64,000 bases of DNA from Candidatus Promineifilum breve (GTDB lineage: Bacteria > Chloroflexota > Anaerolineae > Promineifilales > Promineifilaceae), in NCBI RefSeq assembly GCF_900066015.1, contig NZ_LN890655.1, positions 1,590,726 to 1,654,725 of the forward strand. The letters run 5' to 3'. Made by a program: the position numbers and the translations under genes. How positions within the stretch are numbered: the first letter of the stretch is position 1; each line of letters begins with the position of its first letter. The notes beneath the pieces were generated by a model that had not been told where the DNA came from, did no database searches, and saw nothing but the letters and a program-made list of their open reading frames with translations. Shown here in pieces: positions 1 to 64,000 of the stretch.

Positions 1-671
1 CTTCCGGCCGGGCCAGCGTCAGGGCCATCTGCGACGTGGTGGCGCTGGTGAACCATTTGCGGCCGAACAGCCGCCAGCCACCGTCCGGCTCCCGGCAGGC
101 GACCGTCTCCGAGCGGCCGACGTCGGAGCCGCCGGTCGATTCGGTCATCCACTGGCCGCTGGTCCAGAAGTGGGCCGGGTCGCGGCTGGTCAGATGGGGC
201 ACGGCGCGGTCGATGAGCGCCCGGTTGCCGCTGAGCAACAAGGTGCGCGCCGCGCCGTCGGTCATCGCCAGCGGGCAGGTGTAGACGTCGGTCGAGGGAT
301 GGAAGAGGTAGGCCGTGGCGAACTGATGCAGTCGAGCGAAACGGCCATGCTGAGGCTCATAGGCCGCGCCGACGACGCCGAACTCGGCCGCCAGCCGCTC
401 GGCCCGCTGCCAGACGGCCGTCACTTCGATGCGATCCACCCGCTCGCCCCAGGCATCCCACTGGGTCAGCACCGGCTCATTGAGGCGGTCGGCCAGTTGC
501 AGCGCGTATAGCTCGCCGCCGGCCAGCTCGCCCATCTCGCGCAGCGACGGCTCCACGGCGGCCAGCACGTCAGGCGGCAGGGCACGCCGCAAGTAGGCGC
601 GCAATACCCGGTCGTCGTCATACTGGTTACCCAGTTGTGGGGCCGGTTGGTTGAATGATTTAATATTCATG
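1..671 (-). CDS. AidB-like acyl-CoA dehydrogenase, 3' end cut by window edge
   Basis: The first 223 residues are visible, starting from an ATG at 671 preceded by an AAGGGGGA ribosome site. The reading frame runs off the window at base 1, so the C-terminal flavin and catalytic half is missing. The stretch WMTESTGGSDVG matches the AidB branch of the acyl-CoA dehydrogenase fold (E. coli AidB has a TE-x-QGGSDV stretch), and CPLAMTDGAART just before it also fits. AidB-type proteins bind FAD; isovaleryl-CoA dehydrogenase activity and a DNA-protective role are known for the E. coli member. The next gene on the same strand, 80 bases upstream, is an AMACR-type CoA transferase, so a role in acyl-CoA metabolism is more likely here than alkylation response; that choice is inference. 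Confidence 0.85.
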
Positions 672-681
672 TCGTCCCCCT

Positions 682-755
682 TGTAGGGCGGGATGGTATC
701 CCGCCCCGGTATCCCGCTCCAAGGCAATGGGGGCGGGATGCCATCCCGCCCTACA
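682..755. repeat. Double-palindrome repeat with TGTAGG ends
   Basis: Two 26-nt arms (682-707 and 730-755) are inverted copies of each other with one difference. Each arm is itself a palindrome of the form GGGCGGGAT-GG-ATCCCGCCC, so the DNA or RNA can fold as one long stem or as two hairpins. It fills the gap between the acyl-CoA dehydrogenase and the CoA transferase, and its right end contains the TAG stop of the latter. The same layout with unrelated stem bases occurs at 45442-45502. Confidence 0.85.
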
Positions 756-1932
756 TTAGTGCAGCGATCTCATCCGGCGCAAAGCCCGCCTCGCGCAACA
801 CTTCCTCGGTGTGTGCCCCCAGCGCTGCGCCGATGGTGCGATATTCGGCCGCGCCGCCGGAGAAGCGCCAGGGGTTGGCGATCTGCCGCTGCGACCCGCC
901 ACCGGGCCGGGGCACATCGACGACCAGGCCGCGGGCCACCGTCTGCGGGTGATCGAGCATTTCGGGCACGGTCAGCACCGGCTCGACGCATACGTCCAGC
1001 GCGGCGAAGACGGCCGTCCACTCGGCCAGCGGCCGGGCGGCGATGGCGGCCCGCGTCTCGGCCTTAACCCATGCCTGTTGCGCCGCGTCCAGGCTCAGCC
1101 CCGGCGCAAACAGATCGGCCCGGCCGAGGGCGGCGCAGAAGCCCTGCCAAAATTTCGGTTCGATGCTGCCGACCGATAGCCAGCGGCCGTCGGCCGTCTG
1201 GTAATAGTCATAGGCCCGGCCGCCATTGAGGGCCATGCCCTCCGCCTCCGGCGTCTCGCCGCCGACGAGGAAATGGGCCGCCAGATGGGCCTGCCAGGCG
1301 ACCATCAAGTCGAACATGCTGACGTCCACGTATTGGCCGCGGCCGGTGGCGGCGCGTTGGACGACGGCTGCCAGCAGCCCGACCAGCGTCCCCATCGCCC
1401 CGCCGCCCACGTCGGCCACCTGGATGCCCAACGGCGGCGGGCCGGCGTCGCGCCGGCCGCTGTAGCTGAGCGCGCCGGACAGGGCCAAATAGTTGTTGTC
1501 GTGGCCGGCGCGATCGCGCAAGGGGCCGGTCTGGCCGTAGCCGGTCAGAGCGACGTAGATGAGCGCCGGGTTGGCCGCCCGCAGCGCCTCGTAGCCAAGC
1601 CCCAGCCGATCCATGACCCCCGGCCGGAACTGCTCGATGACGATGTCGTAGCCGCCCTCGGCCACTAGTCGCGCGACGGCGGCCACGGCCGCCGGCCGCT
1701 TCAGATCGAGGGCCAGCGAGCGCTTGTTGCGGTTGAGCACGCCATGCCAGGCCGACGTGTCGCCGTCATAGGGCGGCAGCAGGCGCACCATGTCCGGCCG
1801 GGTGGGCGACTCGACGCGCACCACGTCCGCGCCCAGGTCGGCCAGCAGCATCGTGGCGAAAGGGCCGGGCAAGAGGGCGGTGAAGTCGAGTATTTTGAGC
1901 GAAGTGAGTGGTTGGCTGGATCCCGTTCCCAT
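751..1932 (-). CDS. CaiB/BaiF CoA-transferase family protein, alpha-methylacyl-CoA racemase type
   Basis: This 393-residue protein has the class III CoA-transferase N-terminus (LLPGPFATMLLADLGADVVRVE, about residues 20-41) and the RNKRSLALDLK stretch near 68-78. The segment GHDNNYLALSG (His144) and VADVGGG (Asp174) align with the catalytic His126 and Asp156 of alpha-methylacyl-CoA racemase, so epimerisation of 2-methylacyl-CoA is more likely than CoA transfer between acids. Length is normal for the family. A perfect TATAAT lies only 6 nt before the ATG with no Shine-Dalgarno, suggesting a leaderless message. The stop codon falls inside the 682-755 repeat. Confidence 0.9.
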   Translation of the reverse strand: MGTGSSQPLTSLKILDFTALLPGPFATMLLADLGADVVRVESPTRPDMVRLLPPYDGDTSAWHGVLNRNKRSLALDLKRPAAVAAVARLVAEGGYDIVIEQFRPGVMDRLGLGYEALRAANPALIYVALTGYGQTGPLRDRAGHDNNYLALSGALSYSGRRDAGPPPLGIQVADVGGGAMGTLVGLLAAVVQRAATGRGQYVDVSMFDLMVAWQAHLAAHFLVGGETPEAEGMALNGGRAYDYYQTADGRWLSVGSIEPKFWQGFCAALGRADLFAPGLSLDAAQQAWVKAETRAAIAARPLAEWTAVFAALDVCVEPVLTVPEMLDHPQTVARGLVVDVPRPGGGSQRQIANPWRFSGGAAEYRTIGAALGAHTEEVLREAGFAPDEIAALM

Positions 1933-1938
1933 ACCGCT

Positions 1939-1944
1939 ATTATA
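1939..1944 (-). promoter_or_regulatory. Putative -10 box of the CoA-transferase gene (leaderless)
   Basis: On the minus strand the sequence reads TATAAT-agcggt-ATG. The spacing puts the expected transcription start at or within a base or two of the start codon. No good -35 hexamer is visible. Confidence 0.5.
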
Positions 1945-1983
1945 GATCAGGTCGAAGGGAGTAGGTAGCTACCCAGCGTAATC

Positions 1984-2082
1984 AGAGGAACACAGAGCAC
2001 ACGGAGCAGGACACAGAGGCCACAGAGAAAGAAGGTTCACGAATTTCTCGGTGCTCTCCGTATCCTTCGTGTCCTCTGTGTT
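1984..2082. repeat. Inverted-arm repeat built on cacagag / ctctgtg units
   Basis: The left arm (1984-2030) repeats variants of acacagag, cacggag and ccacagag. The right arm (2047-2082) is an approximate inverse (ggtgctctccg, ccttcgtgtcctctgtgt). It fills the gap between the CoA transferase and the MBL-fold gene and includes the TAA stop of the latter. Confidence 0.75.
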
Positions 2083-3049
2083 ACTTCTTTATGCGGTAAT
2101 GACCAACACCATCGACTTCTGCCTCGTCAACGGCGCCCTCGGCCAGTAACAGATCGAGATACCCAACCAACATCCACAACCCGGCCAGCCGGCTCTCCGG
2201 CGGCTGGTGGGCGTACATGCCGTCCAGCAGGTCGGGCACGGTCGTGCGGCCGGCGCGGATAAGGGCCAGACATTCGGCCTTGCGGCTCCGGATGCGCTCG
2301 CGCTGCCGGTTGATGACCCGGCGAGGGTCGCCAAACGGCCGGCCGTGGCCGGGATAGACCATCGCCACGTCCAACGCTTCGACCCTATCGAGCGAATCGA
2401 GGAAGAGGGGCAGCGACGGCGACCGGCGGCTTTGGCCCGGCGGCGGGTGCTCGATGACCGGCGTGGGCGTGACGGCCAGCAGCATGTCGGCCGACAGCAG
2501 CCGCCGCGTCTCCGGCTGGTGGAAGATGGTCTGTGTTCCGGCGTGGCCCGGCGCGTGGTGGATGTCCCAGGCCTGGCCGCCCATTTGCAGCCGGCCGCCG
2601 GGATGGAAGGTGACCACCCGCTCGTCGGGCACGGGGTCGGCCAGCGAGGCCAGCCCGCGCAGACCGGCCAGCGTCATCTCGGCCGTCGCCGGGGGCAGGC
2701 CCAGCCGCGGCAGGAATGTGTCGCGATAGTAGGCGTGGCGCGCCGCCCACATGCCGCCCGTGGCCGAGAGCCACGGCGCGCCGGCCTCGTAGATCCACAC
2801 CGTAGCGTCGCTCTCGGCCACGATGCGCCCGGCCAGGCCGTAATGATCGACGTGGGGATGGGTGATGACCACGCGGGCAATATCACCCACGGCCACGCCC
2901 TGCGCCGCCAGGCCGTCAACGAGCGCCGCCCAGCAATCGGCCGTCTTCAGCCCGGCATCGACCAGGATGATCTCCGGCTGGGTGAAGAGATAGGCATTGA
3001 CCGGCCCCATGGCCCAGCCGGTCGGCAGTTCGAGGCGAATTGGCTCCAT
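2081..3049 (-). CDS. MBL-fold metallo-hydrolase
   Basis: The protein (322 residues from the ATG at 3049) carries the zinc motif THPHVDHYG (HxHxDH), a later His in HAPGHAGTQT, and PGHGRPFGDP, the standard ligand series of metallo-beta-lactamase-fold hydrolases such as the glyoxalase II group. A longer reading frame starts at 3109, but its first 20 residues only translate the QTTDHRP heptamer repeat lying upstream, so the start at MEPIRLELP is preferred. The C-terminal region after the fold, rich in Arg and Leu, is the winged-helix-like tail common in this group. Substrate is not predictable. Confidence 0.88.
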   Translation of the reverse strand: MEPIRLELPTGWAMGPVNAYLFTQPEIILVDAGLKTADCWAALVDGLAAQGVAVGDIARVVITHPHVDHYGLAGRIVAESDATVWIYEAGAPWLSATGGMWAARHAYYRDTFLPRLGLPPATAEMTLAGLRGLASLADPVPDERVVTFHPGGRLQMGGQAWDIHHAPGHAGTQTIFHQPETRRLLSADMLLAVTPTPVIEHPPPGQSRRSPSLPLFLDSLDRVEALDVAMVYPGHGRPFGDPRRVINRQRERIRSRKAECLALIRAGRTTVPDLLDGMYAHQPPESRLAGLWMLVGYLDLLLAEGAVDEAEVDGVGHYRIKK

Positions 3050-3054
3050 AATCG

Positions 3055-3118
3055 TCAGTGGTCTGTGGTCAGTGGTCTGTGGTCTGTGGTCGGACTGACC
3101 ACCGACCACTATCTTCTG
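3055..3118. repeat. Heptamer repeat (gtggtct / accacag family)
   Basis: Tandem 7-nt units of the type agtggtc and tgtggtc, followed by the inverse ctgaccaccgaccac, fill the gap between the PEP carboxylase stop and the MBL start. Related units occur at 8285, 8400-8466, 14892, 27940 and 52605. Confidence 0.8.
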
Positions 3119-3122
3119 TCTA

Positions 3123-5915
3123 CTATCCCGTATTCTTCAGGCCCGACGCGATGCCGTTGATGGTCAGGAAGATAGTGTCGCGCAGGCTTTCGGCCGCGGC
3201 GCTGTCGGCGTCGGGCAGGGCGCGCAGGCGGCGCAGCAGGCTGACCTGAATGAAGTTCAGCGGGTCGATGTAGGGATTGCGGCGGCGGACGGCGCGTTGC
3301 AGCACCGAGTCGTTGTCCAGCAGTTCGCGGTGGCCGGTGGTTTGCAGGATGGCCGCCCGCGTCTGGGCAAAGGCCGCCGATACCCGGCCGAAGATGAGGT
3401 CGCGCACGCGGCCGTCCTCCACCAGGTCGGCGTAGAGGCGGGCGATGCCCATGTCGGCCTGGGCCATCGACACTTGCGAATTATCGAGCAGATTGCGGAA
3501 AAACGGCCACTCGTGATACATCTCCTGCAACAGGGCCAGCCCGGCCGGCGACTGACTATAGGCGGCCAATGCCTCGCCCACGCCGAACCAGCCGGGCAGC
3601 ACGTGGCGGCATTGCATCCAACTGAAGCCCCAGGGGATGGCCCGCAGGCTGTCGAACGTGGCCGCCCCCGTCCGGCGCGACGGCCGCGAACCGATGCGCA
3701 TCTGGCTAATCTCGTCCATGGGCGTGGCCTGGCTCCAGTAGACCAACAACTCCGGCGTCTCGTAGATCAGTTCCCGGTAAGCGCGGTAGGACACGGCGGC
3801 CAGCTCCTCCATTGCCGCCCGCCATTCGGGTTTCGGCCGGGCCGTCAGATGATACGAATCGGGCGCGGCGGCGATGAGCACGGCGTGGACGACCTGCTGC
3901 AAGTGGCGGGCGGCGATGGCCGGGTGGCCGTAGCGGTCGGCGATGACCTCGCCCTGCTCGGTGATGCGGATGCGCCCACCGACGGAGCCGGGGGGCTGGG
4001 CCAGGATGGCGCGGTTGGCCGGGCCGCCGCCGCGGGCGATGGTGCCGCCGCGGCCGTGGAAGAGGGTCATCACCACGTCGTGGGCAGCGCAGGCCCGCGC
4101 CAGCGCCTCCTGCCCGCCGTATAGCTCCCAGTTGGCGGCCAGATAGCCGGCATCCTTGTTGCTGTCGGAGTAGCCGATCATGATCGTCTGGCGGCGGCCG
4201 ACACGGGCCAGATGGGGGGCGTAGCCGGGGTGGTCGAAGAGGGCGGCCATGACCTCCGGCGCGGCCCTTAGGTCAGCCCGTGTCTCGAATAGCGGGGCGA
4301 AGGTCAGCCCCTCCGGCGCGCCGTCGTCGCTCAGGCACAGGCCATGCCAACGGGCCAGCAATAGCGGGGCCAGGATGTCCTCCGGCCCGTGGGTCATGCT
4401 GACGATGTAGGGGCCGAAGAGTTCCGGGCCGTAGTAGTCCACGGCGCGCTTGAGGATGGCGAACAGGGCCAGCGCCTCGGTCGCCTCGGCCGAGAGGTCG
4501 CCCAGCATCGTCAGATTGGGCACGGGGCGGGCCAATGCGTCGGTCAGCGCCGCGGCGCGGGCCGGGCCGTCGAGGGTTGCGAAGCCATCGAACCAGCCCA
4601 GCCGGCCAAATAGCTCATCGAGGACGGCCGTGTGCTGGTCGCTATATTGGCGCAGATCGAGCCGGGCGGCGTGGAGGCCGAAGATGCGCGCCTGGTGCAG
4701 GCTCAGCTCCAGGTCGGCGCGGGCGATGTCGGCCATGCCCGCCTCGCGCAGGGAGCGATCCATCAGCGCCAGCGGCTCCAGCAGGTTCTCCATGCGACGC
4801 ATACGCAACGGCGGCAGCTCCTCGCCCATCAGGCGGGCGATCATGTCGCCGGCCGAGGCCTCGGCCAGATCGGCGGCTAATTGCCCGGCCAGATGGCGGT
4901 AGGTCTCATGCGGGTAGCGGTCGTGGAGGAAAGCCAGATGGCCGGACGGCTCGCCATAGGCCTCCACGGCCTCATCGACCGCCTCGGGCACGTCGGCCAG
5001 CCGGCTGGAGATGCTGAGGGCGCGGTCGAGGGCGCGGGCGGCGGCGCGGTGCTTCTCCAGGGCCAGGCCGCGGTGCAGGCGCAACGTCTCGGCCGTCACG
5101 GCGGCGGTCACGTTGGGGTTGCCGTCGCGGTCGCCACCGATCCACGAGGCGAAGGTCAGGAAGCGGTCGGGCGGCTGTAGCGTCGGGTAATATTGGCCCA
5201 GCGCGGCGGCCAGGTCGCGATAGACGGCCGGCAGCGCTTCCCACAGAGTATTGTCGAAGTAGAACAGGCCGGTGCGTACCTCGTCGGTGACGGTCGGCCG
5301 CGAGGTGCGGCTGCGGTCGGTCACCCACAACAGGGTCACGTCGGCGGTGATCTGGTTGATGACGGCCTGCCGCTCGGCGGGCAGCAGGTCGCGCTGGTCG
5401 ATGTCGCTGAGGGCGGCCGAGATGCGGCGCAACCTGGTCAGAACGGTGCGGCGCTTGGCCTGCGTGGGGTGGGCGGTGAAGACGAGGTCGATGTGCAGGC
5501 GGTGGAGCAGGCGGCGCATCTCGAATTCATCGACGCCCGCGCCATGCAGGGCGGCCACGGCCGCGCCCACCGATTCCGGCAGCGGCCGGGGGTGGACGTC
5601 GCGCTCGCGCTGGCGCAAGACGCGCACGCGGTGCTCCTCTTCGGCCAGATTGACCAGTTCGAAATAGGTCGTGAAGCTACGGGCGACGAGTTCGGCCTCG
5701 GCCGGGTCGAGGCGGCCGACGACGTAGGCCAGCCGGGCGTCAATGGCCGGGTCGTCCTCCAGGCGGCGCGTCTTGGACAGGGCGCGGATGCGTTCCTCCA
5801 GCTCGAAGATCTCGATGCCCGCCTGCCGCCGGATGACGTGGCCCAGGACGTCGCCCAGCAGATGGATGTCCTCGCTCAGTCGCTCTTGTTTTTCTCGGCT
5901 CAATGCCACGGCCAA
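3123..5915 (-). CDS. ppc: Phosphoenolpyruvate carboxylase
   Basis: This enzyme makes oxaloacetate from PEP and bicarbonate, refilling the TCA cycle. The 930-residue length and order of motifs are typical: FTAHPTQAKRR with the catalytic His at about residue 149, GGDRDGNPNVT, GYSDSNKDAGYLAANW, FHGRGGTIARGGGP and GSVGGRIRITEQGEVI. It ends in the conserved C-terminal NTG. The ATG at 5915 has a GGAGG site a few bases upstream. Nothing looks broken. It stands alone as a transcription unit between repeats. Confidence 0.98.
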   Translation of the reverse strand: MAVALSREKQERLSEDIHLLGDVLGHVIRRQAGIEIFELEERIRALSKTRRLEDDPAIDARLAYVVGRLDPAEAELVARSFTTYFELVNLAEEEHRVRVLRQRERDVHPRPLPESVGAAVAALHGAGVDEFEMRRLLHRLHIDLVFTAHPTQAKRRTVLTRLRRISAALSDIDQRDLLPAERQAVINQITADVTLLWVTDRSRTSRPTVTDEVRTGLFYFDNTLWEALPAVYRDLAAALGQYYPTLQPPDRFLTFASWIGGDRDGNPNVTAAVTAETLRLHRGLALEKHRAAARALDRALSISSRLADVPEAVDEAVEAYGEPSGHLAFLHDRYPHETYRHLAGQLAADLAEASAGDMIARLMGEELPPLRMRRMENLLEPLALMDRSLREAGMADIARADLELSLHQARIFGLHAARLDLRQYSDQHTAVLDELFGRLGWFDGFATLDGPARAAALTDALARPVPNLTMLGDLSAEATEALALFAILKRAVDYYGPELFGPYIVSMTHGPEDILAPLLLARWHGLCLSDDGAPEGLTFAPLFETRADLRAAPEVMAALFDHPGYAPHLARVGRRQTIMIGYSDSNKDAGYLAANWELYGGQEALARACAAHDVVMTLFHGRGGTIARGGGPANRAILAQPPGSVGGRIRITEQGEVIADRYGHPAIAARHLQQVVHAVLIAAAPDSYHLTARPKPEWRAAMEELAAVSYRAYRELIYETPELLVYWSQATPMDEISQMRIGSRPSRRTGAATFDSLRAIPWGFSWMQCRHVLPGWFGVGEALAAYSQSPAGLALLQEMYHEWPFFRNLLDNSQVSMAQADMGIARLYADLVEDGRVRDLIFGRVSAAFAQTRAAILQTTGHRELLDNDSVLQRAVRRRNPYIDPLNFIQVSLLRRLRALPDADSAAAESLRDTIFLTINGIASGLKNTG

Positions 5916-5997
5916 CCTCCGGGCCGCGGCCGAACACGCCGCGGGGCAGCAGATATTGGCCTAAAATGGGCGAGTGTGCAATGGATTAGGGGAGAAT

Positions 5998-6020
5998 AGG
6001 GGCTAGGGGCTAGGTGTTAG
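5998..6020. repeat. Short heptamer repeat (gctaggg family)
   Basis: Three 7-nt units of the gctaggg / gctaggt type. The same family forms a full inverted-arm element at 25014-25083. It lies in the 321-base gap between ppc and the membrane protein at 6237. Confidence 0.6.
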
Positions 6021-6128
6021 GTGACGGAACTTGGAAAAAAGAGAGAAGTGGCGTCGTGCTTCAAGGGGAGAAGGAAGGAGGGACAAAATCGTACCACGAC
6101 GCCACTTGCAAGGAGGGAAGTCCGTCAC
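6021..6128. other. Nested inverted repeat, possible MITE or structured RNA
   Basis: Ends are GTGACGGAACTT (6021-6032) and the inverse AAGTCCGTCAC (6118-6128). Inside, a perfect 13-nt pair AAGTGGCGTCGTG / CACGACGCCACTT (6046-6058 and 6095-6107) encloses a purine-rich loop of 36 nt containing several GGAG-like tracts. No reading frame of note is present and it lacks the short tandem units of the other repeats. No target-site duplication is obvious. This accounts for most of the gene-free stretch 5916-6236. Confidence 0.55.
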
Positions 6129-6201
6129 TTCTTAATATAGGTCGCTTGCCTTACAACCAACATTAAGGAGAAAAACTCGTGGCAAAAGTCGATCAATCCA
6201 T

Positions 6202-6229
6202 TTGAGCTTGGGCGGGGGCAAGATATAGT
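6202..6229 (+). promoter_or_regulatory. Putative sigma-70-like promoter of the membrane protein gene (leaderless)
   Basis: TTGAGC at 6202-6207 and TATAGT at 6224-6229 are separated by 16 nt. The ATG follows 7 nt after the -10 box, without a ribosome-binding site, so the message would begin at the start codon. Confidence 0.5.
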
Positions 6230-6236
6230 CCAGCCT

Positions 6237-8942
6237 ATGGATCAGTCGCCGGGTGAGCCAATCGTCGGGGAGGAGTCGCCAACCGCGCCCATGATGAGCC
6301 GGCGCCTCACGGGGCGGGCGTGGCCGTGGGTCGCCGCCGCGGCCACGTTGCTGATCATTCTGCTGCTGCGCCCGGTGGGTCTCTGCCGCTGGCCGGCACT
6401 GTGCGATCCGCTGGTGGCGGTCGATATCGATCAGGGGCGGCTGGACACGGCCCTGCCCGCGCCGCAAAACGACCTGCGCCTGGAGCAGAGCTTCGTGCCG
6501 CGCCGCAACGGCCTGATGGAGATCGAGCTGCTGCTGGTGCGCTATGGCGGCCAACTATCGGAGGCCGAAGACCCGGGCCGCTTCTCGCTGGAACTGCTGG
6601 ATGACACGGGCAACCGTGTCGCCTCCGAGATCATCCCGTCCGGCCGCCTCACTCACAACCAGATCTACATCCTGCGCTTCTGGCCCCAACCCCGCTCGGC
6701 CGGCCGTCGCTACGTCCTGCGCCTGTCGGGCAACGACACCAACCACATCTCGGCCTGGGGCTATGCCGCCGACGTCTACGAGGCAGGCCGGTTGCGCCTG
6801 CTGTTCGACGCCCAACGCGCCGATCCGCCGCTGACCGACGCCGAGGAGATGCGCTTCGTCACTCGTTACGCACTGACGGCCGGGGATGCGGCGCGGGCGG
6901 CCGTGGCTCCGTTGCGCGAATGGGGCCTGCTGCTGGCGGCGCTATTGATGCTGCCGCTGCCCGGCGTGCTGCTGCTGTTGCTCGTCCGGCCGCGCGGCTG
7001 GGACGCAGGCGTGGCGGCCGGGGCGGCGCTGGCCCTGAGCGTGGCCGCCTGGCCCATTGTCTGGCAATGGGTTTCGCTGGCCGGTGGGCGTTGGTCGGGG
7101 CCGCTGCTGTGGGCGGTTGTGGTCGCCGGCTGGGCCGTGGCCGCCGGCCTGAAATTACGAATTACGAATTACGAATTACGAATGAAGAGCGCCGCCGGCC
7201 AACCGACGCCAGCCGCCACCCGCCACTCGCCACCCGCCACCCGCCACCTGCCACTTCTCCTATTGACCGCTCTCATCCTCGCCTCCCTCGCCGTCCGTTT
7301 CATCGCCGTGCGCGATCTGGCCTTCCCGCCGTGGGTCGATTCCAGCCGCCACGCGCTCATCACCGCCGTCATGGTCGAGAGCGGCCAAATACCAACTAAT
7401 TACGAGCCGTTTCTGCCGGTCGATCACTTCCCCTACCACTTCGGCTTCCATACCTTATCGGCCGGGCTGGCGCTGATGACAGGCCGGCCGCTGCCCGGCC
7501 TGTTGCTGCTGCTGATGCAGTTGCTGGGCGGGCTGCTGCCGCTGGCCGTCTATGCCGCCGGCTGGATGGTGACGCGGCGGCGGGCGGTGGGGCTGTTGGC
7601 GGCGTTCCTGGTGGCCCTGCCGTTCTTCTTCCCCGGCTACTATGCCACCTGGGGGCGGATGACCCAACTGGCGGCGATGATCGTCATGCCCGTGCTGCTG
7701 GGCCTCACCTGGCGGCTCGGCCGCGGCTGGCCGCGCGTCTGGCCGCTGGTGGGCGTGCTGGCCGCCGGGCTGTTCCTCATCCATATTCGCGTCTTCCTGT
7801 TCTACTTGCCCTTCGCCGCCATTGTCGCCGTGGCCCACCTCAGCCGCTACCGCCGGGCGCGCGGGTTGCTCCTGGCGGCGGCGCTGGGGCTGCTGCTCAT
7901 CCTGCCGCAGTTGATCGAACTGCTGACCGTCACCGACCCGCTGGCGACCATCGGCCAATCCTTGCCCGGCTACAACGACTTCCCCACCGGCTATCTGACC
8001 ACCGGCTGGGAGCGCGTTTATCTGTGGCTGGCCGCCGGGGCGGCGGCCGTCGTGCTGCTGGGCGTGGCGCGGCGGCGGCGTTGGGCCACGCTCCCGCTGC
8101 TGCTGCTGCTGTGGGTGGGGGCGCTGTTCGCCCTGCTGGCCGGCGACCGGCTGGGGCTGCCGGAGTCGCTGGTGGTCAACCTGAACAGCATGTACATCAC
8201 CCTCTTCCTGCCGCTGGCGCTGCTGCTGGCGATTGTGGCGGCGCGGATTCGACCGCCGACGGCCGACGGCCGACGGAGGAAAGAGGAAAGACCACAGACC
8301 ACAGACCACAGACCGCCGCAAGAAGTGACGAGTGATGAGTTAAGAGTGACGAGTCCAGAGAGCGGCGGGTGGCGGGTAGCGAGTGGCGAGGGCCTTCAGC
8401 GGTCTGCGGTCGGTCGTCCGCGGTCTCCTTTCGGCGGTCTGTGGTCGGTGGTCCGTGGTCTTCTTGGCGTCACCCTGGCCCTGCTCTTCCTCTTCGGCTG
8501 GCGGCAACAGGCCAATATCCTGAACCAGCAAACCATCCTGGCCCTGCCGGAGGACGTGGCCGCGCTGACCTGGATGGAGGCCAACCTGCCGGCCGAGGCC
8601 CGCGTAGCCGTCAGCGCCTGGCAATGGCTGGGCGTCACCTGGGCCGCGGCCGATGGCGGGGCGTGGCTCGTGCCCCTGACCGGCCGCGCGGCGACCACCC
8701 CGCCCATCGACCACATCTACAACCGCGACCTCTTCGCCGAGGTGCGGGCCTTCAACGAGGCGGCGTCGGCCGTGGAGGATTGGAGCGCCCCGGCGTCGGC
8801 CGCGTGGCTGGCCGAACAGGGCGTCAGCCACGTCTTCGTCGGGCGGCGCGGCGGCTTCTTCGACCCGGCCGAGTTGTTGGGCAATCCGGCGCTGGATATG
8901 GTCTATGGGTTTGATGGCGTATTCGTTTTTTCTGTCCGTTAA
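6237..8942 (+). CDS. Large polytopic membrane protein with two in-frame repeat insertions
   Basis: 901 residues. An N-terminal signal-like TM (about 30-45) is followed by an extracytoplasmic domain to about residue 215, then some ten or more hydrophobic helices, and a soluble C-terminal domain after about residue 755. The central part, with FPPWVDSSRHALITAVMVESG and FPYHFGFHTLSAG, resembles polytopic GT-C glycosyltransferase-like proteins; I do not recognise a named family. Two stretches are translated repeats: about residues 305-341 (LRITNYELR, then HSPPATRH) and 676-743 (QTTDHRP, then WRVASGE). Both lie in hydrophilic loops between helices and keep the frame open. Start ATG follows a -10-like box directly. 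Confidence 0.75.
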   Translation: MDQSPGEPIVGEESPTAPMMSRRLTGRAWPWVAAAATLLIILLLRPVGLCRWPALCDPLVAVDIDQGRLDTALPAPQNDLRLEQSFVPRRNGLMEIELLLVRYGGQLSEAEDPGRFSLELLDDTGNRVASEIIPSGRLTHNQIYILRFWPQPRSAGRRYVLRLSGNDTNHISAWGYAADVYEAGRLRLLFDAQRADPPLTDAEEMRFVTRYALTAGDAARAAVAPLREWGLLLAALLMLPLPGVLLLLLVRPRGWDAGVAAGAALALSVAAWPIVWQWVSLAGGRWSGPLLWAVVVAGWAVAAGLKLRITNYELRMKSAAGQPTPAATRHSPPATRHLPLLLLTALILASLAVRFIAVRDLAFPPWVDSSRHALITAVMVESGQIPTNYEPFLPVDHFPYHFGFHTLSAGLALMTGRPLPGLLLLLMQLLGGLLPLAVYAAGWMVTRRRAVGLLAAFLVALPFFFPGYYATWGRMTQLAAMIVMPVLLGLTWRLGRGWPRVWPLVGVLAAGLFLIHIRVFLFYLPFAAIVAVAHLSRYRRARGLLLAAALGLLLILPQLIELLTVTDPLATIGQSLPGYNDFPTGYLTTGWERVYLWLAAGAAAVVLLGVARRRRWATLPLLLLLWVGALFALLAGDRLGLPESLVVNLNSMYITLFLPLALLLAIVAARIRPPTADGRRRKEERPQTTDHRPPQEVTSDELRVTSPESGGWRVASGEGLQRSAVGRPRSPFGGLWSVVRGLLGVTLALLFLFGWRQQANILNQQTILALPEDVAALTWMEANLPAEARVAVSAWQWLGVTWAAADGGAWLVPLTGRAATTPPIDHIYNRDLFAEVRAFNEAASAVEDWSAPASAAWLAEQGVSHVFVGRRGGFFDPAELLGNPALDMVYGFDGVFVFSVR
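7150..7256. repeat. Heptamer repeats inside the 6237-8942 coding frame (first insertion)
   Basis: Tandem aattacg units (7150-7180) are followed after a short spacer by tandem gccaccc/gccactc units (7206-7253). The reading frame of the membrane protein continues through them, between two predicted TM helices. The same two families occur in non-coding gaps elsewhere in the window. Confidence 0.85.
8262..8466. repeat. Composite repeats inside the 6237-8942 coding frame (second insertion)
   Basis: The segment contains accacag heptamers (8287-8320), agtgacg-type units (8325-8360), ggtggcg / agtggcg units (8365-8392), and an inverted arm of ggtctgc / gtggtcc units (8398-8464). The outer families are inverse to one another, giving a foldback. 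The frame stays open for about 68 codons between helices ending LLAIVAARIR and beginning LLGVTLALLFLFG. Confidence 0.85.
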
Positions 8943-8969
8943 GTGCGGTTAACCACGGTTAATTTCAGG

Positions 8970-8997
8970 TTGACAACCCGATAGAGTGCGCTAGAAT
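8970..8997 (+). promoter_or_regulatory. Promoter of the superoxide dismutase gene
   Basis: TTGACA at 8970-8975, a 16-nt spacer, and TAGAAT at 8992-8997, a strong sigma-70-type match. The predicted leader contains a small hairpin CGTCCG/CGGACG (9019-9038) and an AAGGAGAG ribosome site before the ATG at 9064. Confidence 0.7.
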
Positions 8998-9063
8998 CGA
9001 CCTGACTCCCTTACCCATCGTCCGACATTTAACGGACGAAAAAGACTGCTCAAGGAGAGAGTA

Positions 9064-9678
9064 ATGGCGTTTGAACTACCCCCGCTTCCCTACGCTGAAG
9101 ATGCCCTGGAGCCGCACATCGACGCGCGCACGATGGGCATTCACCACGATAAGCACCACGCAGCCTACACCAATAATCTGAACGCGGCCCTGGAGGGCCA
9201 TCCCGATCTGGCCGGCAAGAGCATCGAAGAACTGCTGGGCGATCTTGATGCCGTCCCGGAATCGATTCGCACCGCCGTCCGCAACAATGGCGGCGGCTAT
9301 GCCAACCACAACTTGTTCTGGGAGATCATGGGCCCGCGCGCCGGCGGTGAGCCGTCGGGCGATCTGGCCGCGGCCATCGACGAGGCTTTCGGCAGCTTCG
9401 CCGCCTTCAAGGAGCAATTCGCCAAGGCGGCCACCACGCGTTTCGGCTCCGGTTGGGGCTGGCTGTGCATGGGTGAGGGCGGCAAGCTGGCGATCACCTC
9501 TACCCCCAACCAGGATACGCCGCTGATGGACGGCAAGACGCCGCTGCTCGGCCTGGACGTATGGGAACACGCCTACTATCTTAACTACCAGAACCGCCGG
9601 CCGGATTACATCACCGCCTGGTGGAATGTCGTCAATTGGGATTCTGTCGCGGCCAAATACGCCGCCGCGCAGAAATAA
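9064..9678 (+). CDS. sodA: Superoxide dismutase, probably Mn type
   Basis: 204 residues, typical of cytoplasmic Fe/Mn superoxide dismutase, which converts superoxide to peroxide and oxygen. Metal ligands are visible as His27 (MGIHHDKHH), His82 (YANHNLFW), Asp165 and His169 (DVWEHAYY). The glutamine in TPNQDTPL (about residue 150) is placed as in Mn enzymes, where the second-sphere Gln comes from this segment. It has its own promoter and a good ribosome site, and a ferredoxin gene follows 67 bases downstream. Confidence 0.96.
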
Positions 9679-9745
9679 TACTTACCACACCGGCGCGCCG
9701 CCCCAACGACGGCCCAGTCGGAAAGGCTTTTAAAGGAGACAGTAC

Positions 9746-10156
9746 ATGACCCACATCATTACCCGACTGTGCCTGCGCGACACGGCCTGCGTCGAGGTGT
9801 GTCCGGTCGAATGTATGGTCCTGGGCAAGCCCGAAGAGGTCTGGCCCTTGCTCTACATCGACCCCGACACCTGCATTGACTGCGGCGCCTGCGTGCCGGA
9901 GTGCCCCTACGAGGCTATTTTCCCCGAAGAGGAAGTACCCTTCGACTTCAGCGCCCCGGCGGGCGTGTGGATCGGCGGCACGAAAGAGCAACTGCCGGAC
10001 GGCATCCCGTTTGAGGGCGAGATCGACGGCCACCACGTCAAGCTGCTCAATGCCAAGCAATTGGCCGGCGGCGAGGTGCTCGATCTGACCGAGGACATCC
10101 CGGCCAACTACGCCTTCTTCTCCGAAGGCCCCGGCTACGACGCGCTGAATATGTAA
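9746..10156 (+). CDS. Ferredoxin with two Fe-S cluster motifs
   Basis: 136 residues. The N-terminal half has cysteines at 9, 15, 19 and 23 (LCLRDTACVEVCPVEC) and 43, 46, 49 and 53 (CIDCGACVPECP), the pattern of bacterial seven- or eight-iron ferredoxins. The remaining 70 or so residues (from about 65) form an acidic extension not needed for cluster binding, ending in FFSEGPGYDALNM. An AAAGGAG site precedes the ATG. A terminator-like hairpin follows. It is an electron carrier; its partner cannot be told from context. Confidence 0.92.
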   Translation: MTHIITRLCLRDTACVEVCPVECMVLGKPEEVWPLLYIDPDTCIDCGACVPECPYEAIFPEEEVPFDFSAPAGVWIGGTKEQLPDGIPFEGEIDGHHVKLLNAKQLAGGEVLDLTEDIPANYAFFSEGPGYDALNM

Positions 10157-10213
10157 GGGGCGCGGCCCCGGCCATAAGCCGCATACCGGGCTTATCGTCA
10201 TCAATCGAACCTG

Positions 10214-10258
10214 AACCGAATTAACTGACCCGTCCCGGTTGGTTAATTCGGTTTTTTG
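10214..10258 (+). terminator. Rho-independent terminator or attenuator between ferredoxin and lyase
   Basis: A perfect 12-bp stem AACCGAATTAAC / GTTAATTCGGTT (10214-10225, 10242-10253) is followed by TTTTTG. It ends only about 20 nt before the start codon of the next gene, leaving no room for a promoter after it, so transcription of that gene must pass the hairpin. Confidence 0.85.
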
Positions 10259-10276
10259 TTAATGGAGAACAAGCAT

Positions 10277-11728
10277 ATGACGGATGAATTTCGCATCGAG
10301 AAGGATTCGCTGGGCGAGGTGCGCGTGCCGGCGGCCGCCTATTGGGGCGCGCAAACGCAACGCGCCATCCACAACTTCCCCATCACCGGCCTGCGCCCCT
10401 ATCCCGCTTTCGTGTGGTCGATGACACTCATCAAGCGCGCCGCGGCCGAGGTCAACAACGACCTGAGCCTCTTCAACGCCAAGGAAGTCGCCGGGCGGGC
10501 CATCAGCGGCGAGCAGATGGCCGCGGCCATCATCCAGGCCGGCGACGAAATCCTGGCCGGCGGCTATGCCGACCAGTTCGTCGTTGATCCCATCCAGGCC
10601 GGGGCGGGCACCAGCCACAACATGAACATCAACGAGGTCATGGCCAACCGGGCCAACGAGATTCTGGGCTTCGGTCTGGGCGAGAAGGGCAAGCCGGTGA
10701 ACCCCAACGACCACGTCAACATGGCCCAATCGACCAACGACACCATCCCCACGGCCATCCGGCTGGGGGCGCTGTGGCGGCTGGACGAACTGCTGGCGAC
10801 ACTGGAACGGCTGGCGACCGAACTGCGCCGCAAGGCCCAGGAGTTCGACGGCATCGTCAAGAGCGGGCGCACCCATTTGCAGGACGCCGTGCCCGTGCGG
10901 CTGGGCCAGGAGTTCGCCGCCTACGCGCGGGCCGTGGAGCGCGACGCGGACAAGATTCGCGAGTCGGCCGCGGGGCTGCGGCGGCTGGGCATCGGCGGCA
11001 CGGCCACCGGCACCGGCCTGAACGCCCACCCCGAATATCACCGGCGCATGGTCGATGTGATCGGCCGCATCAGCGGGCTGGAACTGTTCGAGAGCGACGA
11101 CCTGTTTGAGTCGATGCAGAGCATGGCCGACGCGGTGCATTTCAGCGGCGCGCTGCGCACCTTGGCCCAGGACCTGACCCGCATCGCCAATGACTTCCGC
11201 CTGCTGGCTTCCGGCCCCACCACCGGCCTGGACGAGATTCGCCTGCCGCCGGTGCAGCCCGGCTCGTCGATCATGCCCGGCAAGGTGAACCCGGTGCTGG
11301 CCGAGATGCTCAATATGGCGATGTTCCAGGTGATGGGCAACGACCTGACGGTCATGCTGGCCGGGCAGGCGGGCCAACTGGAACTGAACGTGATGATGCC
11401 CATCATCGCCTTCAACCTGTTCCAGAGCATGGATGTCATCATCAACGCCGTCAATTCGTTCATCGACAACTGCGTGGTGGGCATCACCGCCAACGCCGAG
11501 AAGGCCACCGGCTGGCTGGCGAAGAACGCCATCCTGGTGACGGCGCTCAATCCGGTCATCGGTTATCAGAAGGGGGCCGAGGTAGCCAAAGAGGCGCTGG
11601 CGACCAACCGCACCGTGCGCGAGGTGGTCATCGAGAAAGGCTACATCACCGGCGAAGAGGCCGACCAACTACTGGACGTGAGCGCGCTGACTGAGGGCGG
11701 GATTCAGGGCGTGGCGGCGGGGGGATGA
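10277..11728 (+). CDS. Fumarase/aspartase superfamily lyase (aspartate ammonia-lyase or class II fumarase)
   Basis: 483 residues from the ATG at 10277 (GGAG 12 nt upstream). The superfamily signature GSSIMPGKVNP is intact, and the other active-site stretches are present (GAGTSHNMNINEV, SGRTHLQDAVPVRLGQEF). Several segments lean toward aspartase: GAGTS rather than GSGTQ, AGQAGQLELNVM, GITAN, and VREVVIEKGYIT near the end. Others (YWGAQTQRAIHNF, VMGND) fit fumarase. It either releases ammonia from aspartate to give fumarate or hydrates fumarate to malate; an aspartase is slightly favoured. The gene lies immediately after a hairpin with a T-run, which could act as an attenuator. Confidence 0.9.
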   Translation: MTDEFRIEKDSLGEVRVPAAAYWGAQTQRAIHNFPITGLRPYPAFVWSMTLIKRAAAEVNNDLSLFNAKEVAGRAISGEQMAAAIIQAGDEILAGGYADQFVVDPIQAGAGTSHNMNINEVMANRANEILGFGLGEKGKPVNPNDHVNMAQSTNDTIPTAIRLGALWRLDELLATLERLATELRRKAQEFDGIVKSGRTHLQDAVPVRLGQEFAAYARAVERDADKIRESAAGLRRLGIGGTATGTGLNAHPEYHRRMVDVIGRISGLELFESDDLFESMQSMADAVHFSGALRTLAQDLTRIANDFRLLASGPTTGLDEIRLPPVQPGSSIMPGKVNPVLAEMLNMAMFQVMGNDLTVMLAGQAGQLELNVMMPIIAFNLFQSMDVIINAVNSFIDNCVVGITANAEKATGWLAKNAILVTALNPVIGYQKGAEVAKEALATNRTVREVVIEKGYITGEEADQLLDVSALTEGGIQGVAAGG

Positions 11729-11823
11729 GCGATAGTCCGACTGAGCCGTTCCACTGGGAACGGCGGCCCTCGTGTATAGGAACGTGCTCGGCCAGCGCCG
11801 CCCCAGCGTACAATTGAAACGAT

Positions 11824-11855
11824 GAGCGATCCGGCTTGCTAAGGCCGGATCGCTC
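11824..11855. terminator. Hairpin between convergent genes
   Basis: A perfect 12-bp stem GAGCGATCCGGC / GCCGGATCGCTC with an 8-nt loop lies between the lyase (plus) and the sulfatase (minus). There is no T-run; a smaller hairpin GCCGTTCC-ACT-GGGAACGGC lies at 11747-11766. Likely a bidirectional transcript end. Confidence 0.6.
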
Positions 11856-11881
11856 ACCCAATCGTTCAGCATCGGCCGAGA

Positions 11882-14236
11882 CTACTGCCGGGCCAGGTAG
11901 ATCCGCATGCGTTCTTCGTAATCCTCGACCCGGTCGCCCGACACGTCTACCCACACCTTGTTGATCGTCCCGTTGAAGCGGAACGGCGGCTCATAGTCGG
12001 GCATCGTTGGCGAACCGGTGTCGGCCCCGATCGTGACGCCGCCGCCCAAGCCCATCACGAGGGGGATCGTCACCGGCAGGTTGCCCTCGCCGATGGGTTT
12101 GCCGTCCACCAGGAGTGTAATCTTGCCGGGCGTGCCCTTGCCCTTAGAAAAATCGGGCTTGCCGGTCGGCTCGAACTCAAAGCTGAAGATGTGGCGGCCG
12201 GCCGGCAACGGCTGCGATGCCTCCACCCGGAAGTGGGAGTCGGCCACGTAGTTATGGCCGTAAATCAGCTTGCCGTCCTTCACGTAGAAGCTGATGCCGC
12301 CATCGTTGCCACCATAGGCGAACAACACCCCTTCGGTGTTGCCGCTGGGAGTGACAGCATCTACGGAGACGGAGTGATGGACATTCAGCAACCGGGGCGC
12401 GGCGTTGCTCGGAACCATCTGCGTGCCCGCGAAGTACTCGTACCGCTGGCGATCGGCGGCGATCTGCGGGCGTTCCACGGCAAAGCGCTGCGTACCCCGG
12501 CTGTCAATGGGCAGCACGTTGTACTTGCCGGCCTCGACGTACCACATGCCGATCATGGCGATCAGCCGGTCGCGTTCGGTCTCGGCCAGGTTGTTCGTCT
12601 CGGCGAAGTCCTCGTTGATGTTGTAAAGCTCCCAGCCGCGGGCGTCGAGTTCGGTCAACTTGTCATAGCTGATCGGCGCGCCAAAGCCGATACCGGATTC
12701 GACAAATGAGGTGCCCGGCCAGGGGCAAACCGCCCGCCAGCCGTCGTGGTAGATCGACCGGTGGCCGAACATCTCGAAGTATTGGGTGATGTGGGCGCTC
12801 GGCGCGTTCGCGTCGTCGAAGCTGGACGCCAGGCTGAAACCCTCAATGGGCGACTGGGTGACGCCGCGGATGCTCGTTGGGGCTTCGATGCCCAGCGCAT
12901 CGAGCACCGTGGGAACCATGTCGATGGCGTGGGCATACTGTGTGCGCACCTCGCCGCGGGCCTTGATGCCCTTGGGCCAGGAGAGGATGAACGGGTCGCT
13001 GACGCCGCCGCGATAGGTCTCGCGCTTCCAACGGCGGAAGGGTGTGTTGCCGGCGTAGGTCCAGCCCCACGGATAGTGGTTGAAGTACTTCGGGCCGCCG
13101 ATGTCGTCGATGGCCGCCAGGTTTTGCTCCAGGCTGTCGGGTACATTGTTGAAGAACTTGTTCTCGTTGACCGAACCCGACGGGCCGCCCTCGGAGCTGG
13201 CCCCGTTGTCGGAGATGACCATAATCAACGTGTTCTCATACTCACCCATCTCTTTCAGGAAGGCGATCAGTTCGCCGATGTAGTGGTCGGTGTGCTCCAG
13301 GAACCCGGCGAAGACTTCCATCATACGGGCATAGAGGCGGCGCTCGTCGGCCGAGAGGGCGTCCCACTCCTGCACGTCCGGGTCGTGGCGCGACAGCACG
13401 GTGTCGGCCGGGATGATGCCCAATTCCTTCTGGCGGGCGAAGACCTTTTGGCGATAGGCATCCCAGCCGTCGTCGAATTGCCCCTTGTATTTGTCGGCCC
13501 ACTCCTGCGGCACGTGGTGTGGCGCGTGCATGGCGCCGGTGCAGAAGTACATGAAGAAAGGCTTGTTGGGGGCCACCTGCTTGGCGTCGGCGATCATGCC
13601 CTTGGCCTTTTCCACCAGGTCAACCGTCAGGTGATAGCCTTCCTCGGGTGTCTTCTCCGGCTCTGTCTGGCTGTTGTCGCGCACCAGTTCGGGGTAATAC
13701 TGGTGGGTATCGCCCAGCATGAAGCCGTAGTAGCGCTCGAAGCCGCGGCCCAGCGGCCAGCGGTCATAGGGGCCGGCGGCGCTGGTCGCCTCAGCCGGGG
13801 TCAGATGCCACTTGCCGACGGCATAGGTGTTGTAGCCCTGCGCCAGCAGGATCTCCGACAGGAAACCATTCTCGAACGGGATATAGCCGTTGGAGCCGGG
13901 AAAGCCCATTGAGCCTTCGGTGATGCAGGCCAGGCCATTGGAGTGGTGGTTGCGACCGGTCAACATGCACGACCGCGACGGCGAACAGAGGGCCGTGGTG
14001 TGCATGTTGTTATAGACCAGGCCATCGCCGGCCAGCGCGTCCAGATTGGGCGTGCGGATGGGGCTGCCGTAGCAGCCCAACTGGCCGAAGCCGGTATCGT
14101 CCAGGACGATGTAGAGCACGTTGGGCGCGCCTTCCCTGGCCCGGTTGGGCATGGGCCAGGCCGGGCTGGAGACATCGGCCGTGCGGCCGATGACGCCGGG
14201 GAACGCGGAACCGGGTTTGTATTCGTTGAGACTCAT
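11882..14236 (-). CDS. Sulfatase (arylsulfatase family) with C-terminal beta-sandwich region
   Basis: 784 residues from the ATG at 14236, chosen because AAGGAGA precedes it; an upstream ATG at 14296 lacks this. YIVLDDTGFGQLGCYG gives the metal-binding start of the alkaline-phosphatase fold, and CSPSRSCMLTGRNHH holds the Cys that becomes formylglycine (CxPSR). Two later stretches (GKWHLTP; VISDNGASSEGG) are typical. Residues after about 560 look like a laminin-G or concanavalin-type domain (YVKDGKLIYGHNYV). No signal peptide is seen, so it may be cytoplasmic. It hydrolyses a sulfate ester; substrate unknown. Activity requires a formylglycine-generating enzyme, not encoded in this window. Confidence 0.93.
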   Translation of the reverse strand: MSLNEYKPGSAFPGVIGRTADVSSPAWPMPNRAREGAPNVLYIVLDDTGFGQLGCYGSPIRTPNLDALAGDGLVYNNMHTTALCSPSRSCMLTGRNHHSNGLACITEGSMGFPGSNGYIPFENGFLSEILLAQGYNTYAVGKWHLTPAEATSAAGPYDRWPLGRGFERYYGFMLGDTHQYYPELVRDNSQTEPEKTPEEGYHLTVDLVEKAKGMIADAKQVAPNKPFFMYFCTGAMHAPHHVPQEWADKYKGQFDDGWDAYRQKVFARQKELGIIPADTVLSRHDPDVQEWDALSADERRLYARMMEVFAGFLEHTDHYIGELIAFLKEMGEYENTLIMVISDNGASSEGGPSGSVNENKFFNNVPDSLEQNLAAIDDIGGPKYFNHYPWGWTYAGNTPFRRWKRETYRGGVSDPFILSWPKGIKARGEVRTQYAHAIDMVPTVLDALGIEAPTSIRGVTQSPIEGFSLASSFDDANAPSAHITQYFEMFGHRSIYHDGWRAVCPWPGTSFVESGIGFGAPISYDKLTELDARGWELYNINEDFAETNNLAETERDRLIAMIGMWYVEAGKYNVLPIDSRGTQRFAVERPQIAADRQRYEYFAGTQMVPSNAAPRLLNVHHSVSVDAVTPSGNTEGVLFAYGGNDGGISFYVKDGKLIYGHNYVADSHFRVEASQPLPAGRHIFSFEFEPTGKPDFSKGKGTPGKITLLVDGKPIGEGNLPVTIPLVMGLGGGVTIGADTGSPTMPDYEPPFRFNGTINKVWVDVSGDRVEDYEERMRIYLARQ

Positions 14237-14352
14237 GCCGGATTCTCCTTGGTGTGACTGGATGTTGCTTATGGCCGATGATGCGCGCCATTCCAAGCGG
14301 AAACTTTGGCAGTATAGCGCCTAATCCTGTGAAAGCTAGGCGATCTATGGTT

Positions 14353-14358
14353 TACTAT
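14353..14358 (+). promoter_or_regulatory. Putative -10 box (leaderless) of the JAMM peptidase gene
   Basis: TACTAT ends 9 nt before the ATG at 14368, and no Shine-Dalgarno is seen. Similar spacing occurs at several other genes in the window. Confidence 0.3.
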
Positions 14359-14367
14359 TGTTGCGCG

Positions 14368-14763
14368 ATGTTGATCTTGAGTTCGACGCTACGAAATGAA
14401 TTGATCGCCCACGCCACGGCGCTGCTGCCGGAAGAGGCGTGCGGGCTGCTGGCGGGGCGCGACGGCCAGGCGACGCGGTTCTATCCGGTCGAAAACATGC
14501 GCCACAGCCCGGTGGCCTACGACATGGAGCCGCGGGCGCTGGTGCAGGCCATCCTGGCTATCGAAGCCGAGGAATTGGAACTGCTGGCGATCTACCATTC
14601 CCACCCCAGCGGCCCGGCCTGGCCGTCGACCACGGACATCGCCCAGGCGTATTACCCCGAACAGGCGTATCTCATCCTGTCGCTACGTGATCCGGCGCGG
14701 CCGGAGCTGCGGGCGTTTATGCTAAACAACGGTCGCGCGAGAGAGATCGCTTTGGAATCATAA
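14368..14763 (+). CDS. JAMM/MPN+ metallopeptidase (Mov34/JAB family)
   Basis: 131 residues. The zinc motif is complete: Glu22/23 in PEEACGLLAG, and HSHPSGPAWPSTTD with His77, His79, Ser87 and Asp90 (HxHx7Sx2D). This is the small bacterial form of the deubiquitinase fold, which cleaves isopeptide-like or cysteine-protein bonds, for example at the C-terminus of ubiquitin-like sulfur carriers. No sulfur-carrier, ThiF/MoeB or cysteine synthase gene is adjacent, so the partner is unknown. Divergent from the sulfatase, 131 bases away. Confidence 0.9.
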   Translation: MLILSSTLRNELIAHATALLPEEACGLLAGRDGQATRFYPVENMRHSPVAYDMEPRALVQAILAIEAEELELLAIYHSHPSGPAWPSTTDIAQAYYPEQAYLILSLRDPARPELRAFMLNNGRAREIALES

Positions 14764-14920
14764 GAAAAACGCAAAGACGCCAAGGCGCAAAGGAGAAAAA
14801 GGTAGCGAGTAGCGAGTGGCAAGTAGCAAGTCGCTCCGAACACGCCACCCGCCACCCGCCACCCTTCGCGTCTTTGCGTTTTTCTTCCCGTCGTCAGTGG
14901 TCGGCCGTCCGTGGTCTTTC
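14764..14920. repeat. Composite inverted-arm repeat
   Basis: The outer arms AAAAACGCAAAGACGC and GCGTCTTTGCGTTTTT (14765-14780, 14867-14882) enclose heptamer arms, agtagcg/agtggca on the left and gccaccc on the right. A gtggtcg-type tail (14892-14920) follows. It fills the gap between the JAMM gene and plsY. Confidence 0.85.
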
Positions 14921-14993
14921 TGTGCAACCATTCGCCCATTGGCGTGTTCTATTAGTGTAATTCGATACCCAATCCACGGGGGCTGTTTTAACG

Positions 14994-15665
14994 ATGCAAT
15001 TTCTCTACTTCATCCTGGCCGCATTGATCGGCTACCTGTGTGGGGCCATCCCGTTCGGCTACCTCTACGTGCGGCTGATCAAGGGCGAAGATTTGCGCAC
15101 CATCGGCAGCGGCCGCACCGGCGGCACCAACTCTTTCCGCGCCGCCGGGCTGGGCGTGGGCGTGCTCACGTCGGTCAGCGACGTGCTGAAGGGCGCGGCC
15201 TCGGTCTGGCTCACAACCTGGCTGCTGGGCGAGGCGCTGGGGCCGGCGCTGCTGCCCTGGGCGCAGGCCACGGCCGGCGTCCTGTCTGTCGTCGGCCACA
15301 ATTGGTCGGTCTTCCTCAAGTTCGGCGGCGGCGCGGGCACGGGACCGAACGTCGGCTGGTCGGCGGCCATCTGGGGATGGATCTTCCCCCTGGCCTTCCT
15401 GGTCATGGGCGGCATGTTGTACTTCGTGGGCATGGCCTCGGTGGCCTCGCTCAGCATGGCCGCCGTGACCATCATCACCTTTGCCATCCGCTATGCCATG
15501 GGCATCGACCCCACCGCCGCCTATCTGGTGGGCAGCATCGTCGCCGGGCTGGTCGTCACCTGGGCGCTACGCCCCAACATCCGCCGCGTCCTCAACGGCA
15601 CGGAGCGACTGGTGGGGCGGCGGGCCAAGAAGCGCGAGATGCAAGGTAAATCGGTCGGCCGGTAA
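14994..15665 (+). CDS. plsY: Glycerol-3-phosphate acyltransferase PlsY family, divergent
   Basis: 223 residues with about five to six TM helices. PlsY moves the acyl group of acyl-phosphate to glycerol-3-phosphate, the first step of phospholipid synthesis. The N-terminal YLCGAIPFGYLY and the DVLKGA stretch (motif 2) are typical. Motif 1, normally SGNxGAxN, reads SGRTGGTN, and motif 3, normally GGKGVAT, reads GGGAGTGPN (about 115-123), so the usual lysine is missing. The fold is clear but activity is less certain. PlsX, which makes its substrate, is encoded at 31227-32213. Confidence 0.85.
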   Translation: MQFLYFILAALIGYLCGAIPFGYLYVRLIKGEDLRTIGSGRTGGTNSFRAAGLGVGVLTSVSDVLKGAASVWLTTWLLGEALGPALLPWAQATAGVLSVVGHNWSVFLKFGGGAGTGPNVGWSAAIWGWIFPLAFLVMGGMLYFVGMASVASLSMAAVTIITFAIRYAMGIDPTAAYLVGSIVAGLVVTWALRPNIRRVLNGTERLVGRRAKKREMQGKSVGR

Positions 15666-15697
15666 TCAGTCGATTAGACCGAAGAGTGATCCACGGC

Positions 15698-18190
15698 TCA
15701 CTCCCCTGCCTTCGTCAGCCACTCATAATGCATCATCCCCAGCGCATCGACGCGCACGCCGTCGATGGTGGGCAGCGACACGGCGCGGCGCGACTCCTGG
15801 GTCAGCGGCAGCGTCGGCAACTCCTCGGCCCATAGCGTCTGGATGCGGCCGTATAGCTCCAGCCGCGGCCCCTCTTCCACCGTCGCCCGCGCCTCGGCCA
15901 CCAACTCGGTCATCTGCTCGCTCTCGTAGTTGGAGCAAAACACGCGGTCGGTGTTGGTGACGAAGAAGTCGGTCCAACTGGAGGCGTCCAGGTAGGTCGT
16001 CGGCTGGCCGGGCGAGGGCCAACCCAACAGATAGGCCGGCAGGCCGCACTGCGAGATCTGCAAGCGCACCTCGTCCCAGCCCGCGCCGGCCAACTCCACC
16101 TGAAAGACGCCCGTCTCCTCCAGTTGGGCCTTGATCGCCTGGGCGTAGGCTTCTTCGCTGGCGCTATAGCGGCCGTCGTTGACAAACCACAGGGTGAAGA
16201 TCAGCTTCTCCTGCTCGGTATAGCCCTCGGCGCGCAGCAGGGCGCGGGCCTGCTCCAGATCGCGGGCGGGCATGGTGGTCGTGTGGCCGGGGATGGTGTC
16301 GGGCACAGGGCTGTAGAGCGGCAACCGCGCCTGACCGAAGATGGCCGCCAATGCCTCGCGGTCGACGGCCAGCGCCGCCGCCTGGCGCACGCGCTCCTTG
16401 TCCCACGGCTCGGCCGATTGCTCAAAGATGATGTAGCTCTTGAAGGTGTGCGGCCCCTGCCAGCCCACGTAATCGGGTTGGCCGTCGCCGTCGCCGTCCT
16501 GGGCGGTCAGTTCCATGAAATCGGCAAACGGCAGCCCCGTCCAGGCCAGATCGACCGAGCGGAACTCGGTCAATGAGCGGCGCATGGCCGGCGCGTCGCC
16601 GAAGAACTTGACGGTGATGTTCTCGAAGGCCGGCTTCGGCTCGCCCGGCCAGTCGGGATTAGCCCGCAGGCGCATCCGGTCGTTCAAGGCCCAATTGACG
16701 ATGGTATAGGGGCCGATGCCGCCGCAGGTGCTGCCGGGGTCGCCGGCGTCGGAGTAGCAGTCGCGGCTGATGGGGAAGAACGGCGGCGCGGCCAGAATAA
16801 CCGGGAAGTAGCCGGTCGGCTCCTTCAAAATGATCTTGACCGTCGCCGGGTCGAGCACCTGCACCGCGTCCTCGTCGGCAAAGTTATCGGCGTTGCTGTC
16901 CTTCAGATAGGTATTGACCAGGAAATTGCCCAGCCCGGCGGCGCGGTTGAGCGACCACTTCACGTCGTCGGCGGTGAACTCCGAGCCGTTGGGAAAACGC
17001 AGGCCGGTTCGCAGCGGGATGGTGTACTCCAGCTTGTCTTCGGACACCGACGGCAGCGCGGCGGCCAGCAGCGGCTCCAGCTCGTTGTCGGGGTTGAAGC
17101 GGTAGAGGCCGCTCATCGTGTTGGTCTTGATCTCCCAACTGATGAAGTCGATCGTCAGCGAGGCCGGGTCCATGTCGCTGAACTGGCCGACGACGCCGAT
17201 GAACAGTTCGGTGGCCGGCGTGCCCACGCGCGACTCGCCAGGATCGACGGCCGCCGCCGGGTCGCTCTCGGCCGTGAGCCAGGTGACCGTCAATTCATTG
17301 AGCACGCCTTCCTCGCGCAGCCCGGCCAGCGCGTCGTTGAGCGTATTCAGCAGTTCGGTGTCGTCGGCGGCCACGGCAATGCCATAGGCGCGGCGGTCGA
17401 TCCAGGCCGTAGCCCCCTCGCCGCCGGCAATGCGCATCTGCTCCGGGAAGCTGGCGACGAAATAGTCGGCGATGTAGCTGTCGAGCAGCACCACATCGAC
17501 GACCTCGTCGATGAGCGCCTGCACGAGCTGCGACGGCTTGTCGTAGGCGGCGAAGAGGTCGGATTCGGCGATACCCAGCGCCTCGGCCGCGTCCTGCCCG
17601 GCGCTGTCGGCCAACACGCCGACGGTCATGCCGGGGCGGATGTCGGCCGCGCTGCCGATCTCCCGCTCGTCCACCAGCACCAGCGGCACCTGGCCGACTT
17701 CCAGATAGGGGTCGGTGAAGGCGATGCCCGGCGGCGGCGTGTCGGGGATGAGCAGGGCCGACATGACGGCGTCGAAGTCGCGCGCCGAGCCGCTGGCGAT
17801 GCTCTCCAGCACGCCGTCGCTGGGGGTGACGACGAACTCATACTCAATGCCCGCGCGCGAGGCGATGCGCTCAACCACGGCGTTGTTGAAGCCGACGACG
17901 TTGCCGAAAGCGTCGAAGTCGGCGAAGGGCGGCAGCGGGGCGTCGGTGGCGATGACCAGCAGGTCGCTGTCGGGCGGGATGGGCAGGTCGGCCGTTGGCG
18001 CGGCGGCGACCGTCGGTTCGGGCAGGGCGTCGGTCGTCGGCTCTTCCTCGCCGGCACAGGCGGCCAGAAGCAGTAAGAGAACCGCCAAGAGACACAGAGA
18101 GAAGCCGCGGCAGGACTCGGCCCTTCCGCCGCGTCTCGTCGCGCCGTGGCCCGCCGCGTTCCTCTTTTCCGGGTAAACGTTAGACATCAT
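15698..18190 (-). CDS. Substrate-binding lipoprotein fusing an amino-acid-type and a peptide-type domain
   Basis: 830 residues. A lipoprotein signal ends LLLAAC (Cys45), followed by an acidic and Pro-rich linker. Residues about 78-305 look like family 3 (PBPb, polar amino acid type: ATDAPLPPFADFDAFGNVVGFNNAVVERIA ranges from 82). Residues about 325-830 look like family 5 (oligopeptide/nickel type: GLYRFNPDNELEPLLA, LRTGLRFPNGSEFTADDV, VRQAAALAVDREALA). Such fusions are unusual: each half normally works alone with different permeases. No permease or ATPase gene is adjacent. Start ATG at 18190 or the next codon at 18187. Confidence 0.85.
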   Translation of the reverse strand: MMSNVYPEKRNAAGHGATRRGGRAESCRGFSLCLLAVLLLLLAACAGEEEPTTDALPEPTVAAAPTADLPIPPDSDLLVIATDAPLPPFADFDAFGNVVGFNNAVVERIASRAGIEYEFVVTPSDGVLESIASGSARDFDAVMSALLIPDTPPPGIAFTDPYLEVGQVPLVLVDEREIGSAADIRPGMTVGVLADSAGQDAAEALGIAESDLFAAYDKPSQLVQALIDEVVDVVLLDSYIADYFVASFPEQMRIAGGEGATAWIDRRAYGIAVAADDTELLNTLNDALAGLREEGVLNELTVTWLTAESDPAAAVDPGESRVGTPATELFIGVVGQFSDMDPASLTIDFISWEIKTNTMSGLYRFNPDNELEPLLAAALPSVSEDKLEYTIPLRTGLRFPNGSEFTADDVKWSLNRAAGLGNFLVNTYLKDSNADNFADEDAVQVLDPATVKIILKEPTGYFPVILAAPPFFPISRDCYSDAGDPGSTCGGIGPYTIVNWALNDRMRLRANPDWPGEPKPAFENITVKFFGDAPAMRRSLTEFRSVDLAWTGLPFADFMELTAQDGDGDGQPDYVGWQGPHTFKSYIIFEQSAEPWDKERVRQAAALAVDREALAAIFGQARLPLYSPVPDTIPGHTTTMPARDLEQARALLRAEGYTEQEKLIFTLWFVNDGRYSASEEAYAQAIKAQLEETGVFQVELAGAGWDEVRLQISQCGLPAYLLGWPSPGQPTTYLDASSWTDFFVTNTDRVFCSNYESEQMTELVAEARATVEEGPRLELYGRIQTLWAEELPTLPLTQESRRAVSLPTIDGVRVDALGMMHYEWLTKAGE

Positions 18191-18283
18191 GGGGTAACCT
18201 CATGCAACCGCTCAAAGACGGCCGCGGGCCAAGTATAGCCATCCCCGCCACGGTTCAGAAGGGGAAACGCCGGATTTCACCGA

Positions 18284-19551
18284 TTACATAGTTTTGGAGA
18301 GTGTGGCGAAGATCGCCACGGCGCGGCCGATGCCATCTTCGGCCCGGATGGTCGCACCGAGTTCGGCGGCGCGCCGCCGTAGCGCCTCGTCGGTGATGGC
18401 CTGCCGTAGCGCTTCGGCCAGCCGCGCGGCGGTCAACTCCCGGCGGGGGATGGGCGCGGGGCCGACGCCCAGGGCCTGCACGCGCCCGGCCCAAAACCCC
18501 TGATCGCCGAAGAACGGGATGAGGATGGACGGCACACCGGCCCGCAGACCGGCGGCCGTCGTGCCCGCGCCACCGTGGTGGACAATGGCCGCCACCCGGG
18601 GAAAGAGCCAGGCGTGGGGCACACTCTCGACCATGATGACCGACGAGGGCAGCCGGTCGGCCTGTAGCCCACTCCAGCCCGACAGCATGACCGCGCGCTG
18701 GCCCGTCTCGGCCAACGTCCGCAGGACGAGATCGGCCGTCTCTTCCGGCTGGCGGCTGGCCATGCTGCCGAAGCCGACGTAGACCGGCGGCGGGCCATCG
18801 GCCAGGAAGCTGGCCAGCGCCGGCGGTGGCGTCCAGCCGGCGGCCGAATCGAGGAACCAGTAGCCGGTGACGTGGGTGTTGGCGTCCCAATCGGCCGGGG
18901 CGGGCACGACGGCCGGGCTGAAGCCATAGAGGACGGGCAGCCGCCGCAGCCGCGCGCTGCCAAATGGGCCAAACAATGGCGCGGGGGGCAGATCGAGCAC
19001 CTGCCGGCGGGCCAGATTGTCGGCCGCGCGCGAACTCTGCCACATCACCTGGCGCACCAGGCGATGGGATAGACGGTTGAAACCGCCGCCCAGCCGCGGC
19101 ATCGCCCCCGGCAGCAGCACGCCGGGAATGCCCCCGTCGGCGTGAACGGCACGAGATAAGCCTGCATGAAGGGAACGTCCAGCTTCTCGGCCAGAGCCAG
19201 GCCGATGAACAGGCCGCCGATGCCGGCCACGATCAGTTCCACGCCCCGGCACGCCGCCAGACCATCCTCGGCCCACTGTTGCACCGCCCGCTTGGCCTCC
19301 TGGGCGGTGCGCCGCGTGATCGCCAGGAAGTTGCCCTTGGCCAGCAGGGCGCGCATCTCCTCGCTCTCGGCCACGGCCTGCACGTCGCCCCGCACGGTGT
19401 GGCACTCCAGCCCATGCGCGGCGGCCAGCGGCGCGAAGTTCTCATGGGTGATCAACCGCACGGCGTGGCCGGCGGCGTTCAGGCCCTCGCCCAGCGCCAC
19501 GTAGGGTTGCACGTCCCCCCGGCTGCCCAGGGCGATGATAGCGATGCGCAT
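18284..19551 (-). pseudogene. Glycosyltransferase (UGT/MGT type) with a frameshift
   Basis: The N-terminal part starts at the ATG at 19551 (IAIIALGSRGDVQPYVALGEGL, the GT28/GT1-type start) and reads through VPFMQAYLVPFTPTGAFP. It then leaves frame near 19122-19126, where one G appears to be missing in a CCGGG run. The second part continues in the next frame with GVLLPGAMPRLGGGFN and carries the C-terminal donor-binding stretch (VPHAWLFPRVAAIVHHGGAGTT split over 18560-18640) and ends at 18284. Joined, the product would be about 422 residues, the normal size for macrolide/sterol-type glycosyltransferases. Either a recent pseudogene or a sequencing error. It lies 16 bases after the FAD oxidase gene, probably in the same operon. 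Confidence 0.85.
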
Positions 19552-19567
19552 TGGTTACGGCTCCCGG

Positions 19568-20728
19568 TTAGATAACGTTGTACTCGCTGACGAGGCGGCC
19601 GGCGGCAAAGCGATCGTAGGCGAGTTGGTCGATGTCGAGGGTGTGGGCCTGGCCGTCGAGGAGGATCTCGCTGACCAGCAGCCCGGCCACCGGGCCGTGC
19701 ATGAAGCCGTGGCCGGCGTAGCCGGCGACGACGACAAGATTTTCCAGATGGGGCACGCGGCCGATGATCGGGTGGGCGTCGGGCGTCACCTCGTACAGCC
19801 CGGCCCAATGGGCCTGCAAACCGGCATGGGCCAGCAGCGGCAGCCGGGCCACGGCCGCTTCCAGATGGATCAATTCCCAATCGGGGTCAACGCTCTCGTC
19901 AAAGCCGGGCGGCTGGGTCGGGTTCGACATGCCGGTCAGCACCCCCCGCCCTTCGCGGTGGAAGTAGAGACTTTGGGCAAAGTCGATGACAAACGGGAAA
20001 TCGGGGGGTAGATCGGGCAGCGCCGTGGTAGTCAGCATCTGGCGGCGAACGGGCGTGATGGGCAGCGGCGCGCCGGCCATATCGCCCACAAGCCCGGCCC
20101 ACGGCCCGGCGGCATTGACCACCGCCCGGCAGGCAATACGGCCGCGCGGCGTGACCACGGCCACCACCCGCCCGCCGACCGTCTCGATAGCTGTCACCGG
20201 CGCATCGGTGTAGGTGCGTACTCCCAACCGCCGCGCCGCGGTCACGTAGCCGGCCACCACGCCATGGGGATCGGCCAACCCGTCACCGGCGTGGTAGGTG
20301 GCGGCCAGCACGTCTTCGGCGGCCAGTTGGGGCACGCGCCGCCGCACCTCGTCGCCGTCCAGCCATTCGGTCATCACCCCCAGGCTGTGTTGCAGGGCCA
20401 CGTTGCGCCGGAATTCGGCCACGTTCTGCTCGGTCGTGGCCAGCAGCATGTAGCCGGGATAGCGCAGATCGATGGGCTGGCCGGTCTCCGCCTCGAAGCG
20501 GGCTAGCATGGGCAGGCTCAGTTGCGACAGGCGAATATTGATGGCCGTGGAGAACTGGTAGCGGATGCCGCCGGCGCACTTGCCGGTGGCTCCCTGGCCG
20601 AAAAAGGGCTGGCTCTCCAGCAGCACCACGTCGCTGCAGCCGCGCAACGCCAGATGGTAGGCCGTCGACGCGCCCATCACGCCGCCGCCGATGACGACGA
20701 CCTCGGCCGTCGCGGGTAAATCGCTCAT
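19568..20728 (-). CDS. FAD-dependent amino-acid oxidoreductase (DadA/sarcosine oxidase beta type)
   Basis: 386 residues. EVVVIGGGVMGASTAYHLALRG (9-30) is the dinucleotide-binding GxGxxG motif of the DAO family, and GPWAGLVGDMAG plus VVVAGYAGHGFMHGP near 350 give the C-terminal FAD-binding part. The family oxidises the C-N bond of D-amino acids, glycine, sarcosine or proline-like imino acids. The ATG overlaps the stop of the ornithine-cyclodeaminase-family gene (ATGA, 20725-20728), so the two are translationally coupled. They follow the liv transport genes, suggesting the oxidase acts on the imported compound. Confidence 0.9.
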   Translation of the reverse strand: MSDLPATAEVVVIGGGVMGASTAYHLALRGCSDVVLLESQPFFGQGATGKCAGGIRYQFSTAINIRLSQLSLPMLARFEAETGQPIDLRYPGYMLLATTEQNVAEFRRNVALQHSLGVMTEWLDGDEVRRRVPQLAAEDVLAATYHAGDGLADPHGVVAGYVTAARRLGVRTYTDAPVTAIETVGGRVVAVVTPRGRIACRAVVNAAGPWAGLVGDMAGAPLPITPVRRQMLTTTALPDLPPDFPFVIDFAQSLYFHREGRGVLTGMSNPTQPPGFDESVDPDWELIHLEAAVARLPLLAHAGLQAHWAGLYEVTPDAHPIIGRVPHLENLVVVAGYAGHGFMHGPVAGLLVSEILLDGQAHTLDIDQLAYDRFAAGRLVSEYNVI

Positions 20729-21717
20729 AGTTCCACCACTGTCCCCAGCCCCAGCGCCGGGCCATTGCTCAGGATGACGCGCGCCGCCGCCGCGTCCTGG
20801 GCGGCCACGCCAACGGACTTAAAAAGGGTGATCTGCTCGGCGCCGGCGCGGCCCGGTCGTTCTCCGGCCAACACCTGGCCCAACTCCGTGCTGAAATGGT
20901 CACGGGTGATCTCCCCGGCGCTGAGCGGGATGAGCAAATCGCCGGCCTCGGCCAGCGCGGCGGCCACCGAATCGACGACCACCCGCGCCCGTCGCACCGT
21001 GGCCCCGGGAATCTCCCGCGCGTCGGGCGTGAAGACGCCGATAGCGTTGATGTGGACGCCGGGCCGCAGATCGGCGTCATCGAAGACGGGCGTGCGCGCG
21101 GTGGTGGCGGTGCAGATGACGTCGGCCTGGCCCACGGCCTCGCGCGGGCTGGCGGCCACGCGCACGTCAGCCGGGATGGGGCCAACGCCGGCCATCTCGG
21201 CGGCGAACGCTTCCGCCCCGCCCAGGCTGTAGACGTAAACGCGCTCGATCGGCCGCACCGTGCAGACCGCCTCCAATTGCCGCCGGGCCTGCGCGCCGCT
21301 GCCGAAGATGGCGGCCACGGCCGCGTCGGGGCGGGCCAGCGCGTCGGTGGCCGCGCCCGAGGCCGCGCCGGTGCGAATGGCCGTCAGCGTCGCGCCCTCG
21401 ATGAGGGCCAGGGGCGCGCCGCTGGCCGTATCGACGGCCAACACGACCGAATGGATCAACGGCAGGCCGCGCGGCACGTTGCTCTCGAACACGGAGACGA
21501 GCTTCAGCCCCAGCGCGCCACCGGCCCCATTGACCGGCGCTTCGTAGAAGGGCATGACCAGCGTCACGTCGGCCGGGGACACGTCGAGCGCCGTGCGTAG
21601 CGGGGCCAGGACGCGCCCGGCCGAAAGCTGGACGTAGGCGCTCTTCACGGCGGCGATGGCCTCGGCCATTAGCAGGGCGCGATTAACGTCGTCGGCGGAG
21701 TAAAGGTGTAGCTTCAC
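20725..21717 (-). CDS. Ornithine cyclodeaminase / mu-crystallin family protein
   Basis: 330 residues, the usual size. The family covers ornithine cyclodeaminase, alanine dehydrogenase (archaeal) and delta-1-pyrroline-2-carboxylate or ketimine reductases, all NAD(P)-dependent. Visible family stretches are GALGLKLVSVFESN, the dinucleotide site AIFGSGAQARRQLEAV and ICTATTARTPVF with GVHINAIGVF. The start is 7 bases after the livF stop and the end overlaps the FAD oxidase. With an oxidase as partner, a role as ketimine/pyrroline-carboxylate reductase in proline or hydroxyproline breakdown is plausible but inferred. Confidence 0.9.
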   Translation of the reverse strand: MKLHLYSADDVNRALLMAEAIAAVKSAYVQLSAGRVLAPLRTALDVSPADVTLVMPFYEAPVNGAGGALGLKLVSVFESNVPRGLPLIHSVVLAVDTASGAPLALIEGATLTAIRTGAASGAATDALARPDAAVAAIFGSGAQARRQLEAVCTVRPIERVYVYSLGGAEAFAAEMAGVGPIPADVRVAASPREAVGQADVICTATTARTPVFDDADLRPGVHINAIGVFTPDAREIPGATVRRARVVVDSVAAALAEAGDLLIPLSAGEITRDHFSTELGQVLAGERPGRAGAEQITLFKSVGVAAQDAAAARVILSNGPALGLGTVVEL

Positions 21718-21724
21718 TGGGCTG

Positions 21725-22441
21725 CTATTCGATACCCAGATACACCTTCTGAATCATCGCGTTATTCTTCAGCGCCCTGGCGTTGTCGCTCAGCACGATC
21801 TCACCCGTCTGCAAGACGTAACCGCGGCTGGCGATCTGCAAAGCCATGAGCGCGTTCTGCTCCACCAGCAGGATGGTCGTGCCCTGCTTGTTGATCTCCT
21901 CGACCGTATTGAAGATGGCCTCGACCAGCACCGGGGCCAGACCCATCGACGGCTCGTCGAGCAGCAGCAGGTTGGGCCGCGACATCATCGCCCGGCCCAT
22001 CGCCAGCATTTGCTGCTCGCCGCCGGACATCGTGCCCGACAACTGCGTCCGGCGTTCTTTCAGGCGGGGGAAAAGATCATAGACGCGCTCCACGTCGGCG
22101 GCGATACCGGCCTTGTCCTTGCGATGGAAAGCGCCCATCTCCAGATTTTCCAGTACGGTCATGCGCGAGAAAACGCCGCGCCCTTCGGGAACCATCGCCA
22201 CGCCTTTGGCCGCCAACTGGCTGGGCTTATAGGCCGTCAGGTTTTCGCCATTGAGCATCACCCGGCCGGTGGAGGGCCGCATCAGGGCGCAGATGGTGCG
22301 CAGCGTCGTCGTCTTGCCCGCGCCGTTGCCGCCGATCAAGGTGACGATCTCCCCCTGGGCCACGTTGAGGGTGATGCCCTTGAGGGCGTGGATTTTGCCG
22401 TAGTAGGCATGAACGTCCTGGAGTTCGAGCATCATCGTCAT
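21725..22441 (-). CDS. livF: Branched-chain amino acid ABC transporter ATPase LivF
   Basis: 238 residues. Walker A is GGNGAGKTTT (about 37-46), the signature is LSGTMSGGEQQMLAMGRA, and Walker B is LLLLDEPSMGLAP; the latter and the short length are typical of LivF. It pairs with LivG to power import through LivHM. The start overlaps the livG stop by 4 nt (22438-22441). Downstream the ornithine-cyclodeaminase-family gene begins after 7 bases. Confidence 0.96.
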   Translation of the reverse strand: MTMMLELQDVHAYYGKIHALKGITLNVAQGEIVTLIGGNGAGKTTTLRTICALMRPSTGRVMLNGENLTAYKPSQLAAKGVAMVPEGRGVFSRMTVLENLEMGAFHRKDKAGIAADVERVYDLFPRLKERRTQLSGTMSGGEQQMLAMGRAMMSRPNLLLLDEPSMGLAPVLVEAIFNTVEEINKQGTTILLVEQNALMALQIASRGYVLQTGEIVLSDNARALKNNAMIQKVYLGIE

Positions 22442-23259
22442 GCGGCCACCTCCTCTTCCCCGGCCACCGACAGCTGGGCCGCGCCGGCCGCGCCACGGCC
22501 GAGGTAAGCCTCGATCACGCGCGGGTTTTGTTGAATGACCGTTGGCGGTCCCTGGGCGATCTTCTCGCCGTAGTCGAGGACGGTGATGTCCTCGGAGATG
22601 CCCATGACGACGCGCATGTCGTGCTCGATGAGCAGGATGGAAATGCCGACCTCGTCGCGCAGATTGCGGATGAATTCGGTCGTCTCGGCCGTCTCGCGCG
22701 GGTTCATGCCCGCCGTCGGTTCGTCGAGCAGCAGCAGCTTGGGGTTGCTGGCTAATGCGCGGGCGATCTCCAGCCGCCGCTGGTCGCCATAGGGCAGGTT
22801 GCGGGCCAGACTGTCCCCCTTGCCGCGCAGGCCAACGAAGTTGAGCAGTTGCCGCGCCTCCACGACCGCCTTCTCTTCCTCGATGCGCGTGCTACGCAGC
22901 CCCAGCACCGAGCCGAACCAACGCGAGTTGAGCCGCGGCTCCATGCCGGCCAGGATATTCTCCAGGGCCGACATGAAGGAAAAGAGGCGAATATTCTGGT
23001 AGGTGCGGGCAATGCCCAGGCGCGTGATCTTGTCCGGCGACCGGCCGCGCAACGATACCCCGTCGAAGATGATGTCGCCTTCGTCGATCTGATAGAAGCC
23101 GGTGATGCAGTTGAAAAAGGTCGTCTTGCCCGCGCCGTTGGGGCCGATGATGCTGACGATACTGCCTTTGGGGATGGCAAAGCTGAGATTGTTGACGGCC
23201 ACGAGGCCGCCAAAACGTTTGGTGACGTCGGTGGTTTCCAGGATGTTGGTCGTTGACAT
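22438..23259 (-). CDS. livG: Branched-chain amino acid ABC transporter ATPase LivG
   Basis: 273 residues. Walker A is GPNGAGKTTFFN, the LivG-specific stretch RTYQNIRLFSFMSALENIL follows, Walker B is LLLLDEPTAGMNPRE, and IEHDMRVVMGISEDITVLDYG is the H-loop region. The normal LivG signature LSYG is replaced by LPYGDQRRLEIARAL, which is common in the group. It works with LivF. The tail after about residue 250 is a short Ala-rich extension. Confidence 0.96.
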   Translation of the reverse strand: MSTTNILETTDVTKRFGGLVAVNNLSFAIPKGSIVSIIGPNGAGKTTFFNCITGFYQIDEGDIIFDGVSLRGRSPDKITRLGIARTYQNIRLFSFMSALENILAGMEPRLNSRWFGSVLGLRSTRIEEEKAVVEARQLLNFVGLRGKGDSLARNLPYGDQRRLEIARALASNPKLLLLDEPTAGMNPRETAETTEFIRNLRDEVGISILLIEHDMRVVMGISEDITVLDYGEKIAQGPPTVIQQNPRVIEAYLGRGAAGAAQLSVAGEEEVAA

Positions 23260-23279
23260 GGCTATTCTCTCCCCGCGGC

Positions 23280-24989
23280 TTAGGTTAGGGGGGCCACTTC
23301 TTCATGGCGCGGCCCTTCGACCGCGGCTACCGCCGGGCCGGCCGACTCGTCGGCATGTAATTCGCGCCGCCTGACGGCCGACGGCCACAGCCCCTCCGGC
23401 CGCACCAGCATCATCACGATGAGCAGTACGCCGTAGATGAGCAGCCGGAACTCGACAAACTCGCGCAACAGTTCCGGCAGGCCGACCAGCACGAACGCGC
23501 CCAAAATGACGCCGGGCAAGCTGCCCACGCCACCGACGATGATGATCGCCAGCACGTTGATCGAGATGAGCAGTTCGAAGCTGTTGGGAAAGACGGAGCC
23601 GACGCGCGAGCCGAAGATGGCCCCCGACAACCCGGCGAAGCTGGCGCCGATGGCGAAGGCCAGCAGTTTGGTGCCGACGAGGTTGATGCCCACCGCCTCG
23701 GCCACGTCCTCATCTTCGCGCAGGGCCATCCATTGCCGCCCCGGCCGGCCGTCGCGCAGCCGCCAGGAGACGAACAGGGCCAGCATGACCCCGGCCAGGA
23801 TGAGATAGTAATAGTGCTGGGGCGTGACGAAGGTGAACGGCCCGAAATTCGGCCGGCCCACCTCCAGGATGCCTTGTGCGCCACCGATGACCGGCTTGAG
23901 CAGGTCGGAGCGCACCAACACGCGGATGATCTCGCCGAAACCCAAGGTCACGATCGCCAGATAGTCGCCGCGCAGGCGCAAGACCGGAATGCCCAGCAAG
24001 ACGCCGGCCAGCACGGCCATCGCCACACCGATGGGCATGGCGATCCAGAAGCTGATGCCCAGCCCCAGGTCGCCGGTCGAGGTGAGCAGCGCCGTCACGT
24101 AGGCCCCGACGGCGAAGAAGGCCACGTAGCCCAGGTCGAGCAACCCGGCAAAGCCCACGACGATGTTCAGGCCGAGAGCCATCAGGATAAACGTGCCCAC
24201 CTGATCGACAACGTTGATCAGGAAGATGCCCAGGATGCGCGGCAGCACCAGCAGAAAAATGAGCGCGACGATCAGGATGATGATGCTATTGCGCCGCCGT
24301 GCCTCGGGGGCCAGGGTGGCCTGCCGGTGGTCGCGCCAGGCCCGGCCGCGCGCTTCCCACCACACGGCGAAGGCCAGGGCCAGGAAAAAGACGAGGCCCG
24401 CGGCCAGCAGCGTGACGCCCTTGGTGGGGAAGAAGAGGCGGACGGTGTTGCGCTCCAGGAACTGGTTGGCGATGTTGAGCGGCACGTCGGAGAAGAGGCT
24501 GAAACCGAGGGTGATGAGCAGCGCGTTGATGAGCGGCCGGCGCACACGCAACGGGATGAGATGCATGGCCGCGCCGATCAGCCCCAGCCCAGCCATGATG
24601 CCCAGCAACAGCAGGCTGCCGGGCAGCGGTTCACGGCCGAAGGTCAGAATCTCGATCAGTTGCGGCGAAACGTTGACAAAGTAGTCGCGGATGGTCGTCC
24701 ACCAGCCGGCCAGCCCGATCAGGCCCACGACGGGCACCGCGGCCAGCGCCCCGGACAAGGCTCCCGCCAACAGCGACGGCACGGGAGCGCGGCCTTCGTG
24801 CTTGCCCGCCGCGGTGAACCCGGCATAGAACGCCGGGGTGAAGAGCAGCAATTGGCCCAGCGTCAGCAGGTTCTCGATCATGTCCCGCTCGTCGAAGGTC
24901 TGAACCATGCCGATGACGCTGGCGACGAGCACCACGACGCCCATGATCAGTCCCAGTTTGACGACGCCCCGCCAGTTGATTGTGTTCAT
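23280..24989 (-). CDS. livM: Branched-chain amino acid ABC transporter permease LivM, N-terminally extended
   Basis: 569 residues, much longer than the usual 300-420. The C-terminal part from about residue 265 is a normal LivM permease (GLNIVVGFAGLLDLGYVAFFAVGAY, LRLRGDYLAIVTLGFGEIIR, GGVGSLPGVILGA). The first 235 or so residues add about six hydrophobic segments with their own loops and end in a basic segment (EARGRAWRDHRQ). The extension could come from fusion of a separate membrane protein. A hydrophilic tail follows the last helix. The gene lies 20 bases upstream of livG. Confidence 0.93.
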   Translation of the reverse strand: MNTINWRGVVKLGLIMGVVVLVASVIGMVQTFDERDMIENLLTLGQLLLFTPAFYAGFTAAGKHEGRAPVPSLLAGALSGALAAVPVVGLIGLAGWWTTIRDYFVNVSPQLIEILTFGREPLPGSLLLLGIMAGLGLIGAAMHLIPLRVRRPLINALLITLGFSLFSDVPLNIANQFLERNTVRLFFPTKGVTLLAAGLVFFLALAFAVWWEARGRAWRDHRQATLAPEARRRNSIIILIVALIFLLVLPRILGIFLINVVDQVGTFILMALGLNIVVGFAGLLDLGYVAFFAVGAYVTALLTSTGDLGLGISFWIAMPIGVAMAVLAGVLLGIPVLRLRGDYLAIVTLGFGEIIRVLVRSDLLKPVIGGAQGILEVGRPNFGPFTFVTPQHYYYLILAGVMLALFVSWRLRDGRPGRQWMALREDEDVAEAVGINLVGTKLLAFAIGASFAGLSGAIFGSRVGSVFPNSFELLISINVLAIIIVGGVGSLPGVILGAFVLVGLPELLREFVEFRLLIYGVLLIVMMLVRPEGLWPSAVRRRELHADESAGPAVAAVEGPRHEEVAPLT

Positions 24990-25013
24990 AAAGCCTCCAG
25001 GAAAGGGGCTAGG

Positions 25014-25083
25014 GGTTAGGTGCTAGGTGCTAGGGGAAGAGCGCTCTTCCCCTAGCACCTAGCACCTAGAACCTAGCACCTAT
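25014..25083. repeat. Inverted-arm heptamer repeat (gctaggt family)
   Basis: Left arm: tandem gctaggg/ttaggt/gctaggt units. Centre: GGGGAAGAGCGCTCTTCCCC, a perfect palindrome. Right arm: tandem cctagca units. The whole element folds back on itself. It fills the livH-livM gap. Confidence 0.9.
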
Positions 25084-26159
25084 TACGCTTTCTTCTCGGC
25101 CAGTCGTTCGCCAATGATGCCTTGCGGGCGGAAAATGAGCACCAGCACCAGCAGCAGGAAGGCGGTGACGTCCTTGAGCTGGTGGGCGCCGGGCGCGCCC
25201 AGCCCTTCCAGGATGAGCGGCGGGCCAACGGCCTCGATGACGCCCAGGAAGAAGCCGCCCAAGGCCGCGCCGGGGATGCTGCCGATGCCGCCCAGCACGG
25301 CGGCGGTGAAGGCTTTGATGCCGGGCACGAAGCCCATCGAGAAAATAACCTGCTTGAACACCAGCCCCCACAGCACGGCGGCGATGCCGGCCATCGTCGC
25401 CCCGATGGCGAAGGTGGTGGCGATGGCCCGGTCGACGTCGATGCCCATCAGGGCGGCCACGTCTTTATCCTCGGCCACGGCGCGGATCGACTTGCCGGTC
25501 TTCGTCTTCTGGACGAACAGGTACAGGCCGACGAGGGCCACGATCGAAACAATGATGACGATGAGCCGCACCTTGAGGAAGTCCAGGCCGAAGACGTTGA
25601 CCCGGCCTTCCAGGATCGTCGGCACGGGGAAGGCCTTGACCGCCGAGCCGAACAGGCCGCGGAAAATATATTGCCAGAAGAAGGACGCGCCGATGGCCGT
25701 AATGAGCGGGACCAGGCGCGGGGCGCGCCGCAATGGCCGGTAGGCGATGCGTTCCGTCAGCAGCGAGACAGCCATCGACGTCAGGACGGAGGCCATCGTG
25801 ACCAGAACAAGGTAGAGGATCGGTTGCTCGTTGATGAAGCCGGTGGAAGACAGCTTGGCGGCCACGAGATAAGTTGACGCCATGGCCCCGGACATGAAGT
25901 ACTCGCCATGGGCGAAGTTAATCATGAACAGCACGCCGTAGACCATGGTGTAGCCAAGGGCGATGAGCGCATAGAGGCCGCCCTGTGATAGTCCGGAGAC
26001 GAAGAAATCGATCCATTCATCGGCTCCGTAGGGCGTGCCTGCCCCGAAGAACAGCTTACGAGTGATGCCGACGACGACGCCGACGATGATCACGATACGA
26101 AAGACCCACAACCAGACGTCGATCCAGTCGATGTTCCTGAGGCGTTGCAACAATGCCAT
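25083..26159 (-). CDS. livH: Branched-chain amino acid ABC transporter permease LivH
   Basis: 358 residues with about eight TM helices. Typical LivH features are GLSQGGLYALIALGYTMVYG, INFAHGEYFMSGA and the cytoplasmic loop with AVAEDKDVAALMGIDVDRAI, followed by GIKAFTAAVLGGIGSIPGA. There is an N-terminal extra helix (about 12-35). It forms the membrane channel with LivM. It lies downstream of the livK terminator, so it is probably expressed by read-through at a lower level than livK. Confidence 0.96.
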   Translation of the reverse strand: MALLQRLRNIDWIDVWLWVFRIVIIVGVVVGITRKLFFGAGTPYGADEWIDFFVSGLSQGGLYALIALGYTMVYGVLFMINFAHGEYFMSGAMASTYLVAAKLSSTGFINEQPILYLVLVTMASVLTSMAVSLLTERIAYRPLRRAPRLVPLITAIGASFFWQYIFRGLFGSAVKAFPVPTILEGRVNVFGLDFLKVRLIVIIVSIVALVGLYLFVQKTKTGKSIRAVAEDKDVAALMGIDVDRAIATTFAIGATMAGIAAVLWGLVFKQVIFSMGFVPGIKAFTAAVLGGIGSIPGAALGGFFLGVIEAVGPPLILEGLGAPGAHQLKDVTAFLLLVLVLIFRPQGIIGERLAEKKA

Positions 26160-26175
26160 ACCGGGCCTCCTGTAA

Positions 26176-26216
26176 AAAGAAGAAAACCACCGATTGCACA
26201 GATTTCACAGATTGGT
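26176..26216. repeat. Short cacagattt repeat
   Basis: Two units of the 9-nt cacagattt family, upstream of livH. Single-armed here; full foldback copies are at 33440, 36713, 46115 and 56594. Confidence 0.6.
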
Positions 26217-26300
26217 AGACGTTCCGAAGTTTCGCTACTATCGCCAAGATAATAAAGGGAAGGTCTCAATCCGCGCTATCTGTGATTGCTCGATCAATTG

Positions 26301-26342
26301 CAAAAACGGGCCGGCCGGTAACTTTACCGACCGGCCCGTTGT
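26301..26342 (-). terminator. Rho-independent terminator downstream of livK
   Basis: Stem AACGGGCCGG / CCGGCCCGTT (26305-26314 and 26331-26340) with an inner CGGTAA/TTACCG pairing. On the minus strand it is followed by TTTTTGC. Its position between livK and livH should give more binding protein than permease. Confidence 0.8.
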
Positions 26343-26357
26343 GCCGGTTACAAACGA

Positions 26358-27686
26358 CTATTCAGCTTCCTTGTTGTTCCAAACCGGAACGAACTCACCA
26401 TCTTCGACGTGGCTCACGGCGATCCGCGCGTCGGCGCAGTCGCCGAACTCGGAGCAGGTCAGCGTGCCGGTGACGCCTTCGTAACCGGAAGTCGCGGCCA
26501 CGGCGTCGCGCAGGGCCTGGCGGCCGATGAGCAACGTGCCGTCCTCGCCTTGCTGGGCCACTTCCTCGACAGCGTTCAACAGGATGTTGGTCGCGTCAAA
26601 GGCATGGGCATGGTAGACGTTGGTCGGCTCGGAGCCAAACTCTTCCACGTACATGGGCACGAACGTTTCCGAGTAGAACGTGTTCTCGAAGGACAGGTCG
26701 GGGCCGGAGAGGTACATGCCTTCCGACGAGCCGGGCGTGGCCTCCAGGAAGGAGGGCGAGAAGACGCCGTCGGCCGCGGCCAGGATGGTGTTCTCCAGGC
26801 CGGGGATGGTGCGGGCCGTGTTGGTCAGCAACGGGGCCAGCGGCTGGAAGACCGGGTAGAACAGGAATTCCGGCTCGGCGGCGGCAATGGAGGTCAGCAG
26901 AGGCTCGACGTTGGTGGCGTCGGCCGCTTCGGCCTCGAAGCCCACGCCTTCACCACCCAGGGCGATGAACGCATCGTAGAACGCGCGCGCCAGACCTTCG
27001 GTGTAGGGGTCGCCGTCGTGGATGGCGGCGGCCTTGGTCAGACCCAGCTCATTGAAGGCGAAGGAAGCCATCGCCGCGCCCTGGATCAGGTCGTTGTGGG
27101 CCGTGCGGAAGTAGCCCGGATTCCAGGCCTGGTCGGGGTCGGTCAGGGCCGGAGAAGTGTTCGACGGGGAGATCATCAGGAAGCCCGCGTCGGACATGAT
27201 GCTGGACAGGGGCACGCCCGCGCCGGAGCAGCTGGTGCCGATGATGCCGATCACCTGCGGATTGGCGACGATTTTCGTGCCCGCCGTCTGTCCGCCTTCG
27301 GCGCTACAGCCGTCGTCCTCGGCCTGCAATTCGACCGGGTGGCCGAGTACTTCGGGGCGCAGCATCATGGCAATCTCGACGCCGCGCTGCGAGTCGGTGC
27401 CCAACTCAATGTTCGGGCCACTGATGACGAGGGCCGACGCGACCAGGATCGGGTCGCCGGGGGCAATCTCGATGCAGCCGAGTTCATCGGTGCATTCCAT
27501 CGACGCGGCTTCTTCTTCAACCGCCGCTTCTTCGGTCGGGGCGGCTTCTTCTTCGGTCGCGGCTTCTTCCTCGACCGGGGCGGCCTCGGTGGCTACGGTT
27601 TCCTCGGTCGTACCCCCGCCCCCACAGGCCACCAGGGTCAGGGCTGCCAGAAGCAGCAGAACTATAAGCAGTGACAGACGTTTCAT
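26358..27686 (-). CDS. livK: Branched-chain-amino-acid-type ABC transporter substrate-binding lipoprotein
   Basis: 442 residues. The signal peptide ends LTLVAC (Cys21), followed by a low-complexity linker of Glu, Ala and Thr to about residue 60. The rest is a periplasmic-binding protein type 1 fold of the Leu/Ile/Val group (VASALVISGPNIELG, VIGIIGTSCSGAGVPLSS, LMISPSNTSPALTD, YHAHAFDATNILLNAVE). It captures the substrate for LivHMGF. The actual ligand could be any amino acid or a short amide; the neighbouring oxidase and OCD-family genes suggest an imino or amino acid that is then oxidised. Confidence 0.95.
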   Translation of the reverse strand: MKRLSLLIVLLLLAALTLVACGGGGTTEETVATEAAPVEEEAATEEEAAPTEEAAVEEEAASMECTDELGCIEIAPGDPILVASALVISGPNIELGTDSQRGVEIAMMLRPEVLGHPVELQAEDDGCSAEGGQTAGTKIVANPQVIGIIGTSCSGAGVPLSSIMSDAGFLMISPSNTSPALTDPDQAWNPGYFRTAHNDLIQGAAMASFAFNELGLTKAAAIHDGDPYTEGLARAFYDAFIALGGEGVGFEAEAADATNVEPLLTSIAAAEPEFLFYPVFQPLAPLLTNTARTIPGLENTILAAADGVFSPSFLEATPGSSEGMYLSGPDLSFENTFYSETFVPMYVEEFGSEPTNVYHAHAFDATNILLNAVEEVAQQGEDGTLLIGRQALRDAVAATSGYEGVTGTLTCSEFGDCADARIAVSHVEDGEFVPVWNNKEAE

Positions 27687-27935
27687 CGATCTTCTCCTCT
27701 ATTCTTTTTTGAACGTGATGTCTAAGCCTTCGCCTAACATTTGGGCCGGGTCAATAGCCCGGCCGCATTATCCAACAGCGTTTGGCGTCCCCACGATGCG
27801 TTAAATCGCTTGTGCGAGTGGACTTCCAGCCTTGCTCACCACCTCCTCGATTAGCGGCGTTTCTGCCTGTTGCGAAATACCCATATCGTGGGCTATGGGG
27901 TTGGAATTCTAGAGGGTGTGGGGATGGTTGTCAAG

Positions 27936-28081
27936 AAGACGACAGACCACCGACGACAGACCGCAGCAAGAAAAATGCCAAGAGTCGCAAGTGGCAGGTT
28001 GCAAGTGGCGTGTTCAGTTAGACTTGCTACTTGCCACCCGCTACTCGCCACCCTTTGCGCCTTGGCGTCTTGGCGTTAAGC
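27936..28081. repeat. Composite inverted-arm repeat downstream of phoU
   Basis: Left arm: gacgacagaccacc units, then tgccaag, agtggca and agtggcg. Right arm: gccaccc/gctactc units, then the inverse tgcgccttggcgtcttggcg. This and unremarkable sequence make up the 423-base gap 27687-28109, in which I see no gene. Confidence 0.8.
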
Positions 28082-28109
28082 CTTGTGCACGGCCGGCGGC
28101 CGGCGGTTG

Positions 28110-28883
28110 TTATTCGTAATCTTCCAGCACTTCGGTGTACTGTCCGGTGACCATGAACACGACGCGCTCGGCCAGGTTGGTGGTGCGGTCGCCGATGCGC
28201 TCCAGATTGTGGGCGATCCACAACAAATAGGTAGGCAGTTCGACCACTTCCTGGCTGCTCAATTCGGCCATGGCCTCGGTGAAGAATTTGCGATAGTGGC
28301 GATTCAATTTGCGGTCGCGCTTGACGATGGCGTTGGCCTTGTCCACGTCGCGCTCGATGTAGGCTTCGGTGGCGCGGCGCAACATATCGCGGGCGCGCTT
28401 GGTCATCTTGGGCAGGCGCGACAGCTTCAGCCGCAACGTGGGTGATTCGGCTTCAACGGGTTCATCGTCGGCCTCGTCCGCGCCCTCTTCGTCAGCCGGG
28501 GCGCTTTCGGGCTGGGGCGGCTCCACGATGACCGGCCAGGGCATGCCCTCCATGCGCGTCACGATGCGGGCGATGCCGGCGGCATGATCGCCGATGCGCT
28601 CCAGTTCAATGGCGAAGTGGATGGCGGCGATGACCGTGCGCAGATCGCGGGCCAGGGGTTGTTGGGTGGAGAGGATGACGTAGGACTTTTCCTCGATCTG
28701 GAAGCGCAGGCGATTGATCTCGGCGTCGCCCAGGATAATCGTCTCGGCCAGATGGACGTTGCCCGTCATCAGCGAATCGACCGCCTGCCCGATGGCCGCG
28801 TCGACCATGCTACTGAGGGTCAGCACCGAGCGGCTCAGATCGTTTAACTCGTTATCAAGCAGGGCGCGGCCCAGATGGGTCAT
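28110..28883 (-). CDS. phoU: PhoU-like phosphate regulator
   Basis: 257 residues. Two PhoU helical repeats are visible (about 1-105 and 150-250), with the conserved ERIGDHAAGIAR in the first and LERIGDRTTNLAE in the second, which bind metal clusters. Between them lies an acidic insertion of about 30 residues (ADEEGADEADDEPVE). PhoU normally damps PhoR/PhoB signalling and Pst transport; no pst or phoR/phoB genes are adjacent, so this is an isolated copy. Confidence 0.92.
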   Translation of the reverse strand: MTHLGRALLDNELNDLSRSVLTLSSMVDAAIGQAVDSLMTGNVHLAETIILGDAEINRLRFQIEEKSYVILSTQQPLARDLRTVIAAIHFAIELERIGDHAAGIARIVTRMEGMPWPVIVEPPQPESAPADEEGADEADDEPVEAESPTLRLKLSRLPKMTKRARDMLRRATEAYIERDVDKANAIVKRDRKLNRHYRKFFTEAMAELSSQEVVELPTYLLWIAHNLERIGDRTTNLAERVVFMVTGQYTEVLEDYE

Positions 28884-28920
28884 GGCGGCTCTCTCCTGTC
28901 AGCAAGTGGTGCTCCCGGCC

Positions 28921-29667
28921 CTATTCGGCGGCGGGGGTCACATCAATCGTTTCTTCGATCAGATGAGCGGCCGGCGCGTCGAAGGCGGCGCGCAGGGCAT
29001 CATATTCGGCGCGCGGCAACGGCTTCAGGTTGATCGTCTGCTGGCGCAACAGCTTGGACAGCTTGGAAGCGTGGACGGCGGGGATGCGCGACTCCTTGAT
29101 CTCCAGGCTATCGATCTTTTCGGCGGTGAAGACGATGACCGGCCATAGCGGGGCCTCGGCCGCGGCCGGGGCATTGGCGGCAATGTAGGCTTTCATCTTC
29201 GCCACCTGGGCTTCGGCCTCACGGCTGGGGTTGCCCAGATTCTCGCGGCCGAAGAACCGGCGCATACCCAGCCCGGTTTGCCGCCAGGTGTCGCCTTCGG
29301 CCGTGATGCGCCCGTTCTGGAACTTGGCGACCAGGACGAAGACGCCGCTGGGCAGCAGCAGGACGTGGGACGCGGGCAGCAGATAATGGTAGAGGCGACC
29401 ATCGCGCCGGGCGACCGCGCCCACGGCTTCGTCCAGCTTCTGGTCCATACGCGGCCGGCGCAGGTAGCGATGGGCATAGTGCAGCCCCACCTGCGAGAAG
29501 CCATAGCCCACGACCAGGGCCAACAATTGAAAGAGGAAGACGCTGGGGCTGTCACTGATGAAGATGAGCAGCAGCCCACCCACCAGCACGGCCAACCCAG
29601 CCATGCTCAGCACCTGAGCCAACCGGCCCAGGCGGTAAATTCGTTTTTCGTCGCGTAATACGATCAT
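28921..29667 (-). CDS. Membrane protein with NERD-like domain
   Basis: 248 residues. Two TM helices are predicted at about 18-60 (MAGLAVLVGGLLLIFI and LFQLLALVVGYGF). The following soluble part has ASHVLLLPSGVFVLVAKFQNGRI, close in pattern to the NERD (nuclease-related) domain core, in which a conserved Gly-x-Phe-Val-hydrophobic stretch leads to the catalytic region. The nuclease residues cannot be confirmed by eye. It could instead be an uncharacterised Chloroflexota membrane protein. Same strand as phoU, 37 bases upstream of it. Confidence 0.65.
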   Translation of the reverse strand: MIVLRDEKRIYRLGRLAQVLSMAGLAVLVGGLLLIFISDSPSVFLFQLLALVVGYGFSQVGLHYAHRYLRRPRMDQKLDEAVGAVARRDGRLYHYLLPASHVLLLPSGVFVLVAKFQNGRITAEGDTWRQTGLGMRRFFGRENLGNPSREAEAQVAKMKAYIAANAPAAAEAPLWPVIVFTAEKIDSLEIKESRIPAVHASKLSKLLRQQTINLKPLPRAEYDALRAAFDAPAAHLIEETIDVTPAAE

Positions 29668-29785
29668 GTAGATTTCCGTCGCTATTCCACGGTCAGGGAG
29701 CTTTGCTTGTTAGCACCGTGCCGGGGGTATTGTAAAGCCATCCCGTAAATATGCCAGACAAGCGCCGACTCCTCTCCGACATTCT

Positions 29786-29823
29786 TTCACCCCTGCTCCC
29801 CCGCCCCCCTGCTCCCCTGCTAT
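29786..29823. repeat. Short repeat of cccctgct units
   Basis: Tandem 8-nt units (cccctgct/ccccgccc) on a single arm. The same family on the opposite strand is at 32262-32346 and 38408-38445. Confidence 0.6.
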
Positions 29824-29831
29824 ATTATTGA

Positions 29832-31115
29832 TCACTCCACCCCGTCAGTCTCATACCTACCCAACACCAGACACGCATTCTGCCCGCCCAGGCCGAACGA
29901 ATTCTTCAGGGCCACGCGGATGGCCGCCGGGCGCGGGACGTTGGGCACGTAGTCCAGGTCGCATTCCGGGTCGGGCGTCTCGTAATTCCAGGTCGGCGGG
30001 ATGAGGCCGCGGCCGAGGGCCAGCGTGGTGAAGATCGACTCGATTGTCCCCGCACCGCCCATCGCGTGCCCCATGGCCGATTTTGTGCTGCTGATGGGCA
30101 CTTCGTAGGCCCGCTCGCCGAAGAGGCGCTTGATGGCAATCGTCTCGGTGGCGTCGTTGACCGGGGTCGACGTGCCGTGGGCGTTGATGTAATCCACGTC
30201 ACCCGGCGTGAGGCCGGCGTCGTCGAGCGCCCACTGCATGGCGCGGATGGCCCCCCTGGCCTCCGGGTCGGGCGCGGCCACGTGGAAGGCGTCGGACGAG
30301 GAAGCATGGCCCAGCACTTCGCCATAGATGCGCGCGCCGCGAGCCAAGGCCCGATCCAGCCGCTCCAGCACGACGATGCCCGCTCCCTCGGCCAGGATGA
30401 AGCCGTCGCGATCCTTGTCGAACGGGCGGCTGGCCCGTTCGGGCGTGTCGTTGAAGTGGGTAGACAGGGCGCGCATGGCCCCGAAGCCGGCGATGGCGGC
30501 GTAGTGGATGAGGCCCTCGACGCCGCCGGCGTACATCGTATCGGCCGCGCCGCGACGAATGAACTCCGACGCCTCGCCGATGGTCTGCGTGCCGGTGGCG
30601 CAGGCGGCGACGATGCTGCTGATGGGGCCGGTGGCCCCGGTCATCAGGCTGACGTGGTGGGAGGGCATATTAGCCAGGAACATCGTCATGGCGAACGGGT
30701 TGACGGCCCGATGGCCGCGCGCCCGATAGGTGTCCAGTTCCTCGAAGGCGCGCTCGATGCCGCCGACGGCCGTGCCGATGAGCACGCCGGTGCGGTCGGG
30801 GTCGGGCGCTTGTTCCGGCAGCCCGGCGTCGGCCACGGCCATGCGCGCCGCGGCCACGGTCAGTTGCGAGGCGCGCGACATACGGCGCGCCTCCTTGAAA
30901 TCGATGTGGTCGCGGGCGACAAAATCCTTCACTTCGCCGGCGATACGGGTGGGAAATTCAGAGGCGTCGAACTGAGTGATGGGACCGATGCCCGAATTCC
31001 CGGCCAGCAGGTTATCCCAACTCTCGGCGACGCTGTGGCCCAGGGGGCTGAGCATGCCCATCCCGGTGATGACGACGCGCGGCCGTCCGCGCCCGTCGGT
31101 TGTTGCTATTGTCAT
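29832..31115 (-). CDS. fabF: Beta-ketoacyl-ACP synthase II
   Basis: 427 residues from the ATG at 31115, which has AAAGGA 8 nt upstream; a longer frame to 31202 only translates a repeat. The enzyme condenses malonyl-ACP with acyl-ACP in fatty acid elongation. The nucleophile Cys is in VAACATGTQTIGEA, and the two His in INAHGTSTPVND and KSAMGHAMGGAG are present. The C-terminal NSFGLGGQNACLVL is typical. It lies 111 bases downstream of plsX, a common lipid-synthesis pairing. Confidence 0.97.
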   Translation of the reverse strand: MTIATTDGRGRPRVVITGMGMLSPLGHSVAESWDNLLAGNSGIGPITQFDASEFPTRIAGEVKDFVARDHIDFKEARRMSRASQLTVAAARMAVADAGLPEQAPDPDRTGVLIGTAVGGIERAFEELDTYRARGHRAVNPFAMTMFLANMPSHHVSLMTGATGPISSIVAACATGTQTIGEASEFIRRGAADTMYAGGVEGLIHYAAIAGFGAMRALSTHFNDTPERASRPFDKDRDGFILAEGAGIVVLERLDRALARGARIYGEVLGHASSSDAFHVAAPDPEARGAIRAMQWALDDAGLTPGDVDYINAHGTSTPVNDATETIAIKRLFGERAYEVPISSTKSAMGHAMGGAGTIESIFTTLALGRGLIPPTWNYETPDPECDLDYVPNVPRPAAIRVALKNSFGLGGQNACLVLGRYETDGVE

Positions 31116-31140
31116 GACGAGTCCTTTCATTAAAAGAAGC

Positions 31141-31226
31141 GGGGGCAGGTGGCGAGTAGCGGGTGGCGAGTGGCGTGTCCGGAGCGACTTGCCACCCGCC
31201 ACCTGCTACCCGCCACCCGCTACCTA
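31141..31226. repeat. Inverted-arm heptamer repeat (ggtggcg family)
   Basis: Left arm: ggtggcg/agtagcg/ggtggcg/agtggcg units. Right arm: gccaccc/gccacct/gctaccc units. The 7-nt period is clear, and the arms are inverse. It fills the plsX-fabF gap and borders the plsX stop. Confidence 0.9.
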
Positions 31227-32213
31227 TTAAATTCCCTCAGCGATAGCCTGCGTGATACCCCGCTCCACCACGCGCCGCGCCTGGCCGATGGCCTGGCGCA
31301 TGGCGTGGGCGTTGGAGCGGCCGTGGGCAATGATGACAACCCCGTTGACGCCCAGAAGTGGCGCGCCGCCCACCTCGTCGGGGTTCAGTTGGTCGCGCAC
31401 GCGCTGGAAGGCGGGCCGGGCCAGCACGCCGCCGATCTTGGTCAGCGTGCCGGCCATGATGTATTTGCGGATGGTGTCGGACATATAACTAGCCACGGCC
31501 TCGGCCGTCTTCATCATCACGTTGCCGGTGAAGCCATCGACCACGCCCACGTCGGCGTCGCCGCGCACGAACTCTTTCGGCTCGATGTTGCCGACGTAGT
31601 TCAGCCCGCTGGCGATCATCAGCGGGATGGTTTCCTTGATGAGCGCGTTGCCCTTGCCCTCTTCCTCGCCGTTGGAGATGAGGGCCACGCGCGGCCGGGC
31701 GATGTCGTGCATACGGGCCATGTAGATGCTGCCCATCCGGCCGAACTGGAGCAGGTATTCGGGCTTGGCGTCGGCGTTGGCCCCGTTGTCGATGAGCATG
31801 GGCTTGCTCTCGATGGGGAAGACGACGCCCAGGGCCGGGCGCAGGATGCCGGGGATGCGCCCCAGGCCGGTCTGGCGCAGCGTGGCGACGGCCAGAATGG
31901 CCCCGGTGTTGCCGGCGCTGACGAAGGCATCGGCCGCGCCATCGCGCACCAGTTGCAGGCCGACGTGCATCGATGAGCCGCGCTTGTCGCGGGCCGCCGC
32001 GCTGGGAGAGTCCTTCATGCCGATGGCCTCGGCGGCGTGGATGACGTCGATCGACAGCCCGGCCGTATCGTGGGCGGCCAGCACGGCGGCTATGCGCGGC
32101 CGGTCGCCGACCAGGACAATAGCATCGCCAAAAGCCCGCGCGGCCAACACCGCCCCAGCCACGTCCGGGCCGGGGTGATCATCACTCCCCATCGCGTCAA
32201 CTACAATTCGCAT
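31227..32213 (-). CDS. plsX: Phosphate acyltransferase PlsX
   Basis: 328 residues, usual length. PlsX converts acyl-ACP and phosphate to acyl-phosphate, the substrate of PlsY. The N-terminal MRIVVDAMGSDDHPGPDVAGA is the family signature (given here in two overlapping reads: VVDAMGSDDHPGP and GPDVAGA). Other typical stretches are SMHVGLQLVRDGAADAFVSA with SAGNTGAI, and VGVVDGFTGNVMMKTAEA. It precedes fabF in the same direction. Confidence 0.97.
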   Translation of the reverse strand: MRIVVDAMGSDDHPGPDVAGAVLAARAFGDAIVLVGDRPRIAAVLAAHDTAGLSIDVIHAAEAIGMKDSPSAAARDKRGSSMHVGLQLVRDGAADAFVSAGNTGAILAVATLRQTGLGRIPGILRPALGVVFPIESKPMLIDNGANADAKPEYLLQFGRMGSIYMARMHDIARPRVALISNGEEEGKGNALIKETIPLMIASGLNYVGNIEPKEFVRGDADVGVVDGFTGNVMMKTAEAVASYMSDTIRKYIMAGTLTKIGGVLARPAFQRVRDQLNPDEVGGAPLLGVNGVVIIAHGRSNAHAMRQAIGQARRVVERGITQAIAEGI

Positions 32214-32261
32214 GAATGGCTCTCTTACTCGCTCGCTAGTGGGCTAATTCTATCATATTTG

Positions 32262-32346
32262 GCGCAGGGGGGCAGGGGGGCAGGGGTGCGGGGGTGCAGG
32301 AGGGCGGAGGTGCAGGGGAGCAGGGGAGCAGGGGAGAAAGGGAGCA
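32262..32346. repeat. Tandem repeat of gcaggggag units
   Basis: Units of 7-9 nt (ggcaggg, tgcaggg, agcagggg) run for about 85 bases downstream of yihY. It is the inverse of the 29786 family. Confidence 0.8.
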
Positions 32347-32348
32347 GA

Positions 32349-32398
32349 GGATCGCCGCCGTCCCGGCGGCTGGGGAGCCACCGAGACGGTGGCGATCC
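32349..32398. repeat. Double-palindrome repeat with GGATCGCC ends
   Basis: The ends GGATCGCC and GGCGATCC pair. Inside are two hairpins, GCCGCCG-TCC-CGGCGGC and GCCACCG-AGA-CGGTGGC, so the layout matches the TGTAGG elements at 682 and 45442 with different bases. Confidence 0.75.
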
Positions 32399-32441
32399 GG
32401 GGAGTCTCGTCTCTGAACTCGTGTTTCGTCGCGGCCACGCA

Positions 32442-33422
32442 TCACTTATCGACGATTTGCGGCCGGTCGTCGGCCGGCGGCCGGTCAACCGATGGCGGCC
32501 GGCTGTCGGGGGGTGGCAGCACGGCCGGTTCGTCGTTGACCAGGAACCGCGCCAGCCGGTTGGGGCGGATGGGCTTGCCGAAGCGGCGGGCATAGACCCA
32601 GGTGAACTCCGCGCCAAAGAGGAGAATCTGGGCCGAGACGTAGACCCACACCAGCAGGATGACGATTGAACCGGCCGCGCCGTAGAGGGAACCGGTATCG
32701 CTGATCGACAGAAAGACGAGCAGCAGCCGGCGGCCGATGAGGAACAGGGCCGTGGTGACGGCCGCGCCCACGGCAATATCGCGCACGCGGCTATAGGCAT
32801 TGGGCAGAAATTTGAAGATGAGCAGGATGGTGACGAAGGCCAGGATCGGGACGATGATGCGGCTGAGGCCGGGCAACAGGCCGGCCAGCTCCGGGAAGAG
32901 CACCTCGAAGCGGGCGCTGACGGCCAGGATGAGCGTTTCCAGGATGACCGACAGGCTAAGGAACAGGCCCAGGACAAACACCATAAGGAAGGGAATGGCC
33001 CGGTAGCGCACCAGGACGCGCCACTCGTGGGCGTTACGCGGACGCACGTCGGTCAGGCCCCACAACAGGTTCAGCGCGGTCTTCAGTTGGTTGAAGATGC
33101 CCCCGGCGGTGAACAGCAATACACCGATGCTGAGCAGGGCCGCCGTGGCATTGGTCGTGCGGTCAGTCAGGGTGGTGATGAGGTCTTCCAGGAAGACGGC
33201 CAGCTCCGGCCCGACGAGAAACTGCAATTGCAGCGCGACCTGCTCGCCGGCGGCGCCGCGGCCGATGAAGCGCCCGGCCACGGCCGTGGCGAAAACGAGC
33301 AACGGGGCGATGGAGAACACGCCATAATAGGCCAGCCCGGCGGCATAGATCGTGCCCCGATCCTTGACGTATTCGCCGATGGTCTCCTTGATCAGCGAGA
33401 AGATAGCTTTTAGCAGGTTCAT
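32442..33422 (-). CDS. YihY/BrkB family inner-membrane protein
   Basis: 326 residues with about six TM helices. Family features are YAAGLAYYGVFSIAPLLVFA at the first helix, then LLFTAGGIFNQLKTALNLLWG and GAAGSIVILLVWVYVSAQILLFGAEF. The last 35 or so residues are a Pro/Asp/Arg-rich tail (DSRPPSVDRPPADDRPQ) that resembles translated repeat sequence. Members were once called ribonuclease BN by mistake; function unknown. Confidence 0.93.
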   Translation of the reverse strand: MNLLKAIFSLIKETIGEYVKDRGTIYAAGLAYYGVFSIAPLLVFATAVAGRFIGRGAAGEQVALQLQFLVGPELAVFLEDLITTLTDRTTNATAALLSIGVLLFTAGGIFNQLKTALNLLWGLTDVRPRNAHEWRVLVRYRAIPFLMVFVLGLFLSLSVILETLILAVSARFEVLFPELAGLLPGLSRIIVPILAFVTILLIFKFLPNAYSRVRDIAVGAAVTTALFLIGRRLLLVFLSISDTGSLYGAAGSIVILLVWVYVSAQILLFGAEFTWVYARRFGKPIRPNRLARFLVNDEPAVLPPPDSRPPSVDRPPADDRPQIVDK

Positions 33423-33439
33423 CGCGTGGTAAGAAGGGA

Positions 33440-33513
33440 GAATCCACAGATTACACAGATTTCACAGATTTAAAAGAGCAATCATCCTCTTCATCTGTGA
33501 AATCTGTGGATTC
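33440..33513. repeat. Inverted-arm repeat (cacagattt family)
   Basis: Left arm (33440-33470): ccacagatt, acacagatt, tcacagatt. Right arm (33490-33513): the inverse catctgtgaaatctgtgg. Unit length is 9. It lies between yihY and the cystathionine synthase gene. Confidence 0.9.
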
Positions 33514-33520
33514 TATTTCT

Positions 33521-34690
33521 TCATCTCCCGGTCAACGCAGTATCCAGGTCGGCGATGAGATCATCCACGTCCTCGATGCCGACCGACAGGCGCACCAGCG
33601 CCGGATCGACGGCGAACCCGGCGGCCTGCGCCTCCGGCCCGCCGACGGAGGCATGGGTCATGGCCGCGGGCAGTTCGATGAGCGACTCGACGCCGCCCAG
33701 CGATTCGGCCAGCGTGAACAGCCGCGTGCCGCAGACGATGGTGTGGGCCGCCGCCTCGCCACCGCGCGGGATGAACGACACCATGCCGCCCGGCCCGGCC
33801 ATTTGCCGGCAGGCCAGTTCGTGTTGCGGGTGAGTGGGCAGGCCGGGATAGATGACCCGCTCGACGGCCGGATGCTCGGCCAGGAAGTGGGCGATGGCCG
33901 TGGCGTTGTGGCAATGGGCAGCCATGCGCAACGACAGCGTCTTGATGCCGCGCAGGGTCAGGAAGCAATCGAACGGCGCGGGCACGGCCCCCACGGCGTT
34001 TTGCAAAAACTGGAGCCGCTCGTGGGCCGCCTCGTCATTCATCACGATAACCCCGCCGACCACGTCGGAGTGGCCGCCGATGTACTTGGTGGTGCTGTGG
34101 ATGACGAAATCGGCCCCCAGGGCCAGCGGCCGTTGCAGCGCGGGCGAGGCGAAGGTGTTATCGACGGCCAACCACGCCCCGACCTTATGGGCGGCCACGG
34201 CCGCGGCGGCGATGTCGGCCAGTCGCAACATGGGGTTGGTGGGCGTCTCCAGCCACACCAGGCGGGCCGGCCCGGCGGCCAGCGCGGCGGGCACGGCCGC
34301 CGGATCGGCCGTGTCCACGAAGGTGAAGATCAAACCGTATTCGCTGAGCACCTTGTCGAACAGGCGGAACGTGCCGCCGTAGAGATCATTGCCGCAGATG
34401 ACGCGCTCGCCCGGCCGGACGAGGCGCAGCAGGGTATCGATGGCGGCCATGCCCGACGAAAACGACAGGGCGAAACGGCCGCCCTCCAGCGCCGCCAGCG
34501 CCTTTTGCAGCGCGGTACGGGTCGGGTTGGCGGAGCGGGCGTAGTCGTAGCCGCGGTGCTGGTTCACCGCCGTCTGGGCGTAGGTGGACGTCTGGTAGAT
34601 GGGCGTCATAATCGCGCCCGTAGTCGGGTCGGGTTCGACGCCGGCATGGACGGCGAGGGTGGCGAAGCGATCAGTCGCGGATTGGGTCAT
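33521..34690 (-). CDS. Cystathionine gamma-synthase / trans-sulfuration PLP enzyme
   Basis: 389 residues from the ATG at 34690 (AGGAGAT upstream). A longer frame reaches 34795 but would encode repeat and promoter sequence. The PLP lysine lies in HSTTKYIGGHSDVVGG, and YDYARSANPTRTALQKALAALE and SFSSGMAAIDTLLRL are typical of the Cys/Met metabolism group. Whether it is a cystathionine synthase (metB), cystathionine lyase (metC) or methionine gamma-lyase cannot be fixed by eye; length and EGG region favour MetB. A TACAAT lies about 35 bases upstream of the start. Confidence 0.9.
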   Translation of the reverse strand: MTQSATDRFATLAVHAGVEPDPTTGAIMTPIYQTSTYAQTAVNQHRGYDYARSANPTRTALQKALAALEGGRFALSFSSGMAAIDTLLRLVRPGERVICGNDLYGGTFRLFDKVLSEYGLIFTFVDTADPAAVPAALAAGPARLVWLETPTNPMLRLADIAAAAVAAHKVGAWLAVDNTFASPALQRPLALGADFVIHSTTKYIGGHSDVVGGVIVMNDEAAHERLQFLQNAVGAVPAPFDCFLTLRGIKTLSLRMAAHCHNATAIAHFLAEHPAVERVIYPGLPTHPQHELACRQMAGPGGMVSFIPRGGEAAAHTIVCGTRLFTLAESLGGVESLIELPAAMTHASVGGPEAQAAGFAVDPALVRLSVGIEDVDDLIADLDTALTGR

Positions 34691-34736
34691 CGAATATCTC
34701 CTAGTCGTTGAGCGCGGTTTAATTGTATCATATCCC

Positions 34737-34770
34737 AGAAACCGAGTTTTTTCCTGAAAACTCGGTTTCT
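34737..34770. repeat. Hairpin repeat agaaaccgagttt
   Basis: Perfect 14-bp stem AGAAACCGAGTTTT / AAAACTCGGTTTCT with a 6-nt loop, between divergent genes. A half copy is at 41247-41270, just upstream of another gene. Being between divergent starts, it is not simply a terminator. Confidence 0.8.
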
Positions 34771-34786
34771 CTCCCGGAGGCAACTC

Positions 34787-35221
34787 ATGCACCAAAAACC
34801 AAGCATGTCGAGATTTATCTTTTTGCTACTCCTACCAACCATCCTGACCGCCTGCCGGGCCACGGCCGACCTGGGTGAAACAACCTGGGCGCTGGTCGCC
34901 TATGGCCCGGCCGACGCGCCCATCGCCGCCGAGGCCCCGGCCTGGATTCATTTCGACGATAACGGGCGCATGGGCGGCTACACGGGTTGCAACGGCATCT
35001 TCGGCCACTACTCGGCCGCCGATGGGCGGATCGACATCCGCGATGACGAACTGGCCTATAACACGCAGGATTGCGGCCCGGCCTCGGCCGAGGGACGGCA
35101 GGACGCCTTTTTCCGCGCCTATCTGGGGGACACCGACTACACCCAGACCGCGGATCGTCTCGTTCTGGCCCTGGATGATGGGCGGCAGGTGGCGGAATTC
35201 CGGCTGGAAGAAGAAGAGTAG
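34787..35221 (+). CDS. META-domain lipoprotein (HslJ-like)
   Basis: 144 residues. The N-terminal FIFLLLLPTILTAC is a lipoprotein signal. The rest is a single META/DUF306 domain: TTWALVAYG, FDDNGRMGGYTGCNGIFGHY and DFFRAYLGDTDYTQTADRLVL-type ending (AFFRAYLGDTDYTQ). HslJ of E. coli is linked to novobiocin resistance, and META proteins are outer-surface or periplasmic with no known enzyme activity. A CGGAGG site precedes the ATG. A nearby ATG at codon 7 is an alternative. Confidence 0.85.
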   Translation: MHQKPSMSRFIFLLLLPTILTACRATADLGETTWALVAYGPADAPIAAEAPAWIHFDDNGRMGGYTGCNGIFGHYSAADGRIDIRDDELAYNTQDCGPASAEGRQDAFFRAYLGDTDYTQTADRLVLALDDGRQVAEFRLEEEE

Positions 35222-35277
35222 TGGCAGACGGCGGACAAGCGGCGGCCGGCCGTCATCGTTCCCGCGCTCGTTACGGG

Positions 35278-35283
35278 TACAAT
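35278..35283 (+). promoter_or_regulatory. Putative -10 box (leaderless) of the DUF2723 gene
   Basis: TACAAT is followed by 8 nt and the ATG at 35292. No ribosome site is visible. Confidence 0.4.
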
Positions 35284-35291
35284 AGGCCCAT

Positions 35292-38200
35292 ATGGCGGCC
35301 GATCATCCACCTCTACAGCAAACACAACGTCCTCTCCAGACGTGGGCCGGCGCGGCATTGCTCGCCGCCTGCGGCATCGTGGCCGGGCTGGCCGTGTCGC
35401 GGCTGCTGTTCGAGGGGCTGTTCCCGGCGGCGGGTTGGCTGGGGCGACCGGCCGGGGCGCTGGCGTTGGGGCTGGTGGGCGCAATTGTGGCCTGGTTCGC
35501 CGGGCGACGGCTCAATAATCTCACGCTCACTGCGCTGCTGCCCCTGCTGCTCAACCTCGTCTGGCTGCTCGATCCGGCGGTGGAGTTGGCCCGCGGCCGT
35601 TTCCTCTTCGCCGCCGGCTGGTGGCTCGTCGCCGTGCTGGTGGTTCATGGCCGTCTTGGCGAGAGCGACCGCCGCTGGCGGCGGGTGGGGCCGTTGTTCG
35701 TGGCCGTCGCCCTGCTGCCGGTCTATCTGGCGACCATGGCCTCGGCCGTCGGCGCGGCCGACACGTTCGAGTTCCAGGTCGTCGCCCCGCAGTTGGGCAT
35801 CGCCCACCCCACCGGCTATCCGCTCTACCTGTTGCTGGGCAAGCTGTTTTCGCTGCTGCCGTTGGGCACGGTGGCCTGGCGGCTCAATCTGGCCTCGGCC
35901 GTCTATGCCGTGGTGGCGGCGGCGCTGGTCTTTCGCATCGGGCTGGACCTGCTGCGGCGGCCGTTGCCCGCCCTGGTGGGGGCCATTGCCCTGGGTCTGG
36001 CGCCCATCTATTGGAGCCAGGCCATCGTGGCCGAAGTCTATGCGCTCCACGCGCTCATCGTGGCCCTGGCTTTGTGGCTGATGGTGCGGCTGACCACCGA
36101 CGGCCGGCGACAGGCCGCCGACCGGCGCAAGGCGGTGGTGGGGCTGACCTTTTTGATTGGGCTGGGGCTGACCAACCATCTGACCACGGTATTTCTGATC
36201 CCGCCGGCCGCGCTGGCCGTTGCCCTGCGACTACTGCACGATGAGGGCGAAGGGCGGCGGCTGACCATCCGGCCGCTCATGCGTTTCTGGCCCGCCGCGC
36301 TGGCCTTTCTCGTGCCGCTGCTGCTCTACCTTTACCTGCCGCTGCGCTGGCAGGCGGTCAACGGCGAGCCGATGGGCGCGGCCCGCTTTATCGAGTGGGT
36401 CATCGGCGGGCGCTTCCAGGGGGCGCTGCAATGGGCGGCGTGGCTGCGCGATCCGGCACGTTGGGCGATCATCGGCCGCTTGTTGTTCGACGCCTGGGGA
36501 TGGGTCTATCTGGCGCTGGCCGCGATTGGGCTAGTGTGGCTCGTGGCGCGGCAGTGGCGGGCGGCGGTGGTGCTGCTGGCGGCGGCCGTGGGCTTCACCT
36601 TCTATGCCCTCAACTACTACGTGCCCGACCTGGCCGTCTTTCTCATCCCGACGCACGTGGTCATCGCCATCTGGCTGGCGGCGGGCGTGGCGGCAGTTAG
36701 CGGAAGAAGAAGAGAAACCACAGATTACACAGATTTCACAGATGGAAGAGAGAGATCCGCAGATTTCGCAGATTACGCAGATTCAAGAGAACGATCTTAT
36801 CTGCGAAATCTGCGTAATCTGCGGATCGATCCCCGCTTTGTCTTCCTTCTGGCAATCTTGCCCGCGCTCTTGGCGGCCGGCGGTCGGTGGTCGGCGGTCG
36901 ATCAATCCGGCAGCGACGGCGGCGAGCCGTGGGCGCGGGGCGTGCTGGCCCAGCCGTTGGCGCGCGGCGCGGCCGTGCTGGCCGACAGCCAGAAGATCGC
37001 CCCGCTCTACTACTTGCAACAGATCGAGGGGTTGCGGCCCGACCTTGAAATCATGGTACTGCCCGATGAGGCCGCCTATCGCGCCGAACTGGACGCGCGG
37101 CTGGCCGCCGGGCAAGCGGTCTACCTGGCCCGCTACCTGCCGGGGCTGGCCGGGGTCTACCATTTGCGCTCGGCCGGGCCGCTGGTCGAGGTCAGTCGGG
37201 AGCCGCTAACGGCGTTGCCCGCCGAGGCGACAACGGCCGATCTTGTTGCCGGGCCGCTGCGGCTGCTGGGTTATGCCGTCGAGCCGGTGGCCGCCGTCGA
37301 TTCGAGCGCGGCGGGCGTGACGCTGTATTGGACGTTGGAACGGCCATTGGCCGCGGGGGAAGCGACGCCGGTCGTCTATCTGCGCTGGGCGGGCGGCCAG
37401 CCGGTCGTGGCCGGGCGACATCCGGCCGGCGACTCGTACCCGGTCAACGCCTGGCGGCCGGGGGAGATCGTGCCTGACTTTCACCTCTTGCCGTTACCAT
37501 TCACCGATTGCGACGCGGCCGACTGCCCGGCGACCGTCGAAGTGGCCGTCGCGCCACGCTTCACGCCCGCGGCCGAGCTGGCGTGGCAGCCGGTGGCGGC
37601 CGTGCCCGTTGGAACGCGACCGGGGCCGGTGGGCGGGGCACGGCGGGCGTTGTTCGACGGCTTCGCGCTGGACGGGATCGACTTTCCGGCGTCGGCCCGG
37701 CCGGGCGCGGCGCTGCCCTTGCGCTATAGCAGCTATTCTGACGGCGGCGAGTTGGCCTTTCTGGTGGCGCCGGTTCATGCGCTGGATAGCCTGGTCATCC
37801 CCGCCGGCGGCGCGCCTGCCGGGCGCGTGGCCTCGGGCGCGTCGGCGGCCTTCACCGCCGAGGTGGAACCGGCCACGGAAACCGGCCCGCACGCGCTTAT
37901 CGCCTATGCGAAGGACGACCTGGCGGCGGTCTGCGGCTGGCTGCGGCGGCCGACCACGGGCTGCGTGGTGGCCGAGATCGCCATCAGCGGCGCGCCACTG
38001 CCGGAAGGGGCGACCAACTTCAACGACCGGATCGCCCTGCTCGGCGTGGAACTGGCGCCGGGCAACCTGACGCCGGGCGGCCAATTGCCGGTGACGCTCA
38101 CCTGGCAGGGGTTAGCCGAACTGAGTGAGGATTACACCGTCTTCGTGCAGGTACTCGACGCCGCCGACCGTATCGTGGGCCAGGTCGATTCGTGGCCGGT

Positions 38201-38408
38201 GCAAGGCACGCGGCCGACGAGCACGTGGCCGCCGGGCGAGGTCATCACCGATCCCCACGTCGTGCAACTCAGCGCCGACATGCTGCCGGGCAGCTATCGG
38301 GTGATTGTGGGCCTCTATCTGCTGGCGACCGGGGAGCGGTTGCCGGTGGTGGATGAGGCGGGCGCGGCGGTGGAGGATAAGGTGGTGGTGGGGGTGATGG
38401 TTGATTGA
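35292..38408 (+). CDS. DUF2723 / TMEM260-like membrane glycosyltransferase with repeat insertion
   Basis: 1038 residues. The first half is a polytopic GT-C-like domain whose signature is plain: AADTFEFQVVAPQLGIAHP, GYPLYLLLGKLF, and QAIVAEVYALHALIVAL, matching DUF2723, whose eukaryotic member TMEM260 is a protein O-mannosyltransferase. Residues about 474-515 (ETTDYTDFTD, then FADYAD, then YLRNLRNLR) are a translated cacagattt-family repeat in a loop between two helices. The second half (about 590-1038) is soluble, mostly beta-rich, and probably outside the membrane. Start ATG follows a -10-like box. Confidence 0.85.
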   Translation: MAADHPPLQQTQRPLQTWAGAALLAACGIVAGLAVSRLLFEGLFPAAGWLGRPAGALALGLVGAIVAWFAGRRLNNLTLTALLPLLLNLVWLLDPAVELARGRFLFAAGWWLVAVLVVHGRLGESDRRWRRVGPLFVAVALLPVYLATMASAVGAADTFEFQVVAPQLGIAHPTGYPLYLLLGKLFSLLPLGTVAWRLNLASAVYAVVAAALVFRIGLDLLRRPLPALVGAIALGLAPIYWSQAIVAEVYALHALIVALALWLMVRLTTDGRRQAADRRKAVVGLTFLIGLGLTNHLTTVFLIPPAALAVALRLLHDEGEGRRLTIRPLMRFWPAALAFLVPLLLYLYLPLRWQAVNGEPMGAARFIEWVIGGRFQGALQWAAWLRDPARWAIIGRLLFDAWGWVYLALAAIGLVWLVARQWRAAVVLLAAAVGFTFYALNYYVPDLAVFLIPTHVVIAIWLAAGVAAVSGRRRETTDYTDFTDGRERSADFADYADSRERSYLRNLRNLRIDPRFVFLLAILPALLAAGGRWSAVDQSGSDGGEPWARGVLAQPLARGAAVLADSQKIAPLYYLQQIEGLRPDLEIMVLPDEAAYRAELDARLAAGQAVYLARYLPGLAGVYHLRSAGPLVEVSREPLTALPAEATTADLVAGPLRLLGYAVEPVAAVDSSAAGVTLYWTLERPLAAGEATPVVYLRWAGGQPVVAGRHPAGDSYPVNAWRPGEIVPDFHLLPLPFTDCDAADCPATVEVAVAPRFTPAAELAWQPVAAVPVGTRPGPVGGARRALFDGFALDGIDFPASARPGAALPLRYSSYSDGGELAFLVAPVHALDSLVIPAGGAPAGRVASGASAAFTAEVEPATETGPHALIAYAKDDLAAVCGWLRRPTTGCVVAEIAISGAPLPEGATNFNDRIALLGVELAPGNLTPGGQLPVTLTWQGLAELSEDYTVFVQVLDAADRIVGQVDSWPVQGTRPTSTWPPGEVITDPHVVQLSADMLPGSYRVIVGLYLLATGERLPVVDEAGAAVEDKVVVGVMVD
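36713..36830. repeat. Inverted-arm repeat inside the DUF2723 coding frame
   Basis: Units of 9 nt (cacagatta, cacagattt, then cgcagattt, cgcagatta) form one arm, and the inverse atctgcgaaatctgcgtaatctgcgg forms the other (split: atctgcgaaatctg and cgtaatctgcgg). The coding frame stays open through about 40 codons. Confidence 0.9.
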
Positions 38409-38445
38409 GGGCTAGGGAGCAGAGGAGCAGAGGAGCAGGGACGAT
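38408..38445. repeat. Tandem repeat of agcagagg units
   Basis: Three to four 8-nt units right after the stop of the DUF2723 gene, between it and the convergent response regulator gene. Confidence 0.6.
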
Positions 38446-38459
38446 TCTACACGAGTCGC

Positions 38460-39104
38460 TTACCCCATCCCCGCCTCCCGCGCCCGAATAATCGCCTCGG
38501 CCCGCCCGGCCACTTGCAGCTTGCTGAAAATGTTGGAGACGTGATTGCGCACCGTCTTGCGACTGACGACGAGTCGGGCGGCGATGGCCTCGTTGTTGTG
38601 GCCGGCGGCCAGCAAATCCAGCACCTCGCGCTCGCGGGCGGTTAGTTCGGGGAAGGCCTCGGCCGGGGCGGTTGGGCGCGGCCCGTTGAAAAAAGCCATC
38701 AGCCGGGCGGCAATGGCCGGGCCGAAGAGCGCCTCGCCGCCGGCCACGGCCCGAATCGTGCGCACGACCTCTTCCTGCCCGGCCCCCTTCAACACGTAGC
38801 CGCGCGCCCCGGCGCGCATGGCGGCGAAAACGGAGTCGTCGTCTTCGAACATCGTCACGATGATCACGCCGACGTGGGGACTGGCGGCGGTGATGCGGCG
38901 CGTGGCCTCGATGCCGTTCAGGCCGGGCATCTGGATGTCCATCAGCACAACGTCCGGTTGCAGGCGCTCCACCAGGGCCGCGGCTTCCTCCCCCGTGGCC
39001 GCCTCGCCCACCACCTCGACGCCGGCCGCGAGCAGCAGCGCCCGCAGCCCATCGCGGAATAGCCGGTGGTCGTCGGCGATGAAAACCTGGATGGCTTCGG
39101 TCAT
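38460..39104 (-). CDS. NarL/LuxR-type response regulator
   Basis: 214 residues from the ATG at 39104. Receiver domain 5-120 with phospho-acceptor Asp56 (VVLMDIQMPG) and conserved Lys in GYVLKGA. A LuxR helix-turn-helix domain follows from about 150 (LTAREREVLDLLAAGHNNEA, then SRKTVRNHVSNIFSKL). The ATG overlaps the stop of the histidine kinase (ATGA, 39101-39104), so the two form a coupled two-component pair. A longer frame starts upstream but would overlap the kinase gene. Confidence 0.95.
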   Translation of the reverse strand: MTEAIQVFIADDHRLFRDGLRALLLAAGVEVVGEAATGEEAAALVERLQPDVVLMDIQMPGLNGIEATRRITAASPHVGVIIVTMFEDDDSVFAAMRAGARGYVLKGAGQEEVVRTIRAVAGGEALFGPAIAARLMAFFNGPRPTAPAEAFPELTAREREVLDLLAAGHNNEAIAARLVVSRKTVRNHVSNIFSKLQVAGRAEAIIRAREAGMG

Positions 39105-41215
39105 GGGTTGACCTCCCGCGGCAAGGGAAAGGTGGCGACCACTCGCGTGCCGCCGCCGGGCGCGGCCTCGACGTGGCACACGCCGCCCAATTCGGCCGCT
39201 CGCTCGCGCATGGAAGCCAGACCGAGGCCGAAAGTGGGCTTTGGGCCGACGACGGCCGGCGGCAGCCCGCGGCCGTCGTCGGTCACTTCCACGTGTAGCC
39301 CGCCGTTGATGCGCAAGACGATGCGGCAGTTCTCGGCCGCGGCGTGGCGCAGGCAGTTGGCGACGGCTTCCTGCATGATGCGGTAGGCGGCAACCTCGAC
39401 GGCGGCGGGCAGCGGCGGCAGCGTCTCCGGCGTGTCGAGCGTCAGGCGCGGCCCGCCCCCATTGCCCTGCCCGGCGACGTACTCCCGCACGGCCCCGACC
39501 AGCCCAAACTGATCCAGCGCGGGCGGGCGCAAGTCATAGACGAGGCGGCGGATGTCGGCGATGGCTGTCTGGGTCTCGGCCGAGAGTCTTGCCAGCAGCG
39601 CGGCGGCCTCCGGCGAACCGGCGGCCAGCCCGCGGGCCACGTCCAATTGCATGCCCAGCGCCGCCAGTTGCGGGCCGAGGCCGTCGTGGAGATCGCGTTG
39701 CAGCCGGCGGCGCTCTTCCTCGCGGGCCAGCACCAGTTGCTCGCGGCTGTGCTGTAGATGACCGGTCAGTTGGGCGGCATAGACGGCCGCGCCGGCCTGT
39801 TGGGCGATGTTGTCCAGCAGACGGCGCTCGGCCGGCGTGAATGGTTCGTCCGGCGCGCGAGGCGCGACGAGCAGCGCGCCCACCGGCGCGGCGTGATAGA
39901 CGAGGGGCAGGCGTAGCGGAAAGGATGGCCGGCCGCCGGACTCGGCCAGCACGGCCGGCTCCTCATCGCCCGTTTCGATGGCGACGTAGGGGAGCTTGAG
40001 GGCCTGGGCGATGGTCTGGACGAGGGCGGGCAGTGTCTCGGCCGGAGCGGCGGCCGTCGCCAGTTGGTCGCCGAGGCGGGTTAATACGGTCGCCGGGTCG
40101 TCGCGGTCGCCGTACATCAGGCGATTGACGGCCTGTTGCAGGCGGGTACGGATTGGCTGGGCCAGCAGCGCGGTCACGCCGACGGCCAGCGCCGCCAGAA
40201 ACAGGTTCGACGTCTCGCCGAACAGCATGAAGGCCATGCCAACCAGCGCCACGTAGAGCAGTAAGACCAGCAGCGTTAACCCGCCGTACACGAGCGTGCG
40301 GTTGATGAGCGGGTCAACGTCCCACAGGCGGCGGCGAAAGACGGCCAAAGCGATGGTGACAGGTAGCAGCGTGATGGCGAAAAGGCCAAAGAGAAGGGTA
40401 ATGAGCGCCGACCAGGCCGGCGGCAGGGGCAGGCCGAGGCCGAATACACTGACGAGAATGAACAGGGGCTGGATGCCGAGGCCGACCAGCAGCCACTTCA
40501 TCTGCTGGCGCTGGGTCGGCGTGGCGACGCGCCGGTAGCGGTAGATTTGGGCGAATAGCCCGGCCAAGATAGCCAATACCAACCCGGCCATGAAGAACCC
40601 CCAGGCCCCGTTTTCGACGGCCGCCTGAATTTGCGACGGGATGAGCCATCTGAAATTTTCAGAGGCGGCTAGCAGGATTAGACCGGGCAAGGGCAACAAA
40701 GTGAACCAGGCCGACCAGCGGGGCACGAAACGGCCGTCGGGCAGCAGATAGAACAGGAGCAGCCAGCTAAAGATGAAGATAGTCGTGGTCGCCAGGATTA
40801 ACCCCGGCACGATCGGTAGCAGCCGGTCGGGCAGGACGTAGGTCGTGGTGTCGCCGCGGCCGATGAAGACGAAGGCGACCATGAGCAGCGCGGCCGAGAC
40901 GAAGAGAGCAAACCAGTCATCCCACTTGCGGCGAGCGATGAGCAAGGCCACGGCATAGAAGACAAGCAGAGCTGCAAAGCGCAAGGCGACGACGATGGCG
41001 GCGAAGGTAAACGTGGACATGTAGGGCCAGATGGCCGGGGCCGCTTCGGCGAATTGCCAATCCTGGCGCTGGTTGGTGGTGGCCGTAGGCGCGCCGGCAA
41101 TGAAGACGGCGGTGATGAAGAGCGTTATCGCGACCCAGCCGGCGCGGGCCAGGCGGAGACGCCAGGTGCCGTTCGGTTGGGGCGCGGCAATCGGTTGTTC
41201 ATAGACGTGGGTCAT
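39101..41215 (-). CDS. Sensor histidine kinase, NarX/LiaS type, with membrane and GAF domains
   Basis: 704 residues. About nine hydrophobic segments in the first 360 residues form a membrane sensor (7TM-like). GAF-like domain about 375-490. HisKA_3 follows: REEERRRLQRDLHDGLGPQL carries the phosphorylated His. HATPase: AVANCLRHAAAENCRI, VTDDGRGLPPA, FGLGLASMRERAAELGG. It phosphorylates the overlapping response regulator. A TACAAT box and a partial agaaaccgggttt repeat lie upstream. The signal sensed cannot be predicted. Confidence 0.94.
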   Translation of the reverse strand: MTHVYEQPIAAPQPNGTWRLRLARAGWVAITLFITAVFIAGAPTATTNQRQDWQFAEAAPAIWPYMSTFTFAAIVVALRFAALLVFYAVALLIARRKWDDWFALFVSAALLMVAFVFIGRGDTTTYVLPDRLLPIVPGLILATTTIFIFSWLLLFYLLPDGRFVPRWSAWFTLLPLPGLILLAASENFRWLIPSQIQAAVENGAWGFFMAGLVLAILAGLFAQIYRYRRVATPTQRQQMKWLLVGLGIQPLFILVSVFGLGLPLPPAWSALITLLFGLFAITLLPVTIALAVFRRRLWDVDPLINRTLVYGGLTLLVLLLYVALVGMAFMLFGETSNLFLAALAVGVTALLAQPIRTRLQQAVNRLMYGDRDDPATVLTRLGDQLATAAAPAETLPALVQTIAQALKLPYVAIETGDEEPAVLAESGGRPSFPLRLPLVYHAAPVGALLVAPRAPDEPFTPAERRLLDNIAQQAGAAVYAAQLTGHLQHSREQLVLAREEERRRLQRDLHDGLGPQLAALGMQLDVARGLAAGSPEAAALLARLSAETQTAIADIRRLVYDLRPPALDQFGLVGAVREYVAGQGNGGGPRLTLDTPETLPPLPAAVEVAAYRIMQEAVANCLRHAAAENCRIVLRINGGLHVEVTDDGRGLPPAVVGPKPTFGLGLASMRERAAELGGVCHVEAAPGGGTRVVATFPLPREVNP

Positions 41216-41246
41216 GGCGTTGTTCCCATCTCGGTTATTGTATCAT

Positions 41247-41270
41247 GTAGAAACCGGGTTTCCGGCCGAA
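41247..41270. repeat. Partial agaaaccgggttt repeat
   Basis: Half-copy of the hairpin repeat at 34737-34770 located upstream of the histidine kinase gene. Both are preceded by attgtatcat. Confidence 0.5.
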
Positions 41271-41275
41271 ACTCG

Positions 41276-42649
41276 CTATCGAAGAGCAGTTGTACTAGCA
41301 CACAACGTCTGCATCTCGGCCGCACAATGGGCAACCCGGCCGCCGACCATCGTCAGCGCAACGTTCAGCTCTCGAATCGTCTCCGGCTCAATCGTCATTG
41401 GATTACCGGTCAGCACGATCAGGTCGGCGTACTTACCCGGTTCCAGACTGCCCACTTCCTCATCGCGAAAAAGGGCATAGGCGGCATTGATCGTCATCAT
41501 CGGCAGAGCCTCGGCAACGGTGACGGCGTGGGCTTTTTGCCAGGCGGGAGATTCGCAGACGCGGCCGTCCTGATCGACCTCGTTGCGCGTCACCAGACTA
41601 TATAGATCGTCCAGCGGGCGAATACGGCCGAAAAACGGATCGTCGCCATGCCAGGCCACCGGCAAGCCGGGGTTAGCATCCAGCAGCGCGCGCCAGGGCC
41701 ATTCCCAGGCCTGGTACTCCGGCGGCGGGGGCGGGCCGAACGGCTCACACAGAGGATACGGGCCGAAGATCACCGGTACGATGCCGATCTCGCCATAGCG
41801 CGACAACAATTCGGGGCGGATGACGCTATTGTGATCGATGCGATGGCGCAACGTGTTGGGTTGCCCAGCCAGCGCGGCGGCAATTGCGTTTTGTGCCTGC
41901 TCAATGGCCCGGTCGCCGATGGCGTGGGTGACCACCTGGAAGCCGGCGGCCTGGGCCTCGGCCACTAACCCATCGAATTCCTGCTGACTGAAGAATAAGT
42001 CACCCATCCCCAGGCCTGGCTCCAGTTCATAGCTCAACGCCGGGCGCCGGCAAGTGCCACCGTCGGTGAAAATCTTCACGCCGCCGACGCGCAGCAACTC
42101 GCCCGCGGCGCGTGTCGGTGCATGTTCTTGCCACCAATCGCCTTGCAACTCACCGCAATTGTCGGTAATGACCAGATAAAGGCTGGTGCGGATTTGCAAC
42201 TGACCGGCGCGATTGATCTCCTGCATCTCCCGCAGGAATTCCTCGGTGACATACATAGCGCCGATTGTCGTGATCCCGTTTTCCAACGCCACCTGCTGGG
42301 CCTCGACCACGGTCATATCCAGATACTGCTCGGCGTCGTTAAAAATGTGGCTATGGGGATCCACAAAACCGGGCATGAGCGTTTGGCCTTGCAGGTCAAC
42401 GACGACCGAGTGCGGACGGCGCAGCGCGAGCACGTCACTGTCGTTCCCCACGGCCTCGATCTTCTGGCCGAGAATGGCGATCGCCTGGGCCTGTTGTTGG
42501 CCGGTGTTCATGGTCAGAATGTGGCCGTTGTAGAATATGTAATGGGCGTCGGGGCTAACCGTCGGCAAGGGTGCCGGGTCGGAGAACGACGCCGCACAAG
42601 CCGTGAGGAGCAGCCCCGATAACAATCCCAGCCAAAAATATCGCTTCAC
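41276..42649 (-). CDS. YtcJ-like amidohydrolase, lipoprotein
   Basis: 457 residues if started at the GTG at 42649 (GGAG upstream), giving VKRYFWLGLLSGLLLTAC, a proper lipoprotein signal. A longer frame from 42694 begins inside a terminator hairpin, so it is rejected. Family features: GHILTMNTGQQQAQAIAILG, LMPGFVDPHSHIF (first metal His pair), THAIGDRAIEQAQNAI, RHRIDHNSVI and WHGDDPFFG (catalytic Asp). This is the Amidohydro_3 group (YtcJ, exoenzyme regulatory protein AepA), likely a surface-anchored hydrolase of N-acyl or cyclic amide compounds; substrate unknown. Confidence 0.88.
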   Translation of the reverse strand: MKRYFWLGLLSGLLLTACAASFSDPAPLPTVSPDAHYIFYNGHILTMNTGQQQAQAIAILGQKIEAVGNDSDVLALRRPHSVVVDLQGQTLMPGFVDPHSHIFNDAEQYLDMTVVEAQQVALENGITTIGAMYVTEEFLREMQEINRAGQLQIRTSLYLVITDNCGELQGDWWQEHAPTRAAGELLRVGGVKIFTDGGTCRRPALSYELEPGLGMGDLFFSQQEFDGLVAEAQAAGFQVVTHAIGDRAIEQAQNAIAAALAGQPNTLRHRIDHNSVIRPELLSRYGEIGIVPVIFGPYPLCEPFGPPPPPEYQAWEWPWRALLDANPGLPVAWHGDDPFFGRIRPLDDLYSLVTRNEVDQDGRVCESPAWQKAHAVTVAEALPMMTINAAYALFRDEEVGSLEPGKYADLIVLTGNPMTIEPETIRELNVALTMVGGRVAHCAAEMQTLCASTTALR

Positions 42650-42667
42650 GTTCTCGCTCCATCTTAT

Positions 42668-42712
42668 CCTTGACCTGACCGGCCGGTTATTCACCGGCCG
42701 GTCAGGTCAAGG
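42668..42712 (-). terminator. 20-bp perfect hairpin between DUF4399 and amidohydrolase genes
   Basis: Left arm 42668-42687 and right arm 42693-42712 are fully complementary with a 5-nt loop (TATTC). It lies 3 bases after the DUF4399 stop on the minus strand and lacks a T-run, so it may be a transcript end or an mRNA stabiliser. Confidence 0.6.
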
Positions 42713-42715
42713 ACG

Positions 42716-43183
42716 TTAAGGCACAGTTATGCTGATCGTATGGGTCATTCCCTCACCGGGCAGCGCGGTATGGGCGCCGTCGGCCGCCTGGAGGCAGAGC
42801 GTGTGCTCGCCGGGAGTAAGGGCCAGTTCCGTCTCTATACTCCCATCGCCGAAGTGCAGGTGCGTCTCATCCTTGGGAATGGTTTGCCCGGCGGCGACGC
42901 AGGGCGTGTCGACCATGATATGGAGGTGGCCCGCGCCGTCATGGAGCGCGCCGTCGCCGGCCGGCTCCACCGTGAAGTTCTCGGCGGCCATGACCACCCG
43001 CACCGGGGCGGCCACGCTGGCCCCGTCGCGCGGCTCGGCAAAGCGCACGACCGGCTCCGACGCGCCGCCGCAGGCCGCCAACAGCAACCCGACGGCCAGC
43101 AAGAGGAAAGTCAGCGTAGTGATGGCCACCCAGCGGAGCACAAAACCCCAATCCAGTAGTCTCTGTTCTGCGTTCATATTCAA
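42716..43183 (-). CDS. DUF4399 lipoprotein
   Basis: 155 residues. A TM/signal region ends LLLAAC (Cys38). The mature part has VRFAEPRDGASVAAPVRVVM and DGAGHLHIMVDTP, then TLCLQAADGAHTALP, which match DUF4399 (a small beta-sandwich of unknown role). The His-containing HLHIMV and HLHFGDG stretches suggest metal binding. Upstream the start may be the first or third codon (MNMN). Same strand as the amidohydrolase gene. Confidence 0.82.
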   Translation of the reverse strand: MNMNAEQRLLDWGFVLRWVAITTLTFLLLAVGLLLAACGGASEPVVRFAEPRDGASVAAPVRVVMAAENFTVEPAGDGALHDGAGHLHIMVDTPCVAAGQTIPKDETHLHFGDGSIETELALTPGEHTLCLQAADGAHTALPGEGMTHTISITVP

Positions 43184-43274
43184 CCTCCCGTGTGAAGATA
43201 AACGCAGGATAGCGCGGCAGGCGTCCCGTTGTCATGGGGCAGGTGTCCTGTCTGGCTGGGAATTGTTCGGGCCG

Positions 43275-43308
43275 AGGTGCGACGCACTTCAGAAAGTGCG
43301 TCGCACCT
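43275..43308. repeat. Hairpin repeat aggtgcgacgcactt
   Basis: Perfect 15-bp stem with a 4-nt loop (CAGA). A copy with one change is at 51669-51702. This copy overlaps the GntR gene end and provides its last six residues and stop codon. Confidence 0.85.
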
Positions 43309-44116
43309 GGGCGCTCAGGGGCAGCGGAATGCTGGCTACGTCGCCGACCGGGGTGGCGCGCATGGCGGCCTCGGCTTCCGGCGGCAGCACCACCAGCGAG
43401 CGGCCCACCTCGCGGGCGCGGGCCGGGTCGCGAGCCGTGATCGCCTCGACCCGCGCGTCGATCAGCCGCCGCTCGTGGGCGATGAACTCTGCGGCCGTCA
43501 TCCCGCCCGTCTGCCAGGAGCGCGGCGCGCGCAAGCGCAGCAGCGGCTCGGCTAACAAGGCCCATAGCGCGTTGTGGGTCGCCGCGAAGAAGGCCCCATA
43601 GAGATCGCGAAACGCGGCCATCACCCGCTCGCGCTCGGCCGGGGTCAGCTCGCCCCGATCCCAGCTTTGCCCTGTCACTTCGGCAAAGGTGGCATGGTAG
43701 GTTTCGGCCGCGCGCCGTATCTCGGCTACTTCTTCGTCCGTCGCCCGCCGCGCGGCCTCGGCCATCACCTCCGGCAGCACCATCTGCTCGAACCGTTCCA
43801 CGTCCCAGACCGTCGCCCCGGCGCGGCGCAGTGCCAAGAGCAGCGCGTCGCCGAAGGCAGCCAGGGGCGAGCCGGTGACGAAGACACCGCGGCCGTGTTG
43901 CGCGTCGACCAACCCGCGCGCGACGAGCATCCGCGTGGCGTCACGCACGACGGCCCGGCTGACCGCGAATTGGGCGGCCAACTCCGGCTCGGTCGGCAGC
44001 GCCTGGCCCGCGGCCCAATGACCGGCCAGAATGGCCTCGGTCAGCGCGTCGGCCATTTGCTCGGCCAGCGTCCGGCGTCTAAGGTTGCTCGAAAAGTTGT
44101 CTGGTTCCACGGTCAC
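43289..44116 (-). CDS. GntR family transcriptional regulator, FadR/FCD subgroup
   Basis: 275 residues. Winged-helix DNA-binding domain about 12-82 (ALPTEPELAAQFAVSRAVVRD, then RGLVDAQHGRGVFV), followed by an all-helical FCD ligand domain with FEQMVLPEVMAEAARRAT, FFAATHNALWA and EFIAHERRLIDA, the last two holding metal-ligand Asp/His positions. Such regulators respond to organic acids. The first 38 bases overlap the end of an MFS gene, suggesting translational coupling. The C-terminal QVRRTF is encoded by the hairpin repeat. Confidence 0.92.
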   Translation of the reverse strand: MTVEPDNFSSNLRRRTLAEQMADALTEAILAGHWAAGQALPTEPELAAQFAVSRAVVRDATRMLVARGLVDAQHGRGVFVTGSPLAAFGDALLLALRRAGATVWDVERFEQMVLPEVMAEAARRATDEEVAEIRRAAETYHATFAEVTGQSWDRGELTPAERERVMAAFRDLYGAFFAATHNALWALLAEPLLRLRAPRSWQTGGMTAAEFIAHERRLIDARVEAITARDPARAREVGRSLVVLPPEAEAAMRATPVGDVASIPLPLSAQVRRTF

Positions 44117-45401
44117 TCTCCGGTCGGGCGCGGCGCGCGTCTAATAGCAGGTAGGGTATCAATGATACCACGGTCAACGCCCCGGCGATGGCCCAGGCGA
44201 CGGCGATGGAGGTATGGTCGGCCACGTAGCCCAGACCGGCCCCGCCCAGGAAGCTGCCCAGATAAGCGGCCAACGACTGCACGGAGAGCATGGCCGAGCG
44301 GCGTTCGGCCGGTATTTCGGCGTTGAGCAACGTCGCGTGGGGCGAAAGGCCGACGCCGCCCATCAGGTAAGCCAGCCAGAAGAAGCCGACGGCGGGCAGG
44401 AGCGCCCCGGCCGCGGCCAGGACCAGGATGGACGCACCCTGTAGCAGCCGCGCCAGAGCGCCCACCAGCGCGTGGCGGCCGCCCAGCCGCCGCGACAGCG
44501 GCACCGACAGCAAATTACCGGCCACGGCGACCAGAAAATTGCCGGCCATGATGACGCCCAGCAGCAGTGTCGGCGCGCTATCGCCGTCGCCCATGCCCGG
44601 CAGTGCGGCGAAAAACGGCTGCCACAACGCTTCCAGACTGATCACGGCCAGGCCGGCGACGAACGAGGCGGCCATGAGCAGCAACAGACGCGGATTGGCC
44701 CGGCTGAGGCCGGCGGCCTGACGCACCAGCGTGGGCACGGCGCGCAAGCCGGCGCGCCACGACGCGCCGCCCGCCGGCCGGTCGTCGTGGATGAGCAGAG
44801 CGACGGCGGCCACCAGCACCAGCTTGAGCGCCAGGGCGACGACGAGGGGCACGGCCAGGGGCGTGACGACAGCCGCGCCGTCGGCCGGCAGGCCGGGGAG
44901 CAGCCGCGGCAACGCGCCGCCGAGCACTGTACCCAGGGCCAGGGCCAGCAGCGATACCGATTCGGCCCCGGCCAGGGCGGGCTGGAGATCGACCTGCGGA
45001 TCGGCCGCCTGGAGCGCGTCGACAAACCAGGCGTCGAGCGCGCCGGAAGAGAGGGCGCGGCTGACGCCGTAGAGGATCATCGCCAGCAACAGAGCGGGAA
45101 ACGAGAAGGCCAGCAGGAAAGCCAGGTTGTAGAGCGCGGCCAGCACGAAGGCCAGCAGCGCCACCCGCTTGCGGCCCACAGAGTCGGCCAGGCCGCCGGT
45201 GGGCACTTCGAGCAGGACGATGGTGAGCGAGTAGACGCCCAGCGCAAAGCCGACCTCGAACAAGCTCAGGCCGCGCGCCTGGGCCAGCAGCACCGACAGG
45301 GCAAGGGGCAAGGCGGTGGAAAACCAGACCAGGAAGGTGATGGTGTAATAGCGGGCGCGAATGGCACGTATTTTCTTAGTGATAAGGTCATCATATGACA
45401 T
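44079..45401 (-). CDS. Major facilitator superfamily transporter
   Basis: 440 residues with about 12 TM helices. The loop between helices 2 and 3, GGLADSVGRKRVALLAFVL, fits the MFS motif A. Hydrophilic loop after helix 6 (LLIHDDRPAGGASWRAGLRAV). Probably a drug or small-molecule exporter. It is transcribed first and overlaps the GntR-type regulator by 38 bases, so that regulator may control it. The first codons MSYDDLITKKI have no strong ribosome site. Confidence 0.9.
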   Translation of the reverse strand: MSYDDLITKKIRAIRARYYTITFLVWFSTALPLALSVLLAQARGLSLFEVGFALGVYSLTIVLLEVPTGGLADSVGRKRVALLAFVLAALYNLAFLLAFSFPALLLAMILYGVSRALSSGALDAWFVDALQAADPQVDLQPALAGAESVSLLALALGTVLGGALPRLLPGLPADGAAVVTPLAVPLVVALALKLVLVAAVALLIHDDRPAGGASWRAGLRAVPTLVRQAAGLSRANPRLLLLMAASFVAGLAVISLEALWQPFFAALPGMGDGDSAPTLLLGVIMAGNFLVAVAGNLLSVPLSRRLGGRHALVGALARLLQGASILVLAAAGALLPAVGFFWLAYLMGGVGLSPHATLLNAEIPAERRSAMLSVQSLAAYLGSFLGGAGLGYVADHTSIAVAWAIAGALTVVSLIPYLLLDARRARPESDRGTRQLFEQP

Positions 45402-45441
45402 GATGAGATGATAGCCGCGACAATGGTGCTTGTCAAGCCCA

Positions 45442-45502
45442 TGTAGGTGGAACTTCTAGTTCCACCCGCTAGGCGCAGGTGGAGCTGGAAGCTCCACCTA
45501 CA
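45442..45502. repeat. Double-palindrome repeat with TGTAGG ends
   Basis: Two inverse 25-nt arms with three differences, each arm a palindrome (GGTGGAACT-TCT-AGTTCCACC on the left and its counterpart on the right). It shares the terminal TGTAGG/CCTACA and layout with 682-755, but the stem sequence is unrelated. Confidence 0.85.
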
Positions 45503-46107
45503 ATCCTATTTGCGCGATCAATCTCGTCAAGTAAATGAAGAATTGAATCCGGCCCACAAAAGTCGTCAGCCGACGCATCGACAGTGATGACCGGCATGTC
45601 GCGGACCGAGGCGATCCAGTCGGCGACGAACTCCTCCATTAGTGCCAGATCAGCGCGTTGGGCGATCTCCAGCGCCCGGCCGCGTTGGGCATAACGAGCC
45701 TCCACCACCGGCAGCGGCGCGATCAGGTGCAGGATAAGATCGGGCGGGCCGAGGAGGGCGCGCAATTGGCGGTAGAGCCGGGCGCACAGGTCAAACTCGG
45801 CGTCGGTCAGGTAGCCGCGCCGGTGAAAGAGGCGGGTGAAGCCGTGGAAGTCGAGGTCAAGGCCGCCGTCGATGAGGCCGGTGGTTGGCCCGGCGCGGAG
45901 GGCGCGCTCCTGCTCGGCCCGCAACAGCAGGTAATCGATTTGGTTGGCGAGGGCGTAGCGCGGCGGGTCGGCGGCCATGAGGGCCTGGAACGGCCGCGCG
46001 GCGTGCTGCTCCAACCCCACGGCCAACGGCCGCGCTCGCCGCAGTGCCTCCACCAGCGTGGTCTTGCCCACACCCGAGTTACCGACAATGGCGATTACAT
46101 TGCTCAT
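45469..46107 (-). CDS. Deoxynucleoside kinase-like protein
   Basis: 212 residues. P-loop GNSGVGKTT (9-17), an LEQHAARPF stretch, LIDGGLDLDFHGFTRLFHRRGYLTDAEFD and PDLILHLIAPLPVVEARYAQRGR with an LID-like region fit the deoxyadenosine/deoxyguanosine kinase family. It may phosphorylate deoxynucleosides for salvage. The C-terminal GGASSSTCA is encoded by the right arm of the TGTAGG element, and the stop lies between its arms. Convergent layout is absent; the MFS gene lies downstream on the same strand. Confidence 0.82.
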   Translation of the reverse strand: MSNVIAIVGNSGVGKTTLVEALRRARPLAVGLEQHAARPFQALMAADPPRYALANQIDYLLLRAEQERALRAGPTTGLIDGGLDLDFHGFTRLFHRRGYLTDAEFDLCARLYRQLRALLGPPDLILHLIAPLPVVEARYAQRGRALEIAQRADLALMEEFVADWIASVRDMPVITVDASADDFCGPDSILHLLDEIDRANRIVGGASSSTCA

Positions 46108-46114
46108 AGGAGAA

Positions 46115-46302
46115 GAGAATCCACAGATTTCACAAGAGAATCCACAGATTTCACAGATTTCACAGATTGAAGAAGAGGAGGTTTTATCCGCAGATTTCGC
46201 AGATTACGCAGATTTTTAAGAGGATTTCTTAATCTGCGAAATCTGCGTAATCTGCGGATCAATAACTCTTCATCTGTGAAATCTGTGCAATCTGTGGTTT
46301 TC
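46115..46302. repeat. Nested inverted-arm repeats (cacagattt and cgcagattt families)
   Basis: An outer pair of cacagattt arms encloses an inner pair of cgcagattt arms with a central loop (agaggatt). The unit is 9 nt. It lies between the MEMO stop and the kinase start, and is the longest such element in the window. Confidence 0.9.
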
Positions 46303-47130
46303 TTAATAAGCCGCCGGGGCGGGCGCGGTGAAGAGGAATGCGCCATAGCCGACGACGCGGTCGAGCGGGCCGCCGGTGTCGCCGGAGGAGCGCAGGTCGA
46401 CCAGTTCGGCGTGCATGGCCCGGCGGCGGGCGGCCAGCAATAGCCCGGCGATGGCCGCCCGGCCGCAGGCGCAATCTTCGCGCAGCTCCTCCGGCCGCAG
46501 GGCGACGATGGCCGCGGCTGTCTCTTCGTCCAGCCGGCGGGCGGTGGCGTGGTCGTGGTAGTGGCTCAGGTCGGAACTGATGACGATGCGCGTCTCCGGG
46601 CCGCCCCACAGCACCTCCAGTACCTCGGCCACCTGCTCGGCCGTGGCCTCGCCCACCAGCAGGGGCACGATGCTGAAATCGGGGAACAGGGTTTGCAGGA
46701 AGGGCAGTTCCACCTCCAGGCAATGCTCCGGCCGGTGGGCGTAATCGTCGATGACCACAGCCGGGAATGAGGCCAGCGCGTCGCGGGCGGCGGCGTCGAC
46801 CGGCACGCGGCCGAGCGGCGTGTCGAAGGCGGTCGCGCCGCTGAGAGCCAGCCCATCGACCGGCGCGAAGTGGGCCGGGCCGAGCAGGATGAAGCGCCGC
46901 ACGGGCACGTCGCTACAGGCCAGTTGCACGTAGGCCGAGGCGGCGATGGGGCCGGAGTAGGGATAACCGGCGTGGGGAACGATGACCGCCTTCACCAGCG
47001 GCGGATCTAGGCAATCCTCGGGGGCGCGGGCGGCGTTGAGATAGCGCTGCACCTCGGCTTCCAGTTGGTCGGGGTCGGCCGGATAGAAGCGACCGGCCAC
47101 GGCGGGGGAACGAACGGCATGGTCATTCAT
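46303..47130 (-). CDS. AmmeMemoRadiSam system protein B (MEMO1 family)
   Basis: 275 residues, usual length. Family features: VRSPAVAGRFYPADPDQLEA, VKAVIVPHAGYPYSGPIAA with metal-site His, RFILLGPAHFAP, ISSDLSHYHDHATARRLDE, and DCACGRAAIAGLL. MEMO proteins resemble class III extradiol dioxygenases and in prokaryotes are encoded with an AMMECR1-domain protein and a radical SAM enzyme. The radical SAM partner is divergently transcribed 65 bases away. No AMMECR1-domain gene is in the window. The reaction of the system is not established. Confidence 0.95.
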   Translation of the reverse strand: MNDHAVRSPAVAGRFYPADPDQLEAEVQRYLNAARAPEDCLDPPLVKAVIVPHAGYPYSGPIAASAYVQLACSDVPVRRFILLGPAHFAPVDGLALSGATAFDTPLGRVPVDAAARDALASFPAVVIDDYAHRPEHCLEVELPFLQTLFPDFSIVPLLVGEATAEQVAEVLEVLWGGPETRIVISSDLSHYHDHATARRLDEETAAAIVALRPEELREDCACGRAAIAGLLLAARRRAMHAELVDLRSSGDTGGPLDRVVGYGAFLFTAPAPAAY

Positions 47131-47169
47131 GGCATGCTCCTAAGGACACAAAGGGTTTGCAACGTATAG

Positions 47170-47175
47170 TATAAT
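47170..47175 (+). promoter_or_regulatory. Putative -10 box before the radical SAM gene
   Basis: TATAAT, 19 nt before the ATG at 47195, with a GAGGGTGA ribosome site between. No clear -35 at 16-18 nt. Confidence 0.4.
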
Positions 47176-47194
47176 GTAAGTAGAGGGTGATAAC

Positions 47195-48286
47195 ATGGAA
47201 CCGGTGACCGGAACGCCGACAACCTATTGGCATCGTCTGGCCGACGGGCGGGTGCAGTGCGACGTGTGTCCGCGGGCCTGCAAGCTGCAAGACGGCCAGC
47301 GCGGCCTGTGCTTCGTGCGCGGCGCGGCCGATGGGCAGATCGTGCTGACCACCTACGGCCGCTCCAGTGGCTTCTGCGTCGATCCCATCGAGAAGAAGCC
47401 GCTCAACCACTTCCTGCCGGGCACGCCGGTATTGTCGTTCGGCACGGCCGGCTGCAATCTGGCCTGCAAGTTCTGCCAGAACTGGGACATCAGTAAGTCG
47501 CGCGAATGGGACACGCTGGCCGACGCCGCCTCGCCCGACGCCATCGCCGAAGCTGCCCAGCGGCTCGGCTGCCGCAGCGTGGCCTTCACCTATAACGACC
47601 CGGTCATCTTCATGGAATACGCCATTGACGTGGCCGATGCCTGCCACGCCCGTGGTCTCAAGGCGGTGGCCGTGACCGCCGGCTACATCACCGCCGCCGC
47701 CCGGCCGGAATTCTTCGCCCACATGGACGCGGCCAACGTCGATCTGAAAGGGTTCACCGAGGACTTTTATCGCGACGTGTGCGCCGCCGAGTTGGCGCCG
47801 GTGCTCGATACGCTGCGCTACCTGAAGCACGAGACCGGCGTCTGGTTCGAGCTGACGACGCTGCTCATTCCCGGCCTCAACGACAGCGATGCCGAACTGG
47901 ACGCCATGACCCGCTGGGTGGTGGCCGAACTGGGGCCGGACGTGCCCATGCACTTCACCGCCTTCCACCCCGACTACAAGATGCTCGACCGGCCGCCCAC
48001 CCCGGCGGCCACCCTGAGCCGGGCGCGGCGCATCGCCCTGGCCAACGGCGTGCGCTACGCCTACACCGGCAACGTCCACGACGAGGCCGGCGGCACGACC
48101 CATTGCCACAACTGCGGCCAACGGCTCATCGGCCGCGACTGGTATACCCTGACGGCCTGGCATCTGACCGACGATGGGCAGTGCCGGCAGTGCGGCGCGA
48201 CCTGCGCCGGGGTGTTCGACGGGCCGCCGGGGCGCTGGGGGGCGCGGCGGCAACCGGTGCGGTTGGCGATGGCGGGGGCGGTCTGA
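47195..48286 (+). CDS. amrS: AmmeMemoRadiSam system radical SAM enzyme
   Basis: 363 residues. The radical SAM cluster motif CNLACKFCQNWD has Cys87, Cys91 and Cys94 (Cx3Cx2C). An N-terminal zinc-type CDVCPRACKLQDGQRGLC and a C-terminal HCHNCGQRL / CRQCGATC pair are typical of this group, as is GRSSGFCVDPIEKKPLNHF. It cleaves SAM to a 5'-deoxyadenosyl radical; the substrate is unknown. It is divergent from MEMO with a short shared promoter region, and the channel gene follows directly. Confidence 0.96.
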   Translation: MEPVTGTPTTYWHRLADGRVQCDVCPRACKLQDGQRGLCFVRGAADGQIVLTTYGRSSGFCVDPIEKKPLNHFLPGTPVLSFGTAGCNLACKFCQNWDISKSREWDTLADAASPDAIAEAAQRLGCRSVAFTYNDPVIFMEYAIDVADACHARGLKAVAVTAGYITAAARPEFFAHMDAANVDLKGFTEDFYRDVCAAELAPVLDTLRYLKHETGVWFELTTLLIPGLNDSDAELDAMTRWVVAELGPDVPMHFTAFHPDYKMLDRPPTPAATLSRARRIALANGVRYAYTGNVHDEAGGTTHCHNCGQRLIGRDWYTLTAWHLTDDGQCRQCGATCAGVFDGPPGRWGARRQPVRLAMAGAV

Positions 48287-48309
48287 GCGACGGGGCGTGG
48301 CGGCGCAAT

Positions 48310-49320
48310 GTGCGGGCGGCGTGGCGCGACACGCTGTTGCTGCTGCGGCAGTTCGCCGCGCCGCTGCTGCTCTTCTCGCTGATCATCGTCGGCGGCGGGC
48401 TGCTCTACTACGCCCTGGCCCGCCTGGCCGGCGAGCCGGTGGACAGCCCGGCCGAGGCCATTTACCTGACGCTGGGGCTGGCCTTCTTCCAGCCCAACGG
48501 GGAGTTCCCCCACGAGTGGTATCTGCAACTGTTCTATTTCGCCGTGCCGGTGTTGGGGCTGGGCATTCTGGCCGCCGGGCTGGCCGATTTCGGCCGCCTG
48601 TTCTTCAACCGCCGGACGCGCCGCAAGGAGTGGGAAATGGCTGTCGCTTCCACGTTCAACCGCCATCTGGTATTGATTGGGTTGGGCCATCTGGGCTATC
48701 GGGTCATGGAAACGCTGGTCAACAACGGCCAGCAGGTGGTGGTCATCGAGCACGATCCCAAGCCGCAACTGCTGGAGGGGGCGCGGCGGCTGGGCGTGCC
48801 GGTCATCCAGGCCGACGGCCGCAGCCCCGAAGCGCTGGAGGGTGCGGGCACGGCGCGGGCGCGGGCCATCCTGCTGTGCACCCAAAATGACGTGCTGAAC
48901 TTGCAGATCGCCTTTGCGGCCCAACGGCTGAACCCCACCATCGAGGTCGTGGTGCGCATCTTCGATGACGAGTTCGCCGCCGACGTGGCGGCCAGGTTCG
49001 GCTTCCGCGCCCTGAGCGCCACGGGGTTGGCCGCGCCGGCCTTCGCCTCGGCCGCGTCGGGCGTCGATGTGACCCGGCCCATCACCGTCGACGGCCGGCC
49101 GTTTAGCCTGGCCAGCCTGACGCTGGGCCGCGGGTCGCGGCTGGCCGGGCGGGCGGTGGGCGACATCGAAGGCGCGTTCGAGGTCAGCGTGGTGCTGCTG
49201 CGGCGCGATGGGGCGTCTGACCCGCATCCGGCGGCCGAGCGCCGCGTGGCCGAGGGGGATGTGGTGGCGGTGCTGGGCGAGCCGGAACGGATCGCGCGGC
49301 TGACGGCGGAAAACCAGTAA
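48310..49320 (+). CDS. Two-TM channel-like protein with RCK (TrkA) domains, lacking the K+ filter
   Basis: About 336 residues. The frame is open far upstream, but that part only shadows the radical SAM gene; a GTG at 48310 (or CTG at 48283) is the likely start. Two helices (about 12-34, and VLGLGILAAGLADFGRLFF about 73-95) enclose a pore-like loop EAIYLTLGLAFFQPNGEFP that has no TVGYGD filter. RCK: LVLIGLGHLGYRVMETL (NAD-type GxGxxG) to about residue 240. TrkA_C-like end: LGRGSRLAGRAVGDIEGAF. It resembles ligand-gated K+ channels but the ion, if any, is uncertain. Confidence 0.78.
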   Translation: MRAAWRDTLLLLRQFAAPLLLFSLIIVGGGLLYYALARLAGEPVDSPAEAIYLTLGLAFFQPNGEFPHEWYLQLFYFAVPVLGLGILAAGLADFGRLFFNRRTRRKEWEMAVASTFNRHLVLIGLGHLGYRVMETLVNNGQQVVVIEHDPKPQLLEGARRLGVPVIQADGRSPEALEGAGTARARAILLCTQNDVLNLQIAFAAQRLNPTIEVVVRIFDDEFAADVAARFGFRALSATGLAAPAFASAASGVDVTRPITVDGRPFSLASLTLGRGSRLAGRAVGDIEGAFEVSVVLLRRDGASDPHPAAERRVAEGDVVAVLGEPERIARLTAENQ

Positions 49321-49392
49321 GAATTACGAATGACGAGTGACGAATGAAGAGCGCGCTTTTTCATCTTCATTCGTCATTCGTCATTCGTCACT
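49321..49392. repeat. Inverted-arm heptamer repeat (aatgacg family)
   Basis: Left arm: aattacg, aatgacg, agtgacg, aatgaag. Right arm: the inverse ttcattcgtcattcgtcatt. Unit 7. It separates the convergent channel and HtrA genes. Confidence 0.9.
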
Positions 49393-49396
49393 TCTA

Positions 49397-51316
49397 CTAA
49401 GGCCCAACGTAGACAAAGCTGTTCAATATCTGGTCGAGGGCGGCGTCGTCGGCTTCGGTGACCAGCTGTATCTGGAGTAGCATGATAGCATTCTGGGCCA
49501 GAGGTTCTGCGGCCAGGATGATGAACCGGCTGCCCTCGCCACCACAGTTGGAATAGGAATCATACGCACCGGTATAGAGCGCGTCACTGTAGTCGGTCCG
49601 GCCATCATAAGTGCAACTGCCGGACATGTCGAATTGATCGAGAAAGGTCGCAAACGTATAGGTCTGGCGCAGCGAGGGCGAGGCGCCAAAAAAGACGCCG
49701 GGGGTCGTCCAGGTGTCGAAATAAGCATCGATGTCGGGCGCAGCTTTAAGCCCGGGGCCGACATCCTCCCCTTCGAGCGTCCAGGCCGCGCCGTCAACGT
49801 CACTCCATTCCACCGGGACCGACACCTGCAGGGCGCCGGTGTCGTCCTGAATGATGGCGAACTCGCTGTAGCCCACGCCGCTATCGCTGCCGGTGGAATC
49901 TTCACCACCCGTCGTGAACGTCTCTATGATCGCCAGCGGATCGCCGTTCAACTGCCCGGCCAACAGCGTTCCGTCGGTCAGACGCAACACCTCGATCGAC
50001 ATGGTATCGGTCATATCCCGGCCACGCAGGATATCGCAATAGGCCGACATGGTGCCGTCTGTCGCCAGCACAAGCCCTTCCATCTTGGTCAGGATGTCGC
50101 CCGCCTCCACGCCGGCCCGGTCGGCTGGAGAGCCCGACTGGACTGAGGCTACCCAGATGCCGAAGATGCTCTCACCGTCGCTCACGGCCTGGCCGTTGAT
50201 GCCAACCGAATTGACGTCGTTCCCGGCGCGCAATTGTTCAATGATCGGCAGCGCTTCGTCACGGGAGATAGAGAAGTACTGGTCGGTATCAGCGCTGGCG
50301 GCGTAGTTGATACCCACCACACGGCCATCACTATCGACAAGCGGGCCGCCGGAATTGCCAGGATTGACGACAGCATCGATTTCGAGCACGCTATCGACCG
50401 AGGCCCAGTTCGTTTCGCCACTGGTGCGGGCCTTGGAGACGATGCCCCGCGTCAGGGTGAACTCCTCATTACCGAAGAAGGGGAAGCCGCCGACATAGAT
50501 GTCGAGACCGGCGGGGATATCGCCCTCACGCCATTGCAGGGCGGGGAAACCTTCGCCCTCAACGTCGATGACAGCCAGATCGGAGCATTCGGATACGCCC
50601 AGGATTTTGGCGTTGCGCGGCTCGTCTTCGCCCTCCACGTAAACTTGCAGGAAAGCCGAGCCGGTGACGACGTGGTTGTTGGTAACGGCGATGCCCGCCG
50701 GGTCAATGAGGAAGCCAGATCCCTGCCCGGCAGCGTTGGTCATCTGCCCAAACTCGGGGTCCATGAAGCTGCCTTCGGCCTGGATACGGATTGTCGCGCG
50801 GCGCACGTCTTCCAGTGTGGTGGAGATCTCGGTGACGGCCGTCGCCTCGGCCGTGGGTAATTCGGTAGGGGTGGAGGTGGCGGTTGGCTCGGGTTGGACC
50901 TGGGCCACTTCGCCGTTTACCAGGATGTCGAGGGTCTGGTTAGGTTCATCGTTGAGGACGAGGTCAACCTTGTAGGTGCCCGGCGCCCACGCGCCATCGG
51001 GAGACAGGTTAAAGGTGAGGATGCCGCTGCCGGAGGTGAGGCTGGCCTCGTCGATGAGGGTATTGAGCGGGGCCACGCTGCCGACGTCGACCGCATACCA
51101 GACGGCTTTGACGGTGGTGTCATCGGGGGCATTGGCCAGGTCGATAATGAGATAGAAGGTTTCGTCGGGTTCGAAAGTTGAAGTGGGTTGGGTGCCGGCC
51201 TCGTCACGGGCCAGCGTGGCACTTTTAATGTTGGCGGTGCTGGCGCTGAATTCGCAAGCGACCATCAATAACGCGGTCAATAAGGTCAGGATCGGGCTCA
51301 CAATACGGTGGCGCAT
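49397..51316 (-). CDS. HtrA/DegP-type serine protease with extra domains, lipoprotein
   Basis: 639 residues. Lipoprotein signal ending LLMVAC (Cys21). Residues about 30-135 form an unrecognised beta-rich domain (DETFYLIIDLANAPDDTTVK). A Pro/Thr-rich linker follows, then the trypsin-like protease with His215 (VTNNHVVTG), Asp246 (CSDLAVID) and Ser322 (NPGNSGGPL). A PDZ domain (SGSPADRAGVEAGDILTKME) follows to about residue 470, then an unfamiliar domain to the end with a conserved-looking Cys pair (SGSCTYDG, SNCGGEG). Likely a surface quality-control protease. Confidence 0.92.
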   Translation of the reverse strand: MRHRIVSPILTLLTALLMVACEFSASTANIKSATLARDEAGTQPTSTFEPDETFYLIIDLANAPDDTTVKAVWYAVDVGSVAPLNTLIDEASLTSGSGILTFNLSPDGAWAPGTYKVDLVLNDEPNQTLDILVNGEVAQVQPEPTATSTPTELPTAEATAVTEISTTLEDVRRATIRIQAEGSFMDPEFGQMTNAAGQGSGFLIDPAGIAVTNNHVVTGSAFLQVYVEGEDEPRNAKILGVSECSDLAVIDVEGEGFPALQWREGDIPAGLDIYVGGFPFFGNEEFTLTRGIVSKARTSGETNWASVDSVLEIDAVVNPGNSGGPLVDSDGRVVGINYAASADTDQYFSISRDEALPIIEQLRAGNDVNSVGINGQAVSDGESIFGIWVASVQSGSPADRAGVEAGDILTKMEGLVLATDGTMSAYCDILRGRDMTDTMSIEVLRLTDGTLLAGQLNGDPLAIIETFTTGGEDSTGSDSGVGYSEFAIIQDDTGALQVSVPVEWSDVDGAAWTLEGEDVGPGLKAAPDIDAYFDTWTTPGVFFGASPSLRQTYTFATFLDQFDMSGSCTYDGRTDYSDALYTGAYDSYSNCGGEGSRFIILAAEPLAQNAIMLLQIQLVTEADDAALDQILNSFVYVGP

Positions 51317-51466
51317 TTTTCTCCTTGAGGCAACATTGAACGCTGTTGTTTCCTGTGGCGGCCTCCCGGCAACGCAGCCCGGACGTCGCGCATATTAGGT
51401 ATCATAACGAATCGGTTCAGCGTTGTAAAAGGGAGAAAGCGTGAATTCGGCCAATGCGAGGGAAAA

Positions 51467-51667
51467 ATGATTGAAGAGAATCCGGTGGTGATGTTGTGTG
51501 GGGTGATGTGGCACGTTGTCGAAAGCGGGCGGGCGTCGACGGTGGCGCTGTGCGGCCGTGTGTTGCGTGATTGCCGGGCACATAGTCGGTTGAAGACGGT
51601 GGGGCGGGGGAATGTTTGTCTGGGTTGCTTGAGGGCGGCTGGATTGGATGTGGGAGATGAGACCTGA
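51467..51667 (+). CDS. Small Cys-rich protein, possible zinc ribbon
   Basis: 66 residues, with a GAGGG before the ATG. It has Cys at 11, 29, 36, 51 and 54 and His15 (WHVVESGRASTVALCGR, then VCLGCLRAAG), the spacing of a small zinc-binding protein; no family is recognised. It is the only plausible gene in the 523-base gap 51317-51839. The remainder there is a hairpin repeat (51669-51702) and ggtggcg-type heptamers. It could be spurious, but its Cys placement and ribosome site argue for a real gene. Confidence 0.45.
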   Translation: MIEENPVVMLCGVMWHVVESGRASTVALCGRVLRDCRAHSRLKTVGRGNVCLGCLRAAGLDVGDET

Positions 51668-51668
51668 G

Positions 51669-51738
51669 AGGTGCGACGCACTTCAGAAAGTGCATCGCAC
51701 CTGCCACCTGCCACCTGCCACCCGCCACCTCTTTTCAC
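51669..51738. repeat. Hairpin repeat aggtgcgacgcactt followed by gccacct heptamers
   Basis: 51669-51702 is a copy of the 43275-43308 hairpin with one base changed in the right arm. Five gccacct/gccaccc units follow directly. Confidence 0.85.
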
Positions 51739-51839
51739 TTGCTATTTACGGCAATCTGTTGTATTATTTCAACAATTCATTCAAATGGCGGCCGGCATGA
51801 CCGCCATATCCGGGCCTTACGGGGCCGCAATGGGCATAC

Positions 51840-52553
51840 GTGGCGCGGCAGATCGACATCAAGGGTATTCGCGACGGCTTGCTGATCCGGGTCAATGACC
51901 AGCCGGAGTTCGCTGTCTACGAGCGGCTGGGGCGGGAACTGGAGCAGAAGCGGGCGTTCCTGCAGGGCAGCCGCATCGCCGTAGCCCTCGGCCGCCGGGC
52001 GATGAACGGCGAACAACTGGCCGGATTGCAGGAACTCTTCACCGCCCACGACCTGGAGCTATGGGCCGTGCTCAGCGATGACGGTGACACCCGCGACGCG
52101 GCGCGCGAATTGGGGCTGGCGACGCGCCTGTCGGGCAGCGCCACCGCCCTGGACGGCGCGCCGAGCGAAGCCGCCCACCCGGAATCGGCCAACGGCGCGG
52201 GCGCACCCAAAGCGCCCCCGGCGGCCAACGCCCTGCTGCTGCGCGAGACGCTGCGCTCCGGCCGGGCGGTGTGGCACGAGGGGCACGTCATCGTGCTGGG
52301 CGACGTGAACCCCGGGGCGGAGATCATCGCCACGGGCAACGTCATCGTCTGGGGCCGGTTGCGCGGGCTGGTCCACGCCGGGTCGGGCGGCGACGCGACG
52401 GCGATCATCTGCGCGTTGGAACTCAATCCGACGCAACTACGCATCGCCGACCGGATCGCCGCCCCGCCCGACAACCGGGCCGGGGCCATCCCCGAGCAGG
52501 CGGCCATTCGCGAGGGGCAGATCGTGGCCGAGCCGTGGCGGAGAGGGACGTAG
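51840..52553 (+). CDS. minC: Septum site-determining protein MinC
   Basis: 237 residues from a GTG. The N-terminal domain (about 1-95) is followed by a spacer rich in Ala/Pro (about 105-130) and a beta-helix C-terminal domain with LRETLRSGRAVWHEGHVIVLG, DVNPGAEIIATGNVIVWGRL and ELNPTQLRIADRIA, the typical MinC signature. MinC blocks FtsZ polymerisation away from mid-cell and is brought to the membrane by MinD. minD lies 124 bases downstream with repeats in the gap. Confidence 0.94.
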   Translation: MARQIDIKGIRDGLLIRVNDQPEFAVYERLGRELEQKRAFLQGSRIAVALGRRAMNGEQLAGLQELFTAHDLELWAVLSDDGDTRDAARELGLATRLSGSATALDGAPSEAAHPESANGAGAPKAPPAANALLLRETLRSGRAVWHEGHVIVLGDVNPGAEIIATGNVIVWGRLRGLVHAGSGGDATAIICALELNPTQLRIADRIAAPPDNRAGAIPEQAAIREGQIVAEPWRRGT

Positions 52554-52650
52554 CGAGTGGCAGGTGGCGAGTGGCAATTGATAAGCAGCTCTCCGCAACG
52601 GTAGTTGGTCGTGTTTCCGTGGTCTGCGGTCGGTCGTCCGCGGTCAACTA
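52553..52650. repeat. Composite heptamer repeat between minC and minD
   Basis: agtggca/ggtggcg units (52555-52582) begin at the minC stop, and ggtctgc/ggtcgtc units (52615-52645) follow. The segment gtagttg (52602) has its inverse caactac near 52645. Confidence 0.8.
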
Positions 52651-52677
52651 CCAGATACTGTATAAGACAGGATTACT

Positions 52678-53481
52678 ATGACTGCACAAATTGTGACGGT
52701 AACATCGGGCAAGGGCGGTGTGGGCAAGACGACGGTGACGGCCAATCTGGCCTCGGCGTTGGCCATGCTGGGCAAGAAGGTGACGGCCATCGACGCCGAC
52801 ATCGGCCTGCGCAACCTGGACGTGGTGATGGGGCTGGAGAATCGCATCGTCTATGATCTGGTCGACGTGGTGGAGGGGCGCTGCCGGCTGCGGCAGGCGA
52901 TGATCAAGGACAAGCGCCAGCCGGAGCTATACCTCATCCCGGCGGCGCAGACGCGCGACAAGACGGCCGTCAGCCCGTCGGACATGGTGCTCATCTGCGA
53001 CCAACTGCGCGAGGAGATGGATTACGTCATCATCGACTCGCCGGCGGGCATCGAGCGCGGCTTCCGCAACGCCGTGGCCCCGGCCGACAAGGTGGTCATC
53101 GTCACCAACCCGGAAGTATCGGCCGTGCGCGACGCCGACCGCATCATCGGGCTGATCGAGGCCGAGGAGAAGGGGCCGGGCCAGCTGATCATCAACCGCG
53201 TCAAGCCGGCCATGGTCAGCCGCGGCGATATGCTGTCGGTGGATGACGTGCTCGACATCCTGGCCGTGCAACTCCTGGGCGTCATCCCTGATGACGAGCG
53301 CATCCTCATCGCCAGCAATCAGGGCTTGCCGCTGGTGATGCACGGCGTGAACGGGGTCAGCGCCGGCGAGGCGTTCCGCAACGTGGCCCGCCGGCTGGAG
53401 GGCGAGGACGTGCCTTTCCTGGAACTGGCCCAGAAGCAGACGTTCATGTCGCGCCTGCGGGCATTTATGGTGGGGCAATAG
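52678..53481 (+). CDS. minD: Septum site-determining ATPase MinD
   Basis: 267 residues. The deviant Walker A GKGGVGKTTVTANLA (10-24) and IDADIGLRNLDVVMGLENR are typical of MinD/ParA-type ATPases. The C-terminal end FMSRLRAFMVGQ is an amphipathic membrane-targeting helix. MinD binds ATP, dimerises on the membrane and recruits MinC; MinE stimulates its hydrolysis. Confidence 0.97.
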   Translation: MTAQIVTVTSGKGGVGKTTVTANLASALAMLGKKVTAIDADIGLRNLDVVMGLENRIVYDLVDVVEGRCRLRQAMIKDKRQPELYLIPAAQTRDKTAVSPSDMVLICDQLREEMDYVIIDSPAGIERGFRNAVAPADKVVIVTNPEVSAVRDADRIIGLIEAEEKGPGQLIINRVKPAMVSRGDMLSVDDVLDILAVQLLGVIPDDERILIASNQGLPLVMHGVNGVSAGEAFRNVARRLEGEDVPFLELAQKQTFMSRLRAFMVGQ

Positions 53482-53484
53482 AGT

Positions 53485-53600
53485 TAAGAATTTAAACACG
53501 GATGGGACACGGATTAGACGGATGGTACGGATTGAAGGGCTATGTGTCGGCTCAATCCGTTTTATCCGTAACATCCGTGTCAATCCGTGTTGAATTTCTT
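53485..53600. repeat. Inverted-arm repeat between minD and minE (acacggat family)
   Basis: Left arm: tttaaacacggatgggacacggat units. Right arm: the inverse aatccgttttatccgtaacatccgtgt (split as aatccgttttatccg and taacatccgtgt). Unit 8-10 nt. Different family from those in neighbouring gaps. Confidence 0.85.
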
Positions 53601-53617
53601 CATGTGAGGGATACGTC

Positions 53618-53896
53618 ATGAGTTGGCTCGATCGATTGCTGGGCAAAAACGAAACCAGCGGCCAGAAGGCCAAGCAACGCTTGCAGATGGTGCTCATCCA
53701 CGATCGCGCCGATCTGCCGCCGGGGCTGCTGGAAATCATCAAGGACGACATCATCGAAGTCATCGCCCGCCACACGGCCATCGACAGGGATAAGGTCGTC
53801 GTCCATCTGGACAGCACCACGCAGGAGAACCGGCTGGTGGCGGAGATACCTTTGGCGACCGCGCGGGTGAGGGCGAAGGTGGCGGGTCGCGGGTAG
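53618..53896 (+). CDS. minE: Cell division topological specificity factor MinE
   Basis: 92 residues. The N-terminal SWLDRLLGKNETSGQKAKQRLQ includes the MinD-binding helix region, and LQMVLIHDRADLPPGLLE with DKVVVHLDS are typical. MinE drives MinD oscillation. The last residues (RAKVAGRG) run into ggtggcg-type heptamers, and the stop codon is within the repeat. Confidence 0.95.
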   Translation: MSWLDRLLGKNETSGQKAKQRLQMVLIHDRADLPPGLLEIIKDDIIEVIARHTAIDRDKVVVHLDSTTQENRLVAEIPLATARVRAKVAGRG

Positions 53897-53931
53897 CGGG
53901 TGGCGAGTGGCGGGTTGCGGGTAGTAGAGGT
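53876..53931. repeat. Left heptamer arm flanking the four-helix-bundle gene
   Basis: Units ggtggcg, ggtcgcg, ggtagcg, ggtggcg, agtggcg, ggttgcg, ggtagta. It is the inverse of the 54350-54427 array on the other side of the gene. Confidence 0.85.
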
Positions 53932-53944
53932 TAGCTAAAGGGCT

Positions 53945-54349
53945 GTGTTCAAGAATTTTGAGGAATGGGTTTTGCAGGTTCCGCTGAGTATTAGAAGCGA
54001 CTCATTATGGGAGTTTGTCACCTACCGTTACGCCCTTTTTCTGTCCGATCTGGCTTGGTTCGACGCGGAAAAAATCATCAAAGACTCGCGTGGCCGAGGT
54101 ATCGCCTGGCAGCTTGTCGATAGTGCCGGTTCGATTGCCGCTAATATTGAAGAAGGGTATGGCCGTGGATTCGGTAAGGATTATTCCCGCTTCTTGCGAA
54201 TCTCTTTAGGCTCAGCCAGAGAGACCAAAGGGTGGTACTATCGCAGTCGCCACGTCCTTGAGGAACAGGTAGTCCATCACCGCATGGCCCTCATCGACGA
54301 GATAATCGCCAGCCTCGTGATCGTAGCCAAACAGCAACGCGACAAATAA
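53945..54349 (+). CDS. Four-helix-bundle protein (23S rRNA intervening-sequence / bAvd family)
   Basis: 134 residues from a GTG. Typical family stretches are LVDSAGSIAANIEEGYGRG, DYSRFLRISLGSARET and LIDEIIASLVIVAKQQ. The family is encoded by intervening sequences in 23S rRNA of several bacteria, and its fold is shared with the Avd accessory protein of diversity-generating retroelements. No reverse transcriptase or rRNA is here. Instead the gene is bracketed by two inverted heptamer arrays, as IVS genes are bracketed by complementary stems. Function is unknown; nucleic acid binding is likely. Confidence 0.88.
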   Translation: MFKNFEEWVLQVPLSIRSDSLWEFVTYRYALFLSDLAWFDAEKIIKDSRGRGIAWQLVDSAGSIAANIEEGYGRGFGKDYSRFLRISLGSARETKGWYYRSRHVLEEQVVHHRMALIDEIIASLVIVAKQQRDK

Positions 54350-54427
54350 CCCACCCGCCACTCGCCACTCGCCACCCGCCACTCGCCACTCGCCACTCGC
54401 CACCCGCCACTCGCCACTCGCCACCCC
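54350..54427. repeat. Right heptamer arm flanking the four-helix-bundle gene
   Basis: Eleven units of gccactc/gccaccc in perfect 7-nt register, starting at the end of the gene. It is the inverse of the 53876-53931 array. Confidence 0.9.
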
Positions 54428-54476
54428 TAACCTGTGAACTCCCTTAAATCTATGGGTTCCCCCTCTCTGACTGAGC

Positions 54477-54482
54477 TACAAT
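54477..54482 (+). promoter_or_regulatory. Putative -10 box (leaderless) of rodA
   Basis: TACAAT ends 9 nt before the ATG at 54492, with no ribosome site in between. Confidence 0.4.
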
Positions 54483-54491
54483 TCATGGGTT

Positions 54492-55601
54492 ATGCTATCG
54501 AGGACGTCGGTTTGGCGCTATTTTGACGTGTGGCTGTTGGCGGCGGTGGTGCTGCTGACCGGCTACGGCATCCTCATGATCCGCAGCGCCATCACCGGCG
54601 CGCCGGCCTTCGAGACCTACCCGCAGCAACAACTCATCTGGGCCGGGCTGGGGTTGGTGATCCTGCTGGTCACGGCGGCCATCGACTACCGCATCCTGAC
54701 CTCGTCCCACTGGTGGATTTATGCCGGGCTGGTGGGGCTATTGGTGCTGGTCGTCGTCACCGGCCAGGTGAACAATGACGCCCGGCGCTGGATTCAGATC
54801 ACCCCCTCGTTCCAGATTCAGCCGTCGGAATTCGGCCGCATCTTCATCGCCATCACCTTCGCCCAATTTCTGGCCAATCGCCGCCACCTGATGAACCGCT
54901 TCGGCAACACGCTGCTGACGCTGGCCTATTTCGCCGTGCCGGTGGGCCTCATCTTCATCCAACCCAACCTGGGCATGACCATCCTGTTCATGTTCATCTG
55001 GTTTGTCGTCATCTGGGTGGCCGGGCTACCGCTGCGCCACTTCGCCATGTTGGGAGCGATGGGCCTCGTTGTGGGGCTGGCCGTCTTCCCGCTGCTGGCC
55101 GATTACCAGCGCGAACGCATCACCACCTTCCTGAACCCCGAAGAGGCCAGTTCCGACGACGTGTTCAATATCGATCAGGCCGAGATCAGTATCGCCACCG
55201 GCAGTTGGACGGGCAAGGGGTATTTGCAGGGCACACAGAGCCAGCTCGGCTTCCTGCGCGCCCAGCACACCGACTTCATCTTCTCAGTCATCACCGAAGA
55301 GATGGGGCTGATGTTCGGCACGGTGGTGGTGCTGGGGCTGATGGGCTTTATTTTGCTGCGCATCCTGCGCGCGGCCCAGCTTAGCCCCGACCCGGCCGGC
55401 AAGCTGATCTGCGCCGGCATTGCCGCCATCCTCTTCTTCCAGACGGCCGTCAACGTGGGCATGAACGTGCGCGTGCTGCCCGTCACCGGCCTCACGCTGC
55501 CGTTCGTCAGCTACGGCGGCAGCTCGCTCATCACCCTGTTCCTGGCCATCGGCGTCGTCGAATCGGTGCTGATGCGGCAGCGGAAGCAGGAGTTTGGATA
55601 G
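54492..55601 (+). CDS. rodA: Rod-shape SEDS glycosyltransferase RodA
   Basis: 369 residues with about ten TM helices. The family motifs are VLLTGYGILMIRSA, NNDARRWIQI, QPSEFGRIFIAITFAQFL, FIQPNLGMTILFMFIW, TEEMGLMFGTVVVLGLMGF and VTGLTLPFVSYGGSSLI. SEDS proteins polymerise peptidoglycan together with a class B PBP. RodA rather than FtsW is favoured by the NDARRW stretch, length and min context, but no mreB or PBP2 is nearby. No other cell-wall gene is in the window. Confidence 0.93.
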   Translation: MLSRTSVWRYFDVWLLAAVVLLTGYGILMIRSAITGAPAFETYPQQQLIWAGLGLVILLVTAAIDYRILTSSHWWIYAGLVGLLVLVVVTGQVNNDARRWIQITPSFQIQPSEFGRIFIAITFAQFLANRRHLMNRFGNTLLTLAYFAVPVGLIFIQPNLGMTILFMFIWFVVIWVAGLPLRHFAMLGAMGLVVGLAVFPLLADYQRERITTFLNPEEASSDDVFNIDQAEISIATGSWTGKGYLQGTQSQLGFLRAQHTDFIFSVITEEMGLMFGTVVVLGLMGFILLRILRAAQLSPDPAGKLICAGIAAILFFQTAVNVGMNVRVLPVTGLTLPFVSYGGSSLITLFLAIGVVESVLMRQRKQEFG

Positions 55602-55603
55602 GG

Positions 55604-55680
55604 AAGTGGGTAGTGGACAGTGGGTAGTGGACAGTAGGCCGCTGTCGCAATCGCTTTCGCAATCGCAATCGCTTTCGTTC
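55604..55680. repeat. Heptamer repeat (agtggac) followed by hexamer repeat (aatcgc/tttcgc)
   Basis: Five 7-nt units (agtgggt, agtggac, agtgggt, agtggac, agtaggc) are followed by 6-nt units aatcgc and tttcgc (55636-55675). Single-armed. Confidence 0.8.
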
Positions 55681-55715
55681 TTCAGTGCTCAGTAGGTCAG
55701 CGGCGGGTGTTCTAA

Positions 55716-55765
55716 ATTCGTCATTCGTCATTCGTCGTTCGTCATTTCTTGTTCGTCATTCAATA
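55716..55765. repeat. Heptamer repeat (attcgtc)
   Basis: Six units attcgtc/gttcgtc just upstream of the KilA-N gene. It is the same family as 49321-49392. Confidence 0.8.
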
Positions 55766-55767
55766 TC

Positions 55768-56586
55768 ATGGAAACAATCACTGTTCTCGATCAACAGGTC
55801 GCTATCGCGCCGATTGACGGCGTCGATTACATCAGTATTACCGACATGGCCCGCTACCGGGACGAGGAGCGCACCGACTACATCGTCCAGAACTGGCTGC
55901 GCAATCGGGACACCATCGAATTTTTGGGCATCTGGGAGCATCTGAACAACCCGACGTTCGACGGCGCGGCCTTCGACGGCTTCCGGCGGCAGGCGGGGCT
56001 GAACCGCTTCACGCTGACCGCCAAACGCTGGATCGAGGCCACCCATGCCGTGGGGCTGGTGAGCCGCGGCGGGCGGCGGGCCGGCATCTTCGCCCACCCC
56101 GACATCGCCTTCGAGTTCGCCTCGTGGGTGGCGGTGGAGTTCAAGCTGTATCTGATCAAGGAGTTCCAGCGCATCAAGAGCGATGAACTGGAGCGGCTGG
56201 GCTGGGACATCCGCCGCAATCTGGTGAAGCTCAACTATCGCATCCACACCGAGGCCATCCGCCAGACGCTGGTGCCCAACGAACTGAGCGCCGAGGAGAA
56301 GAGCGCCATCTACCGCTCCGAGGCCGACGTGCTGAACATGGCCCTCTTCGGCCGGACGGCGGCCGAATGGCGCGAGGCCCATCCCGACGAAAAGGGCAAC
56401 ATCCGCGACCAGGCCACCATGGGGCAACTGGTGGCCCTGTCCAATCTGGAGAACCTCAACGCCCACTTCATCCGCGAGGGCCTGCCCCAGGACGAACGGC
56501 TGGAGCGGCTGAACCGGATTGCCATCGACCAGATGAGGTTGTTGACGGGGGAGGCCAGTGTGCGGGCGTTGGCGGCGGGGGAGTAA
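55768..56586 (+). CDS. KilA-N domain protein
   Basis: 272 residues. DGVDYISITDMARYRDEERT and WLRNRDTIEFLGIWEHLNN are the KilA-N/ANT-type DNA-binding domain seen in phage and bacterial accessory genes. The second half has a helical segment rich in Arg/Glu (about 130-250) without a recognised domain. Often associated with phages or defence; here it is flanked by repeats and a peptidase E gene, with no phage genes. Possibly a host accessory regulator. Confidence 0.87.
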   Translation: METITVLDQQVAIAPIDGVDYISITDMARYRDEERTDYIVQNWLRNRDTIEFLGIWEHLNNPTFDGAAFDGFRRQAGLNRFTLTAKRWIEATHAVGLVSRGGRRAGIFAHPDIAFEFASWVAVEFKLYLIKEFQRIKSDELERLGWDIRRNLVKLNYRIHTEAIRQTLVPNELSAEEKSAIYRSEADVLNMALFGRTAAEWREAHPDEKGNIRDQATMGQLVALSNLENLNAHFIREGLPQDERLERLNRIAIDQMRLLTGEASVRALAAGE

Positions 56587-56593
56587 AGAAACT

Positions 56594-56683
56594 TAATCCG
56601 CAGATTGTCGCTGAGGACAGCGGGCAGATTACGCAGATTGAAGAAAAATCTGCGTAATCTGCGAAATCTGCGGATCAGATTTC
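56594..56683. repeat. Inverted-arm repeat (cgcagattt family)
   Basis: Left arm: ccgcagatt, then cagattacgcagatt with an intervening ctgaggacagcg hairpin. Right arm: atctgcgtaatctgcg and aaatctgcgg. Unit 9 nt. Confidence 0.85.
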
Positions 56684-56721
56684 TGATGTGACAGTCTATT
56701 CAATCGTCAAAGCGAGGCATA

Positions 56722-57387
56722 ATGAAATTTCTACTCACATCCGCCGGTATCAAAAACAACAGCATTCGTAACGCCTTAGTCGACCTTCTGGGCAAACCGA
56801 TTGCCGAGTCCAGCGCCTTGTGCATCCCCACGGCGCTCCTCCCCTTCCCCGGCGGGCCGGCCATGGCTTACCGGTTCATCAGCGGAGCAACCGCCAACCC
56901 CCTGTGCGAGTTGGGCTGGAAGTCGTTGGGCGTGCTGGAACTCACGGCCCTGCCCAGCATCCAAGCGGAATATTGGATCGCCGCTGTCCGGGAGGCTGAC
57001 GCCCTGCTGGTGAGTGGCGGCGATGTCTTTTATCTAGGCCGCTGGATGCGGGAGTCCGGGCTGGCCGACCTCCTGCCGTCGCTGCGCCAGACCGTCTACG
57101 TGGGGGTGAGCGCCGGCAGTATGGTGACGGCCCCTATTTTCGGAGAGACGTACGACGACCCGAATAGGCCCTTTGTCATCGATAAGGGGCTGGGACTGGT
57201 TGACTTTGCGTTGCTGCCGCACGTGGATCACCCGGCCCACCCGGAAAGTTCCATGGCCAGGGTGGCCAGAATGGCGGCCGAGGTTCCGGCGCCGACCTAC
57301 GCGATTGACGACCAGACCGCCATCAAAGTGGTCGATGGCGCAATCGAAGTTGTCTCTGAAGGTCATTGGAGATTGTTTACGCGCTAA
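56722..57387 (+). CDS. Peptidase E-like serine peptidase (family S51)
   Basis: 221 residues. The catalytic Ser130 lies in YVGVSAGSMV, and ADALLVSGGDVFYLGRWMR matches the peptidase E oxyanion/GG motif. S51 includes Asp-Xaa dipeptidase (peptidase E) and cyanophycinase; short length without extra domain favours a PepE-like enzyme. An AGCGAGG site precedes the ATG. The DinB-like gene follows with a 50-base gap. Confidence 0.9.
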   Translation: MKFLLTSAGIKNNSIRNALVDLLGKPIAESSALCIPTALLPFPGGPAMAYRFISGATANPLCELGWKSLGVLELTALPSIQAEYWIAAVREADALLVSGGDVFYLGRWMRESGLADLLPSLRQTVYVGVSAGSMVTAPIFGETYDDPNRPFVIDKGLGLVDFALLPHVDHPAHPESSMARVARMAAEVPAPTYAIDDQTAIKVVDGAIEVVSEGHWRLFTR

Positions 57388-57437
57388 TCAGGAATTGCCG
57401 GCCGTGGCCAGGGCAGGCGCTGTTGATTGGAGAATCT

Positions 57438-58136
57438 ATGACTGACCAGATGCGGGTGACGTTGGAAATCGGGCCGAAGGGCAAGAAGGTGGTGGCGGTG
57501 GCGCCTGATTGGCCCGGCCTGGCGCGCGGGGCAAAGACCGGGGCGGAGGCCATCGAAAGGCTACGTTCCTATATGACGCGTTATTCCCAGGTCGCCAGGC
57601 TGGCCGAAATGGACGCGGCGTTGGACGCCACGATGAACATTGACGTGGTCGAGGAGTATCCGGGAACAGGCTCAACTGACTTCTGGGGCATCTCGTTTGC
57701 GTTTTCGAGCATCGACAAGCAGAGCATGACGGATGACGAATTGGCACGGCAACTGAAGCTGATGCAGGCGTGTTGGGCGTTTTTCGACGCTGTGCGCGGG
57801 CGGGTGTCGGCCGAGATGCGCAAGGGGCCACGCGGGGGCGGGCGCGACCGCGACCACATCGTCCGCCATACGTTGGCCGCGGAGCAGGGTTGGGCCAAGG
57901 GAGTCGGTGTGGGCGCGACTGTAGTCACCTCCGACGGCGGGGTGCCAACCGATGAGGCGCTGAAAGCGTATCGCGCTGCCTATTGCCAGGCCATCCGGGA
58001 CTATCACTCACAGGGCAAAATGGCCGGCAATGTGGCGAAATGGCCGCTCCGGTTCCTGATTCGGCACACGGCCTTTCATACGATGGATCATGCTTGGGAG
58101 ATGGAAGATAAGGATCTGACTGGTAAAGAAGCGTGA
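57438..58136 (+). CDS. DinB-like protein with HicB-like N-terminus
   Basis: 232 residues from the ATG at 57438 (TTGGAGAA upstream). An earlier in-frame ATG at 57366 overlaps the previous gene and is not preferred. Residues 1-50 (VTLEIGPKGKKVVAVAPDWPG, AIERLRSYMTRYSQVA) look like a HicB-type fold that usually masks a toxin. Residues about 90-232 have GRDRDHIVRHTLAAEQGW and FLIRHTAFHTMDHAWEMEDK, the His-rich ends of DinB/YfiT metal-dependent helical bundle proteins. Fusion of the two is unusual. Substrate unknown. Confidence 0.72.
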   Translation: MTDQMRVTLEIGPKGKKVVAVAPDWPGLARGAKTGAEAIERLRSYMTRYSQVARLAEMDAALDATMNIDVVEEYPGTGSTDFWGISFAFSSIDKQSMTDDELARQLKLMQACWAFFDAVRGRVSAEMRKGPRGGGRDRDHIVRHTLAAEQGWAKGVGVGATVVTSDGGVPTDEALKAYRAAYCQAIRDYHSQGKMAGNVAKWPLRFLIRHTAFHTMDHAWEMEDKDLTGKEA

Positions 58137-58228
58137 AGTCGAGGGCTCTATCAGCATCGATACGGTACATGCCCTGACCATGCTAGTTAATCAATCGCGG
58201 GAACTATAAGTGGCAAAAGTTCGGGTAT

Positions 58229-58325
58229 CCCGATAACCACGACCGCCGGGATGTCCAAAGACTAAGCCGCAGTTTTATCCCTAGATTACAATCCGAACGG
58301 GATGTGGGTTTAGGGTTGTAGGAAT
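58229..58325. repeat. Degenerate repeat, copy 1, next to the HNH gene
   Basis: Contains cccgataaccacgac (58229) and an attacaatccgaacggg...gtttagggttgtaggaat stretch (58285-58325). Related sequences are at 59465-59503, 59595-59628 and 61606-61648. Not coding. The 237-base gap 58137-58373 holds nothing else I recognise. Confidence 0.55.
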
Positions 58326-58373
58326 ACTGTAACAGAAGTGATTAGGCAGTTGAGAAGCGTCCCTGAGATGGAT

Positions 58374-59252
58374 CTAATCATTCATTGGATACCAAGCTTC
58401 GTAGAGACTTGATGTCTGGGCATTATTGTTCCGCTTCTTTAAATTGCAGTCCTGACAAAGCAATTGTATGTTGCTTACGTCATTGAGTCCCCCTTGAGCC
58501 AATGGTACTATGTGGTCATAGTGTTCAATACTACTTATATTGATGATTCCCGACAGATCACGTTGACAAATAACGCATAGTCCCCGATCACGAAAATATA
58601 CGGCTCTCTGAACCCATCTGGGGATATGTGCTCTCTTTAGAACTCCAGGTTTCGCAAAAAAAGAGTCGCATTCTCCTTCAAGAGTATCAGCCCCTAAGCC
58701 GAATATTAACCCGGCCATCATTTCGTTAAACAGTAGCATCAGCCCACGATTCTGAAAAAGGATAAAGAAAACTTCCCGGACCGCGCTTTCTACAAGGGTT
58801 TCAAAAGGTCCTTCCAGTGTAAGTTCGTCATAGTAATCCGAAACATCATTGTCATCGGCATCTAGAAATTCTTTATTAAGGTTCTTCAGCCAATCGACAA
58901 ACGATGTGTGTTCGATATTGTAGTAAATAAGTGCTTTTTCAATTGGCAAACTCGTTGGGCGTAAATCATTCATAGCTATGGGCATATGGCTGTATCTTTC
59001 AAAAGTGTCTTGACGCACATCTAATTCGATTTCGAATACTTCGTCATTTATGATCTCGGTTACTAGAAATTCAATGAACTTATGAAAAGCCGAGTATTTT
59101 GGGAAAGGCTGTGCGAACTCAAAATCTGGGTCAGCACCATAAAAATTATCCAATAGCCGCAAATACGAAATTTGATCGTGTAACACATTGCGAACGATAT
59201 TCGCGAAATAGTAGGTTTCGTAAAAGTGACCTTCGAAAGTGGCTCGTTCCAT
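58374..59252 (-). CDS. HNH endonuclease domain protein
   Basis: 292 residues. The HNH domain is C-terminal: DRGLCVICQRDLSG, then IEHYDHIVPLAQGGLNDVSN with the catalytic His and Asn, and LLCQDCNLKK; the CxxC pairs bind zinc. The first 200 residues, acidic and rich in aromatic residues (ELDVRQDTFERYSHMP, NIEHTSFVDWLKNLN), are unrecognised and may sense a ligand or partner. Base use is clearly AT-richer than in neighbouring genes. It may be a defence or mobile-element nuclease. Confidence 0.88.
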   Translation of the reverse strand: MERATFEGHFYETYYFANIVRNVLHDQISYLRLLDNFYGADPDFEFAQPFPKYSAFHKFIEFLVTEIINDEVFEIELDVRQDTFERYSHMPIAMNDLRPTSLPIEKALIYYNIEHTSFVDWLKNLNKEFLDADDNDVSDYYDELTLEGPFETLVESAVREVFFILFQNRGLMLLFNEMMAGLIFGLGADTLEGECDSFFAKPGVLKRAHIPRWVQRAVYFRDRGLCVICQRDLSGIINISSIEHYDHIVPLAQGGLNDVSNIQLLCQDCNLKKRNNNAQTSSLYEAWYPMND

Positions 59253-59464
59253 AGTCGTTAATTGTATTCTCGGATACTTGCAGATGTTGATTACACCAAC
59301 ATTCTATTTTGAACTGACTATATTACCTATTATTGTGCGATTTTCGTCAAAGTGGCACAAGTAGTTCAATTCTCAGGAAAACTAAGACACGTGGTAGGGA
59401 TTGTTTAAATCTTCTTTGCTGACTAATAATATGCGAACAGAAAAATGGATATTAGATGCTCATT

Positions 59465-59503
59465 GGGTAATCAGGACTGAAGTCTACCCCCAGATTGCTA
59501 AGC
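59465..59503. repeat. Degenerate repeat, copy 2a
   Basis: gggtaatcaggactgaagtctaccc... aligns with 61606-61648 at about 27 of 33 positions. It lies in the 552-base gap 59253-59804, where short open frames exist but no supported gene. Confidence 0.55.
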
Positions 59504-59594
59504 AAAATGGATGTCAATTTCCGGTTCAAAGGACAGTTGGTGGGAACCTGAGAATGGCCGTCGTCCAGAAACCAGGGCGAGTGTCTACCACTAT

Positions 59595-59628
59595 ATTACA
59601 AACCAAACGGGGTTAGGGTTTTGGGAAT
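59595..59628. repeat. Degenerate repeat, copy 2b
   Basis: attacaaaccaaacgggg-ttagggttttgggaat matches 58285-58325 with a 6-nt gap. Together with 59465-59503 it flanks the HNH gene on the far side. Confidence 0.5.
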
Positions 59629-59804
59629 GAGTTGGATTTGACCTGCCTCAAAACCATTGGTCCATGAAGTATGGAAAAACAGAATGATGGGTAGGTGCAA
59701 TTTGGAGTCCTTTAACCAGGCTAAGACATATCTCGAGATTTCTAAGCAGCCTAGATATCGGATTTAGGTTGTCAAGGACTTTTTCGTAAGGTAATCGGAG
59801 AGGG

Positions 59805-60662
59805 TTAGTTGTTCTCTTTACGAAACGCGTGCTGTGGGGTACTAGGACCAAAAAGTTCCTCTCCTTGACTTACATGATTTTGAATTTTTGCTAGATTTTC
59901 CGGCGAGGTGTCAAGTTGGGTTATTGTAAAAGCTTTTCGCCCAGCGTCTTTAAGTGACCCACCTAACTGAAACACCCGACTCTGATCTAGAAGGAGCCAT
60001 CGATCATGTAGATTTGGATGAACGATTAGGCGATAATTTAGGGTGCCGCGCTCTTGTGCATACAACTGTGAGACATCCAAAAACTCATCCCAACGAGTTT
60101 TATCTTTTCGACTAGCACTACTCTTAGGTTCCATAGTCACCAATATCACAGATATATCAGATTGCAACTCTTGTAGGTAACGATGGAAGACCGTCTTATC
60201 TAGGTATTGATCGACACATATTATTTCTTTGCCTGCTTCTGCACCCAGTAGATTCTTAAGGGTACAATAAGTAGAGTAAGGAGTACCTTCAAGAATCGTT
60301 GACCCTAAAGACGTGGGAACTGAACGAATCGCTTGTTTTGCTCCTTCGAGGTTGGTGATAACAGTCTCGATAAAAATCGTTTCAGAACTAGACTCTGCAC
60401 GGGACACTGCCGTCAAAGCAGCACGAAGTTGAAATCTTTGTTTTTGAAAATCATATCCTGGCCCTCTTGTGAATAACATAAATGAATCAAGCAGAGAATG
60501 TGATTCAGCGGTGTACCGGGAAAGTACTTCCTCTCGCTTTTGCTCATCATTTATTTCAGCTTGCTCAATTAAATCTAATAGCGGCTGAAACAGAGCACCA
60601 AGCTTAAAAAAGAACTCTTCTTTCTGTCGTAAGCGATCTGAACTGCTATTTTCAGATGACAT
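59805..60662 (-). CDS. PLD-like domain protein with helical N-terminus
   Basis: 285 residues from the ATG at 60662; a TTG at 60707 is the alternative. Residues 1-100 are mostly helical and charged. C-terminal RLIVHPNLHDRWLLLDQSRVF followed by LGGSLKDAGRKAF matches the phospholipase-D HxK(x4)D-GS pattern in an HxR variant with a single copy. Proteins of this type often dimerise to form a nuclease or transferase site and are found in defence loci. AT-rich like its neighbours. A direct defence role is inference. Confidence 0.62.
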   Translation of the reverse strand: MSSENSSSDRLRQKEEFFFKLGALFQPLLDLIEQAEINDEQKREEVLSRYTAESHSLLDSFMLFTRGPGYDFQKQRFQLRAALTAVSRAESSSETIFIETVITNLEGAKQAIRSVPTSLGSTILEGTPYSTYCTLKNLLGAEAGKEIICVDQYLDKTVFHRYLQELQSDISVILVTMEPKSSASRKDKTRWDEFLDVSQLYAQERGTLNYRLIVHPNLHDRWLLLDQSRVFQLGGSLKDAGRKAFTITQLDTSPENLAKIQNHVSQGEELFGPSTPQHAFRKENN

Positions 60663-60759
60663 GCTCAATTCTGCTATCCGTGTTAGGGAACGGTGTTTAG
60701 AGTTCAAACTACGAGTGAAGTTAGAACTGAGTATATCGCAATTGGCTTCTAGGTGCGAT

Positions 60760-61485
60760 CTAGTTGTTTAAGATTAGTCCAACATCGGTAGAAAGACGTA
60801 CACTTGGGGGAAAGTTGGGAATACCGAAAAGTACTTGCTCTTCGAAGACCGAAATAGAGACATCAGTGGTTATTCCAGTTAGCATCCCGGGTTCCAACAC
60901 GACAGATACATCAAACTCTAGCGATGTGTAATTAGGTTGGCAACCGGTTGCATTGATTCCGTTAGCCGTATAAGCAAAGCCATCAAAGGACTCATCCAGT
61001 GGATAAACCAATGCGGCGAAGCCTAATTTCGCTGCTTCGTTGCTCGAGATCGTTTGTATGAACACGGGTGATGACACTTCGTAGGCGTAACTGCAGGGGG
61101 GGTTATCGCACAGACAAGAAACTTCTCCGTGGTACCAGATAAGTGATATGTGGTCAGCGAACACCTGTCGCCCAAGGTTATTTAGGATGACCACCTGTAT
61201 CCGGACGTATTCGGAGTTTTGTCCAGCAGTCGTATCAACTATTTCAACTGCTGGAGCAGATGTCGTTAGTGCCAGAGTTGCAACTGGATTTGGTGACGGT
61301 ACTTCCAATGGGGTAGCTGAATCCGGACCATTAGATGTCAAAAAGACCAAAACCGCCGCAAGAGCCGCAACAACCCCTGCTGCCCAGGATAGAGAGCTGT
61401 ACAGCTTCTCAGATGGGTATCGATAATGCAGATAGGCAAGTACAGCGAAAACGGCACAGAGTAAAAATACAAATAGGATCGCCAT
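60760..61485 (-). CDS. Membrane-anchored protein of unknown function
   Basis: 241 residues. Two N-terminal TM helices (about 3-17 and 34-50) are followed by a Ser/Thr/Pro linker and a soluble domain with four Cys in VSCLCDNPPCSY and NATGCQPN. Beta-rich pattern (EYVRIQVVILNNLGRQVF, SLEFDVSVVLEPGMLTG) suggests an immunoglobulin-like fold. No family recognised. It lies 97 bases upstream of the PLD-like gene on the same strand, so they may be cotranscribed. Confidence 0.7.
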   Translation of the reverse strand: MAILFVFLLCAVFAVLAYLHYRYPSEKLYSSLSWAAGVVAALAAVLVFLTSNGPDSATPLEVPSPNPVATLALTTSAPAVEIVDTTAGQNSEYVRIQVVILNNLGRQVFADHISLIWYHGEVSCLCDNPPCSYAYEVSSPVFIQTISSNEAAKLGFAALVYPLDESFDGFAYTANGINATGCQPNYTSLEFDVSVVLEPGMLTGITTDVSISVFEEQVLFGIPNFPPSVRLSTDVGLILNN

Positions 61486-61605
61486 CGCCTATACCCCCGA
61501 TATGATGTGCACGATGCATAGGCACCCTCAAGATTAGGGCCAGTCAAATGTGCAATTATCGTCAGAATGAATTCCAGGGCAATTACACGACAGATTGGAA
61601 CAGTG

Positions 61606-61648
61606 CCCGATAACCAGGACTCTAGTCTACCCGCAGATGGCGATTAGG
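61606..61648. repeat. Degenerate repeat, copy 3
   Basis: cccgataaccaggactctag and tctacccgcagatggcgatt. Same family as 59465-59503 and partly 58229. The gap 61486-61936 contains this and a single cgcagattt-type arm but no supported gene. Confidence 0.5.
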
Positions 61649-61889
61649 TTATTCTATATCCTCGGGTTGAGCATTGACCTCACAATTGCCCCGTCGTCGG
61701 CTCTAAACCATCCAGCAACTCCCGTTACGACGGGTCATTATATCGGCTCAACGCCATTGCCCCACGCAGTCTGGCAGCAACGGAAGCTATCTCGCCTACT
61801 CGAACGCTTAAAACGCAACTACTGCCAACTTCCCCATTTTCTGCTATTCTTACACTTCGTAAAAAAGACCCCACGGCTTGCGCAAGTAG

Positions 61890-61934
61890 ATCTAATAAAT
61901 CTGCGCAATCCGTGAAATCTGCGGATTATTCTCT
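61890..61934. repeat. Single arm of the cgcaatccgtgaaatctgcgg family
   Basis: Units of about 9 nt directly before gltX. Only the right arm is seen. Confidence 0.6.
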
Positions 61935-61936
61935 TT

Positions 61937-63424
61937 ATGACCGTTCGCGTACGTTTCGCTCCCAGCCCCACCGGCTACCTCCACATCGGCGGGGCGCGCA
62001 CCGCGCTCTATAACTGGCTGTTCGCCCGCAAGCATGGCGGCCGGTTTATTTTGCGCATCGAGGACACCGACCAGAAGCGCACCGTGCGGGGGGCCATCGA
62101 GGCCATCATGGACGGGCTGCGCTGGCTGGGCCTCGATTGGGATGAAGGCCCGGACGTGGGCGGCCCCTACGGCCCTTATATCCAGAGCCAACGCGCCGCC
62201 CTTTACCGGGAGTGGGCCGATTGGCTGCTGGCCCACGGCCACGCCTACAAATGCTTCTGCACCGCCGACGAGCTGAAGGCCCGCCGCGCCGCCCAGAAAG
62301 CGGCCCGCGGCGACCAGGGGTATGACCGGCGCTGCCGTGCGTTGACGGCCGAGGAGATCGCCGCCCGCGAGGGATTGGGGCTGTCGTATGCCGTGCGCTT
62401 CAAGGCCCCGCTGGAGGGCGCGACGGTTATCCCCGACGTCATCCGCGGCGACATCATTGTGCCCAACGCCCAGATCGCCGACGCCGTGCTGCTGAAGTCC
62501 GACGGCCTGCCCACCTACCATCTGGCCAACGTCGTCGATGACCACTTCATGGCGATCAGCCACATCCTGCGCGCCGACGAGTGGATCAGCAGCGCGCCGC
62601 TGCACATCAATCTCTATGCCGCCTTCGGCTGGGATCACCCGATCTACGCCCACCTGCCGCTGGTGCTGAACCCCAGTGGCAAGGGCAAGCTGAGCAAGCG
62701 CACCCAGGCCTTCGATGACGGCGGCCGCGAGGTGCTGGTCAAGGTCGAGGAGTTCCGCGACGCCGGCTATCTGCCCCAGGCCCTGACCAACTTCCTGGCT
62801 AACGTCGGCTGGGCCTTCGGCGACGACCGGGAGCAGTTCCCCATCGCCGAGGCCATCCCGCGCTTCCGGCTGGAGGACGTGAACCCCGCGCCGACCCGCC
62901 TGCCCTACGAAAAGCTGGAATGGCTCAATGGGCAGTGGATTCAGGACATGACGCCGCTGGAACTGGCCCAGGCCGTGAAGCCGTTTCTGGACCGGCAGGG
63001 GTACGAGATCGGGGCCGAGGCGCTATTGGCCGTGGCCTCGTCGCTGCGCGTGCGGCTGAAGAAGCTGACCGACGCCGCCGACTTTCTGAAATTTCTGTGG
63101 GACGATGGAGGAACCGCCGCGCCGGCGGCCGATCGCCTGGGGCACGCCAAGCTGCCCGGCGACGCGGCCCGGCGCGGCCTGCAGGCGGCGCGGCAGTACG
63201 TGGCCGACGCCCAGCCGTTCGACGCCGACACCCTGGCCGCCGGCCTGACGGCCATCGGCGAGGCCCACACGAGCACCGGCAAGGCCGGGCCGTTCCTGGG
63301 CGTGCTGCGGCTGGCCGTCACGCAACAGGACGTGTCGCCGCCGGTGTTCGAGTCCATCGTGGCCCTCGGCCGCGAGCGCGCCCTGGCCCGGCTTGATACG
63401 GCGATTGCCTTGATAGAAGAATAA
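61937..63424 (+). CDS. gltX: Glutamyl-tRNA synthetase
   Basis: 495 residues. The N-terminal [19 protein letters not shown] is the class I HIGH motif, and [13 protein letters not shown] is the KMSKS-type motif. It charges tRNA(Glu). A GlnRS gene follows 17 bases downstream, so tRNA(Gln) would not need to be mischarged here. The sequence upstream of the ATG is a repeat, without a strong ribosome site. Confidence 0.97.
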
Positions 63425-63441
63425 GAGAACCACAGAAAACC

Positions 63442-64000
63442 ATGACTGACACGATTAACCCGACGCCATCGAATTTCATTCGCACCATCATCGACGAGGA
63501 CAACGCCACCGGCAAATACGCCGGGCGCGTCCAGACCCGCTTCCCGCCGGAGCCGAACGGCTATCTCCACATCGGCCACGCCAAGTCGATCAACCTCAAC
63601 TACGGGCTGGCCCGCGACTACAACGGCCAGTTCAACCTGCGCTTCGACGACACCAACCCGGAGAAAGAGGAGCAGGAGTACATCGACGCCATCATGGAGG
63701 ACGTGCGCTGGCTGGGGGCCGATTGGGACGGCCGCCTCTTCCACGCCTCCGACTACTTCGAGCAGCTTTACGCCTGGGCCGAACAGCTCATCACGACGGG
63801 CCAGGCCTACGTCGATGACCTTAGCGCCGAAGAAATCCGCGAACACCGCGGCACACTGACCGAGCCGGGCCGCAACAGCCCCTACCGCGACCGCACGATT
63901 GAGGAAAACCTCGACCTGTTCCGCCGGATGCGCGCCGGCGAGTTCGCCGAGGGATCGCGCGTGTTGCGGGCCAAGATCGACATGGCCTCCAACTTCATCA
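63442..64000 (+). CDS. glnS: Glutaminyl-tRNA synthetase, 3' end cut by window edge
   Basis: 186 residues are visible. [20 protein letters not shown] is the GlnRS HIGH motif (PEPNG distinguishes it from GluRS), followed by [17 protein letters not shown]. The gene starts 17 bases after gltX and continues past the window. It charges tRNA(Gln) directly. Confidence 0.95.

Follow-up and report, generated by a model that had tools for sequence, protein, structure and literature searches.

A PF05635 four-helix-bundle gene between inverted heptamer arrays in Candidatus Promineifilum breve, a probable copy of a pan-bacterial mobile cassette

The 64,000-nt stretch of DNA analysed here (the window) carries a gene for a short four-helix-bundle protein between minE and rodA/ftsW (Table 1). 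In profile searches its product matched PF05635, the 23S rRNA intervening-sequence protein (IVP or S23) family, at 52.4 bits (cutoff 33.8) and TIGR02436 at 60.6 bits (cutoff 24). PF05635 was the sole domain matched in the reading frame, no Y1 (HUH) transposase domain was found, and to our knowledge the family has no known catalytic domain. The AlphaFold2 model (pLDDT 88.7) came closest in the PDB to two crystal structures of the S23 family, 2RLD and 2GSC, with TM by target up to 0.89. Similarity was weaker to bAvd of diversity-generating retroelements (DGRs; 4DWL, TM 0.80 by target), and the model matched the DGR ribonucleoprotein 8UB7 with a TM of 0.82. The structure of Xanthomonas S23p is cited in PMC4990558 as a homopentameric ring. 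Values of dN/dS were 0.04-0.15 for PF05635 proteins in pairs with measurable dS, indicating strong purifying selection.

Heptamer arrays border the gene on both sides. They are inverted relative to each other and 84% complementary over 45 nt, and the minimum free energy fold of RNA 53870-54435 joined both arms in a single long stem (z = -4.57 relative to shuffled sequences). The gene, both arrays and their mirror-image orientation, as described in the first-pass annotation, were thus all confirmed. That annotation placed the layout in the intergenic region between minE and rodA; the gene does lie between them, but the left array runs into the minE reading frame and covers its last 19 nt (53878-53896). 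The 3' end of minE is invaded by arrays in the host and, with another unit, in the relative G002 (locus L120), and the last residues of MinE are therefore array-encoded. The likeness drawn to a 23S rRNA intervening sequence held for the protein family and for the complementary terminal stem around the reading frame, formed by the 45-nt arms and seen in the RNA fold, but not for rRNA location: an Rfam search of 53400-54700 gave no match, hence no rRNA at the locus, and a position within 23S rRNA was ruled out.

Further arrays lie close by. The minD-minE gap (window 53490-53600) holds another foldback with a longer unit, ACGGATNNNACACGGAT, and has a GTCATTC array in the relative G004. A KilA-N domain gene at 55768-56586 is flanked by short arrays (AGTGGGTAGTGGAC and ATTCGTC) and a 9-mer array (window 55605-56672).

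Table 1. Genes, arms and geneless arrays in the window, by window position.
Feature	Coordinates	Strand	Remarks
minE, upstream neighbour	53618-53896		
Left (5') arm, 6.4 units GTGGCGR (GGTGGCG array)	53878..53922	+	TRF and inverted-repeat search
PF05635 four-helix-bundle (23S rRNA IVP / S23) gene	53945..54349	+	134 aa, GTG start
Right (3') arm, 10.6 units, inverted (CCACTCG/CCACCCG)	54351..54424	+	TRF and inverted-repeat search
rodA/ftsW, downstream neighbour	54492-55601		
Geneless foldback GTGGCGA / GCCACCC, same unit as the window gene's arms	31148..31225	.	loop of ~4 nt
Geneless array CGCCACC, unit family of window gene	7203..7259	.	cosine 0.83 to its arms
Geneless array GTGGCGG, unit family of window gene	8362..8392	.	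cosine 0.85
Geneless foldback-like pair GTAGCGA / CGCCACC, unit family of window gene	14801..14870	.	
Geneless inverted pair GCTACTCGCCACCC, unit family of window gene	27983..28053	.	
Geneless array CACCTGC/CACCCGC, same or sister family of window gene's unit	51692..51732	.	cosine 0.40
Geneless foldback GAATGAC / GTCATTC	49315..49397	.	cognate gene L004 (contig 2, before guaA)
Geneless inverted pair AGACCAC / GTGGTCT	8246..8463	.	cognate gene L003
Geneless array, 8-nt unit GCAGGGGA	32258..32347	.	cognate gene L002

The window contained 21 period-7 arrays, against 0.05 expected under a Markov-1 null, and about a dozen inverted pairings of period-7 to period-9 arrays. The gene-bearing foldback is thus one among many. 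Four PF05635 genes were found in the host, with the arm units GTGGCGR (window gene), GCAGGGGA, AGACCAC and GAATGAC. A 464-kb sample of the host genome held 104 period-7 or period-8 arrays, nearly all of them geneless and a few being gene arms. The arms of the host's own four genes matched 59% of these arrays; random sets of four foreign genes matched a mean of 3.5%, and none of 5000 sets reached the observed value. The geneless foldbacks, earlier proposed to be non-autonomous relatives of the gene-bearing element, do share the units of the host's own genes. By extrapolation the host would carry about a thousand period-7/8 arrays, host-wide numbers being based on the 464-kb sample and on pattern counts.

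Among related genomes, the copy number of heptamer families largely tracked cognate genes. Whole-genome counts of GTGGCGA were 487 in the host (G000), 86 in G016 and 30 in G014, the latter two carrying the sister genes, and 0-3 in the same-genus genomes G001-G006. Counts of GAATGAC and GCAGGGGA likewise followed their cognate genes, with exceptions. G004 had 192 GAATGAC matches and no cognate gene found in the draft, gene absence in relatives being uncertain because draft genomes break at repeats; in G013, 100 kb contained no period-7 array despite the presence of three PF05635 genes. Four genomes without PF05635 showed no period-7 array in 306 kb. On contigs from other phyla, distant arrays were closer to the arms of the local gene than to foreign arms (p=5e-5).

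To examine arms across the family, PF05635 genes were gathered from the host (four genes), from 31 of the 40 relatives and across many phyla of bacteria; the 80 contig loci of the cross-phylum set are biased to one subfamily because the scan was based on a closer subfamily. Removal of duplicates and flank-poor loci left 167 genes for scoring. Complementarity between upstream and downstream flanks (250 nt each side) had a median of 18 in these genes and 11 in 525 control ORFs of those loci (p=5e-34, with loci non-independent, gene starts approximate and control ORFs naive calls). Arms paired better with their own partner than with arms taken from different loci (p=1.6e-47), and their pairing also exceeded that expected when unit order was shuffled (mean z 0.72, t=5.3). 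Flank periodicity was 7, its multiple 14 or, less often, 8, and ended at a distance of roughly 120 nt from the gene. A level of 19 or more of 24 lag-7 matches was reached by 36% of upstream and 31% of downstream flanks compared to 1.4% of control segments, several thresholds of the study having been set after the data were seen. A tandem arm in some form was present at 151 of the 167 genes, and 16 had no detectable tandem arms; in a stricter test, 76 of 169 genes had tandem arms both upstream and downstream, and the rate among control segments taken singly was 4.7%.

The first-pass annotation had suggested a search for arrays around homologues outside rRNA, and inverted period-7 arms were indeed present in many phyla. 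It had also held that homologues lacking arrays would count against the idea. Such homologues appeared at the margin only: the 16 genes above and seven sub-threshold Avd-like homologues, several of them beside a reverse transcriptase, in which paired arms were absent. The absence of paired arms from Avd-type homologues indicates that the arms go with the IVP branch.

The Avd-type genes also bear on a retro-element reading, in which the protein would work with a reverse transcriptase, as bAvd does in DGRs, and copies would spread through RNA. The fold similarity to bAvd 4DWL (0.80) and 8UB7 (0.82) and the strong RNA stem of the arms would suit such a role. However, the host genome (99.96% complete) contains no reverse transcriptase (PF00078), and a reverse-transcriptase model was rejected for the host. 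G003, with 196 GAATGAC matches, likewise lacks PF00078, and the Avd-type genes, several beside reverse transcriptases, lack paired arms. We regard a retro-element as very improbable.

Each protein subfamily went with its own heptamer core. Units at PF05635 loci outside the host included GTAGAGA, CAGGGAT, TCAGCNN and others. Arm similarity rose with protein similarity (Mantel r=0.317, 0 of 500 permutations), and this held even across phyla. The arm cosine was 0.30 for proteins sharing 60-70% identity, nearly all such pairs spanning two genomes, while paralogues within one genome at less than 35% identity had unrelated units (arm cosine 0.02-0.03). One multi-phylum subfamily uses YAGCNNT: in 237 units from 41 loci, positions 5-6 were nearly free and position 7 was T in 78%. 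Because runs were picked for YAGC at 7-nt spacing, the selection itself accounts for part of the fixation of YAGC, but not for the freedom seen at the remaining positions. In the pair L001/L174 synonymous sites were saturated (pS 0.85), yet the arm cosine was 0.86, and common descent of the cassette alone is therefore a poor explanation of the correlation between unit and protein.

These results also address coincidence between two mutation-prone features, heptamer arrays made by slippage in intergenic DNA and a small selfish gene able to persist there. Some bacteria do have many heptamer repeats between genes, according to passages of PMC4692102 and PMC4679880. The subfamily-specific units in the Mantel test and the match of host arrays to the host's own genes effectively refute coincidence, and it is further opposed by block insertion (below) and by arms that are more complementary than their unit composition explains (t=5.3). 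We give it almost no credence.

Comparison of gene neighbourhoods revealed empty and filled sites. The minE-rodA gap contains the gene and arms in the host and is empty in G001, G004 and G008; in other relatives it contains a geneless foldback, with a GTGGCGR-type unit in G014 and other units in G002, G006 and G011. The xpt-guaA gap measures about 16 nt in G008, holds geneless foldbacks in G002 and G007, and is occupied in G000, G003 and G005 by an L004-type gene with GAATGAC arms.

Near-exact empty/filled pairs were obtained on cyanobacterial plasmids, for subfamilies other than that of the window gene. On plasmid C of Trichormus variabilis and on a Scytonema plasmid, a cassette lies immediately 3' of a TAA stop codon. 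The same site is unfilled, with a 13-nt gap, in Fremyella, Aulosira, Tolypothrix and Nostoc plasmids that are 97-98% identical around it. The insert is 428 or 414 nt, a difference of two heptamers, and in a Brasilonema plasmid this site is occupied by a geneless foldback built from the same unit. Elsewhere, cassettes of this subfamily were alike from arm to arm and unrelated beyond the arms. A second plasmid site agreed (a 3-nt gap from stop codon to start codon in Nostoc plasmids), as did pairs at nrdB-nrdA and in a cmr operon. The cassette thus enters gaps between genes as one block, arms included. The claim of a mobile cassette was upheld on this point, empty and filled sites existing and gene and arms entering together; of the empty sites and junctions to be sought, empty gaps were found in close relatives and exact junctions on the plasmids, but not a junction at minE-rodA, because the empty relatives are too diverged.

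Cassettes were also seen inside CRISPR operons of cyanobacterial plasmids (L271, L273 and L274), at cas6/cas4 in two type I-D operons and at cas10/cmr3 in a type III-B operon.

Geneless and deleted forms accompanied the full cassettes. On pNPM1 of Nostoc N6 (L283, 1191-1830) a geneless foldback interrupts a four-helix-bundle ORF; its interior is conserved and has hairpins of its own. L283, L285 and L286, geneless Nostoc elements, share interior and ends, lie in different places, are each followed by GATAA and showed no target duplication. An internal-deletion derivative in Nostoc C052 (L287) retains the two arms together with both ORF ends. Over several sites target duplication was non-uniform, with a possible 4-5 bp duplication (TAAT/GTAAT) at one and none at L283; arm length varied, and insertion ends were not sharply conserved. 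Block insertion, empty and filled sites, and geneless and deleted forms are typical of a mobile element that has given rise to non-autonomous derivatives.

A regulatory network offers another reading of these data: the protein would be an RNA- or DNA-binding regulator, the arms would serve autoregulation, and the geneless foldbacks would be a regulon made mostly by slippage and kept by selection, with nothing mobile. Arrays do occur in operons and close to the ends of genes, units vary outside a conserved core, the protein is under purifying selection, and similar heptamer families were proposed to be regulatory in passages on Geobacter and Beggiatoaceae (PMC2700814, PMC4679880). However, sites are poorly conserved within the genus, where one and the same gap may be empty or hold a foldback of another unit or the gene. 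The whole block of gene and arms inserts at new sites, and a foldback interrupts a four-helix-bundle ORF. Slippage, moreover, yields tandem copies that are identical; it does not produce inverted arms in which one core is kept and other positions vary. We consider a purely regulatory network unlikely.

Hitch-hiking is less likely still. Here cassettes and foldbacks would be MITE- or PATE-like cargo of IS200/IS605 (Y1) or other insertion sequences, and the gene a passenger, perhaps protective or acting in copy control. The GATAA that follows L283, L285 and L286, together with their lack of target duplication, resembles IS605-type target choice, and a TnpB gene lies near the Trichormus insertion. 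Y1 counts, however, did not track arrays: G003 had no Y1 gene and 196 GAATGAC matches, and G037 had three Y1 genes and no arrays in the sampled 100 kb. A single enzyme family would also not explain subfamily-specific units across phyla. A Y1-transposase model was thus unsupported.

We therefore favour the mobile element. The locus is probably one instance of a pan-bacterial family of mobile cassettes in which the four-helix-bundle protein corresponds to the arms and to dispersed foldbacks, with recognition and a role in spread the parts we infer. The cassette consists of a left heptamer array, the PF05635 ORF and an inverted right array, about 0.4-0.5 kb in all. By homology, the protein may form a pentameric ring of four-helix bundles, and this ring may recognise its own unit as DNA or RNA. 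It could then promote the spread not only of its own cassette but also, acting in trans, of geneless foldbacks. Its role would resemble that of a RAYT, with no known recombinase involved, and would probably draw on the replication or repair machinery of the host at single-stranded hairpins. Because the host has no reverse transcriptase, Y1 genes do not track arrays and target duplications are non-uniform, retro-transposition and a plain insertion-sequence mechanism are both unfavoured; copying at hairpins coupled to replication or repair is the least contradicted route. By analogy with the RNase III excision of rRNA intervening sequences (PMC4990558), the RNA stem of the arms could shield operon mRNA. 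By setting the ORF apart from adjoining mRNA, a transcribed stem may make insertion into an operon harmless. More tentatively, and as something we would not yet expect to hold, PF05635 proteins could be mobility proteins of a new class; as rings, they would read a subfamily-specific 4-5 nt core every 7 nt and drive array birth, inversion and spread through host replication without recombinase or reverse transcriptase. If so, this would be a first function for the S23/IVP family and would give most bacterial heptanucleotide repeats, rRNA intervening sequences included, a common origin.

Several known systems resemble this cassette. In REP/REPIN-RAYT (TnpA-REP) systems, a low-copy gene is flanked by inverted repeats that are also dispersed as non-autonomous palindromes, and gene subfamily and repeat type go together. 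The present gene is likewise flanked by repeats of a dispersed family. Unlike RAYTs, its product is a four-helix bundle and not a Y1 HUH transposase, the arrays have period 7, and Y1 genes do not track them; no fixed tag of the GTAG/CGTC type was noticed by eye beside the palindromes. MITEs and foldback elements are similarly short and numerous, with inverted ends and an internal-deletion form (as L287), but here no fixed terminal sequence or uniform target duplication was seen, and array ends vary in length. The fold is shared with bAvd, whereas the host has no reverse transcriptase and Avd-type homologues have no arms.

Intervening sequences of 23S rRNA with an S23p/IVP ORF (Leptospira, Coxiella) share PF05635, a long complementary stem whose loop contains the ORF, and a selfish appearance. 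The cassette differs in lying outside rRNA, in its subfamily-specific heptamer arms and in its many dispersed geneless copies. The 23S rRNA intervening sequence of Coxiella burnetii has three tandem GACAGAT heptamers before the S23 ORF, variable among strains (PMC4990558), which fits a heptamer/PF05635 system inside rRNA; S23p is reportedly probably not made there (PMC4990558), in contrast to the cassette protein, which is under purifying selection.

Passages of PMC4692102, PMC2700814 and PMC4679880 describe heptanucleotide families in Xanthomonas (GGGAATC), Nostoc (GGGGA(C/T)T), Geobacter (GGGACCG and MTYCTGA) and Beggiatoaceae (TAACTGA). In Xanthomonas, PMC4692102 gives positions 1-4 and 6 as conserved and counts 70 convergent pairs. 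Like the present arrays, these are tandem heptamers, partly in inverted pairs and intergenic. The passages concerned tie none of them to a PF05635-type protein, and our data offer a candidate partner; as far as those passages go, the four groups look like the geneless part of a heptamer/PF05635 system. Apart from the Coxiella heptamers, no link between heptamers and PF05635 was found in the open-access papers searched. Heptamer repeats were previously put down to polymerase slippage, G-quadruplexes or regulation. Two old puzzles are joined here, a very widespread protein family without a known function and abundant intergenic heptamer repeats, and the heptamer/PF05635 system may account for the enigmatic heptamers that have been described in bacteria for many years. 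If our reading is true, it describes a mobile element family without a recognised recombination enzyme, spread over phyla such as Chloroflexota, Bacteroidota and Cyanobacteria, whose members can occupy essential operons. In a matched protein-repeat system, the subfamily would predict the sequence bound, and an orphan heptamer family would predict a partner gene.

Orphan families occur in the host, whose genome yielded no cognate gene for CACAGATTA, AATTACG or GGGGCTA. Foldbacks with a 9-nt unit (CACAGATTA / CGCAGATTT), for which no cognate four-helix-bundle gene was found, lie in the window at 36711-36828, 46132-46301, 26188-26214, 33445-33471 and 56646-56672, and one also fills the minE-rodA gap of G006 (L119). 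GGGGCTA/TAGGTGC foldbacks, without a cognate gene in the host genome, were seen in the window at 25000-25087 and at L120. A similar, TAGGGGC-like unit flanks the PF05635 genes L010 and L011 in related genera, a distribution that fits gene loss or transfer.
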